Origin: Porticoccaceae bacterium
Lineage (GTDB): Bacteria > Pseudomonadota > Gammaproteobacteria > Pseudomonadales > Porticoccaceae
DNA: 41,422 nt
Assembly (NCBI GenBank): GCA_029254005.1
Contig: JAQWYJ010000041.1
Span: 1-41,422 of the forward strand
Direction of reading: 5' to 3'
Each line of letters opens with the position of its first letter. Within the stretch, counting starts at the first letter, position 1. Positions 1-41,422 of this stretch are shown here, in pieces. The position numbers and the translations under genes were made by a program. The notes under the pieces are model-generated. The model saw nothing but the letters and a program-made list of their open reading frames with translations. It ran no database searches and was not told where the DNA came from.

Positions 1-147
1 CCCATGCAAAGCACAGTGGTACTACTACCAAACATTCTTATTTACCGTTGCGGGGGCAGTATCGGATTAGCGTTGACCACAGTCATAAGGCGCACCGATT
101 TCCCGTTTAACTTTTAGCTAAAAAGCGTTTTTAGCGTCAAGAACCTG
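1..147 (-). ncRNA. Cobalamin (B12) riboswitch, 3' part outside window
   Basis: Read on the minus strand, the RNA carries the hallmarks of the cobalamin riboswitch in order. They are GGUUCU; a P2 hairpin (GCUAAAAA / UUUUUAGC, 117-135); UUAAACGGGAA; AUCGGUG; AAUCCGAU; CUGCCCCCGCAACGGUAA (about 46-63); and CACUG...GCAUGGG at the window edge. The conserved 3' block with the kissing-loop partner lies left of base 1, so the element is incomplete and its target gene is not visible. The AUCGG/CCGAU helix normally closes a short loop. Here it encloses an extra hairpin with GCG/CGC and UGAC/GUCA arms. Family knowledge: such elements lower expression of B12 uptake or synthesis genes, or of B12-independent isozymes, when adenosylcobalamin is present. 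The controlled gene should be the next leftward one. Confidence 0.88.
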
Positions 148-158
148 TTGCCGAAGCA

Positions 159-194
159 AGGCGCAACACTAACCCTCAGATAGCATTATGTCAA
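159..194 (-). promoter_or_regulatory. Candidate sigma70 promoter for the riboswitch transcript
   Basis: On the minus strand a perfect -35 TTGACA (189-194) is followed, after a 17-base spacer, by TAGTGT (166-171, 4 of 6 matches to TATAAT). Transcription would begin near base 159, just before the riboswitch aptamer. Spacing and position fit well, but no other evidence is visible. Confidence 0.55.
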
Positions 195-532
195 ACAACT
201 TCAACGATAAATAAGAACTAATGGTTACCATGACGACATTAGTCAAAAGACCGATGAATTCTTGCAGGTCTGATTAAAAGTATCTAAGATTTGGGTATCA
301 GATTCACACCTCAAGCGTCATTGTTATGGCGTCATATACTTGTTCAAGAGCTTGTTTTACCAAAGCTTCAACAAACCTTGGCCAATATAAAGGACCCTAT
401 TTACTGATTTATATAAAATTTTAAGCTTATCAAGCAGCTTGCTCTAAATCTTAGTGTCGCCGCCTCACATTGATACAGATACGGATACAGTTTGTTAGCT
501 AAAAATCAACAATTGCTGACAGTAAACACCAC
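195..532. other. Non-coding stretch between the riboswitch promoter and radA
   Basis: No convincing gene is visible. The longest protein-like frame is a roughly 31-codon minus-strand frame at about 305-400 with no usable start codon. On the minus strand a 5-bp hairpin (arms at 248-252 and 267-271) is followed by four Us; it could be a weak terminator for radA read-through, ahead of the riboswitch promoter. Nothing else stands out. Confidence 0.4.
501..519 (-). terminator. radA: Weak candidate terminator after radA
   Basis: About 14 bases after the radA stop, the minus strand reads TCAGC-AATT-GTTGA followed by TTTTT. This is a 5-bp stem (one G-U pair) with a 4-base loop and a U tract. The stem is short and AT-rich, so termination may be inefficient. 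Confidence 0.35.
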
Positions 533-1903
533 TTAATACAACGCCTCAAGAGCCTCAGTTACCTTTCGCACAGCAACTACATTCATCCCTTTAATTGGCT
601 GCTTAGGCATATTGCCTGCAGGTACAATCGCCCGACTAAAACCATGTTTTGCTGCTTCACGCAAACGCTCTTGGCCATTCGCTACAGGACGAATTTCACC
701 GGCCAGCCCTACTTCGCCAAACACCACCAGATCTTTGGGCAATGGCTTATCCCTAAAACTGGAAATTACTGAAAGCATCAAGGCTAAATCAGCACTAGTC
801 TCTATTACCTTCACACCACCAACGATATTTACAAATACATCTTGATCACCCACAGAAACACCCCCATGACGATGAAGCACGGCAAGTAGCATAGACAAAC
901 GATTGTGATCCAACCCCACCGTTACTCGTCGCGGATTACCTAGATGACTGTCATCAACCAGGGCCTGAAGCTCTACCAATAATGGCCTGGTACCTTCCCA
1001 AATAACCATAACAATGCTTCCTGACGATATCTCCTCTCCACGTTGAAGGAAGATAGCTGAGGGGTTTGGCACTTCACGTAAACCCTTATCTGTCATAGCA
1101 AAAACCCCCAGCTCATTGACAGCTCCAAAACGGTTTTTATGACTGCGCAATGTCCTAAATTGGCTATCACTAGAACCCTCAAGCATCAGCGAGCAGTCAA
1201 TCATATGCTCCAACACTTTCGGCCCGGCAAGTGAACCGTCCTTGGTAACGTGCCCCACCATGATCAAAACAGTACCACTCTGCTTGGCAAATCGTACCAA
1301 CATTGCAGCACTCTCTCTAACCTGCGAAACACTGCCAGGCGCTGAGGCAATTTCCTGAATATGCATAACTTGAATGGAATCAACAACTAAAATTTTGGGT
1401 CGCTTTTGTTCAGCAATACCACAGACCGTCTCAACTGAGGTTTCTGCCATAATTTTAAGTTTGTCAGCGGGTAAGCCCAAACGATTCGCTCGCATAGCCA
1501 CCTGCTGAGGTGACTCCTCACCGGTAACATAAAGGGCGCTATTGAGGTTCGCCATCGAACACAAGGTCTGCAGCAGTAGAGTACTTTTCCCTGCGCCTGG
1601 TTCACCGCCTAAGAGTACGCAAGATCCGGGAACAAAGCCGCCACCAAGGACTAAATCCAATTCACCTGTACCTGAACTAATTCTGGGGATCTCATCAAGA
1701 GTAATATCTGCGAGGGACTTAACAGCACTATCTACGTCACCGGCGAATCCGGAACGCAATATCGCACCACCTTTTGTAGGGCTACCTAGGCGAACTTCTG
1801 ATAAGGTATTCCAGGCACTACACTCACTACATTGCCCTTGCCACTTATGATAATCCGCTCCGCAATCCGTACACACATAGGCAGATTTAGTTTTTCCAAC
1901 CAT
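533..1903 (-). CDS. radA: DNA repair protein RadA/Sms
   Basis: RadA is a RecA-like ATPase that drives branch migration of recombination intermediates and helps process stalled forks in the cytoplasm. From the chosen start (456 aa, normal for the family) I see a zinc finger C11-x2-C14...C25-x2-C28, a Walker A GGEPGAGKST at 99-108, the RadA signature KNRFG at 256-260, and a C-terminal Lon-protease-like domain. The frame also opens at ATG 1921. I prefer ATG 1903 because GAGG lies 8 bases upstream of it, while 1921 has no ribosome-binding site and falls close to the predicted transcription start. The gene stands alone, divergent from the DnaT-repeat gene. A LexA box upstream predicts damage induction. 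Confidence 0.97.
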   Translation of the reverse strand: MVGKTKSAYVCTDCGADYHKWQGQCSECSAWNTLSEVRLGSPTKGGAILRSGFAGDVDSAVKSLADITLDEIPRISSGTGELDLVLGGGFVPGSCVLLGGEPGAGKSTLLLQTLCSMANLNSALYVTGEESPQQVAMRANRLGLPADKLKIMAETSVETVCGIAEQKRPKILVVDSIQVMHIQEIASAPGSVSQVRESAAMLVRFAKQSGTVLIMVGHVTKDGSLAGPKVLEHMIDCSLMLEGSSDSQFRTLRSHKNRFGAVNELGVFAMTDKGLREVPNPSAIFLQRGEEISSGSIVMVIWEGTRPLLVELQALVDDSHLGNPRRVTVGLDHNRLSMLLAVLHRHGGVSVGDQDVFVNIVGGVKVIETSADLALMLSVISSFRDKPLPKDLVVFGEVGLAGEIRPVANGQERLREAAKHGFSRAIVPAGNMPKQPIKGMNVVAVRKVTEALEALY

Positions 1904-1930
1904 TGCAACATCCTCGTTCATTTATGAGAT

Positions 1931-1959
1931 ATTTAAGCGCATTACTGTTATTATGTACA
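1931..1959 (-). promoter_or_regulatory. radA: Candidate radA promoter
   Basis: On the minus strand TGTACA (1954-1959; 4 of 6 to TTGACA) is separated by 17 bases from TTAAAT (1931-1936; 4 of 6 to TATAAT). Transcription would start near 1924, giving a leader of about 20 bases that contains the GAGG ribosome-binding site of ATG 1903. The -35 lies inside the LexA box. Confidence 0.4.
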
Positions 1960-1962
1960 GTG
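1943..1962. promoter_or_regulatory. LexA (SOS) box upstream of radA
   Basis: The core reads CTGTTATTATGTACAG (1945-1960), which satisfies the gammaproteobacterial LexA rule CTGT-N8-ACAG exactly. Extended to 20 bases it matches 15 of 20 positions of TACTGTATATATATACAGTA. It sits about 40 bases upstream of the radA start, over the predicted -35, as expected for repression. The divergent DnaT-repeat gene starts 135 bases away on the other side, so joint control is possible but less direct. Confidence 0.75.
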
Positions 1963-2097
1963 TAAAAAGGCAGGGTACCACTTCTCCTTGATTATCATTA
2001 GCCAAGCAGAATAACGGATAGCTTAGTATTGTAGAAGGATCGAAATTGCCAGTAGGTTTATCTCGTTACGACAATCGCTTTCTGATAGAGTACTTGT

Positions 2098-3207
2098 ATG
2101 TCGTTGATACCGGAAAAACCTATTGTAATTTCACCCACCCTCGCCGCAACCATCGGTCTTGAGGAAACAGTGCTATTGCAGCTTCTCCAAGAGTGTATTA
2201 GCCATGGCAATCCAACCTTTAACAGCGGTTTTGCCTGGATAACAGTTCCGGCCGACAGACTACTTAGTTTAGCGCCTTTTTGGCGCCAAGATGATGTCCG
2301 TCGTTTAACTGCCAGCTTGCACGAAAAAGGGCTACTTTTAATTGGTGGAGTCACTTTTACTGCACATCAAGATTTTCGCTTTGCTTTTAATGAAGACTCA
2401 GTTGCCTCCGCGCCAAATCACTTAGAATCCACAAGATCAGTGCCTGCACCAAAACCTAGTTCAGCAAAGACTATTGGTAGCACATGGCAACCTAGTGAAG
2501 ATGCTCTTCGCCAGCTTAGTCAGCTTGGTGTAACTCGAGAGTTTGCGCATCAACAAGTACCCCAGTTCGTGGCTTATTGGCGAGATCGTAATATTCCACG
2601 TCATAGCTGGGAGTCAAAGTATATTAAGGAAGTCTGGCGACAATGGCAGCAAGCTGAAACAAGCAATAATAGAAGGCGCAAAGAAGTTTCAGTGACTAGT
2701 AACTGGCGACCCTCAGTAGATGCTCTTGATATTCTTGTCAGTAAAGGAGGCATTAATACTAACTTTGTCGAAGATGCCATCCCAGAATTTATTTTGTATT
2801 GGCGGGATAGGGGCGCAGTATCTAGCACATGGGATTCAAAATTTGTTCAACATGTTCGGCGCCAATGGCAATTCTACAGTGGAATGATGGAGCAAGAATC
2901 CATGCCTCGTGTGATTGGTGAAAATTGGCAACCTAAAGAAAGAGTATATGATGTTCTACAAATGGCTAATATCGATCGTCCTTTTGCCGAACAACGCATC
3001 CCAGAATTTGTTTTATACTGGCAAGAAAATGGTAGCCCTCAATCAGCTTGGAATACTCGTTTTTTGCAGTATGTAAAACGTCAATGGGCATATCAAAGTA
3101 AATTATTAACGGACACTTCAAATGGCAAACAACAAGGATATTCAAAAGGTCGCATCCGAGATCGCAGCATTATCGACGCACTCTCAGACCGAAGCTGGGC
3201 ATCCTAA
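2098..3207 (+). CDS. Replication protein with three tandem DnaT domains
   Basis: This 369-aa protein has an N-terminal segment (about 10-85) that looks like a winged helix, a linker, then three copies of a DnaT-like domain at about 129-184, 202-258 and 276-331. Each copy has the pattern W-(Q/R)-P...F...PEF-x2-YW-(R/Q)...W-x3-(F/Y)-x3-V-x-RQW. E. coli DnaT has one such domain; it binds ssDNA and helps DnaC load DnaB during restart. The gene overlaps the next one, a lambda-P-like loader, by 86 bases, so the two probably act together. From memory, a domesticated lambda O/P-like pair (DopC/DopE) has been proposed as helicase loader in gammaproteobacteria lacking dciA and dnaC. This gene would be the DopC-side partner, but that identity is inference. 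Confidence 0.85.
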   Translation: MSLIPEKPIVISPTLAATIGLEETVLLQLLQECISHGNPTFNSGFAWITVPADRLLSLAPFWRQDDVRRLTASLHEKGLLLIGGVTFTAHQDFRFAFNEDSVASAPNHLESTRSVPAPKPSSAKTIGSTWQPSEDALRQLSQLGVTREFAHQQVPQFVAYWRDRNIPRHSWESKYIKEVWRQWQQAETSNNRRRKEVSVTSNWRPSVDALDILVSKGGINTNFVEDAIPEFILYWRDRGAVSSTWDSKFVQHVRRQWQFYSGMMEQESMPRVIGENWQPKERVYDVLQMANIDRPFAEQRIPEFVLYWQENGSPQSAWNTRFLQYVKRQWAYQSKLLTDTSNGKQQGYSKGRIRDRSIIDALSDRSWAS

Positions 3208-3784
3208 ACCGGCCCCTGCTAACCCTCAGTTGATCGATGCTATCAATCAAATTTTTGCTCTATTTCAGGTGAATTATCACAACCAGTACTACAGTGCCTT
3301 TGGTGATAATACAAAATCTGAAAATCTAGCAAAAAAGCTTTGGCTAGCTAAATTAGAGCACTTTTCCGCAAGTACTATCTGTAGTGCGGCAGAGAAAATT
3401 ATATCCGAAAGTGAGTACCTACCAACATTAAATAAAATGCTCAATGCATGTCGCCATGTCGCCATGCCTGCTGGTCTTGTCAGCGCTAGACATGCCTATC
3501 AAGAGGCCTGCAATAAAACAAGTCCGAAGGCCGACCAGCCCTGGACACACCCAGTGGTTTATCTTGCCGGGCGTGATACTGGTTGGCACATGCTAGCCCA
3601 TGAAACTGAATCCAGAGCACTTCCAGCCTTTAGTGAGATATATCAACATTATATCGATCGCATGCTCGCAGGGGAAAACTTCAGGATCGAAACCACCGCG
3701 CAAGTCCCGGAGCTATGCGAATTGCCAGCGACTAAAAAACATAATCAAGAAAAACTTGAAGACTTGAAAAAGTTACTGATATAA
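3122..3784 (+). CDS. Lambda P-like replicative helicase loader (DopE-like)
   Basis: The 220-aa sequence resembles phage lambda replication protein P. An N-terminal disordered part of about 35 aa is followed by a helical domain (INQIFALFQ...LAKKLWLAKLEHF...SEYLPTLNKMLNACRH, about 39-115), then a region with HPVVYLAGRDTGWHML (about 141-156) and a basic C-terminal tail. Lambda P captures DnaB and delivers it to the origin. No prophage genes lie nearby: the neighbours are radA and aceK, so this looks like a resident, domesticated gene. It starts 86 bases inside the DnaT-repeat gene with little ribosome-binding site, suggesting translational coupling. aceK follows after 20 bases. A helicase-loading role is inferred; DnaC-type AAA+ motifs are absent. 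Confidence 0.8.
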   Translation: MANNKDIQKVASEIAALSTHSQTEAGHPKPAPANPQLIDAINQIFALFQVNYHNQYYSAFGDNTKSENLAKKLWLAKLEHFSASTICSAAEKIISESEYLPTLNKMLNACRHVAMPAGLVSARHAYQEACNKTSPKADQPWTHPVVYLAGRDTGWHMLAHETESRALPAFSEIYQHYIDRMLAGENFRIETTAQVPELCELPATKKHNQEKLEDLKKLLI

Positions 3785-3804
3785 GGCCCTGAGAGGAACC
3801 ATTC

Positions 3805-5574
3805 ATGGCATTGCAACCTCTGATTCACAACTCCACCGCACGGCGAATGGCGAAAACCATCCTAAACGGCTTTCGTAGCTATTTCGCTGAATATCTTAAT
3901 TCAACCCTTACGGCGAAAGCCCGCTATGAGAAAGCCGACTGGCAGGGAGTAAAGGAAGCCAACGTAGAACGTTTAGAGCTTTATAAAGATAAGGTAGCAC
4001 AAACGGTAAATTATTTGGCTATGGTTACCAATCAAGATATTGCAAGCTTGACACTTTGGCGAGAAGCAAAGAAAGCTTACACTCAACTGGTGTTTAACTT
4101 CCCCAATTTTGAAATTGCAGAAACCTTTTTTAATTCGGTATTCAGTGATATTCATGATCATGACAAAATAAGTGATGATATTATTTATGTCCTGTCCTCA
4201 CAGCTGCTCGAAGCTCCAGAGGCTGAATACAGTATTTTTGTTCGATATAAAGGCGAGAACTTTCGCGACAATTTTCAACGTATTCTTGAAGAGGCTGAAT
4301 TTTCTTTGCCGATGGAAGATTTAACGTTGGATCTTGACTGTATTATGAATGTATTTAATCAGGAGGTGTTACCGCACATAAAGAATCCTCCTGAGCGAGT
4401 AAAGTTTGACCTTCTAGAGTCAACATTTTATCGTAGCAAAGCGGCGTATATGGTTGGTCGAGTTGTAGATGGGGACCAAAATTTTCCCATGGCATTAGTA
4501 ATTCTTAATAACGAACAGGGCGCTCTGTATGTTGACACGGCACTATTTAATTCTGATGAACTAAGCGTCATTTTCAGTTTCACACAAAATCATTTTATGG
4601 TGGACGCGCCGCTGCCCTATCAGTATGCACTGTTCCTGAAAAATTTAGTCCCCAATAAATTAGATTATGAAATTTATAATTCGCTGGGATTTCCAAAGCA
4701 TGCGAAAACTGAGTTTTTCCGTGAACTTGTCGGACATCTCAATAATTCCAAAGACAAGTTTGTTATAGCTCCGGGTATTAAGGGTATGGTTATGTCAGTA
4801 TTTACACTACCCTCTTACAATATTGTTTTTAAGATCATTAAAGACAAGTTTGCTCCGCCTAAAGAAGTTACGCACCAAATCGTACGCGATAAATATCGTC
4901 TTGTATCTCGACATGACCGGATTGGTCGTATGGCAGACACGCAAGAATTTGATAATTTAATTTTTCCCATCGATCGCTTTTCGCAAGAGCTTATTGATGA
5001 AATTCTTAAGGTGGCCCCCTCTCAAATTGAAATTAGGGAGGATAAGATACTGATTAGACACCTGTACACTGAACGCTACATGACACCGTTAAATATTTAT
5101 CTTGAAACTGCTAACGATAAAGAAATGCGAAGCGCTATGGAAGAATACGGTAACTGTATCAAGCAGCTTGCCGCGGCTAATATATTTCCAGGCGATATGC
5201 CTTTAAAAAACTTTGGCGTAACTCGACATGGGCGAGTGGTGTTTTATGATTATGACGAAATTGCTACTCTCACCGACTGCAACTTCAGACATATTCCCAA
5301 GGCTCGCACCGAAGAAGAAGAAATGCAGTCAGGTACATGGTACACCGTTGGCCCAGACGATATTTTTCCTGAAGAATTTAGGCTATTCTTCTCAGGGAAC
5401 ACCAAAGCCAGAAAAATGTTCGAAGAAATCCACAGCGAACTCTATTCATTGGAGTTTTGGACTGAATTACAAGACAAAATTCGCGATGGCTACGTAGTAG
5501 ATGTTTTCCCCTATCGCAGAGCAAAACGTTTTAATCGCGGTAAAAATTCTCAGTTAGCTGTATTCGCAGACTAG
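3805..5574 (+). CDS. aceK: Isocitrate dehydrogenase kinase/phosphatase
   Basis: AceK phosphorylates and dephosphorylates isocitrate dehydrogenase, switching carbon between the TCA cycle and the glyoxylate shunt. The 589-aa length is typical. I recognise the regulatory N-terminal half, the nucleotide-binding stretch APGIKGMVMSVFTLPSYN (about 323-340), the KIIKDKFAPPKE segment, and the kinase-like C-terminal lobe with FGVTRHGRVVFYDYDEI. AGAGGA precedes the ATG. Unlike in E. coli, no aceB or aceA is present; the gene follows two replication genes by 20 bases and may be co-transcribed with them. Its TAG stop overlaps the TAG stop of convergent gspB within one CTAG palindrome. Confidence 0.97.
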   Translation: MALQPLIHNSTARRMAKTILNGFRSYFAEYLNSTLTAKARYEKADWQGVKEANVERLELYKDKVAQTVNYLAMVTNQDIASLTLWREAKKAYTQLVFNFPNFEIAETFFNSVFSDIHDHDKISDDIIYVLSSQLLEAPEAEYSIFVRYKGENFRDNFQRILEEAEFSLPMEDLTLDLDCIMNVFNQEVLPHIKNPPERVKFDLLESTFYRSKAAYMVGRVVDGDQNFPMALVILNNEQGALYVDTALFNSDELSVIFSFTQNHFMVDAPLPYQYALFLKNLVPNKLDYEIYNSLGFPKHAKTEFFRELVGHLNNSKDKFVIAPGIKGMVMSVFTLPSYNIVFKIIKDKFAPPKEVTHQIVRDKYRLVSRHDRIGRMADTQEFDNLIFPIDRFSQELIDEILKVAPSQIEIREDKILIRHLYTERYMTPLNIYLETANDKEMRSAMEEYGNCIKQLAAANIFPGDMPLKNFGVTRHGRVVFYDYDEIATLTDCNFRHIPKARTEEEEMQSGTWYTVGPDDIFPEEFRLFFSGNTKARKMFEEIHSELYSLEFWTELQDKIRDGYVVDVFPYRRAKRFNRGKNSQLAVFAD

Positions 5575-6128
5575 GGGTAAGGAATGGTTTCGGTGATATC
5601 TCCGGCACGAATAACAAAGTTATTCTCCAAAATAGCATCTAATGTCCAGACGGCATCAATGGCATCCTGTTCACGAAAGCTTGTATCACCAATAAACAAA
5701 CGATTAGACGCTGAACCTGGGGCAATATACATATAACCTGCCACAACAAGCGTAGGAGGCGCTGTATTTTCTGCCACCTTGGTCAAAGCAACCGGCATAT
5801 CCACCTCACTAACCGGCAGAATTATCTCAATATTGTCCAGCCTAGTATCATCCTTGGGAGCTATAAATCCACTCTGAGGAAATCCCTTGTCGGTCGAAGA
5901 GATAAAAGGAGCTGGATCTGGGCCCGCCCTCTGACTCAGAATATATCCACCAACCAACACACCAATCGACAAAATACCTGCTGCGGCTATCCATCTTAAA
6001 TAAGGCGAAGTCTGTTTAACTTGCTGATAAGGATCCCATTGAGGGCCGGCAAAATCATCTAATACTTTCGGGTCTTCCCGGCGACGATCGCGCTCAGCTT
6101 TATTTAAGGCCTTAAGAATGTAGGACAT
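5571..6128 (-). CDS. gspB: Type II secretion protein GspB
   Basis: GspB works with GspA to let the GspD secretin multimerise and pass through the peptidoglycan. The 185-aa protein starts with the GspB signature SYILKALNKAERDRRR, has one membrane helix (about 44-64) and a periplasmic C-terminal domain ending in GDITETIPYP. GGAGG precedes the ATG, which overlaps the gspA stop as TAATG. It is the last gene of the secretion operon and meets aceK tail to tail, with the two stop codons overlapping. Confidence 0.9.
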   Translation of the reverse strand: MSYILKALNKAERDRRREDPKVLDDFAGPQWDPYQQVKQTSPYLRWIAAAGILSIGVLVGGYILSQRAGPDPAPFISSTDKGFPQSGFIAPKDDTRLDNIEIILPVSEVDMPVALTKVAENTAPPTLVVAGYMYIAPGSASNRLFIGDTSFREQDAIDAVWTLDAILENNFVIRAGDITETIPYP

Positions 6129-7828
6129 TAATTACCCTCCACTAACCTTGGTATTTTTGCATTGGTAAGTTGATTAAGACGCATTATGGTCTTCTTACCA
6201 ACAATACCATCAGCATTAATAGCTTGTTCACGTTGAAAAACTATCACTTGTTTATGGACTGCGTCAGTAAAGCGTCCACCAGTTATTAAACGCTCAAATG
6301 AACCATCTAACTGACTGAACTTGGTCTGCAGCCAGCTCAATCCCTCCTTATTTACATCACCTTTCCGCAGCAGTTCAAACATATCAGGTGATCGCCATAA
6401 AAATAAAAAATTGCCTGTCCATTGTTGGTTAAAAGAAACATGCTCAACACGCCTTGATTTCCCCTTAGATAATAAGGTTACTGATTCGGCATTAATGGCT
6501 ACCAGCAGATGACTTTCCAATCGGCCATCGGGTTGCTGGATCATCACTACACCTGGTCGATTAAGATCCAGTACTTCATCAAGGGTAGCAGACTCTATAC
6601 GCTGAGCAGTCAAACCATTATTTTGAGCAATGCCAATAAATTCTTCAGTGGTAAAAAAAGCTAATGCCTTTATTCCCCAAATGTCCAACAAATTAACCAA
6701 AGGATTATCCGAAGCACTAACCTCTTGAGGATTACCCTGAGATATACCTGAGGAAATTAACGTATCAGTAGACTGAACATTCTGAATATAGTCTTTAGAA
6801 GTCGAATCCTTCGTAACATTAGACTGAATCAAATTAGGTTTTTTTTGAGCAGTGTGCAGATCCTCTACAATGTTTTCTGCACTTTGATTTCGGTCTTTTT
6901 GAGTTACAAAATAAGTATTTTCAAACATCAAAAAACCCAGAGACACCAGTATTAAAAACGCTAGTGACAGCATCGCCATGACTGGCTTTTTAGGGACAAA
7001 ACCTCTGGTCTGACCAAAAATTTCCGATGCAGCGCCTTTTACAAGATCAACTGATATAGTACTAGAGTTATAGGCATAGGCGCCCAGCATGGCTTGATGA
7101 CAAACCAAGTTGATCAATCGAGGGACACCTTTGGTTAAATTGAAAACAGTATTGATTGCGCCAGGCTCAAATATTGGCCTTGCAGCACCGGCTTGATGTA
7201 ATCGATGATTAATATAATTGGCCACCTCAGTTTTATCTAGCGGTAACAAATGAAATCGAGAAACAACTCGTTGATTTAACTGTCGCAATGAAGGCTTTGA
7301 TAGTATTTCTACCAACTCTGGTTGACCTACCAGCAAAATATGTAGCAACTTATGGGTATTGGTTTCTAAATTACTCAATAAGCGAAGGGTTTCTAGAAGC
7401 TCATCGCTGAGGTTCTGTGCCTCTTCAACTACGATTAATGTTTTTTGTCCTTTCCCATGACTCTCAAGTAAATCCTGATTTAGTCCGTCGATGCAAATTT
7501 TGCTAAAAGACAGATGTTTTGCCGTCGGCAAAGTAATGGACAGTTCATCGCAAATACTTGCTAGTAGATCCGTCTCGTTGAGTTTACTATTGAGCACATA
7601 GGCAACTCTAATATGGGCAGGAATACTCTGCAGCATAGTTCGAGTAAGAGTAGTTTTACCCGTGCCAACTTCGCCGCTGAGCAAAACAAAGCCACCTTCT
7701 CGATCAAGACCATATTTTAGATGGGCAACTGCCTGTCTATGTTGATGGCTGGGATACAAGAAGCTCGGATCAGGCACTATCGAGAAGGGCTCTTTTTTTA
7801 GCCCAAAATACTGTAGATGAATACTCAT
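6128..7828 (-). CDS. gspA: Type II secretion ATPase GspA (ExeA-like)
   Basis: This is an inner-membrane AAA ATPase with a periplasmic peptidoglycan-binding part that, with GspB, helps the secretin insert. From the 566-aa sequence: the ExeA-type opening FGLKKEPFSIVPDPSFLYPS; Walker A GEVGTGKTT (52-60); a Walker B-like VVEEAQNLSDE; one membrane helix near 283-302; a linker; a C39-peptidase-like middle region (about 375-470); and a C-terminal peptidoglycan-binding repeat (QREQAINADGIVGKKTIMRL). It lies 9 bases after gspD and overlaps gspB by one base, so it belongs to the secretion operon. Confidence 0.92.
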   Translation of the reverse strand: MSIHLQYFGLKKEPFSIVPDPSFLYPSHQHRQAVAHLKYGLDREGGFVLLSGEVGTGKTTLTRTMLQSIPAHIRVAYVLNSKLNETDLLASICDELSITLPTAKHLSFSKICIDGLNQDLLESHGKGQKTLIVVEEAQNLSDELLETLRLLSNLETNTHKLLHILLVGQPELVEILSKPSLRQLNQRVVSRFHLLPLDKTEVANYINHRLHQAGAARPIFEPGAINTVFNLTKGVPRLINLVCHQAMLGAYAYNSSTISVDLVKGAASEIFGQTRGFVPKKPVMAMLSLAFLILVSLGFLMFENTYFVTQKDRNQSAENIVEDLHTAQKKPNLIQSNVTKDSTSKDYIQNVQSTDTLISSGISQGNPQEVSASDNPLVNLLDIWGIKALAFFTTEEFIGIAQNNGLTAQRIESATLDEVLDLNRPGVVMIQQPDGRLESHLLVAINAESVTLLSKGKSRRVEHVSFNQQWTGNFLFLWRSPDMFELLRKGDVNKEGLSWLQTKFSQLDGSFERLITGGRFTDAVHKQVIVFQREQAINADGIVGKKTIMRLNQLTNAKIPRLVEGN

Positions 7829-7837
7829 CTTTCCGAA

Positions 7838-9811
7838 TTACTCTGTAGTTTTAACCGTGGTTTTTACTGTAGATCCAGCCTCAATAAAGTTTTTTAGCTG
7901 TTGAGTCACAATGCTTTCGTTACCTACCCCATCGAAATCTCGGGTAATCAAATGATCGAATTTACTGTCCGACAGTGCTTTGGCATCCAGTGGATTTCGA
8001 ATGATTGTAGGTCTAATAAACATCATTAATACTTTTTCTCGATCGCTCTTGCCAGAGGATTTAAAAAGATTACCAAAAATCGGAATATCTCCCAGAAAAG
8101 GAACCTTTGAGTCACTTTCATCGGCACCGCCTTCTATTAGACCACCCAAAATTAGTAGCTCACCGTCTTGAATCATGACATTCGTTGCGATCGTATTTTT
8201 AGTCGTAGTAGCTCCTAATTGAGAGTTGGCAGTACCATTTTTAACTGCAGAGGACTCTTGCTCGATAGTTAAGCGAACCATATCACCCTTACTGATCTGC
8301 GGTTTCACCTTTAGCATAACACCTACTTCCTCACGATTTACTGTCGTGAAGGGATTTACACTATTTGAGTTATTAGTGTTGGCATAGCTACCGGTAGGAA
8401 AGGGAACTTCTTCACCCGAGGTGAGAGTAGCCTCTTCGTTATCCAACGTCATGGCAAAAGGTGTAGACAAGATCTTACTGCGTGAGTCTGTTTTCAGCGC
8501 TTGAACAAGCAGTCCAATACCGCGGTTTGTCTCATTATCAAAGTCTCCTACTACGCCAATAACACTCTGCGGTAATGCCCCCAGAGCAGTCGCAGAGGTC
8601 GCAGCAGATCCATCCACTGCAGCGCCCAGCAACGTTGTAAGTACTCCATCAAAATTAGATATATAGCCTCCGCGATTAGTCCCCGTAATGACCATTTGAG
8701 AACTGATATCTCTTGCTTGATCTTCTGACAATTCAGCGATTACCGCTTCAATTAATACCTGAGGACGCGCCCTATCCAATTTGGCAATCACATTTCTAAC
8801 TTCGCGAGTAACCGCAGAGGGTGCTGCTATGACCAATGCATTGTTAAGTTCATCAATTTCTACGGTGAAGGTAGTTTTCGAATCCTTACCATCACCGGCG
8901 GATTCTCCGGCAAGACGAAGAAACACATCAGAACTCAACATACTATCAATGATAGGTTTAACTTCTGCAGCTCGCGAATAATCCAAATAAATAACCTCTA
9001 CACTACCTTTTTTTGTCGAAGGTAAATCCAACAGCTCAAGTAAATTTTTAAAGGCAGTTCGGGCCATACTCGGGCCACTTATAATCACACGATTGTTCAG
9101 CCCATCTTCTACTAAAGACAGTTCTTGCTTCTGCAACTGTTTGAGTTGACCCGCAATATGTACTGCTTCTCCAGCAGAAATATAATTAAGGTTAACAACT
9201 TCCACTGCGGTCTGATCAGGATCGTCCATCTGTTGTAAAATTCGCCGAGCATTTTTCACATTACTTTTGATATCAGCAATGACTAAGTAATTACTTTGTG
9301 CAAATGCAATTAACCTAGCACCATTACTCAGTAACGGCTTAATAAGAGGAACGAGGGTTTGCGCTTGCAGATGCCTTATTTTAATAATTTCTGTTACCAA
9401 GGTATTATCACCGGTACCCCCAGCAAAATTAAATGCTTGTGTCGCAGGAAGAATTCTCACAACCGCACCGTCTTCGACGGCTTGGAATCCATTTATCTGG
9501 AGCGCTGATAATATGGCTTGATAGAGCAATGAAGCATCGATAGGCCCCGGAGAAATAATAGTTACCTTACCTTTAACTCTGGCGTCCAAAACAAAGGACT
9601 TACCCGTAATCTCTGCGACACTTTCGATGACACTACGAATATCAGCATCTCGAAAATTAATCTGCACAGTCTCAGCTGCAAATGAGTGAGTGATCAGCGA
9701 CCAACTAATGCATAACCACATGCCAAGCTTAGCCATAGAATTCCGTTTCTCGGTTTTACGGTAGTTATTATTCAGCCACATTGCTTTTTCCCGCTTATCT
9801 AGTTTATTCAT
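7838..9811 (-). CDS. gspD: Type II secretion outer-membrane secretin GspD
   Basis: GspD forms the multimeric outer-membrane channel of the secreton. After the signal peptide come the N0 domain (VQINFRDADIRSVIESVAEI), N1-N3 repeats, then the secretin core with GEEVPFPTGS, VGVMLKVKPQIS and VPFLGDIPIFGNLFKSS, and a short C-terminal tail. The frame opens at ATG 9811, 4 bases after gspC. The hydrophobic leader (KLGMWLCISWSLITHSFAAE) begins at Met26, so ATG 9736 (GAGAA upstream) or Met11 at 9779-9781 are also possible starts. I keep the longest frame because of the tight spacing to gspC. It sits after gspC and before gspA/gspB. Confidence 0.96.
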   Translation of the reverse strand: MNKLDKREKAMWLNNNYRKTEKRNSMAKLGMWLCISWSLITHSFAAETVQINFRDADIRSVIESVAEITGKSFVLDARVKGKVTIISPGPIDASLLYQAILSALQINGFQAVEDGAVVRILPATQAFNFAGGTGDNTLVTEIIKIRHLQAQTLVPLIKPLLSNGARLIAFAQSNYLVIADIKSNVKNARRILQQMDDPDQTAVEVVNLNYISAGEAVHIAGQLKQLQKQELSLVEDGLNNRVIISGPSMARTAFKNLLELLDLPSTKKGSVEVIYLDYSRAAEVKPIIDSMLSSDVFLRLAGESAGDGKDSKTTFTVEIDELNNALVIAAPSAVTREVRNVIAKLDRARPQVLIEAVIAELSEDQARDISSQMVITGTNRGGYISNFDGVLTTLLGAAVDGSAATSATALGALPQSVIGVVGDFDNETNRGIGLLVQALKTDSRSKILSTPFAMTLDNEEATLTSGEEVPFPTGSYANTNNSNSVNPFTTVNREEVGVMLKVKPQISKGDMVRLTIEQESSAVKNGTANSQLGATTTKNTIATNVMIQDGELLILGGLIEGGADESDSKVPFLGDIPIFGNLFKSSGKSDREKVLMMFIRPTIIRNPLDAKALSDSKFDHLITRDFDGVGNESIVTQQLKNFIEAGSTVKTTVKTTE

Positions 9812-9815
9812 AATG

Positions 9816-10625
9816 TTAGGGTTTTAATCCAAGTGCCGGTGCCATCTTAGCAGACAGACTTGCTGCATTGACGTATATCGTCTCTTTCGTCCCGTTGCGC
9901 ATGACAGTCACAGGTAAACTATTTGAATTACTGTAACTGATTAATTTCATTGGATTGGACATCAGATCTTGCACCGACAGGCCATCGACCTGCAGCACTA
10001 CATCGCCGTCACGGATGTCGGCCAGCATCTTCACATCAGCGGACAAATTGTTGACTTTGAGTCCCTGACCGCCGGCGACTTTTACTGGAACTGCGCCGAA
10101 CATATTCGCCAGAGCAAAGCCTTGTGTTTGCGCTTGACTAGCAGTCACAACTGGGATGCTCTCAGCCTTCATAACAGTATCAGGCTTTTTCATAAGTAGC
10201 TGTTTATTAACACCATTTTCACTTGCCAAAATCCTAAACGGTTGTATTTCAACAAGTGCAACCCCAGATTTCAACTGGTCACCTACTTTAAACACCTTCT
10301 CTGGTCGCCCTTTGAACTTTAACGTTGCAGAAGAAGCATCACCAGCAATAATAACTCCCAGTAAGTCAGCATTAAGACTTAAATCTTGAAGCACTGCACT
10401 TTGTTGAGCGACCTGAACAGCAACAGAAGAAGCGGTAGAACCAAACCAATTCCATGCCAACATTTTTACTGGTTTTGGCCTTTTAAATGACTCCAACCGA
10501 CTACTCGGTTCGGTTGTTGCTAGATTTACAATTGCTGCAATCAGAAGGATAGAAAGCAGTATTGAAAATCCTAGCGACAGCGCCCTGATAAGCTCTCGGC
10601 GGTTAAGAATATTAATGTTTAGCAA
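9816..10625 (-). CDS. gspC: Type II secretion protein GspC
   Basis: GspC links the inner-membrane platform to the secretin. The 269-aa sequence has one N-terminal membrane helix (about 14-34), a homology-region domain (about 75-145, with ADLLGVIIAGDASSATLKF and KVFKVGD) and a C-terminal PDZ domain (about 175-265, with GGQGLKVNNLS and IRDGDVVLQVDG). The start is TTG: no ATG or GTG is suitably placed, and GGAGG lies 6 bases upstream. It overlaps gspM by 14 bases. In many operons gspC comes first; here gspC-gspD come after gspM. Confidence 0.93.
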   Translation of the reverse strand: MLNINILNRRELIRALSLGFSILLSILLIAAIVNLATTEPSSRLESFKRPKPVKMLAWNWFGSTASSVAVQVAQQSAVLQDLSLNADLLGVIIAGDASSATLKFKGRPEKVFKVGDQLKSGVALVEIQPFRILASENGVNKQLLMKKPDTVMKAESIPVVTASQAQTQGFALANMFGAVPVKVAGGQGLKVNNLSADVKMLADIRDGDVVLQVDGLSVQDLMSNPMKLISYSNSNSLPVTVMRNGTKETIYVNAASLSAKMAPALGLKP

Positions 10626-11109
10626 CCAAGACCTCCATCGATCCTTTAAGCTCTAAAAGTCCTTCAGTAACAGAAACGTCCACGTCTAAGGATTTAATTT
10701 GGTAGCCCGAGCAAGCAATCTGGTATGCTAGATGCATAACACGGTTACTATCAGAACCGCTAAACTCTAACAATAAACCCTTGTTATAGTCGGATATTAA
10801 CTCTAATCTCAATTGATTTCGCCGAGCAAGTTTGGTTAATAGATCTCTTTCTGAGTCTGCCTTAACCGAAATAGTGGGGCAACTATTAGCCAGGCGTTCT
10901 ATTATTTCACGCTGCTCTTTTACCCAAAAAATATCTTGATTTACCTTTCCAATTCGTAGATTTAATTCAGCGCGTTTCTCAAACATAGGTGATATCATTA
11001 CAAAGACAAAAGTTGCTAATAACAGCCATACACCAATAATTAATAGCTGTTGTTCTCTTGGCTGCAGAAGAGCCCATTTTGTTTGCAGCGCTGCAACGGC
11101 TTTATTCAT
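10612..11109 (-). CDS. gspM: Type II secretion protein GspM
   Basis: GspM is a small bitopic inner-membrane protein that pairs with GspL to hold the GspE ATPase. The 165-aa sequence has a short cytoplasmic N terminus, one membrane helix (about 23-44, QLLIIGVWLLLATFVFVMIS) and a periplasmic ferredoxin-like domain. The ATG overlaps the gspL stop as TAATG and has AGGAGG 8 bases upstream. Primary-sequence conservation in GspM is weak; topology and position between gspL and gspC carry the call. Confidence 0.9.
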   Translation of the reverse strand: MNKAVAALQTKWALLQPREQQLLIIGVWLLLATFVFVMISPMFEKRAELNLRIGKVNQDIFWVKEQREIIERLANSCPTISVKADSERDLLTKLARRNQLRLELISDYNKGLLLEFSGSDSNRVMHLAYQIACSGYQIKSLDVDVSVTEGLLELKGSMEVLVAKH

Positions 11110-12227
11110 TAGGATGGCCTCCTTACGGCAGCCAGGGTCAAGACAAGGGTATCAGGCTCTTGCCCGGACTTTAAACTGATCTGATAGCCCGGGATACTCA
11201 ACGTCTTACTGCTTAATTTTGCTCCATTAGCCACAGTGATTTTCAGCATATTTTGATCTGCAGACAAGCTTATTAATTCACACTCACAGCCTTTCATAAT
11301 TGAATCTAGCTGAATAAGGCCGGCAATGGGCAGTGACTGCAAACTTTTTTGCTGCTCAAAAAGATCGTCTATACTGCTCTCAACACGAGATCTCACGTTG
11401 TCAGACTGGGGCTTTGGCCCATTAAATAAGCTACTATAGTGACCAACTAATTGCTGTTCTAGAATAACGACTTCCCCTTCAATAGCCTGATTGGCCGAGT
11501 AAATATAACCAATCAAACATCCAACCATCAACACCATAGAGGCCGCTACAGACCACCAATAGGACAACCAGCTGGCCTTCTGCTTTGGTTTAAAGTCAGC
11601 TGTCATTAGATTTATTACAGGAAAGGGCGCGAACTTCCAATCCACAACAGATCGATTGATGTCTGCTGTATTACTTAGATGTGCGGGCACTAAATCAGCC
11701 TCAGGTATAGAAACAGATAATCGCAGAGGGACATCTGAAGATGACAAGATCGAGTCTACCAGAGCCCATCCAACATCTGGGCTGGCCGCAAAACCCACTG
11801 ACTCTGACTGCCGAACCAATAAGCTACCTTCTCGCCAGCCAATGCTTAAAATTCCCTCTTCCCAAGGTAAGGCCAAATAATCTGGTGCCATCGCAACAGC
11901 TGAGACGCCAGCATTTTCTGCGATACGTATCCACTCACTCATGTCTTGTCGACTAACCGCAATAACCTGCAGCTGCTCACTGGTGCGACCAGCAACGACA
12001 AAATGCATGTCCTCAGCAGCCTGCAGGAGTCTATCCTCTAGCATCCATGGCAGTAAATCTGGCCATTTTCGCTCAGGCGCGCTGGGAATATCTACAAGGT
12101 GTGAACTAATACGGTCAGAGGGAATCCACACACATACATCATCCATATTTTCACTGACAGGAGGCTGTAATGGATCGACAAGATCATTTAAACGCTGATC
12201 AAGATGATACAGATGGTCAATTTTCAT
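11109..12227 (-). CDS. gspL: Type II secretion protein GspL
   Basis: GspL recruits GspE to the membrane through its cytoplasmic actin-like domain. From ATG 12227 the protein is 372 aa: a cytoplasmic part (1 to about 220, with VWIPSDRISSHLVDIPSA and a WPDLLPWMLEDRLL segment typical of GspL), a membrane helix (about 224-246) and a periplasmic domain. The frame can be read back to 12254 inside gspK. I prefer 12227 because it follows the gspK stop by 2 bases, has GGGG upstream, and removes a nine-residue non-conserved extension. Confidence 0.93.
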   Translation of the reverse strand: MKIDHLYHLDQRLNDLVDPLQPPVSENMDDVCVWIPSDRISSHLVDIPSAPERKWPDLLPWMLEDRLLQAAEDMHFVVAGRTSEQLQVIAVSRQDMSEWIRIAENAGVSAVAMAPDYLALPWEEGILSIGWREGSLLVRQSESVGFAASPDVGWALVDSILSSSDVPLRLSVSIPEADLVPAHLSNTADINRSVVDWKFAPFPVINLMTADFKPKQKASWLSYWWSVAASMVLMVGCLIGYIYSANQAIEGEVVILEQQLVGHYSSLFNGPKPQSDNVRSRVESSIDDLFEQQKSLQSLPIAGLIQLDSIMKGCECELISLSADQNMLKITVANGAKLSSKTLSIPGYQISLKSGQEPDTLVLTLAAVRRPS

Positions 12228-12229
12228 AT

Positions 12230-13429
12230 TTAGTACACCCCTACCATCACACATGCAGGTTGAACTGCAGTATTTTGTTCCTCAAGCTGTTCATCAGAAG
12301 ACATGTCTTGATCATTATTCGCAACCATTTTCTTTAACTCAGACGCCTTAGATTCGCTAGGCACCATAGACGGGATTAGAGTTATTTCACGACCCAAAAC
12401 ACGAGGACGTGACACCTGACCTGGTAGGGTCTTGCGACTAATCAAACTAGTTACTTCCATGTGCGCCTCTCCAATTTTAGCGACCAGATAGAGCTGAAAA
12501 TAATCTGTTTTATGGCTGATCAACGTGTCTGGCCATATGGTATTCGCTCTACCAACATTGGTTATGGGATCCCTAAGACCTAGAGCATCATTCAACAGGT
12601 CATGTATTTGATTGGCTCTAAAGGGCCTTCCTAACTTGACTGCATCAACAAACTGTTCTCCAAAACGTCCACCCAAGGCAAACAATAACTCATCAGAAGC
12701 AGTATTAATATTTACCGGTGTCCAAGGTCTACCTTGGCCTGATTGAGACCCTGAACGAGATGGCTCAGACAAAACCGTAATCCATGGCAATAAGGCCAAA
12801 ACCTCAGCAATAGTATATCCCGAAATATCTGCTAGTTCAGCGGATTCTACAAGAAAACTATTAGCGACAACTCTTGGCGGATTAAAGCTATCATAGTCCG
12901 GCTGTTCAGCACCCCAACTATTGACGACAGTTGAGTCATTGTCTATCCAATCAACAATGGTTGCTATCCGCGCCGGGCTTGACGGTATTTCTAAAATATC
13001 GAGCAAATTTAACCACAGCTTAGCAAAACCCATATTGTCATACTGATTAAGCTCAGATTGAAGAAGTCCCGCTTGGTAACTAGAAAAATTATTTAAGTCT
13101 ACTTTACTTTGCAAATCACTAATACAGCCGGTAAGCGTGCCACCCTCCACTGGAAGCATGGGGAGAGCCTGTGCCCATATTTCACCGTAATGATCGGCAT
13201 CATTAGTCTGCGAATTGGTAGCATCTTCTGCCAATAGTTCTATAGCCCAGCTTTCACCACTGAGCGCAATAAGCAGTGCTTGGTCTCGGTGCAGCGACGC
13301 GGCAGCCTGAGAAACCTCAAGTTGATGTCGGTAAAAAATATTTGCCAAAATCATGGTAATTGCAAGCATCAAAATCATTGCGGCAAGTAACGCAATGCCC
13401 TGCTGTCTTGAGGGAGTACCACTAATCAC
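12230..13429 (-). CDS. gspK: Type II secretion minor pseudopilin GspK
   Basis: GspK caps the pseudopilus together with GspI and GspJ. The 399-aa sequence begins with a short leader and a prepilin cleavage site G11/I12 followed by IALLAAMILMLAITMILANIF. Position +5 is alanine rather than glutamate, which is characteristic of GspK. The large globular domain contains the GspK pattern DLQSKVDLNNF and PVNINTASDELLFAL. The start is GTG, overlapping gspJ by 8 bases. The end beyond the usual domain (VANNDQDMSSDEQLEEQNTA) is acidic and probably disordered. Confidence 0.95.
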   Translation of the reverse strand: MISGTPSRQQGIALLAAMILMLAITMILANIFYRHQLEVSQAAASLHRDQALLIALSGESWAIELLAEDATNSQTNDADHYGEIWAQALPMLPVEGGTLTGCISDLQSKVDLNNFSSYQAGLLQSELNQYDNMGFAKLWLNLLDILEIPSSPARIATIVDWIDNDSTVVNSWGAEQPDYDSFNPPRVVANSFLVESAELADISGYTIAEVLALLPWITVLSEPSRSGSQSGQGRPWTPVNINTASDELLFALGGRFGEQFVDAVKLGRPFRANQIHDLLNDALGLRDPITNVGRANTIWPDTLISHKTDYFQLYLVAKIGEAHMEVTSLISRKTLPGQVSRPRVLGREITLIPSMVPSESKASELKKMVANNDQDMSSDEQLEEQNTAVQPACVMVGVY

Positions 13430-14066
13430 GAATTACCCCAGGAATTAAACGTGAGGTTTTAATATTGTTATCAGTAGTAATTGTCATGCTAATCATTCGT
13501 GGTAGGGCGTAATCAGACAAGGATGAATTAATTGGCGGCCAATCGATAGAATAGTTACGCGTATTATCAAGGTGGTTTAACTCTATTTTTGCAACATTAT
13601 CAAGTAAAACTAATGTAGCACCTTCAGTTTGCCGTGGAGAATCGGTAATGGCCCAAGAGGTTCTAATCAACTGGTTTTGATCATTTATTTTATACTCAAT
13701 ACGCCGTAGACCACTTGGATTTGATCGAAGCATAGGTCCTCCGCCGCGACTAAAACGCAAACCAAATTCGCTTGGATTGGTTAAATATGCTTTTTCTATA
13801 CCACCCAATCCATCAGCATAGGTCCTTGGTCTCATATGTAAAAGGTCACGACCAATAATTTGCCAAGCGCGCTGTAACTGTGAGTCGTTGGTCGTGTCGT
13901 TTCGACTGCGCTCATTAACGTCCATAACAACCTCCAGAGCCTGGTAAGACATCAATGATAAAATGGCTAATAGTGCCATGGAAATCAACACTTCAATAAG
14001 CGTAAACCCGGATTGTATGTATCTGCTTATTCTCATAAGCGGCGTAATCAGTACTCTGTGGGACAT
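13422..14066 (-). CDS. gspJ: Type II secretion minor pseudopilin GspJ
   Basis: GspJ is a tip pseudopilin. The 214-aa protein has a prepilin motif G/FTLIEVLISMALLAILSLM with Glu at +5, then the GspJ globular domain (QRAWQIIGRDLLHMRPR, and LRFSRGGGPM followed by a conserved RIEYKI). ATG 14066 overlaps the gspI stop as TAATG and gives a 20-residue leader. Met11 (14036) would give a more usual 10-residue leader, but has no clear ribosome-binding site. Confidence 0.94.
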   Translation of the reverse strand: MSHRVLITPLMRISRYIQSGFTLIEVLISMALLAILSLMSYQALEVVMDVNERSRNDTTNDSQLQRAWQIIGRDLLHMRPRTYADGLGGIEKAYLTNPSEFGLRFSRGGGPMLRSNPSGLRRIEYKINDQNQLIRTSWAITDSPRQTEGATLVLLDNVAKIELNHLDNTRNYSIDWPPINSSLSDYALPRMISMTITTDNNIKTSRLIPGVIRD

Positions 14067-14470
14067 TAATTACCCACCAAATAGACCGCTAAAGATCCTT
14101 GAAGACGATCACTGCCTGCAACACCAACCTGCACTTGAAACCGATAAAGATTTTCACCCATGGCTTTTTCGGTATCTAAATTCCACTGCCATTCTTGACC
14201 ACCCTGCTCATCCACACCCTTTGTCTTTAACGCCGTGCGGTCTCTTCCTGAAGTCCACCCTTTAGAGTGCTGATAGCGATTCATAAGATTATTCCAAGCA
14301 ACTTGATTAGCTAGAAACCGATCCTTCATACGAATTCTCTCATCTGCATATTGGTGAACAGCATACATAGCACTACTCAGCGTCATACTAAGAATAACCA
14401 ATGCTATGGTCACCTCTATAAGAGTAAATCCTCGTGCATAATAAGCTTGCAAACTAAATCTAGTTTTCAC
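14066..14470 (-). CDS. gspI: Type II secretion minor pseudopilin GspI
   Basis: GspI is a pseudopilus tip component. The prepilin site is G/FTLIEVTIALVILSM with Glu at +5. The frame is open back to a GTG at 14515, but I choose the GTG at 14470. It overlaps the gspH stop as GTGA, has GGAG 11 bases upstream, and gives a short basic leader of 14 residues (MKTRFSLQAYYARG) instead of a 29-residue one containing an acidic run. The product is then 134 aa, usual for GspI. Confidence 0.93.
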   Translation of the reverse strand: MKTRFSLQAYYARGFTLIEVTIALVILSMTLSSAMYAVHQYADERIRMKDRFLANQVAWNNLMNRYQHSKGWTSGRDRTALKTKGVDEQGGQEWQWNLDTEKAMGENLYRFQVQVGVAGSDRLQGSLAVYLVGN

Positions 14471-15045
14471 AACCTTTGTATCTCCATCATCATTGTTTCT
14501 TCCTGCGTATCCCACCTGTAAACATAGTTGGCATTGAAGGTATCGAAAATCAATGTCAAAGTACCCTGAGGCTCAACATAACCGTCAGGCAAAAAAACCA
14601 TGTCAGGCAAAAAATTTTGTTGTTCCTGACCATCTTCGCCAGTCCGATATTGATCCATTATCTCAGAGCTTTTTGATAAGTCCTCCGTGATCAGAGGTTC
14701 GCTATCAAGCGCACTCAAGCTCCAATCAAGACTACCGTTGTGACGCAAAATAAAAGATTCAGGTAAGGTAACTTCAACCCAGCGTTTACGATAAAAAACA
14801 ACCGGCTTTAATCCGATAATAAGCCCTGAAACCTTGTCATTTTCGCCTATCAGGCCATACGCCGCCCCCTCCAATATTGAGTGCTGCGCCGTTTGTTGTA
14901 ACCAAATAAGTAGTCTTTCCGCTTCTGACGCATAACGCCGATCGGAGGATTGATTAATTGCAAGCAGTGTAAAAGTCGACATTAGAGCAACAATTGCAAC
15001 TACTACCAACACTTCAATAAGCGTGAAACCTCGGAAATTTCTCAT
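14467..15045 (-). CDS. gspH: Type II secretion minor pseudopilin GspH
   Basis: GspH belongs to the pseudopilus shaft/tip complex. The 192-aa protein has a six-residue leader MRNFRG, cleavage before FTLIEVLVVVAIVALMSTFTLL with Glu at +5, then the GspH globular domain (EAERLLIWLQQTAQHSILEG...YGLI). It follows gspG by 42 bases with no obvious ribosome-binding site and overlaps gspI by four bases. Confidence 0.93.
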   Translation of the reverse strand: MRNFRGFTLIEVLVVVAIVALMSTFTLLAINQSSDRRYASEAERLLIWLQQTAQHSILEGAAYGLIGENDKVSGLIIGLKPVVFYRKRWVEVTLPESFILRHNGSLDWSLSALDSEPLITEDLSKSSEIMDQYRTGEDGQEQQNFLPDMVFLPDGYVEPQGTLTLIFDTFNANYVYRWDTQEETMMMEIQRL

Positions 15046-15087
15046 AAATGAAATTTGATCTATGGGTATATCTTACTCTGAGAATAT

Positions 15088-15519
15088 TTATTCATTGATA
15101 TTCCAATTTCCCCAGTCTTTATCTTGCCCCTCGCCACCTACGACTCCATCATAACCCAAAGTATAGACCTCTATCGCTTTACCATGGGTACCAGGATTAG
15201 CATAGACATAGGTTTTCTGCCATGGATCTTTAGGTAACTCATCTAAGTAGGGCCCATTCCATTGACTAGCTGAAGACCCCGAGGGTCCAGTAACCAAAAC
15301 CTCAAGACCTTGCGACTGACTGGGGTAACGGTAGTTATCAAGCCGATAAAACTTTAGTGCGCTCTCGATTTGACGGATATCCGAACCAATCCGCGTCTTT
15401 TGCGCCTTATCAACATTTTTAAACAAATTGGGCGCTATAGCCGCAATCATAAGCCCCATAATGGCGACGACAATCATCACCTCTATCAGGGTAAATCCGC
15501 TGTGCTGTTTCAGTCTCAT
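15088..15519 (-). CDS. gspG: Type II secretion major pseudopilin GspG
   Basis: GspG polymerises into the pseudopilus. The 143-aa protein has an eight-residue leader MRLKQHSG, a prepilin helix FTLIEVMIVVAIMGLMIAAI, and the GspG pattern RIGSDIRQIESALKFYRLDN, YPSQSQGLEVLV, GPYLDELPKDPW and the calcium-loop end GYDGVVGGEGQDKDWGNWN. AGGGAGA precedes the ATG. It sits 63 bases after gspF, one of the few real gaps in the operon, and that gap carries a hairpin. Confidence 0.98.
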   Translation of the reverse strand: MRLKQHSGFTLIEVMIVVAIMGLMIAAIAPNLFKNVDKAQKTRIGSDIRQIESALKFYRLDNYRYPSQSQGLEVLVTGPSGSSASQWNGPYLDELPKDPWQKTYVYANPGTHGKAIEVYTLGYDGVVGGEGQDKDWGNWNINE

Positions 15520-15545
15520 GTGTTTCTCCCTTTAAGTACCATCTC

Positions 15546-15565
15546 TGAATTTTAGACAAAATTCA
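15546..15565 (-). repeat. Inverted repeat between gspF and gspG
   Basis: TGAATTTT (15546-15553) and AAAATTCA (15558-15565) are perfect 8-bp arms around a 4-base loop. In the transcript this forms a hairpin 27 bases before the gspG start. There is no U tract after it, so it is not a normal terminator. It could be an RNA processing or stability element, or a protein site. Confidence 0.55.
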
Positions 15566-15582
15566 AAGGCAAACATTCAAGA

Positions 15583-16794
15583 TTAAATTGTATTACCCAT
15601 ATCCATAATAGGTAGCATCACTGCTGCCATAATGGCCAAAACCATGCCACCCATAATGATAATCAGAATAGGGGTGAGTAACTTTAAAAATACTTCTACC
15701 GCGTTGCTAAGCCTGGCTGAATAGTACTCCGCTACGCGTACCAACATTTTATCCAACTCGCTAGAGGCTTCACCACTGCCGACCATGTGCACTAAAAATC
15801 CACTCCCCTCTAAATTATCTTGCAGGGCCTTATGCAAACTACTGCCTTGACGCATAGCTTCAGTGACATTATCAAACTTATTTCGCAAAGCAAGATTACT
15901 AACCACCGCAGCCGAGATATTCAAGGCTGCTAATGCCGGCACACCACTATTGAGTAACACACCGAGATTACGTGACCAATCAGAGATATCTGCCATACGC
16001 ATCCAGCGGCCAACGCCTGGAAAATTGAGTAGCAATTGATGCCAGCGCAATTTGGTTTGTTGATTTTTCATCGCCTGGTAAAAAAGAACAATTGTGAGCA
16101 AAATTATCGCCACCACATAAACACCATAGTTTTGAGCAAAATTGCTAATACTAACAACTACCTCAGTGATCCATGGGAGATCTCGATTTCTACTGGCAAA
16201 TACCGCGCTTAACTTGGGGACAACCCAAACCATCATCATTGAAACAACGATGATAGAAAACCCAATTAAAGTCAGGGGATAAATCATCGCTCTAGTAATG
16301 GTTTTGCGATTCTCTGCACTAGTCTCTAACTCTGCAGATAAGCGCAACAAAATGCTATGCAAATGGCCTGTTTCTTCACCGACACCCACACCAGCAACAA
16401 TACTTTCGGGAATTTTATATGGCGATCGCCGCAAGGCCTCTGAGAAACTTCGCCCCTCTACAATCTCACTTCGCCAACTCTCAACCAAGCGTCTTTGTTT
16501 AGCCGTTTCGGCCTGCTCGATAGTCATTCTTAATGACTCTTCTAATGGCAATCCTGATTGGATCAATATAGCCTGCTGCTGAAGCAAAAGAGACAAATCT
16601 AGATTATCGACACTGCCTTGAATACCAAATCTTTTTGTCCCCGACCCATTCTGGTCACTCAACTGTGTGAGAGTGGAAGGAAGTAGATTTTTATCTTTAA
16701 TTAATCGCCGTGCTTGACGTTCAGAATCTGCAGAAATAACCCCAGAAATCTGTTTACCAAATCTATTGTAAGCGGTGTAATCAAAAGCAGGCAT
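15583..16794 (-). CDS. gspF: Type II secretion inner-membrane platform protein GspF
   Basis: GspF is the polytopic platform protein around which the pseudopilus assembles. The 403-aa protein shows the family opening FDYTAYNRFGKQISGVISAD, two homologous cytoplasmic four-helix repeats (the first with SLLLQQQAILIQSGLPLEESL), and membrane helices near 168-192, 218-238 and 372-395 (PILIIIMGGMVLAIMAAVML). It starts 5 bases after gspE. Confidence 0.97.
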   Translation of the reverse strand: MPAFDYTAYNRFGKQISGVISADSERQARRLIKDKNLLPSTLTQLSDQNGSGTKRFGIQGSVDNLDLSLLLQQQAILIQSGLPLEESLRMTIEQAETAKQRRLVESWRSEIVEGRSFSEALRRSPYKIPESIVAGVGVGEETGHLHSILLRLSAELETSAENRKTITRAMIYPLTLIGFSIIVVSMMMVWVVPKLSAVFASRNRDLPWITEVVVSISNFAQNYGVYVVAIILLTIVLFYQAMKNQQTKLRWHQLLLNFPGVGRWMRMADISDWSRNLGVLLNSGVPALAALNISAAVVSNLALRNKFDNVTEAMRQGSSLHKALQDNLEGSGFLVHMVGSGEASSELDKMLVRVAEYYSARLSNAVEVFLKLLTPILIIIMGGMVLAIMAAVMLPIMDMGNTI

Positions 16795-16799
16795 AGATA

Positions 16800-18263
16800 T
16801 TAAACACTGGTCACACGAAGAACTTCTTCGATAGTGGTGTGGCCGCTTCTAACCATGCTAAAACCCGCATCGCGAATGCTGGGCACTTTAGTACGAATGC
16901 TAGCTTCTAACTCAAGCTCACCAGCATTTTCATGAATGAGAGTTTGCAAATGGGCATCTACAGTAACCAACTCGAATAACGCTTGGCGGCCTGAATAACC
17001 GGTATTATTACATTTAGCACAACCGGTGGCCTCATAAATCGTCTCACCATCCCTTAGTTTTAATAAATTACGGTTATATTCATTTGGTTGTGTAGCTTGC
17101 CGGCAGTTTTGACAAAGCTTTCTTAGCAACCGCTGAGAGAGAATTCCGCGAATCGTCGAAGCCAGTAAAAAACTATCCACACCCAAGTCCTGTAATCGCG
17201 TGATAGCCCCTGCAGCTGTATTGGTGTGTAAGGTCGAAAGCACTAAATGGCCAGTCAAACTTGACTGCGTAGCAATTTCTGCTGTCTCTCCATCACGGAC
17301 CTCACCAATGAGAATAACATCTGGGTCTTGACGTAAAATAGCCTTCAATCCGCGAGCAAATGTCATGCCCGCTCGCAAATTAATTTGGGTTTGACTAATT
17401 CCTGGAAGATCATATTCTACTGGATCTTCCACAGTCATAATGTTGCGCCCCTGCCGATCCATCTGCTGCAATGCGGCATACAAAGTAGTGGTTTTGCCTG
17501 ACCCAGTGGGACCTGTCACCAGAATAATGCCATGAGGTCGGCGAATCAAATCATCCAACTGGGCGGAGGTATCTTCAGGCATACCAAGATCGTCTACCTG
17601 AAGTTTTCCAGCATCCTTATCTAGCAATCGCATCACTACCCGCTCACCATGACTTGATGGCATCGTAGAAATTCGCAGATCAATGCTTCGACCTCCAAGT
17701 TTCACACTCATCCGTCCATCTTGAGGCAACCGTTTCTCTGCAATATCTAATTTTGACATGACTTTGATACGGGAAATAAGTAGCGGTGTTATCTGAGCCG
17801 ATGGCTTCAGAACGGTACTCAAGACGCCATCTAAACGGAACCGAACCAAAGATTCTTTTTCATAGGGTTCAACATGAATGTCTGAGGCGTTTTCTTTTAA
17901 TGATTCCGCCAAAATAGCATTTAACAGGCGAATGATAGGCGCGTCATTTTCTGAATCTAGTAAATCACCCGTATCCTCTAAATCAGCAGCTGCAGATTCC
18001 ATATCCACAAAATCTTTGATATCTTCCATGACCGATTCAGAAGAATTTTTGCGTCCGCTGTACAAAGTAGACAGCATTTTGTCAAATGCCTCAGCATCAA
18101 TTCGACTGACGGCTGAAAAACGTTGGTTAATTCGATTTACTTCGTTAATTGCCCACTGCGTTGCAGACGGTGACAGCACCAAGTCTCCCTCAGCCTCCCG
18201 CACCAGCAGCCCGTTGCTGCGCGCAAATTCAAAAGGCAGTAACTTGGCTGTGAGTTGTGACAT
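16800..18263 (-). CDS. gspE: Type II secretion ATPase GspE
   Basis: GspE is the cytoplasmic hexameric ATPase that powers pseudopilus assembly. The 487-aa protein contains an N-terminal GspL-binding domain, an N2 domain (NAILAESLKENASDIHVEPY), Walker A GPTGSGKTT (251-259), an Asp box, a Walker B region LRQDPDVILIGEVRDGETAE, the His box, and the zinc-binding tetracysteine C384-x2-C387...C415-x2-C418. AAGGA lies upstream of the ATG. It is the first gene of the operon; no clear promoter is visible in the 57-base gap to the DUF1820 gene, so read-through from there is possible. Confidence 0.97.
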   Translation of the reverse strand: MSQLTAKLLPFEFARSNGLLVREAEGDLVLSPSATQWAINEVNRINQRFSAVSRIDAEAFDKMLSTLYSGRKNSSESVMEDIKDFVDMESAAADLEDTGDLLDSENDAPIIRLLNAILAESLKENASDIHVEPYEKESLVRFRLDGVLSTVLKPSAQITPLLISRIKVMSKLDIAEKRLPQDGRMSVKLGGRSIDLRISTMPSSHGERVVMRLLDKDAGKLQVDDLGMPEDTSAQLDDLIRRPHGIILVTGPTGSGKTTTLYAALQQMDRQGRNIMTVEDPVEYDLPGISQTQINLRAGMTFARGLKAILRQDPDVILIGEVRDGETAEIATQSSLTGHLVLSTLHTNTAAGAITRLQDLGVDSFLLASTIRGILSQRLLRKLCQNCRQATQPNEYNRNLLKLRDGETIYEATGCAKCNNTGYSGRQALFELVTVDAHLQTLIHENAGELELEASIRTKVPSIRDAGFSMVRSGHTTIEEVLRVTSV

Positions 18264-18320
18264 ATTGATATCCTTTTGACGCAGACTAAAGCATGCGACG
18301 CCGCTATTTTCGTTAACAGC

Positions 18321-18662
18321 CTATAAACTATCTCCCGAGGGCTTACTATTGGCCATCGATGGAAAAGGAAATGGACTTACATTGTTACCGCTAGCCTCAG
18401 TAATTTTGCTAGCACCTTCTTTTTCTACTTCATCTATACGAATTATAGACTGCATCGGTATAAAACTGCGTTTAACCTCAGCAAATTCATTTTTTAGCTT
18501 TTCCTCAGCGGGGTCAACAATCATTTGTGATCGCTCACCAAATATAAATTCTTCAACCTCAAGGAAGCCCCAAAGATCACTTTGGAAAACATGTCGGGCG
18601 TAAATTTCATAAACCTGCCCTTGGTTAAAAAACGTGATTCGATAAATTGGTTCGTTTGCCAT
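18321..18662 (-). CDS. DUF1820 family protein
   Basis: This small (113 aa) acidic protein has the DUF1820 pattern: [20 protein letters not shown] (5-24), then [12 protein letters not shown], and [19 protein letters not shown]. The function is unknown. No signal peptide or membrane segment is visible, so it is probably cytoplasmic. It is divergent from miaB and lies 57 bases upstream of gspE in the same direction; the family is often found near miaB in gammaproteobacteria (recalled, not checked). The C-terminal 25 residues are low complexity. Confidence 0.85.
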
Positions 18663-18738
18663 TACAACTCTCTTTAAGACGGCTTAATTTATTAACAATG
18701 ATAATACCATATCTGCACCCAATCACACCGCAAAATTG

Positions 18739-18766
18739 TTGCGCAAACATGACCCAAGGCTATAAT
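18739..18766 (+). promoter_or_regulatory. miaB: Candidate miaB promoter
   Basis: A perfect -10 TATAAT (18761-18766) follows TTGCGC (18739-18744; only TTG fits the -35 consensus) after 16 bases. Transcription would start near 18773, about 24 bases ahead of the miaB ATG. It lies in the gap between the divergent DUF1820 and miaB genes. Confidence 0.5.
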
Positions 18767-18796
18767 GCTCGCTTAAGACAAAGCAGAAAAATACAT

Positions 18797-20134
18797 ATGC
18801 AGCACAAAGCCGTCAAAAAATTACACATTGTTACCCATGGTTGCCAAATGAATGAGTACGATTCTGCTCGCATGCAAGATCTGCTGGGAGAAAGTCATCA
18901 TATGGTGTCTACGGACAACCCGGCAGATGCGGATGTTATTTTGCTTAATACCTGCTCAATCAGAGAAAAGGCACAGGAAAAAGTGTTCCATCAACTGGGA
19001 CGTTGGAAACACCTAAAAAAGGATAATCCTGACTTAGTAATTGGTGTTGGTGGCTGCGTTGCTAGCCAAGAGGGCGAGGCTATAGCGAAAAGAGCACCTT
19101 TTGTTGATGTTATATTTGGACCACAGACATTGCATCGCTTGCCAGAAATGATGGAAACACGCAAAACAGATGGCACCGTGGTTGTGGATATTAGCTTTCC
19201 AGAAATTGAAAAGTTTGATCGCCTTCCGGAACCTGAAGCAGACGGCCCTAGTGCATTTGTATCGATCATGGAGGGCTGCTCTAAATACTGCACATTTTGT
19301 GTTGTTCCCTATACTCGCGGCGAAGAAGTCAGTCGACCCATCGCAGATATCCTCGCCGAAATCAGCTCTTTAGCTGAGCAAGGTGTTCGTGAAGTTAATC
19401 TACTTGGCCAAAACGTTAATGCGTATCGTGGGGACATGCCAGATGGCACTATTTGCGACTTTGCCGAGTTAATACCATTTGTCGCTAGTATTGAGGGTAT
19501 TGATCGTATTCGGTACACAACATCCCATCCAGTGGAGTTCTCCGACGCGCTTATAGAGGTATATAGCCGTGTTCCAGAATTAGTCAGTCACTTACATCTG
19601 CCAGTACAAAGTGGCTCTGATAGAATTTTAATGGCAATGAAACGCGGCCATACGGCCATTGAATATAAATCAAAAATTCGCCGCCTTAGACAGCTTAGAC
19701 CGAATATGAGTATCTCGTCAGATTTCATTATTGGGTTTCCAAATGAGTCCGAAGACGACTTCACAGCTACCATGAAGTTAATTGAACAAATTGGCTTTGA
19801 TACATCTTTCAGCTTTATTTATAGTGCTCGCCCCGGCACTCCTGCGGCGGATCTTCCTGATAATATTTCGGAGGATACCAAGAAACAGCGACTGAAAATA
19901 TTACAGACACGAATACTCCAACAAGCCGCTGACATCAGCCGTAAAATGGTGGGTACAACTCAAAATCTATTAGTCACTGGTGTATCTAAAAAAGATCCTG
20001 GAGAGCTTCAGGGTCGTACAGAGAATAATCGTGTAGTTAACTTCCGAACATCTGATCATGGCCTTATAGGAGAATTTGCTGAGGTCACTATCACCGAAGC
20101 ACTACCCAACTCATTGCGAGGTCAACTGCTCTAA
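18797..20134 (+). CDS. miaB: tRNA-2-methylthio-N6-dimethylallyladenosine synthase
   Basis: MiaB is a radical-SAM enzyme that adds the methylthio group to i6A37 of tRNAs reading UNN codons. From ATG 18797 it is 445 aa. The N-terminal cluster cysteines are C16 ([10 protein letters not shown]), C53 (NTCSIRE) and C87 (GGCVAS). The radical-SAM motif C161-x3-C165-x2-C168 ([17 protein letters not shown]) follows, then a TRAM domain at the C terminus. The frame extends 50 codons further upstream, but that part is unlike MiaB and overlaps both the divergent DUF1820 start and the predicted promoter. Confidence 0.97.
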
Positions 20135-20152
20135 AGCAGAAGTAGAAAAAGG

Positions 20153-20182
20153 TTTACGCTGATCCTAGGATCGGGCTATGCT
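20153..20182 (+). promoter_or_regulatory. Candidate phoH promoter with a palindromic spacer
   Basis: TTTACG (20153-20158) and TATGCT (20177-20182) are each 4 of 6 matches to -35 and -10, with an 18-base spacer. The spacer contains the perfect 12-bp palindrome GATCCTAGGATC (20161-20172). Both boxes are weak, and read-through from miaB is equally possible. The palindrome is certain; its role is a guess. Confidence 0.3.
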
Positions 20183-20221
20183 AATGTTTAGAATTTTAAC
20201 TTATAGGCGTTTAAACACCTC

Positions 20222-21226
20222 TTGAAACATCCCGCAAAACAGACTGCTGTCTGCGATCTAACCCTTGAGCCCAATAATGCTCAGCGCCTCGCCTCTTTGA
20301 GAGGACAATGCGATGACAACTTGCGCCTGATCGAAACGCGACTGAATGTTGATATACGCTCGCGGGATAATTTTTTTGCAATCCACGGTGAACCTCAGCA
20401 TGCTGAGCAGGCTCTAAGTGTTCTGAAAAATTTGTATCAAGAGACCTCAGAATTTAGTGACATTACTCCTGAAGAAGTGCACTTGCATCTTCGTGAATTT
20501 GAGAGAAAAACATCCATGAAATCATCTCCAAACAATCAAGAAACCATTAGTGAGCTAGACAACTTCTCGGTAATACGGACAAAAAAAGGTAACATTAAAC
20601 CTCGTGGTCTGAACCAGCAGCGTTATGTCAGATCAATACAAACCCACGATATCAACTTTGGCATTGGGCCTGCCGGTACTGGAAAAACCTATTTGGCAGT
20701 GGCTTGTGCAGTGGAGGCCCTACTACGGGATGAAGTTGAGCGGATTCTTTTAGTGCGTCCGGCTGTTGAAGCTGGTGAGCGGCTCGGGTTTTTGCCTGGC
20801 GACCTTGCCCAAAAAGTAGATCCCTACTTACGACCCTTATACGACGCACTTCATGAAATGCTTGGCTTTGAGACAGTAGCAAAACTTCAAGAACGTAATG
20901 TCATTGAAATTGCACCTTTAGCATATATGCGAGGGAGAACCCTCAATGGTGCCTACATTATTTTGGACGAAAGCCAGAATACCACCAGAGAACAAATGAA
21001 GATGTTCCTCACGCGTATCGGTTTTGGATCAACCGCAGTCATCACCGGCGATATGTCACAAATTGATTTGCCCAAAGGGATACATTCAGGCTTGGTTCAT
21101 GCAGGTCAAGTGTTGAAAAGTGTAGGTGATATCAGTTTCACCTATTTTGAATCTCGCGATGTTGTGCGTCACCCAATTGTGCAGAGCATTGTGGATGCCT
21201 ATGATGCCTTTGAAAAAGATAACTAG
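20222..21226 (+). CDS. ybeZ: PhoH-like ATPase (YbeZ)
   Basis: This is a PhoH-family P-loop ATPase, 334 aa, with the family opening LTLEPNNAQRLASLRGQCDDNLR, Walker A GPAGTGKT (149-156), a Walker B-like IILDESQNTT, and a TRIGFGSTAVITGDMSQIDLP block. It is usually encoded with YbeY and thought to take part in rRNA maturation or RNA quality control. The start is TTG: an in-frame stop lies 18 bases upstream and no ATG occurs before residue 99. No good ribosome-binding site is visible. It leads into ybeY after 11 bases. Confidence 0.94.
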   Translation: MKHPAKQTAVCDLTLEPNNAQRLASLRGQCDDNLRLIETRLNVDIRSRDNFFAIHGEPQHAEQALSVLKNLYQETSEFSDITPEEVHLHLREFERKTSMKSSPNNQETISELDNFSVIRTKKGNIKPRGLNQQRYVRSIQTHDINFGIGPAGTGKTYLAVACAVEALLRDEVERILLVRPAVEAGERLGFLPGDLAQKVDPYLRPLYDALHEMLGFETVAKLQERNVIEIAPLAYMRGRTLNGAYIILDESQNTTREQMKMFLTRIGFGSTAVITGDMSQIDLPKGIHSGLVHAGQVLKSVGDISFTYFESRDVVRHPIVQSIVDAYDAFEKDN

Positions 21227-21237
21227 TAACATTCTGA

Positions 21238-21705
21238 ATGGCCATTAATATTGATATTCAGCGAATCTGTCCATTGTCAGATTCGCCCAGTGATGCTGAC
21301 ATCCAGTTATGGGTAAAAACCGCACTTGACCAAAGGGAGAGCTGTGCCGAGCTCAGTATAAGGATTGTTAACAAATCTGAGAGCGCGGCGCTTAATCACC
21401 AATATCGAGGAAAACAGGGTGCAACCAATGTCCTATCTTTTCCGTTTGATGCTGTAATACCAGTGCCATTGCCAATACCAATACTTGGTGATGTAGTGAT
21501 CTGCGCGCCAGTGGTATCCAAAGAAGCCTCACAACAAGGAAAAATTCCTCAGGCGCACTGGGCACATATGGTAATTCATGGTGTATTGCATTTATTAGGT
21601 TATGATCATGTCGAGGATGAGCAAGCACAAATAATGGAGCAATTAGAAACAGATATTTTGTTGAGTCTAGGCTACCCTGCGCCTTATACTGAAATACACG
21701 AGTAA
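21238..21705 (+). CDS. ybeY: Endoribonuclease YbeY
   Basis: YbeY is a zinc-dependent endoribonuclease needed for 16S rRNA 3'-end maturation and ribosome quality control. The 155-aa protein has the diagnostic HGVLHLLGYDH motif (zinc ligands H114, H118, H124) and the conserved RGKQGATNVLSFPF segment. It lies between phoH and corC, the usual order. Confidence 0.97.
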   Translation: MAINIDIQRICPLSDSPSDADIQLWVKTALDQRESCAELSIRIVNKSESAALNHQYRGKQGATNVLSFPFDAVIPVPLPIPILGDVVICAPVVSKEASQQGKIPQAHWAHMVIHGVLHLLGYDHVEDEQAQIMEQLETDILLSLGYPAPYTEIHE

Positions 21706-21718
21706 AATTGAGCACTTC

Positions 21719-22561
21719 ATGAACGACGAAACCGGCGGATCAAAAATATCCGATACTTCTTGGCTAAAACAATTAGCCAGACTTTTTTCACCAAGCCCTT
21801 CCAATAGTGATGAGGTTGCCGATATGCTGCGAAGCGCTGAAAATGAGTCCATTATTGATGCCGATGCTCTTCAAATAATGGAGGGGGCTCTGAAGGTCTC
21901 TGACCTTCAGGCGCGTGAGATTATGATTCCTAGATCACAGATGAAACTAATAGAATCAGATTCATCCCTAGAAGATATTCTCAAGGTAGTTATTCAGTCT
22001 CAACATTCTCGGTTCCCAGTTGTCGGCGAATCATCTGATGATATTCAAGGTATTTTGCTTGCCAAAGAGCTGTTACCTCTCGTTTTGGACGGCAAAGAAG
22101 CTTTTAATTTAAAAGCTATGCTACGCCCAGCAAATATTATTCCTGAAAGCAAACGAATCAATGTTTTGCTCCAAGAATTTCGAGAGCAGAGATACCACAT
22201 GGCTATCGTTATAGATGAATATGGTGGCGTTTCAGGCCTTCTAACTATCGAAGATGTCTTGGAAGAAATTGTTGGTGAAATTGAGGATGAAACAGATGCT
22301 CATGAACCTGAGCAAATTCGCAAAATTGATGATAACTGCTATGCGGTAGATGCAATTACTGAAATTGCAGATTTTAACGAGTATTTTGATGTCGGGTTCC
22401 CAGATGACGAATTTGATACGGTCGCTGGACTAATTATTGATGAACTTGGACACCTGCCTAAAGTCTCAGAAAAAGTGACTATTAATCAATTCCACTTCAC
22501 TGTAATTGCTGGTGATAGCCGCAAAATTACTCAATTAGAGGTGACCAAAAGTGAGTCATGA
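21719..22561 (+). CDS. corC: CorC/HlyC-family CBS-domain protein (YbeX)
   Basis: The 280-aa protein has two CBS domains (about 65-125 and 130-190, with MIPRSQM and VIDEYGGVSGLLTIEDVLEEIVGEIEDE) and a C-terminal CorC_HlyC domain (about 205-278, with FDTVAGLIIDELGHLP). It has no membrane segment and is therefore the cytoplasmic short form. The family is linked to magnesium/cobalt resistance and ribosome function. Its stop overlaps the lnt start as ATGA. Confidence 0.95.
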   Translation: MNDETGGSKISDTSWLKQLARLFSPSPSNSDEVADMLRSAENESIIDADALQIMEGALKVSDLQAREIMIPRSQMKLIESDSSLEDILKVVIQSQHSRFPVVGESSDDIQGILLAKELLPLVLDGKEAFNLKAMLRPANIIPESKRINVLLQEFREQRYHMAIVIDEYGGVSGLLTIEDVLEEIVGEIEDETDAHEPEQIRKIDDNCYAVDAITEIADFNEYFDVGFPDDEFDTVAGLIIDELGHLPKVSEKVTINQFHFTVIAGDSRKITQLEVTKSES

Positions 22562-24048
22562 CAGACCGTAGCCGCTCCATTCAGTACCTTTTACTGTTTA
22601 TCGCAGGTACTCTTTTCCCCCTAGGGTTGGCTCCCTTTATGTTTTGGCCCCTTGTTATTCTAAGCATGGCTATGTTGTTTAGCTCCCTCACAGCTCTGAC
22701 GGTTAAAAAAGCCTTCTTAAACACGCTGGTTTACGGATTTGGTATTTATATTGCCGGTGCAAGCTGGCTCTATGTGAGCATCCATGAATATGGCTTTATC
22801 CCAGCTCCTCTAGCCATGCTGGCTACAATATTATTTTGTCTATTTTTAGCCAGTGTTTTTGCAATGCCCTTTGCACTAGCTGCTTTGGTTCCAGACAATC
22901 CACAGTCATTATTTTTCGGATTACCTGCACTTTGGGTCATCAGTGAGTGGATGAGGACATGGGTGTTTACTGGTTTTCCTTGGCTTTTTGCAGGGTATAG
23001 CCACACTGAGACTTGGCTCAATGGCTGGGCTCCTATTGGTGGCGTCCTCTGGTTAAGTTTTATTTCTGCTGTGCTTGCAATGCTGCTAACCAATTTTATA
23101 CGCAGCGATAACAGACAGGCACAGATTGGTCGTTTTATTCTTGGTTTTTCTGTTATTTTTGGTTCGGGCTGGGGGCTGCAACAGTTAGAGTGGACCAAAG
23201 AAAATGACAAATCTATGACCGTTGCTCTGGTTCAGCCTAACATTTCACAAAAAGAAAAGTGGTCGCCTTCACGACAGGCGGGCATACTGAAACAATTGAG
23301 CGATCAAACCAAACCCGTTTGGGGCCAAGATTTAATTGTTTGGCCAGAAGCTGCTATCCCTACCATAGAACAGCGTATTCCAACATTTATGGCCGATCTA
23401 CAAACAATGGCTAGAGACCAGAGATCTACTCTTTTAACTGGTATCATACGGTATGATGCTGGCAGCAAGAAATACCACAATTCACTTATAGCCTTAGATA
23501 AAAATCAACAAAACTACGATAAAACTCGCTTAGTGCCGTTTGGGGAATATGTTCCACTAGAAAATCTATTACGTGGACTCATCAGATTCTTTGATTTGCC
23601 TATGTCTTCCTTATCACTTGGAGACACACAACAGCATCCATTTATGGTTAAAGACCAGACTATTGCACCCTCTATTTGCTATGAAGTGGTCTATCCAGAT
23701 CTTATAGCGCGTATCAGCAGTGGATCGTCAATGCTGTTGACGGTGAGTAACGATACGTGGTTTGGCAGCAGTCTTGGGCCACTGCAACATATGCAGATGG
23801 CTCAGATGCGTGCTATTGAAAACGCTAAACCGATGATTCGCGCGACAAATAATGGAATTTCAGGCTTGATAGATCATCGAGGTAATGTGTATGAGCGTGC
23901 GCAGCAAAACATCAGCACGGTATTAAGTGGCCAAATACAACCACGCGTAGGTAGAACGCTTTTCTCATACACAGGATCATTACCTACCGTTATGCTAGCA
24001 TTACTAATAGGTGTATTTTTAGTATTAAAACGAAAACTAATATCTTAG
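22558..24048 (+). CDS. lnt: Apolipoprotein N-acyltransferase
   Basis: Lnt adds the third acyl chain to the N-terminal cysteine of lipoproteins at the periplasmic face of the inner membrane. The 496-aa protein has an N-terminal set of membrane helices (about 8-210), then a nitrilase-like periplasmic domain with the catalytic triad E264 (VWPEAAIP), K322 (YDKTRLVPFGEY) and C374 (SICYEVVYPDL), and a last membrane helix at the C terminus. Translation is coupled to corC. Confidence 0.97.
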   Translation: MTDRSRSIQYLLLFIAGTLFPLGLAPFMFWPLVILSMAMLFSSLTALTVKKAFLNTLVYGFGIYIAGASWLYVSIHEYGFIPAPLAMLATILFCLFLASVFAMPFALAALVPDNPQSLFFGLPALWVISEWMRTWVFTGFPWLFAGYSHTETWLNGWAPIGGVLWLSFISAVLAMLLTNFIRSDNRQAQIGRFILGFSVIFGSGWGLQQLEWTKENDKSMTVALVQPNISQKEKWSPSRQAGILKQLSDQTKPVWGQDLIVWPEAAIPTIEQRIPTFMADLQTMARDQRSTLLTGIIRYDAGSKKYHNSLIALDKNQQNYDKTRLVPFGEYVPLENLLRGLIRFFDLPMSSLSLGDTQQHPFMVKDQTIAPSICYEVVYPDLIARISSGSSMLLTVSNDTWFGSSLGPLQHMQMAQMRAIENAKPMIRATNNGISGLIDHRGNVYERAQQNISTVLSGQIQPRVGRTLFSYTGSLPTVMLALLIGVFLVLKRKLIS

Positions 24049-24059
24049 AGGACTCGGTT

Positions 24060-24590
24060 ATGACATTAAATCAAACGTTAATTTCACTTTTTAGTGGTTT
24101 CGCCATTTCGCTGTCTGTTAGTGCACTTGAAATCGGTGACACTGCTCCAGACTTTAAGCTGCAGGCTACTGATGGCAATACCTATACACTAAACCAATTT
24201 CATGACAAAGAAGCGGTGGTAATTGCTTGGTACCCAAAAGCGTTTACCAGCGGGTGTACCATTGAGTGTAAATCTCTTGCTCAAAATGGTCATCTTTTAA
24301 AAAGCCTTGAAGTTGCTTACTTTATGGCCAGTGTTGACCCTCTAGAAACTAATCAAAAGTTTGCTGAAGAGAACGATGCGGACTTCCCTTTGCTCAGTGA
24401 CCCATCAACTGAGGTGGCCAAGGCCTATGACGTACTAGCCTTTTATGGCGTCCCCAAGCGTCATACTGTCTACATTGGGAAGGATGGCAAAGTACTGTTT
24501 GTTGACAAAGAAATCAATGCTGCAACCTCAGCTGAAGACATAGCCGCTAAACTTCTTGAGTTAGGCATCCCAGTCCGTCAAACAACATAG
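24060..24590 (+). CDS. Exported peroxiredoxin (AhpC/TSA, Bcp/PrxQ-like)
   Basis: This is a thiol peroxidase of the PrxQ/Bcp type, 176 aa. The first 22 residues look like a signal peptide (LISLFSGFAISLSVSA), which points to the periplasm. The thioredoxin-fold body begins at IGDTAPDFKL. The peroxidatic cysteine is C66 in FTSGCTIEC, with a second cysteine C70. Classical Bcp has C-x4-C; here the spacing is C-x3-C, so a resolving role for C70 is uncertain. It starts 11 bases after lnt and probably belongs to that transcript. Confidence 0.88.
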   Translation: MTLNQTLISLFSGFAISLSVSALEIGDTAPDFKLQATDGNTYTLNQFHDKEAVVIAWYPKAFTSGCTIECKSLAQNGHLLKSLEVAYFMASVDPLETNQKFAEENDADFPLLSDPSTEVAKAYDVLAFYGVPKRHTVYIGKDGKVLFVDKEINAATSAEDIAAKLLELGIPVRQTT

Positions 24591-24619
24591 GGTGCTATTT
24601 TAAGGCACCTTAAGACCAC

Positions 24620-24645
24620 AGGGGATGGCCTTACCGGCTGTCCCT
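24620..24645 (+). terminator. Possible hairpin terminator before leuS
   Basis: AGGGGATGGCC and GGCTGTCCCT pair over 10 positions with one bulged G and two G-U pairs around a 5-base loop. No U tract follows, so intrinsic termination is doubtful. A second small stem GGTGC/GCACC lies at 24591-24609. Together they make the gap between the peroxiredoxin and leuS structured. Confidence 0.3.
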
Positions 24646-24678
24646 CATGTTTGACTGTTAGACTGCTCAACATTACCC

Positions 24679-24684
24679 TATAAT
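24679..24684 (+). promoter_or_regulatory. leuS: Candidate -10 box for leuS
   Basis: A perfect TATAAT lies 38 bases before the leuS ATG, in the gap after the lnt/peroxiredoxin genes. No good -35 is found at 16-18 bases: TGTTAG lies at 17, and TTGACT (24651-24656) is 22 bases away, which is too far. A promoter here makes biological sense but is only partly supported. Confidence 0.35.
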
Positions 24685-24722
24685 TGTTGCTGCTCTCTCA
24701 ACTATATAAGCAGTGAACCTTA

Positions 24723-27320
24723 ATGACCTTTGATGACGATTATCAACCCGCTCAATTGGAGCAGGACGCACAACAATATTGGCAAGATCAAAAAACTTTT
24801 GAGGTCACCGAAGACCCCTCCAAAGAAAAATTCTATTGTCTAGCAATGTTCCCTTACCCCAGTGGAAAATTGCACATGGGGCATGTCAGAAACTACACCA
24901 TCACTGATGTCATCGCACGTTATCAGCGCATGCAAGGTAAAAATGTATTGCACCCTATGGGTTGGGATGCCTTTGGATTACCCGCAGAAAACGCTGCAAT
25001 CCAGAACAATACAGCACCAGCAAAATGGACTCACGATAATATTGCCTATATGAAGGCTCAGCTCAGAAGCCTGGGATTTGGCATTGATTGGTCTCGAGAA
25101 CTAGCCACCTGCGAGCCCAACTATTACAAGTGGGAACAATGGTTTTTTACCAAATTGTATGAAAAAGGTATGGTCTACAAAAAAACTAGCGCGGTTAATT
25201 GGTGTCCTCATGACGAAACTGTGCTGGCTAATGAACAGGTCATAGACGGTTGTTGCTGGCGTTGTGATACTAAAGTTGAGCGCAAAGAAATACCTCAATG
25301 GTTCATTCGTATTACTGATTATGCAGAACAACTGCTTGATGACCTAGAGACCCTAGAACATTGGCCTGAACAAGTAAAAACTATGCAGCGCAATTGGATT
25401 GGTAAAAGTCGCGGCATCAACGTGCTATTTGATTTAACTCAGCCCTCTGGGGACTTTAGTAGTTTTGAGGTATATACCACAAGACCTGACACTCTAATGG
25501 GCGTAACCTATCTAACACTAGCTACGCAACACCCCATCGCACTCCTAGCGGCCAAAAGTAATTCTGTATTGGCAAACTTTATTCAAAAATGCCAATTACA
25601 ACAGGTGTCTGAGGCTGAAATGGCCACCATGGAGAAACGTGGCATGGACACTGGCATTACCGCAATACATCCCCTAACCGGCAACACAGTGCCCGTATGG
25701 GTGGGTAATTATGTATTGATGGATTATGGCTCAGGCGCAGTGATGGCAGTTCCCGGTCATGATCAACGAGATTTTGAGTTTGCCAAAAAATATAATCTTT
25801 CGATTACTCAAGTTGTGGCACCTACTGCTAATCAAGAGTGCTCAATTGAACAAGAAGCTTATACTGAAAAGGGATTGCTTATTAATTCAGGGAAATACAA
25901 TGGTATGTCCTTTGATCAAGCGTTTGATGCCATTTCGAAAGATCTAAAAATCACCAGCCATGGCTCTGTTACTACTAATTATAGACTCAGAGATTGGGGA
26001 GTCAGTCGTCAAAGATATTGGGGAACGCCTATCCCAATGTACAATCTAGCCAATGGGGGAGAAATACCGGTTCCCTTGAACAAATTGCCTATACTACTGC
26101 CAACCGACGTAGAAATGGACGGTATTCAGTCGCCGATAAAAGCTGACAAAGAGTGGCGTAAAGCCGAACACAATAGCCAGGCAGTTGAGCAAGAAACAGA
26201 CACTTTTGATACTTTTATGGAGTCTTCTTGGTATCACGCTCGATTCACCTGCTCTGATCTAGATAGCGCTATGCTAGATCCTGAACGTGCAGATTACTGG
26301 CTTCCGGTAGATCAGTATGTAGGCGGTATCGAACACGCTATTTTGCATTTACTCTACGCTAGATTTTATCATAAGTTACTTCGTGATGAAGGGCTTGTAA
26401 GCAGTAGTGAGCCGTTTAAAAGTTTACTTTGTCAAGGTATGGTCTTAGCGGAGTCTTTTTACCTCGAGGAAGACGGCAGAAAGAAGTGGATTGCCCCTAG
26501 TGAGGTAACCGTAGAGCGAGATGACAAAGGTAAAACTGTCAGTGCGATGCAAACAAGCACTGGTAGGATAGTTTTTAGTGGCGGCACCACCAAAATGTCT
26601 AAATCAAAAAATAATGGTATTGATCCTCAAACTACTATCGATAAATATGGTGCTGATACTGTTCGTCTATTCACTATGTTCGCAGCACCGCCAGAACAAA
26701 CACTAGAGTGGAGTGATGAGGGCGTGGCCGGAGCACATCGGTTTTTACGTAAATTATGGAAGATGGTTAGTGAACATCTAAAAAATACAAAGAGTGTGCC
26801 TTTAAACACCAAAACACTGGACGATCAACAAAAAGCCTTACGTCGAAAAACTCACGAAACTATTCGTAAAGTCAGTGATGATTATGGCCGTCGAAATACG
26901 TTTAATACTGCTATTGCTGCTGTCATGGAACTGCTTAATGAAATTGGTAAGCATAATGATGATAGCCCTCAAAGTATTGCCGTACGTCACGAAGCATTTA
27001 GCAACGCAATTTTACTCTTATCGCCAATTGCTCCGCATATTTGTCACCATTTGTGGTTTACTCTAGGACATGAAAATCCTATTACAAATGCGCAGTGGCC
27101 CGTGCTAGACGAAGCTGCACTGGTGCGCAGTAGTATTACCCTGGTTCTTCAGGTCAACGGTAAGGTACGAGGCAAGATGGATGTTGCTGCAGATATTTCT
27201 CAGCAGGACGCTCAAACAGCGGCCTTAGCCGATACTAACGTGCAACGTTTCTTAGAGGGCAATACTATTCGTAAAATAATCGTTGTGCCGGGCAGATTAA
27301 TTAATATTGTTGCTAACTGA
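24723..27320 (+). CDS. leuS: Leucyl-tRNA synthetase
   Basis: This is a class I synthetase charging tRNA-Leu. The 865-aa length is that of bacterial LeuRS. Visible motifs: the HIGH equivalent HMGH (51-54, [16 protein letters not shown]), zinc-site cysteines ([23 protein letters not shown]), the CP1 editing domain with [12 protein letters not shown] and [10 protein letters not shown], the leucine-specific insert, KMSKS (624-628) and a C-terminal tRNA-binding domain. It heads leuS-lptE-holA, a standard gammaproteobacterial order. A near-perfect 25-bp inverted repeat lies inside the coding sequence. Confidence 0.98.
26256..26280. repeat. Near-perfect 25-bp palindrome inside leuS
   Basis: Arms GATCTAG (26256-26262) and CTAGATC (26274-26280) flank the 10-bp palindrome ATAGCGCTAT (26263-26272), with one unpaired G (26273). 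Twelve base pairs are therefore possible. It encodes an ordinary part of LeuRS, so it may be chance or an RNA hairpin. Confidence 0.6.
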
Positions 27321-27330
27321 GAAAATATTG

Positions 27331-27840
27331 ATGCTACAAAAATCATTATTGGTCGCCATTACACTTTTTGTTTCAGCTTGCGGCTGGCAATTGCGTGATC
27401 AACAATTGTTGATCTCCTCAGTTGACGCAATTTACTTTGCGTCAACTGAGACCAACACTGATCTTATTGGTGATTTAAAAAGAGCACTTGACAGCTATGG
27501 CGTGCGCTTTGTTGATATACAGTCTGAGGCAACTTACTCTGTCTCTATTGTTGCTGTTCGGGAAAATATACGCACTGTCAGTATCAATTCCAGTGGTCGT
27601 GTTGCAGAATACCAACTTAATGAAGACGTGGACTTCTATATTCGCAGCATCCCAACTAATAACATGTATCCTTTGACAACAGCCTCTTCAGAACGGGTAT
27701 ATGAATTTAGAGAAGAAGATATACTTTCTTCTGACAATGAGGAAAAACGCATTCGTTATGAAATGCGCAAAGACATTGTTGCACAGATTCTTGCCCGACT
27801 CGGCTCTGTAAGCACTAGCAACTCCAACCCAGATCAATAG
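27331..27840 (+). CDS. lptE: LPS-assembly lipoprotein LptE
   Basis: LptE plugs the LptD barrel in the outer membrane. From ATG 27331 the product is 169 aa, with a lipoprotein signal ending in the lipobox VSA/C (MLQKSLLVAITLFVSAC) followed by GWQLR, the usual start of mature LptE. The frame can be read back to a TTG at 27307 inside leuS; I reject that because the lipoprotein leader begins at the ATG, 11 bases after the leuS stop. Its partner lptD lies about 5 kb further on. Two strong inverted repeats lie just after the signal-peptide codons. Confidence 0.93.
   Translation: MLQKSLLVAITLFVSACGWQLRDQQLLISSVDAIYFASTETNTDLIGDLKRALDSYGVRFVDIQSEATYSVSIVAVRENIRTVSINSSGRVAEYQLNEDVDFYIRSIPTNNMYPLTTASSERVYEFREEDILSSDNEEKRIRYEMRKDIVAQILARLGSVSTSNSNPDQ
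27397..27414. repeat. Perfect 18-bp palindrome inside lptE
   Basis: GATCAACAATTGTTGATC is a perfect palindrome, centred on AATTGTT's core CAATTG. It lies in lptE codons 23-28, two bases before a second and longer inverted repeat. Confidence 0.7.
27417..27450 (+). repeat. Perfect 14-bp inverted repeat inside lptE
   Basis: CTCAGTTGACGCAA (27417-27430) and TTGCGTCAACTGAG (27437-27450) are exact reverse complements around the loop TTTACT. The mRNA should form a very stable hairpin about 90 bases into lptE. A perfect stem this long inside a coding region is unlikely by chance in 41 kb. Confidence 0.75.
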
Positions 27841-27852
27841 CGCTTACACCTC

Positions 27853-28899
27853 ATGAAAATAAGACCGGAGCAGCTCAAAAATAATCTTTCCAATAAACTT
27901 TTACCTGCCTATTTAATCAGCGGTGATGAACCACTTCTAACCCAAGAATCAGCAGATGCTGTTCGAGCAAAAGCTAAAGAGTCGGGTTTCACTGGCCGAG
28001 AAGTTTTTTATAGCGATGGGAACTTTGACTGGGCACAATTACACAATGAGGCTAGCGCGCTATCTTTATTTGCCGAAAAGAAAATTATCGAGATCAGAAT
28101 TACTAACGGCAAACCAGGCGACAAAGGCAGCAAGGCTATTTGTGAACTTTGCAATCATCAAAATGCTGATAACCTTATTTTAGTGATCGCACCTAAACTT
28201 GAAAAAGGTGCGCAAAACAGCAAGTGGGTCAAAGCGCTAGAGTCCGTCGGGGTGCATATCCAAATCTGGCCGGTGAGCAGCAACCAACTTCCAAGATGGA
28301 TAAAACAGCGACTAGATCAATCAGATATAACCGTCAACAAAGAAGCAGTAGAGATTTTAGCTGATCGCGTTGAGGGTAACTTACTTGCTGCTGTCCAAGA
28401 AATTGAGAAATTAAAGCTTCTCTCTATTGATGGTAGGATTGACGCTAACACCATGTCCTCCGTAGTGGCAGATAGCGCCAGATATAATCTGTTTGAATTT
28501 GTCGATAAAGTACTAGCGGGTGATGCGCAGACAGCGGCAAGATCCCTGCGAGGGTTGCGTAGCGAGGGTACTGATGCGATTCCTATTTTATGGGCAATTA
28601 CTAGAGACTTACGGATTTTACTCAAAACTAGCGAAAAAATAGCTGGCGGGGAGTCAAGGGATTGGGCATTGAAGAATTCAGGAGTCTGGGAAAAACGGCT
28701 ACCCTTATTTCGACAAGCTATACAAAGGTGTAGCGCCGCTCATCTACGAATGCTTTTACATCAAGCTGGGGCTATAGATAGGGGCATTAAAGGCATGCGA
28801 AAAGCCGATGTCTGGGATGAAATGACAACGCTCGTATTATCCCTAGCAGGCAGTCAAGCTTTAAAACCGAGTAATGTTAAATTGCTCATAGATCAGTGA
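27853..28899 (+). CDS. holA: DNA polymerase III subunit delta
   Basis: HolA opens the beta clamp as part of the clamp loader. The 348-aa protein shows the family pattern MKIRPEQLKNNL...LPAYLISGDEPLLTQESADAVR at the start, an IWPVSSNQLPRWIKQRLDQ block, and the C-terminal helical domain (LFEFVDKVLAGDAQTAARSLRGLRSEG). It follows lptE by 12 bases, the usual neighbour. The genes that usually come next (nadD, rsfS, rlmH) are absent; the following gene is convergent and only 9 bases away. Confidence 0.95.
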   Translation: MKIRPEQLKNNLSNKLLPAYLISGDEPLLTQESADAVRAKAKESGFTGREVFYSDGNFDWAQLHNEASALSLFAEKKIIEIRITNGKPGDKGSKAICELCNHQNADNLILVIAPKLEKGAQNSKWVKALESVGVHIQIWPVSSNQLPRWIKQRLDQSDITVNKEAVEILADRVEGNLLAAVQEIEKLKLLSIDGRIDANTMSSVVADSARYNLFEFVDKVLAGDAQTAARSLRGLRSEGTDAIPILWAITRDLRILLKTSEKIAGGESRDWALKNSGVWEKRLPLFRQAIQRCSAAHLRMLLHQAGAIDRGIKGMRKADVWDEMTTLVLSLAGSQALKPSNVKLLIDQ

Positions 28900-28908
28900 A
28901 GCACACCA

Positions 28909-30300
28909 CTACCCAAGCCAAAAATAGACCACACAACTAATCACCGCCGCACCTATTAGATTCAAACTAAAGCCTTCTTTAACCATTTGTTCAACCCGAA
29001 TTCTTCCTGTACCAAATACAATCGCATTAGGCGCAGTTGCCACAGGTAGCATAAAAGCACAACTAGCTGACAATGCGGCTGGCAACATTAATAACGCTGG
29101 ATCGAAACCTGCCCCCAAAGACGCCGCAGCAAGGATAGGCATCAGTAAAGCTGTTGTTGCTGTATTACTAGTGATTTCAGTAAGAAAGGTCACCGACAAT
29201 GCGACTACAGAAATCAAAACAATGATTGACAGGCGTGTCACCCCCGACATCGCATCACCAATAGCCGCGCTAATGCCATTAACAGCAAACGCTTTGGCAA
29301 TCGCGATGCCCCCAGCAAATAACAACAGCACACCCCAATGGATAGTTGATGCTGATTCCCAATCAAGCAATTTACCACCTTTGCCATTAGACACAACAAA
29401 CATCAATATTACGCCAGTCAATGCAACTGCTGCGTAATTCGCAGAGGGAACTCCAAACCAAGTGGTCCATCCACCAAAGGGTTCGCGCAAAGTAATCCAC
29501 CCCAAAGCAGTTAAACCAAATACTAAAAGGACTCTAATTTCTTCAGTCCTCCACTGCCCAACAGCGGGAATAACCACTGACTCAGTGCTATTCATATTGC
29601 GGGTTAACCAAAACCCTGCCATGGGCACTAATACAATAACAACAGGCAGTGCCCAAACCATCCACTGGCTAAAGCTAGGCATAGTCCCGGTAGCTTCTGC
29701 ATAAACCTTAAGAAAAATCACATTTGGCGGGGAACCTATTGGTGTTCCTAGCCCACCAATACTTGCAGCATAGGCAATTCCTAAGAACAAAGGCACAGCT
29801 AATTTGGCACTTTCCTCAGAATTTTTAACGCTATCTAATACTGCATAGGCCACAGGTAAAAGCATCAGTGTTGTTGCCGTATTAGATACCCACATACTAA
29901 GGACTGCTGAGGCAACCATGAAACCGAATACTAATTTTCGTAAGCTATCACCTCCAATAAAGTTCACCATACCTATTGCAATGCGTTGATGAGCGCCACT
30001 TTTCTCCATAGCTTTAGACAACATGGCTCCGCCCATCAATAAAATAATCAAAGGGTCACCATAAGCCTGTGCCACCTGCTTCCCGTCAAGAATACCCACC
30101 AAGGGCATAACCCCTAATGGAATCATAGATGTTGCCGGGATAGGTATAGGCTCAAAGATCCACCAAAGAGCGCATACTGCAGTTAGTCCAGCAGTTATAG
30201 CCCCTGCAAATGCCCAGCCATAGTTCAACATAGCCGCACTAATAAAAGCCCCAATACAGGGAGCTATCCAGAGCATGTGACGTTTAAAATGGTGGTTCAA
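28909..30300 (-). CDS. DASS/SLC13-family sodium:anion symporter
   Basis: This polytopic inner-membrane carrier (463 aa, many hydrophobic helices) belongs to the divalent anion:sodium symporter family. Both family SNT signatures are present, VSNTATTLMLLP (about 132-144) and EITSNTATTALLMPIL (about 375-390), plus GLGTPIGSPPNVIF between them. The substrate could be a C4-dicarboxylate, citrate or sulfate; sequence alone does not decide. The start is TTG 30300 with GGAG 8 bases upstream. ATG 30276 is in frame but has no ribosome-binding site. It lies downstream of the vanZ-like gene in the same direction. Confidence 0.88.
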   Translation of the reverse strand: MNHHFKRHMLWIAPCIGAFISAAMLNYGWAFAGAITAGLTAVCALWWIFEPIPIPATSMIPLGVMPLVGILDGKQVAQAYGDPLIILLMGGAMLSKAMEKSGAHQRIAIGMVNFIGGDSLRKLVFGFMVASAVLSMWVSNTATTLMLLPVAYAVLDSVKNSEESAKLAVPLFLGIAYAASIGGLGTPIGSPPNVIFLKVYAEATGTMPSFSQWMVWALPVVIVLVPMAGFWLTRNMNSTESVVIPAVGQWRTEEIRVLLVFGLTALGWITLREPFGGWTTWFGVPSANYAAVALTGVILMFVVSNGKGGKLLDWESASTIHWGVLLLFAGGIAIAKAFAVNGISAAIGDAMSGVTRLSIIVLISVVALSVTFLTEITSNTATTALLMPILAAASLGAGFDPALLMLPAALSASCAFMLPVATAPNAIVFGTGRIRVEQMVKEGFSLNLIGAAVISCVVYFWLG

Positions 30301-30397
30301 AAAACAGTCTCCATTAAGATGTAGAGATGATCATAATAAAATTCTGGAGGCTACCATCCAACAAATCAAAATAGGATGCTCTGGCGTGCCAAAAAAG

Positions 30398-30739
30398 TTA
30401 GTTCCAGCGCCAAGAAAGCAACAAAACTACCGTTAGAATGCCCCCAACATTAGCAATTAAATCATAAATATCACCCAGTCGATGGCCAGTCTGTGACTGA
30501 ACAAGTTCTACTAAAAGTCCAAAACTAGCTAAGGCTAGCCCTATCTGTAAAACTGAATAGTGGTGACCAAAAGCTCTAATCGCTAAATAGCACAGCACTC
30601 CGTAGGCAACAAAGTGGTGTAATTTATCTTGCCAACTAAAGACGCTAAGCTGAGGCACCGATAGAGGTAACAAAGACAGCAAAACAATAGCCACGAGTGC
30701 AATCCAAAATAAATATTTATAAAGTAGTTTAGTAACCAT
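30398..30739 (-). CDS. VanZ-like small membrane protein
   Basis: This 113-aa protein has about four membrane helices and the VanZ-family patterns SWQDKLHHFVAYGVLCYLA and VELVQSQTGHRLGDIYDLIANVGGI. VanZ relatives are linked to glycopeptide resistance and envelope functions, but their chemistry is unknown. Its ATG lies 11 bases inside murU, so it is translationally coupled to a peptidoglycan-recycling gene; a role in envelope metabolism is an inference from this position. Confidence 0.85.
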   Translation of the reverse strand: MVTKLLYKYLFWIALVAIVLLSLLPLSVPQLSVFSWQDKLHHFVAYGVLCYLAIRAFGHHYSVLQIGLALASFGLLVELVQSQTGHRLGDIYDLIANVGGILTVVLLLSWRWN

Positions 30740-31415
30740 TTGTTCGCTCGTTAATAAAGGTTTTCAATGCGTTATATCTGCCTATAGTACCTATATCAAA
30801 CCAATCACCAGTATGTAAAAAACTGCTGACTTGCTCCTCTAAAATAGCAGGTTTAAGGAGATCTCTTAGCGGGTAAGCCAACGTCTTTTGAGGATACATA
30901 GAAAATAGTCTAGGCGATAAAATACTAACGCCACTAAAGGTTAGACGAGGCTGTCCAAAGCCAATCTGATTCTCTTCAAATGAAAAATCCCCCCTGTCAT
31001 TATGGGGCGGATTGTTCACCATAACTAAATGAGCAAATCTTGCTGAGTCTTTGTAGCTGTCTACCACATCAGCAATGTCAATATCGCTCCAAATATCTGC
31101 ATTAACTAACACAAAGGGGCTCTCTCCCAGCAGCGGTAGAGCTTTTAAAATACCACCGCCAGTCTCTAGAGGCTGGTCTTCTCTTGACCACATAATTTTG
31201 ATACCAAATTTGCTGCCATCACCAAAATAATCCTCTATTTTTTCAGCTAACCAGGATATGTTTACAACCACCTCGGTTATACCTGATCGAATAAGTGATT
31301 CAATATGCCACTGAAGAAGAGGTTTACCACCAACAACTAATAATGGCTTTGGAGTCTGATCAGTAAGAGGACGCAACCGAGCACCGAACCCGGCAGCTAA
31401 GATCATTGCCTTCAT
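30729..31415 (-). CDS. murU: N-acetylmuramate alpha-1-phosphate uridylyltransferase MurU
   Basis: MurU makes UDP-MurNAc from MurNAc-1-phosphate, bypassing de novo synthesis and fosfomycin's target. The 228-aa protein is a sugar nucleotidyltransferase with the signature ILAAGFGARLRPLTDQTPKPLL (5-26), GGKPLLQWHIE, and NADIW as the metal-binding Asp motif. It starts 6 bases after amgK with AGGA upstream. The amgK-murU pair divergent from lptD is the same arrangement I recall in Pseudomonas, which supports the function over a generic nucleotidyltransferase. Confidence 0.92.
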   Translation of the reverse strand: MKAMILAAGFGARLRPLTDQTPKPLLVVGGKPLLQWHIESLIRSGITEVVVNISWLAEKIEDYFGDGSKFGIKIMWSREDQPLETGGGILKALPLLGESPFVLVNADIWSDIDIADVVDSYKDSARFAHLVMVNNPPHNDRGDFSFEENQIGFGQPRLTFSGVSILSPRLFSMYPQKTLAYPLRDLLKPAILEEQVSSFLHTGDWFDIGTIGRYNALKTFINERTNGY

Positions 31416-31421
31416 GACGTC

Positions 31422-32450
31422 CTATTCCTTAAAATGTGATTCATCAAACCATTTTTGCTGCCTAACCTTAGGCATTACCTTAGCGTCAAACCAATGACTA
31501 AATTTAGCCGTCTGAGGATAGTGCGCCGCAGTTTCTAAGACATATCCAATCACCAAGGGTAAGTCTTTTAAATAAGCAGATTTTTCATCTCGTAAAGCTA
31601 ATCTGGCGAAAATACCCAACACTTTTATGTGCCTCTGGAGCCCCATAAGATCAAACCAACCCAAAAACTTTTTGCTATCCATATCACTGAGCAGGCCAGC
31701 ATCGGTCAGCTTTTGCTTATAGTTGGCGACTCTAGGAATAACCATATCTCTGGGCCAAGATATATAGCAGTCTTTGAGCAGAGAAACTAAATCATAAGTT
31801 ATTGGACCGATCACTGCGTCTTGAAAATCGATCATCCCCAGCTGATCATTAGACAAGACCATTAAATTTCGCGAATGGTAATCTCTGTGAACCAATACTT
31901 GAGGCTGACTCAAAGCGGTGTTTACTAGGTATGAACGCAGCTCTGCAAGCATCTTAATGTCAACCATCTCTATGTGCAATCCTAATAATCGATCAACAAA
32001 CCAAGTGGCAAATAGGTCAAACTCTTGGCTAAGGGCTTGCTCATCATAAACTGGAAAAATACCGCTACCTTTATTCGCTTTTTGGAGGGAAAGTAACATT
32101 TCTTCTGCTTGATCATAACGAAAGTCAATACTTTTTAGACTTAGGGTTGAATGTAAATGACGGTTACCAAAATCCTCGAGCAATAAAAAACCTTGAGCGT
32201 AATCTACCGCATAAATTCGGGGCCTTATGATATCCATAGCTTTTAATGCCAAAGAGATATCAATATAAGCACTATTATTTTCTTTATCTGGTGGCGAATT
32301 AACCGCAATGAGCGCTGGCGAAGTATTCAACCGAAAATACTGCCGAAACCCCGCGTCACCTGTCAAAGGATCCAGCTCTAAATTGCCTGCAATTTTTGTG
32401 CTCTTGGGTAAATAATCTAATACCCAATCCGCAAGCTTCAGTTTATCCAA
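31422..32450 (-). CDS. amgK: N-acetylmuramate/N-acetylglucosamine kinase AmgK
   Basis: AmgK phosphorylates MurNAc and GlcNAc at C1 in cell-wall recycling. The 342-aa protein has the aminoglycoside-phosphotransferase fold: the catalytic motif HRDYHSRN (D190, N195), the metal-binding D208 (GMIDFQD), and a nucleotide-lobe opening LTGDAGFRQYFRL. The start is TTG: the upstream frame stays open for about 30 codons without any ATG, GTG or further TTG. It is the first gene of amgK-murU-vanZ-like and is divergent from lptD. Confidence 0.9.
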   Translation of the reverse strand: MDKLKLADWVLDYLPKSTKIAGNLELDPLTGDAGFRQYFRLNTSPALIAVNSPPDKENNSAYIDISLALKAMDIIRPRIYAVDYAQGFLLLEDFGNRHLHSTLSLKSIDFRYDQAEEMLLSLQKANKGSGIFPVYDEQALSQEFDLFATWFVDRLLGLHIEMVDIKMLAELRSYLVNTALSQPQVLVHRDYHSRNLMVLSNDQLGMIDFQDAVIGPITYDLVSLLKDCYISWPRDMVIPRVANYKQKLTDAGLLSDMDSKKFLGWFDLMGLQRHIKVLGIFARLALRDEKSAYLKDLPLVIGYVLETAAHYPQTAKFSHWFDAKVMPKVRQQKWFDESHFKE

Positions 32451-32483
32451 GACTATAATATCTCTGTAAAAATAAATATAAAT

Positions 32484-32506
32484 TCTGAGTAATCTGACAT
32501 TTCTGA
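32484..32506 (+). repeat. Three TCTGA direct repeats at exact 9-base spacing
   Basis: TCTGA occurs at 32484, 32493 and 32502, in the 164-base gap between divergent amgK and lptD. The regular 9-base period could mark a binding site for a regulator, but no known motif is recognised and the unit is only five bases. Confidence 0.45.
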
Positions 32507-32603
32507 TCCCTACGGCAAAAAACGTTAATTTTAGCTGATTTTATTCAATTCAGCGCGCTACCGGTTCAATATATCAGGTAAAATATCCCTTTGGATGTAA
32601 TCT

Positions 32604-32609
32604 TATAAT
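32604..32609 (+). promoter_or_regulatory. lptD: Candidate -10 box for lptD
   Basis: A perfect TATAAT lies 29 bases before ATG 32639. The expected transcription start (near 32616) falls on the alternative GTG at 32615, which argues for ATG 32639. No good sigma70 -35 box (AAATAT at 17 bases) and no clear sigma-E elements are visible. Confidence 0.4.
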
Positions 32610-32638
32610 CATAGGTGTTCAGGTCAACGAAACGATAT

Positions 32639-35095
32639 ATGTTTATTCGGATATTTAGTTTTTTGTTTATGGCCATAACTTTGCAACTGGGCTTAGCTGA
32701 GATCGTTTGGGCTTCGAAAAAGACTTCTCCCACAACAGATTACGCTAACACCATCAGCATACCCGCAGCAGAAACCTACGACTGGGTGCATTTTGATGAT
32801 ATGACTCATCAGCAAAAAGATCAAATGAATGGAAATTCGTGCGGCGCCTACATAGATCCCAGTGAAGATAATAGAAATACAGCACTACAACTAGAAAGTG
32901 CACCCCTTAGCATTAATGCCGATGCCACAGGACCCGTCTCATCAGATAAAAGCGTCACTTTACGAGGAGATGTTCAAATCTCCCAAGGCAACCGCTTACT
33001 AAAAAGTGATAGAGCTGAAATTAATCACCAAACGCATAGAGTGCGCTTAGAGGGCAATGTGGTATTTCGTGAACCAGGTTTATTATTGGTTGGAGATACT
33101 GCTGATATTGATACAGCGAACAATAATCTAACCATTAAAGACGCAACCTACGTAATTCATAATGCAGCGGTTAGAGGTACTGCAAAAACACTGTATCGAT
33201 CAGATGAAGGCGATATAACTATTGATCAAGCCTCCTACTCCACCTGTGAGCCGGGTTCCTCCGGATGGAAATTAATAACTAAACAGATTAATATCAATCA
33301 AGAAACTGGTTGGGCAACGGTAAAAAACGCTACTTTTGAAGTAAAAGACATACCTATCTTTTACTTTCCATATATAAAATTTCCTATTGACAATCGGCGC
33401 TCCTCAGGACTGTTAATTCCAGATATTAACGTCAACCAAGACAATGGTGTTGATATTAGCCAGCCTATTTATTGGAATATGGCTGAGAACTACGATGCCA
33501 CAATTTCGCCTCGCTATATTCAGCATCGCGGATTTGGACTAGAGACAACGTTTCGTTATCTCAATCGCTGGTCGGAAAGCAAAATCTCGGGTGCCTTTTT
33601 AGCAAATGACAAGGGCGGTAATGACTGGAAAGATTTTAACTCTGTAACTAATCGCTATTCTTACCAAGGCAAAAATCGCTACAAATTTAATCTTGATCAC
33701 CAAGGTGGCTTTGATCGTAATTGGTCAACATTGATTAACTACAATAAAGTCAGTGATTTAGATTATGTTCGCGATCTTGGGAATATGGCAATAGAACAAA
33801 CCAGCAAAACACATTTGAAACAATATGCTGAAATCAGCTACAACACCGATCATTGGACATATCAAGTAGCCAGTCAAGATTACCAAGTCATTACACAAGG
33901 TTTGATGGACCAATACTCGGTGTTACCAAAAATTTCGATTGATGGACATTATCGCCTGGACAATAATTTTATCATCGATATGGAACATCAATACGCCGCA
34001 TTTAACCACAAAGATGAAACCAAGGTCGAAGGTAGTAGAAGATCCATTAACTATGGTTTAGCATGGGATAAACGATGGAGTTGGGGATATGTTAAGCCCA
34101 AGGTAGATCTTAAGCATTTGTCTTATGATCTAGATAAGAATAGTTCAACTGGATTTATGGCAGATAGTAACCCCAGTATAAACTTACCTGTCTACTCTTT
34201 GGATACAGGTGCATTTTTTGAACGCGATCTGGTAAATAGTTCTCAATTAAAGCAAACCCTTGAACCTCGATTATTTTATCTTCACTCTACCTACAGAGAT
34301 CAATCTGCACTGCCTGACTTTGATACGCGCGCCTACACCCCATCCTATAATCTTCTGTTCAGAGATACGCGGTTTATGGGCGGAGATAGGATTGCTGATG
34401 ATCAACGGTTAACCGTAGGCCTGACTACACGCTTGCTCGACAAATCCTCTGGGCAAGAAAAGTTACGTGTCAGTATTGCGCAATCTTTTTACTTCAGAGA
34501 TCGACTTATAGTATTAGATACAACACCTGAATCCCTGGAGTTAGAATTACTAAAAAGAGATCAATCCCAAATAGCCATGGAGATAGTAGCCAGAGTTAAC
34601 AGAAAATGGCATATTGCGAGTGATATCGTATACCGCGAAGCGAGTAATTTAATTGAAAAGACAAGCTTAACTGCACGCTATAATGATCAAAATAAGCGAC
34701 TTTTCAACTTCACTTACCGATATACTAGGAGGGCAGCTCGCCAGTATGATGGCCAGCTGGTGGATCAAAGCATCAGTCAAAGTAATATTTCGGCATTTTT
34801 GCCGCTGTCTGACAATTTTAATCTTGTAGGTCGTTGGAATCACGATTTTACCAATAATAGGGAACTTGAGGTGTTTGCCGGGTTCGAATATAACAACTGT
34901 TGCTGGCGAGCCTCTCTAATAACATTTCGCTCGCTTAGAAGAGATGATCAACTGCTCTTCCCAGAAAAAGAGTTGAGCGCTAGAAATGGCTTCGCATTCA
35001 AAATAGAATTTAAAGGTTTAGGCGGCAATGGTGGCCGTGTAGACACAATGTTAAATAACGGTATTTTTGGCTATGAACATAATGAAAATTTTTAA
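32639..35095 (+). CDS. lptD: LPS-assembly protein LptD
   Basis: LptD is the outer-membrane barrel that, with LptE, inserts LPS into the outer leaflet. From ATG 32639 (818 aa) it has a signal peptide (RIFSFLFMAITLQLGLAEIVWA), a periplasmic OstA/LptA-like domain (about 85-220, with LRGDVQISQGNRLLKSDRAEI) and a 26-strand-type C-terminal barrel. The four cysteines that form the activating disulfides in E. coli have equivalents here: C68, C203 and the adjacent pair C754-C755 (NNCCWRAS). A GTG at 32615 would add eight residues. The surA coding region begins inside its last codons. Confidence 0.96.
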   Translation: MFIRIFSFLFMAITLQLGLAEIVWASKKTSPTTDYANTISIPAAETYDWVHFDDMTHQQKDQMNGNSCGAYIDPSEDNRNTALQLESAPLSINADATGPVSSDKSVTLRGDVQISQGNRLLKSDRAEINHQTHRVRLEGNVVFREPGLLLVGDTADIDTANNNLTIKDATYVIHNAAVRGTAKTLYRSDEGDITIDQASYSTCEPGSSGWKLITKQININQETGWATVKNATFEVKDIPIFYFPYIKFPIDNRRSSGLLIPDINVNQDNGVDISQPIYWNMAENYDATISPRYIQHRGFGLETTFRYLNRWSESKISGAFLANDKGGNDWKDFNSVTNRYSYQGKNRYKFNLDHQGGFDRNWSTLINYNKVSDLDYVRDLGNMAIEQTSKTHLKQYAEISYNTDHWTYQVASQDYQVITQGLMDQYSVLPKISIDGHYRLDNNFIIDMEHQYAAFNHKDETKVEGSRRSINYGLAWDKRWSWGYVKPKVDLKHLSYDLDKNSSTGFMADSNPSINLPVYSLDTGAFFERDLVNSSQLKQTLEPRLFYLHSTYRDQSALPDFDTRAYTPSYNLLFRDTRFMGGDRIADDQRLTVGLTTRLLDKSSGQEKLRVSIAQSFYFRDRLIVLDTTPESLELELLKRDQSQIAMEIVARVNRKWHIASDIVYREASNLIEKTSLTARYNDQNKRLFNFTYRYTRRAARQYDGQLVDQSISQSNISAFLPLSDNFNLVGRWNHDFTNNRELEVFAGFEYNNCCWRASLITFRSLRRDDQLLFPEKELSARNGFAFKIEFKGLGGNGGRVDTMLNNGIFGYEHNENF

Positions 35096-36389
35096 ACAAT
35101 GTCTTGCTGGTTCACTATTGGCGACAATTACATTAATGGTCTCATGGCAAGCAACTGCTCAGATTCAAGTATTGGACAAGGTTGTTGCTATTGTTGATGA
35201 CGATGTCGTACTGCAAAGTGAACTGAATCAACGAACAAAAACCATTATGGCTCAGCTACAACAATCTGGAACCCAAGCACCACCTGAAGACATTCTTCAA
35301 AAACAAATTCTGGAACGCTTAATTTCAGAGAGACTTCAGTTGACCATGGGTTATGACTCTGGAGTAAGAATATCGGATGAAGAGCTCAATGATGCAATAG
35401 CTCGGATTGCTTCTGGCAATCAAATGACCGTGGAGCAATATCTCCAACAACTAACCATGCAGGGCACTAGTATTAGCGGCTTGAAAGAAGAAATCCGCAA
35501 TGAACTCGTCATAATGCGAGTTCAACAAGGTAGTGTTATGCGAAGAATCCGTATCAGCGAGCAAGAACTTGATAATTTCCTTAACTCGGAGGAAGGTCGC
35601 TTTTTGACCTCTCCAGATGTGAATATAGGTCAAATTTTACTTCCAATTCCCAGTGGCTCTGATCAAATATTTATTACTGACGTTATGAGTCGCGCAGAAC
35701 TGCTGCTCAACCAAACAGAGCAAGGCGCTGATTTTAGAGCGCTTGCAATAGCTAACTCAGCAGACCAATCAGCCCTTCAAGGCGGAGACTTAGGTTGGCG
35801 TAAAATGGCCCAATTACCAGGTGTTTTCATTGAAGCTGTAGAAAAATTAGAGCCCGGTATGATCTCACAGCCCATTCGTAGTGCAGCAGGCCTCCATTTA
35901 ATTAAATTATATGAGCGACGCGGTGGTGAAAAGCAATTGATCGAACAGCATTTTGCTCGCCATATGCTAATCAAACCAAATCAAATTCGAGATCAAGAAG
36001 CAACAGTTAGCCAACTCAGTGAACTGCGTCAGAGGGTGCTAGATGGCGAAGATTTTGCCACTTTAGCAAAAGAATTTTCTGAAGATCCAGGTTCGGCTCT
36101 TAATGGTGGCGAACTCGGATGGTCCACTCCCGGCATGTTTGTGCCTGAATTCGAACAAGTCATGGGAAACAGTGCAATCAACGCTATCAGCGATCCTTTC
36201 CAATCTCAATTTGGCTGGCATATTTTGCAGGTTACCGAGCGTCGACAGCAAGATTTTAGCAACGAAATAATGGAAAACCGAGCAGAAAATATGCTGAGAC
36301 AACGAAAATATGAAGAAGAACTTCAGGTTTGGCAGCAAGAAATTCGAGACGAAGCCTTTGTTGAAATAAAGGCGTCGCCGGCATCATGA
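35073..36389 (+). CDS. surA: Periplasmic chaperone and peptidyl-prolyl isomerase SurA
   Basis: SurA escorts barrel proteins, LptD above all, across the periplasm. It has a signal peptide (LAGSLLATITLMVSWQATAQ), an N-terminal chaperone domain (VLDKVVAIVDDDVVLQSELN), and two parvulin domains (about 185-280 and 288-390; GGDLGWRK and GGELGWSTPGMF). Candidate starts are TTG 35067, ATG 35073 and ATG 35082, none with a clear ribosome-binding site; all overlap lptD, so coupling is likely. I use 35073 (438 aa). Its stop overlaps pdxA as ATGA. Confidence 0.96.
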   Translation: MNIMKIFKQCLAGSLLATITLMVSWQATAQIQVLDKVVAIVDDDVVLQSELNQRTKTIMAQLQQSGTQAPPEDILQKQILERLISERLQLTMGYDSGVRISDEELNDAIARIASGNQMTVEQYLQQLTMQGTSISGLKEEIRNELVIMRVQQGSVMRRIRISEQELDNFLNSEEGRFLTSPDVNIGQILLPIPSGSDQIFITDVMSRAELLLNQTEQGADFRALAIANSADQSALQGGDLGWRKMAQLPGVFIEAVEKLEPGMISQPIRSAAGLHLIKLYERRGGEKQLIEQHFARHMLIKPNQIRDQEATVSQLSELRQRVLDGEDFATLAKEFSEDPGSALNGGELGWSTPGMFVPEFEQVMGNSAINAISDPFQSQFGWHILQVTERRQQDFSNEIMENRAENMLRQRKYEEELQVWQQEIRDEAFVEIKASPAS

Positions 36390-37360
36390 CGTTAAACTTG
36401 GCGGTGACACCTGGAGAGCCTGCAGGTATTGGGCCTGACATACTAATTAAAATTGCACAACAAAAACATAACCATCAGCTCATTGCCTTCGCCGACCCAG
36501 ATATGCTTTTACAGCGGGCAAAACTTTTGGGGTTGCCGCTGACATTAGTTGATGCGAGTGATTCTTTTGTGACGTCTATACCTAGCCAACTAGCTATCCA
36601 GCCAATAGCTATTAAGCAAGTAGCAACACCTGGTTCTCTTAATCCAGAAAATGCACCCTATGTCCTAAGCTGCCTAGATGCAGCTATCCAAGCTTGCCAG
36701 TCACAACGATGCCACGGCATGGTTACAGGCCCGATACAAAAATCGGTTATTAATGATTCTGGGATAATCTTCAGTGGCCACACTGAATATTTGGCCCATA
36801 AAACGGCTACCGACAACGTGGTTATGATGTTGGCAACAGAACACCTTAGAGTAGCGTTAGTTACAACACATATACCCCTGAAAGAGGTCTCTCACGCCAT
36901 CACTCGAGAGCTATTAGAGATTGTAATCAAAATACTCCACCACGATTTGGAAACTAAATTTAACGTTGAAAATCCGACTATTTTAGTCAGCGGACTCAAT
37001 CCCCACGCCGGTGAAGCAGGTCATTTAGGGTATGAAGAGATAGAAGTAATCACACCGGTAATCGAAAAGCTACGGCAATGCGGGTTAGGGTTACTGGGTC
37101 CATTGCCCGCAGATACTCTATTTACTGAAAAATACTTAAAAGATGCCGACGCGGTGTTAGCCATGTATCACGATCAGGGGCTGCCTGTTCTCAAATATCA
37201 AGGGTTTGGTTCTGCGGCGAATATCACCCTAGGACTCCCCATAATACGAACATCTGTAGACCACGGGACTGCATTAGATCTTGCAGGTACCGGGCAATGT
37301 AATATCGGCAGTCTTAATACCGCGATAAAAATGGCTATAAGAATGGCTAAACACCCATGA
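36386..37360 (+). CDS. pdxA: 4-hydroxythreonine-4-phosphate dehydrogenase
   Basis: PdxA oxidises 4-phosphohydroxy-L-threonine in vitamin B6 synthesis. The 324-aa protein shows TPGEPAGIGPDI near the start, GPIQKSVIND...FSGHTEYLA, the metal-ligand regions GLNPHAGEAGHLG and MYHDQGLPVLKYQGF, and a C-terminal TSVDHGTALDLAGTG. It is coupled to both neighbours by ATGA overlaps, as in the classic surA-pdxA-ksgA operon. Confidence 0.97.
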   Translation: MTLNLAVTPGEPAGIGPDILIKIAQQKHNHQLIAFADPDMLLQRAKLLGLPLTLVDASDSFVTSIPSQLAIQPIAIKQVATPGSLNPENAPYVLSCLDAAIQACQSQRCHGMVTGPIQKSVINDSGIIFSGHTEYLAHKTATDNVVMMLATEHLRVALVTTHIPLKEVSHAITRELLEIVIKILHHDLETKFNVENPTILVSGLNPHAGEAGHLGYEEIEVITPVIEKLRQCGLGLLGPLPADTLFTEKYLKDADAVLAMYHDQGLPVLKYQGFGSAANITLGLPIIRTSVDHGTALDLAGTGQCNIGSLNTAIKMAIRMAKHP

Positions 37361-38148
37361 AAACACCACACAAAGCAAGAAAAAGGTTCGGTCAGAATTT
37401 TTTAATTGATCAGCAAATTATTAGTCAAATTGTATCCGCAGTAGGTGCTGTTCCCAAAGATAACCTTATTGAAATAGGGCCAGGTCAGGCGGCCATTACA
37501 GAGCATCTGGTAAAAACCTGTCCAAGCATGGCTGTGCTTGAGTTAGATCGTGACTTAGTCCGTTTCCTTACCGCTAAATTTGGTCACATACCCACCTTCA
37601 ACATACATAGTGGCGATGCTCTGAGCACTGATTTTTCGCAGTTTTACGATGGTCGAAAATTACGTTTAGTCGGCAATCTTCCTTATAATATTTCCACACC
37701 ATTATTATTCCATTTACTCACAATCGGTGAGCTCATACATGATATGCACTTTATGCTGCAACGAGAAGTGGTTGATAGGCTTAGTGCTGCTCCGGGAAAC
37801 AAAAGCTACGGCCGGTTATCAGTAATGATTCAGTACCACTGTCGAGTAATGCCACTCATTCCAGTGCCTCCAGAATCATTTTCACCTGCACCAAAAGTGC
37901 AGTCTGCAGTCGTTCGATTAAAGCCGTATTCAGCGAAACCGATTACTGCAAAAAACGAGCAAACACTCAGCCAGCTAGTAAATCTATGCTTCCAGCAGAG
38001 ACGTAAAACCTTGCGTAACTGTTTAAAGTCATATGGAGATAGAGTTTCTGCAGTAGATGGCCTTATTGATATGGGCTTACGTCCTGAGCAGCTTTCTGTA
38101 AGTGATTTTGTAACCATCTCAAATGCTATTAATTATGAAGAAAGATAA
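37357..38148 (+). CDS. rsmA: 16S rRNA dimethyladenosine transferase RsmA (KsgA)
   Basis: RsmA dimethylates two adjacent adenosines near the 3' end of 16S rRNA (A1518 and A1519 in E. coli). The 263-aa protein opens with ARKRFGQNFLID, has the SAM-binding IEIGPGQAAIT, the catalytic NLPYNIS (family NLPY motif), and the C-terminal QRRKTLRNCLK segment. It ends just before the apaG ribosome-binding site. Confidence 0.97.
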   Translation: MKTPHKARKRFGQNFLIDQQIISQIVSAVGAVPKDNLIEIGPGQAAITEHLVKTCPSMAVLELDRDLVRFLTAKFGHIPTFNIHSGDALSTDFSQFYDGRKLRLVGNLPYNISTPLLFHLLTIGELIHDMHFMLQREVVDRLSAAPGNKSYGRLSVMIQYHCRVMPLIPVPPESFSPAPKVQSAVVRLKPYSAKPITAKNEQTLSQLVNLCFQQRRKTLRNCLKSYGDRVSAVDGLIDMGLRPEQLSVSDFVTISNAINYEER

Positions 38149-38153
38149 AGGAG
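38148..38153 (+). promoter_or_regulatory. apaG: Strong ribosome-binding site for apaG, with no canonical start after it
   Basis: AAGGAG overlaps the rsmA stop codon by one base. At the ideal 7-base spacing the apaG frame reads ATA (38161). The nearest canonical start in frame is GTG 38185, 31 bases away and far outside normal spacing. Confidence 0.6.
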
Positions 38154-38160
38154 AGAAGGT

Positions 38161-38529
38161 ATATCAACTATAATCGTTAAAGTTGTGGCTGAGTATCTAG
38201 ATGCTCAGTCAAATCCTGATGCAAGTAAGTATGTCTTTGCTTACCACATAACCGTTATGAATCAAGGTGACCGGCCAGCTACACTTATGACACGCCACTG
38301 GATAATTACGGATGGAGACCAAGAGAAGCAAGAAGTCCACGGGACTGGCGTGGTTGGACAGACGCCAACAATCCAAGCAGGTGAAGACTTCCAATACACC
38401 AGTGGTGTTGTGCTGGATACGCCCGTTGGAATAATGGAAGGCTCATACCAAATGGTAGACCATCTTGGGGCTCCCTTTGATATACCTATCAAACCGTTTT
38501 TACTTTCCGCTAAGCACATGGTCCACTAA
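38161..38529 (+). CDS. apaG: ApaG protein, start codon non-canonical or disrupted
   Basis: ApaG is a small beta-sandwich protein encoded with ApaH; its role is still unclear. I recognise DAQSNPDASKYVFAYHITV, TRHWIITDGDQEKQEV, GTGVVGQTPTI, FQYTSGVVLDTPVGIMEGSY and the C-terminal IPIKPF. The only canonical start in frame (GTG 38185) gives 114 aa and cuts off the first beta strand (IIVKVVAEYL), which matches the E. coli CIQVQSVYIEAQ region and is encoded upstream. Starting at ATA 38161 gives 122 aa, close to the 125 aa of E. coli. Either a rare near-cognate start is used, or a base is missing between the ATG at 38135 (other frame) and here. Confidence 0.9.
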   Translation: MSTIIVKVVAEYLDAQSNPDASKYVFAYHITVMNQGDRPATLMTRHWIITDGDQEKQEVHGTGVVGQTPTIQAGEDFQYTSGVVLDTPVGIMEGSYQMVDHLGAPFDIPIKPFLLSAKHMVH

Positions 38530-39324
38530 ATGACCGATTATGTCGTAGGAGACGTTCAGGGCTGCCTACAGCCCCTTTTAAGATTATTAAGCAAAATAAA
38601 TTTTGATCCAACATTTGATCGGCTTATTTCGGCTGGTGATTTGGTAAACCGTGGTCCACAATCACTGCAAACACTTAGATACTGCAAAGCGTTAGGCTCG
38701 TCCTTCACTATGGTCCTTGGTAACCATGACCTACACCTTTTAGCTGTAGCAAGGGGAGTCAAGAAGCCTACCTCCAAGGACACAATACATGACATTTTAG
38801 CGGCTCCAGATGCCAATCAATTAATCCAATGGCTACAACAACACCCTTTGCTTCTACAGATCGGAAAATACACCATTGTCCATGCCGGTATACCTCCCCA
38901 ATGGACACTAAAAGATGCTACTAACTACTCGACCGAAGTGCATGACATACTGCGCTCGGAAAATGCAGATAGTTATTTTAAACACATGTACGGTAATCAG
39001 CCTGATCGCTGGACGGATGATTTACAAGGAGGCGAAAGACTGCGTGTTATCACCAATTATTTGACCCGCATGCGTTTTTGTACTGACAAAGGCAATCTAG
39101 ACCTTGATACGAAGAACACCTTGATCGCACCCAGCGGCCTCCAACCATGGTTTGAATACCCCAATCGAAAAACAATGAAAAATAATCTTATTTTCGGCCA
39201 TTGGGCCTCACTCGAAGGAAGATATTGTGGAGAGAGATTATTTCCCTTAGATACCGGGTGCGTATGGGGAGGTCCGCTAAGAGCTATGAACCTTGACACA
39301 GGCAGCTACATAGAGAGTATGTGA
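38530..39324 (+). CDS. apaH: Symmetrical diadenosine tetraphosphatase ApaH
   Basis: ApaH splits Ap4A and related alarmones into ADP units and can remove Np4 caps from RNA. The 264-aa protein has the metallophosphatase motifs GDVQGC (7-12), GDLVNRGP (36-43) and GNHD (64-67), with later HAGIPPQW and GHWASLEG. Its ATG directly follows the apaG stop. It is the last gene of the lptD operon and is convergent with rplQ. Confidence 0.96.
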   Translation: MTDYVVGDVQGCLQPLLRLLSKINFDPTFDRLISAGDLVNRGPQSLQTLRYCKALGSSFTMVLGNHDLHLLAVARGVKKPTSKDTIHDILAAPDANQLIQWLQQHPLLLQIGKYTIVHAGIPPQWTLKDATNYSTEVHDILRSENADSYFKHMYGNQPDRWTDDLQGGERLRVITNYLTRMRFCTDKGNLDLDTKNTLIAPSGLQPWFEYPNRKTMKNNLIFGHWASLEGRYCGERLFPLDTGCVWGGPLRAMNLDTGSYIESM

Positions 39325-39360
39325 ACTGTATAGAAAGGTGACTAGAGGTCAAATTTTATA

Positions 39361-39388
39361 TAAAAAAAAGCCGAGCGTTAACCCGGCT
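39361..39388 (-). terminator. Rho-independent terminator of the rpsD-rpoA-rplQ operon
   Basis: On the minus strand AGCCGGG and CTCGGCT form a 7-bp stem (one G-U pair) around a 6-base loop, followed at once by a run of eight Ts. It starts about 20 bases after the rplQ stop. It lacks a T run in the other direction, so it does not obviously stop apaH transcripts. Confidence 0.9.
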
Positions 39389-39407
39389 ATTCAAAACCAA
39401 AGGATGA

Positions 39408-39806
39408 TTACTCTGCAACTAAATCCATGGCCTCTTCACTTTCTACCATCTCTCTGCCCACCAATTCCACGTAGGCCATTGGGGCTTTGTCGCCTGTGCG
39501 ATAACCACACTTAAGAATTCTTACGTAACCGCCTGGTCGCTCTTGATACCGAGGCCCTAAATCAGTGAATAACTTACCAACTGTGGCCTTATTACGCAAC
39601 CGATCAAAGGCAAGACGACGATTAGCAACGCTATCCTCTTTGGCCAGCGTGATGAAAGGCTCAGCGAAACTGCGCAGCTCCTTCGCTTTGGGAAGTGTTG
39701 TCTTAATTAACTCATGCTCGACCAATGAAGCGGTCATATTCCGGAACATTGCTCTTTTATGAGTACCTGTTTTATTCAGCTTGCGACCACTGTAGCGATG
39801 ACGCAT
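39408..39806 (-). CDS. rplQ: 50S ribosomal protein L17
   Basis: The 132-aa protein begins [20 protein letters not shown], the L17 signature, and has the usual [18 protein letters not shown] segment, ending in [17 protein letters not shown] and a short acidic tail. L17 lines the peptide exit tunnel. It lies last in the alpha operon, 51 bases after rpoA, with AAGGA upstream of the ATG and an intrinsic terminator behind. Confidence 0.98.
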
Positions 39807-39857
39807 GATTCTAATCCTTAATTCGTTGCTTTCTCAGCAATAATTTTCAATAATTTT

Positions 39858-40853
39858 TTAACCGAGTTCACGATCACTTTTTATACTAGCCGGAGGCCAG
39901 TTTTCTAAACGCATACCCAAAGACAACCCTCTTGAAGCAAGTACATCTTTGATTTCTGTTAGCGACTTTTTACCAAGGTTAGGCGTTTTCAACAACTCAA
40001 CTTCAGTGCGCTGAATCAAATCACCAATGTAATAGATACTCTCGGCTTTAAGGCAGTTAGCAGACCGAACAGTTAGCTCCAAATCGTCCACCGGACGAAG
40101 AAGAATCGGATCCACCTCTTCTTCCTTCTCTTCAGGCTCAGCAGTCATTTCGCCTTGCAAATCTACAAACACCGCCATCTGTTGCTGGAGAATAGTTGCC
40201 GCTCGACGGATTGACTCTTCAGGGTCGATTGTACCGTTAGTTTCTAACTCGAGAATTAACTTGTCTAAATCGGTACGATTCTCAACCCGAGCACTATCTA
40301 CGCTGTATGAGACCTTAGAAATTGGACTAAAGGACGCATCTAACTGGAGCCGGCCAATAGTCCGACTTTCCTCATCAGACACTCGAGCGTCAGATGGCTG
40401 ATAACCTCGTCCTCGGGTAACACGTAGTTGCATATTTAACGATTTTTTACCTGAAATCGTAGCAATTACATGCCCAGGATTGACAACCTCAAGATGGCTA
40501 TCACAAACAATATCTGCTGCAGTAACAACCGCAGGGCCCTGGACATTTAATGAGACAGTTGTCTCATCACGGCCTTCCATAACCACTGCAACGCCCTTGA
40601 GGTTTAGCAGGATTTCCATGACATCCTCTTGGATGCCCTCAATTGTGCTGTATTCGTGTTCAACACCATCAATCTCTACTTCTACAATCGCACAGCCGGT
40701 CATGGAAGAGAGTAATATACGACGCAAGGCGTTTCCTAATGTATGACCAAAACCTCGCTCAAGAGGCTCCAACACTACCTTGGCATGTGTCGCATCGTAG
40801 GAGGTTACATCGATATTGCGCGGTGTAAGCATTTCAGTAGCTGAATTTTGCAT
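39858..40853 (-). CDS. rpoA: RNA polymerase alpha subunit
   Basis: The alpha subunit assembles RNA polymerase and binds UP elements and activators. The 331-aa protein has the N-terminal dimerisation core [18 protein letters not shown], the conserved RGRGY segment, an acidic linker ([11 protein letters not shown]) and the C-terminal domain ([19 protein letters not shown]...[16 protein letters not shown]). It lies between rpsD (27 bases) and rplQ, the standard order. Confidence 0.98.
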
Positions 40854-40880
40854 AATATTACCTGTAGGGGCTAACGGCGA

Positions 40881-41422
40881 TTATTTAGAGTAAAGTTCAA
40901 CAATCAAATTTTCATTAATCTCAGATGGAAGATCAGACCGATCAGGGTTCCGAGTGTAGGTCCCCTCCATCTTATTAGAGTCAACATTAAGCCATTCCAC
41001 CTCACCACGCTGAGCAGCTAGCTGCAATGCAGTTTGCACGCGAAGCTGAGATTTTGACTTTTCACGGAGACCAACAATATCGCCCTCTTGAACTTTGAAA
41101 GACGGAATATTAACCTTCTGTCCATTCACCAAGATCGCATTGTGCGCAACTAGCTGACGCGATTCTGCTCGGGTAGAGCCAAAACCCATACGATAAACCA
41201 CGTTGTCGAGGCGGGACTCAAGCAGCGTTAACAGATTCTCACCTGTATTGCCCTTGATTCGCGCAGCGGCTTTATAGTAGTTACTAAATTGCTTTTCTAA
41301 TACACCGTATATACGGCGTACTTTTTGCTTTTCGCGCAACTGGACACCGTAGTCCGACAAGCGGCCACGACGCTGGCCATGTTGACCTGGCGCACTTTCA
41401 GCACGACATTTTGATTCTAAGG
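40881..41422 (-). CDS. rpsD: 30S ribosomal protein S4, 5' end outside window
   Basis: S4 nucleates 30S assembly and represses the alpha operon in E. coli. The visible 180 codons run from [19 protein letters not shown] at the window edge through [18 protein letters not shown], the S4 RNA-binding domain ([25 protein letters not shown]...ILVNGQKVN) to [13 protein letters not shown] and TAA. About 26 N-terminal residues are missing. The frame is open to base 41422, so the ATG at 41360 is internal. Confidence 0.98.

Follow-up and report, generated by a model that had tools for sequence, protein, structure and literature searches.

A chromosomal gene pair of a Porticoccaceae bacterium resembling the DopC/DopE helicase loaders: three DnaT domains, a lambda-P-like partner and a C-terminal tryptophan tail

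In 2017, Brezellec et al. reportedly put forward DopC/DopE as a third kind of helicase loader in bacteria, said to consist of an adjacent phage-derived pair that includes a P-like loader and occurs in bacteria lacking dciA and dnaC. To our knowledge, the abstract of that work mentions neither three DnaT repeats, nor a tail, nor an overlap between the genes. In an excerpt of a previous paper, the Cellvibrionales are given as an order without dnaC/dnaI and dciA, and the question of their replacement is asked (Brezellec et al. 2016, PMC5109545). An excerpt of a 2026 paper names DopE as a loader family (PMC13326638), and the names DopC/DopE used in the first-pass annotation of the locus studied here agree with it.

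Several other described systems are close to this locus. The lambda O/P pair has the same initiator-then-loader gene order, P belongs to the same family (phrog_109) and O has the same short tail. However, O has a Phage_rep_O domain and no DnaT match whereas DopC has DnaT domains, and the lambda genes overlap by 4 nt (coordinates of locus L183) whereas dopC and dopE overlap by 86 nt. DnaT of E. coli shares with DopC the ssDNA-binding domain family PF17948. According to an excerpt of its description, E. coli DnaT combines a single DnaT domain with an N-terminus for oligomerization and an acidic linker that binds PriB, and its C-terminal domains wrap lagging-strand ssDNA as a left-handed filament, each interface holding two bases (PMC13377028); in contrast, DopC has three DnaT domains, a winged-helix-like N-terminus and a tryptophan tail. 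DnaD of B. subtilis has in common with DopC an N-terminal domain, ssDNA binding and, in the excerpted text, a tryptophan-bearing tail at the C-terminus onto which the next loader docks (PMC13326638), but no homology to DopC is seen for its ssDNA-binding part, and the matches between the two are limited to weak N-terminal fold and PHROG matches. Finally, DciA likely does the same job as DopC/DopE; however, its model PF05258 is not matched by the pair, and the two systems split by family except in 3 genomes.

The window analyzed here is a stretch of 41,422 nt from a Porticoccaceae bacterium. The first-pass annotation had reported two overlapping genes at 2098-3784, and these are present as two ORFs (Table 1); its title called them fused, which does not hold for what is an overlapping gene pair. 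They lie between aceK and a divergent gene that we take to be radA, a name given on the basis of its Pfam pattern. Nine of the ten flanking genes scanned have chromosomal-type matches in Pfam (the radA-type gene, aceK, an AAA/peptidoglycan-binding gene and six type II secretion genes), one has no match at all and none matches a phage family, in agreement with the earlier statement that no prophage surrounds the pair. The nearest named relatives are Porticoccaceae / SAR92 / HTCC2207 genomes. We consider it probable (roughly 0.7) that the pair serves the cell as a resident DopC/DopE-type system for loading the replicative helicase, in which DopE would open DnaB and DopC, as an adaptor, would bring DopE:DnaB to open DNA, its tail docking DopE. 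Very probably, the pair is a member of the proposed third class of bacterial helicase loaders. The earlier interpretation, taken as a whole, is partly supported.

Table 1. Position and supporting evidence of the gene pair, its domains and its neighbors in the window
Feature	Position	Strand	Evidence
radA (presumed name), divergent chromosomal neighbor	533..1921	-	Pfam pattern KaiC, Zn ribbon, ChlI, Lon_C
dopC-like gene, putative adaptor of 369 aa	2098..3207	+	ORF listing; PF17948 x3; radA upstream on opposite strand
DopC N-terminal winged-helix-like domain, residues 13-97	2134..2388	+	AF2, Foldseek, phrog_6493
DnaT domain R1	2473..2667	+	PF17948 5.2e-19, above curated cut-off
DnaT domain R2	2692..2880	+	PF17948 6.3e-24, above curated cut-off
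DnaT domain R3	2917..3099	+	PF17948 2.9e-23, above curated cut-off
dopC/dopE overlap, 86 nt, out-of-frame, encoding the DopC tail and the DopE N-terminus	3122..3207	+	ORF coordinates
Tail motif DRSWA, DopC residues 364-368, proposed DopE docking motif	3187..3201	+	Alignment conservation, P partners
dopE-like gene, putative lambda-P-like helicase loader of 220 aa	3122..3784	+	phrog_109 6.2e-17; AF2 model matches lambda P 9oa1_Z
aceK, downstream chromosomal neighbor	3805..5574	+	PF06315 3.1e-119

Residues 12-217 of DopE match the 'P-like helicase loader' family phrog_109 over nearly the whole length, a family that lambda P itself matches at 2.1e-98. The annotated likeness to lambda P is thus confirmed at the level of this family; however, the Pfam lambda P model PF06992 is not matched by DopE at E <= 1, and is reached by two phage relatives. 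Lambda P of the DnaB complex (9oa1) provides the top three PDB matches of the AF2 model of DopE (mean pLDDT 77, pTM 0.51), with E-values from 1.8e-4 to 2e-2 and a probability of 1.00, the match to 9oa1_Z (E 1.8e-4, probability 1.00) having a TM-score of 0.49. Since 4 of the 40 rows of the alignment behind the model are phage P proteins, the independence of this fold match is weakened. With a profile built from DopE only, lambda P is not recovered from the PDB sequences at E <= 1.

DopC matches Pfam DnaT (PF17948) at 1.7e-65, with 217 bits (gathering cut-off 25), in three separate stretches whose period is 73-74 residues, which bears out the three tandem DnaT-type domains of about 73 residues noted previously. 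With the DnaT equivalog model PRK02854, it scores 14.9 bits, below the threshold of 201. In the AF2 model of DopC (mean pLDDT 84, pTM 0.44), the helical units are confidently modelled as separate bodies, the arrangement between them being left unpredicted. In this model, the N-terminus (residues 13-97, pLDDT block means 84-96) is similar to the winged helix of plasmid initiators and, to a lesser degree, to DnaD: Foldseek matches it to the plasmid initiator domain 4pql/4pt7 with a probability of 1.00 and E-values of 0.055-0.064, which are weak, and to the DnaD structure 2v79 less closely (E 1.0), and residues 2-83 weakly match the DnaD-like family phrog_6493 (7.4e-5).

The triplication of the DnaT domain had been regarded as special to this locus. 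This view is not upheld: exactly three DnaT matches are counted in 84 of the 93 genomes of the family (88 have any DnaT match), and three are also found in many families of the order. A tree was built from 181 repeats, namely 150 from 50 three-repeat proteins (those of L039-L068 that remained once identical ones were removed, plus our own DopC and a random 20 of the rest), those of 21 one-repeat proteins and of one two-repeat protein, and eight phage repeats. R3 of 50/50 proteins fall in one clade together with one phage repeat (support 0.98), R2 of 50/50 in another with three phage repeats (0.74) and R1 of 39/50 in a third with three phage repeats (0.73). Since the repeats group by position, the triplication is old and each repeat has its own constraint. 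The set of DopC proteins whose repeats were counted also includes 22 one-repeat proteins and a single two-repeat protein (L088); judged by eye, the chromosomal proteins with one repeat are similar in their N-terminus and tail to those with three. As for four DnaT units in one protein, they were ruled out at the three loci covered by this check among four-match genomes (L379-L381), where each DopC has three units and the fourth match of the genome lies elsewhere.

An excerpt on E. coli DnaT lists F124, Y127, W128, K133, F135, K143, R146 and others as ssDNA contacts (PMC4132743). Among 121 non-redundant three-repeat DopC proteins, the equivalent of F124 is kept in all proteins in R1, R2 and R3 (121/121/121), that of W128 in 107/121/121 and that of Y127 in 106/121/109, the remaining 12 R3 having F; K or R stands at the position of K143 in 114/113/121. 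R1 is the most relaxed repeat, with Y127 changed in 15 of the 121 proteins and W128 in 14. K133, F135 and R146 are not conserved in most or all DopC repeats, and therefore the grip of DopC on ssDNA may differ from that of E. coli DnaT.

Three features go beyond the first-pass annotation: a C-terminal tryptophan tail, an overlap of conserved length and phage-borne copies. The tail is invariant from D364 to A368 in all 42 rows of alignment A2, including four phage rows. The pattern [DN]-x-[DSTN]-W occurs within the last 25 residues in 160 of the 162 DopC sequences with a partner, which include redundant loci, and in 142 of the 144 distinct ones, the two sequences without it being L071 and L072. 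The same short tail is carried by the C-terminus of lambda O (TNTDWIYGVDL), and a Pseudomonas phage protein without Pfam match, encoded upstream of a P-like gene, ends in HDDDW. P-like proteins form 38 clusters, of which 26 have an upstream ORF fitting the adjacency rule; the other 12 were left out. A strict form of the tail, [DN]-x-[DST]-W, is present upstream in 10 of these 26 clusters and in 0 of 91 control junctions from the same loci (Fisher 6e-8), a cluster being counted if any member had the motif whereas each control is one locus. With one random member per cluster, 7.8 matches are expected for the first-noted pattern, 8.9 for the strict one and 9.9 for the widest one.

The strict pattern is partly post hoc, as it was fixed after all tails had been inspected; the motif first noted was [DN]-[RTD]-[SD]-W, found in 9 of the 26 clusters, and seven of the ten strict-tail clusters were already known at that time. 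Among the 19 new clusters, the first-noted pattern is found in 2 (p 0.029), the strict one in 3 (p 0.0045) and the widest one, [DN]-x-[DSTN]-W, in 4 (11 of the 26 in total). The strict tail is seen in only 2 of the 45 loci of the large Pseudomonas phage cluster that have an adjacent ORF. In B. subtilis DnaD, W229, located in the last eight residues, docks the co-loader DnaB, according to the excerpted text (PMC13326638). This parallel suggests, by analogy, that the DopC tail docks DopE.

The tail might instead bind another target, such as DnaB or SSB, and its co-occurrence with P-like genes would then be mere gene order. This would fit the 16 of 26 P-like clusters in which the upstream gene lacks the strict tail, as well as four viral records that carry the tail and have no P-like match. 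However, the tail is found in proteins of differing domain content (lambda O, DopC and the Pseudomonas phage protein) whose common trait is a P-like partner, and for each of the three patterns it is absent from all 91 control junctions when every cluster contributes a single locus, and present in 2 of 951 when all loci are used. We consider a target other than DopE to be a serious but doubtful alternative.

The tail is encoded in the overlap, whose length is 83-92 nt in all 79 named relatives with both genes. In loci with one-repeat proteins, the overlap ranges from 47 to 104 nt and is commonly 83 nt, leaving aside L071, L072 and L088, which are prophage-type in appearance and barely overlap their partner. 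The 86 nt at 3122-3207 are thus read in two frames with a near-fixed length in named relatives, and the overlap is possibly pinned by the C-terminal motif. The DNA that encodes D-R-S-W-A of DopC reads T-x-A-G in the DopE frame. This T-x-A-G is found at the N-terminus of 120 of 162 DopE proteins and is absent from 42, many of which have kept the overlap. Where the overlap has shrunk or been lost (L046, L053, L054 and L088), DopC retains D-[RT]-S-W and DopE is without T-x-A-G, that of L054 still having A-A-G. From these sequences, the persistence of the tail in four loci without T-x-A-G is suggestive of the DopC frame being the constrained one, and T-x-A-G of DopE is disfavored in this role; since T-x-A-G is missing from many DopE proteins anyway, its loss is weak evidence on this point.

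DopC-like proteins are also encoded by five viral contigs (L341-L344 found with the DopC alignment, then L383 by a second scan). Each has two Pfam DnaT domains and a D-R-S-W-A tail near its end. Four of these contigs (L342, L343, L344 and L383) are Mu-like, the DopC-like gene being closely followed by GemA and Mor genes. Further along, the L344 record contains an integrase-core transposase and an AAA ATPase above Pfam cut-offs; the L342 record shows both below them. In L341, the gene adjoins a cytosine methylase, and the two DnaT domains are nearest host R2 and R3, while those of L342 and L343 come closest to R1 and R2, though the distances are long. A P-like gene was looked for in the records of L341-L344, which may be fragments, and none was found. 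It may be speculated that these phages borrowed the host adaptor to recruit the host DopE:DnaB. A tblastn search with DopC gave no match in annotated phages and one in annotated plasmids, in which D-T-S-W stands 44 residues before the end and not at the end. Viral scans with P0008 and with the P-like protein of L075 found no relative, and the scan with the P-like protein of L070 found one locus.

Outside the order, dopCE-like pairs with a looser D-x-x-W tail occur in small genomes (L349, L356 and L358, of 1.2-1.3 Mb, and L370, of 1.5 Mb); the looser tails of L349, L356 and L370 were excluded from the tail counts. Two DnaT repeats are recognizable in L349 and L358, and three in L356 and L370. 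In L349, L356 and L358, the pair lies between DAHP-synthase-like and RND-adaptor-like genes (names given by eye). The system thus reaches beyond the order, at a different locus.

Taken with the tails of lambda O and other P partners, the phage copies lead us to a tentative model, to which we give rather less than an even chance. In it, a portable tryptophan tail at the C-terminus, roughly [DN]-x-[DST]-W, would call P-type loaders and be common to unrelated initiators (lambda O, domesticated DopC and others); in DopC, it would sit on a covalently pre-joined three-unit DnaT filament; and Mu-like phages with a stripped copy (two DnaT domains and the tail, with no P of their own found) would steal the host DopE:DnaB for transposition-replication. 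We found no description of the shared tail or the phage-borne copies in the open-licence literature searched, which does not include the 2017 DopC/DopE paper and was queried in terms not specific to the tail.

The locus is conserved among named relatives. The radA gene lies upstream of dopC on the opposite strand in 75 of 80 named loci; among the other five, four are cut by a contig end and L128 has no radA within 2.6 kb. Downstream, aceK is found in 59 of the 80. The culturable relative Simiduia aestuariiviva (L176) has the same system. The dopC frame is open in 80/80 loci and dopE is found in 79/80, L100 and L154 being read as longer frames and L175 being cut by a contig end. DopC and DopE distances correlate with those of radA (Mantel r 0.79 each, 0/999 permutations as high, 69 of the 80 loci). 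The locus is chromosomal, vertically inherited and not mobile, given its same place in relatives, the radA-correlated divergence and the lack of a flanking phage family; mobility in close relatives, which would have spoken against the first-pass interpretation, is not what is seen. A second dopCE in genome G065 (L376) was considered as a prophage copy and rejected, since a radA-like gene is found in the same N-rich contig, which is probably a strain mixture.

The genome of this bacterium, which is 94% complete in 147 contigs so that gene absences are not absolute, yields no match to DciA (PF05258), no loader of DnaC size, and no DnaT or P-like gene beyond those of the pair. The DnaC-type AAA+ model PF01695 finds four ORFs in it, which are by Pfam Lon, DnaA, a Clp ATPase and PhoH, and matches neither DopC nor DopE. 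In addition, DciA is found in 0 of the 93 family genomes. The proposal of a domesticated phage loader in place of DnaC or DciA therefore stands, the dciA or dnaC gene that would have contradicted it having been looked for and none found. Five of the 93 family genomes lack a DnaT match. Two fairly complete ones (G083 and G085) have neither DnaT nor DciA, through an assembly gap or loss.

Across 391 genomes of the order, DnaT is found in 243, DciA in 119, both in 3 and neither in 32. The two are split by family, the exceptions (G293, G403 and G314) belonging to DciA families and having one DnaT match each; this family-level split is a fairer statement than an exclusivity p-value, which ignores relatedness. 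The P-like family phrog_109 is found in at least 237 of the 391 genomes, of which 231 also have DnaT and 7 DciA, and in at least 25 of 377 genomes class-wide; these scans give lower bounds, as our own genome (G000) was missed in them and found when scanned alone. The order genomes with both a P-like gene and DciA are G145, G218, G243, G293, G327, G347 and G349, perhaps because of prophages. Locus conservation, radA-correlated distances and near-exclusivity with DciA together draw the picture of a domesticated, vertically inherited loader.

Could the pair be a PriA-dependent restart module, like E. coli DnaT with DnaC, another and unrecognized factor loading the helicase at the origin? The three DopC domains are those of the restart protein DnaT, DopC is the sole DnaT protein found in its genome and the C-terminal domain of E. 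coli DnaT docks on PriA, according to an excerpt (PMC13377028). However, neither DciA nor DnaC was found, and the split of DnaT and DciA by family, three genomes excepted, fits a shared essential job. Moreover, PriB_gamma reaches its curated cut-off in 0 of the 93 family genomes, so that the set of PriA, PriB and DnaT known from E. coli is not encoded in that form. A role confined to restart thus seems unlikely to us, and the pair may serve both origin firing and restart. Weak PriB matches are seen in 14 family genomes, in frames of 94-239 aa that may be SSB.

That the pair might be selfish, or the relict of a phage, and have no role in the cell, as phage relatives of DopE (6 records) and the same tail in lambda O might suggest, is very improbable in view of its constant place in named relatives, its radA-correlated divergence, the dopC frame open at every named locus, the scanned flanking genes free of phage families and the near-exclusivity with DciA.

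For a resident DopC/DopE loading system, we propose the following interactions and function, beside the observed gene content, conservation, near-exclusivity with DciA and distribution of the tail. In this scheme, DnaA or PriA would act first, followed by DopC, DopE and finally DnaB. By analogy with DnaD and RepA, the winged-helix-like N-terminus of DopC may be held by an initiator or by DNA. Judging from the contact residues kept in DopC and from the structure of the E. coli protein, its three DnaT units would lie along ssDNA as three pre-joined protomers of the E. coli DnaT filament, at about two bases per unit, and such a ready-made stretch would lessen the need to assemble DnaT monomers. 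The flexible D-R-S-W tail, common to P partners, would dock onto DopE, which, as its fold and family suggest, would bind and open the DnaB ring like lambda P; DopC would thereby act as the adaptor that brings DopE:DnaB to open DNA.

If this is true, chromosome replication in a large, mostly marine branch of the Gammaproteobacteria is started with a loader of phage origin. The tail would be a single-residue handle (W367A in DopC, the W of NTDW in lambda O) on the hand-over of the helicase to P-type loaders. Furthermore, the copies carried by phages would offer a natural case in which a phage function, once domesticated, has been reclaimed by phages.
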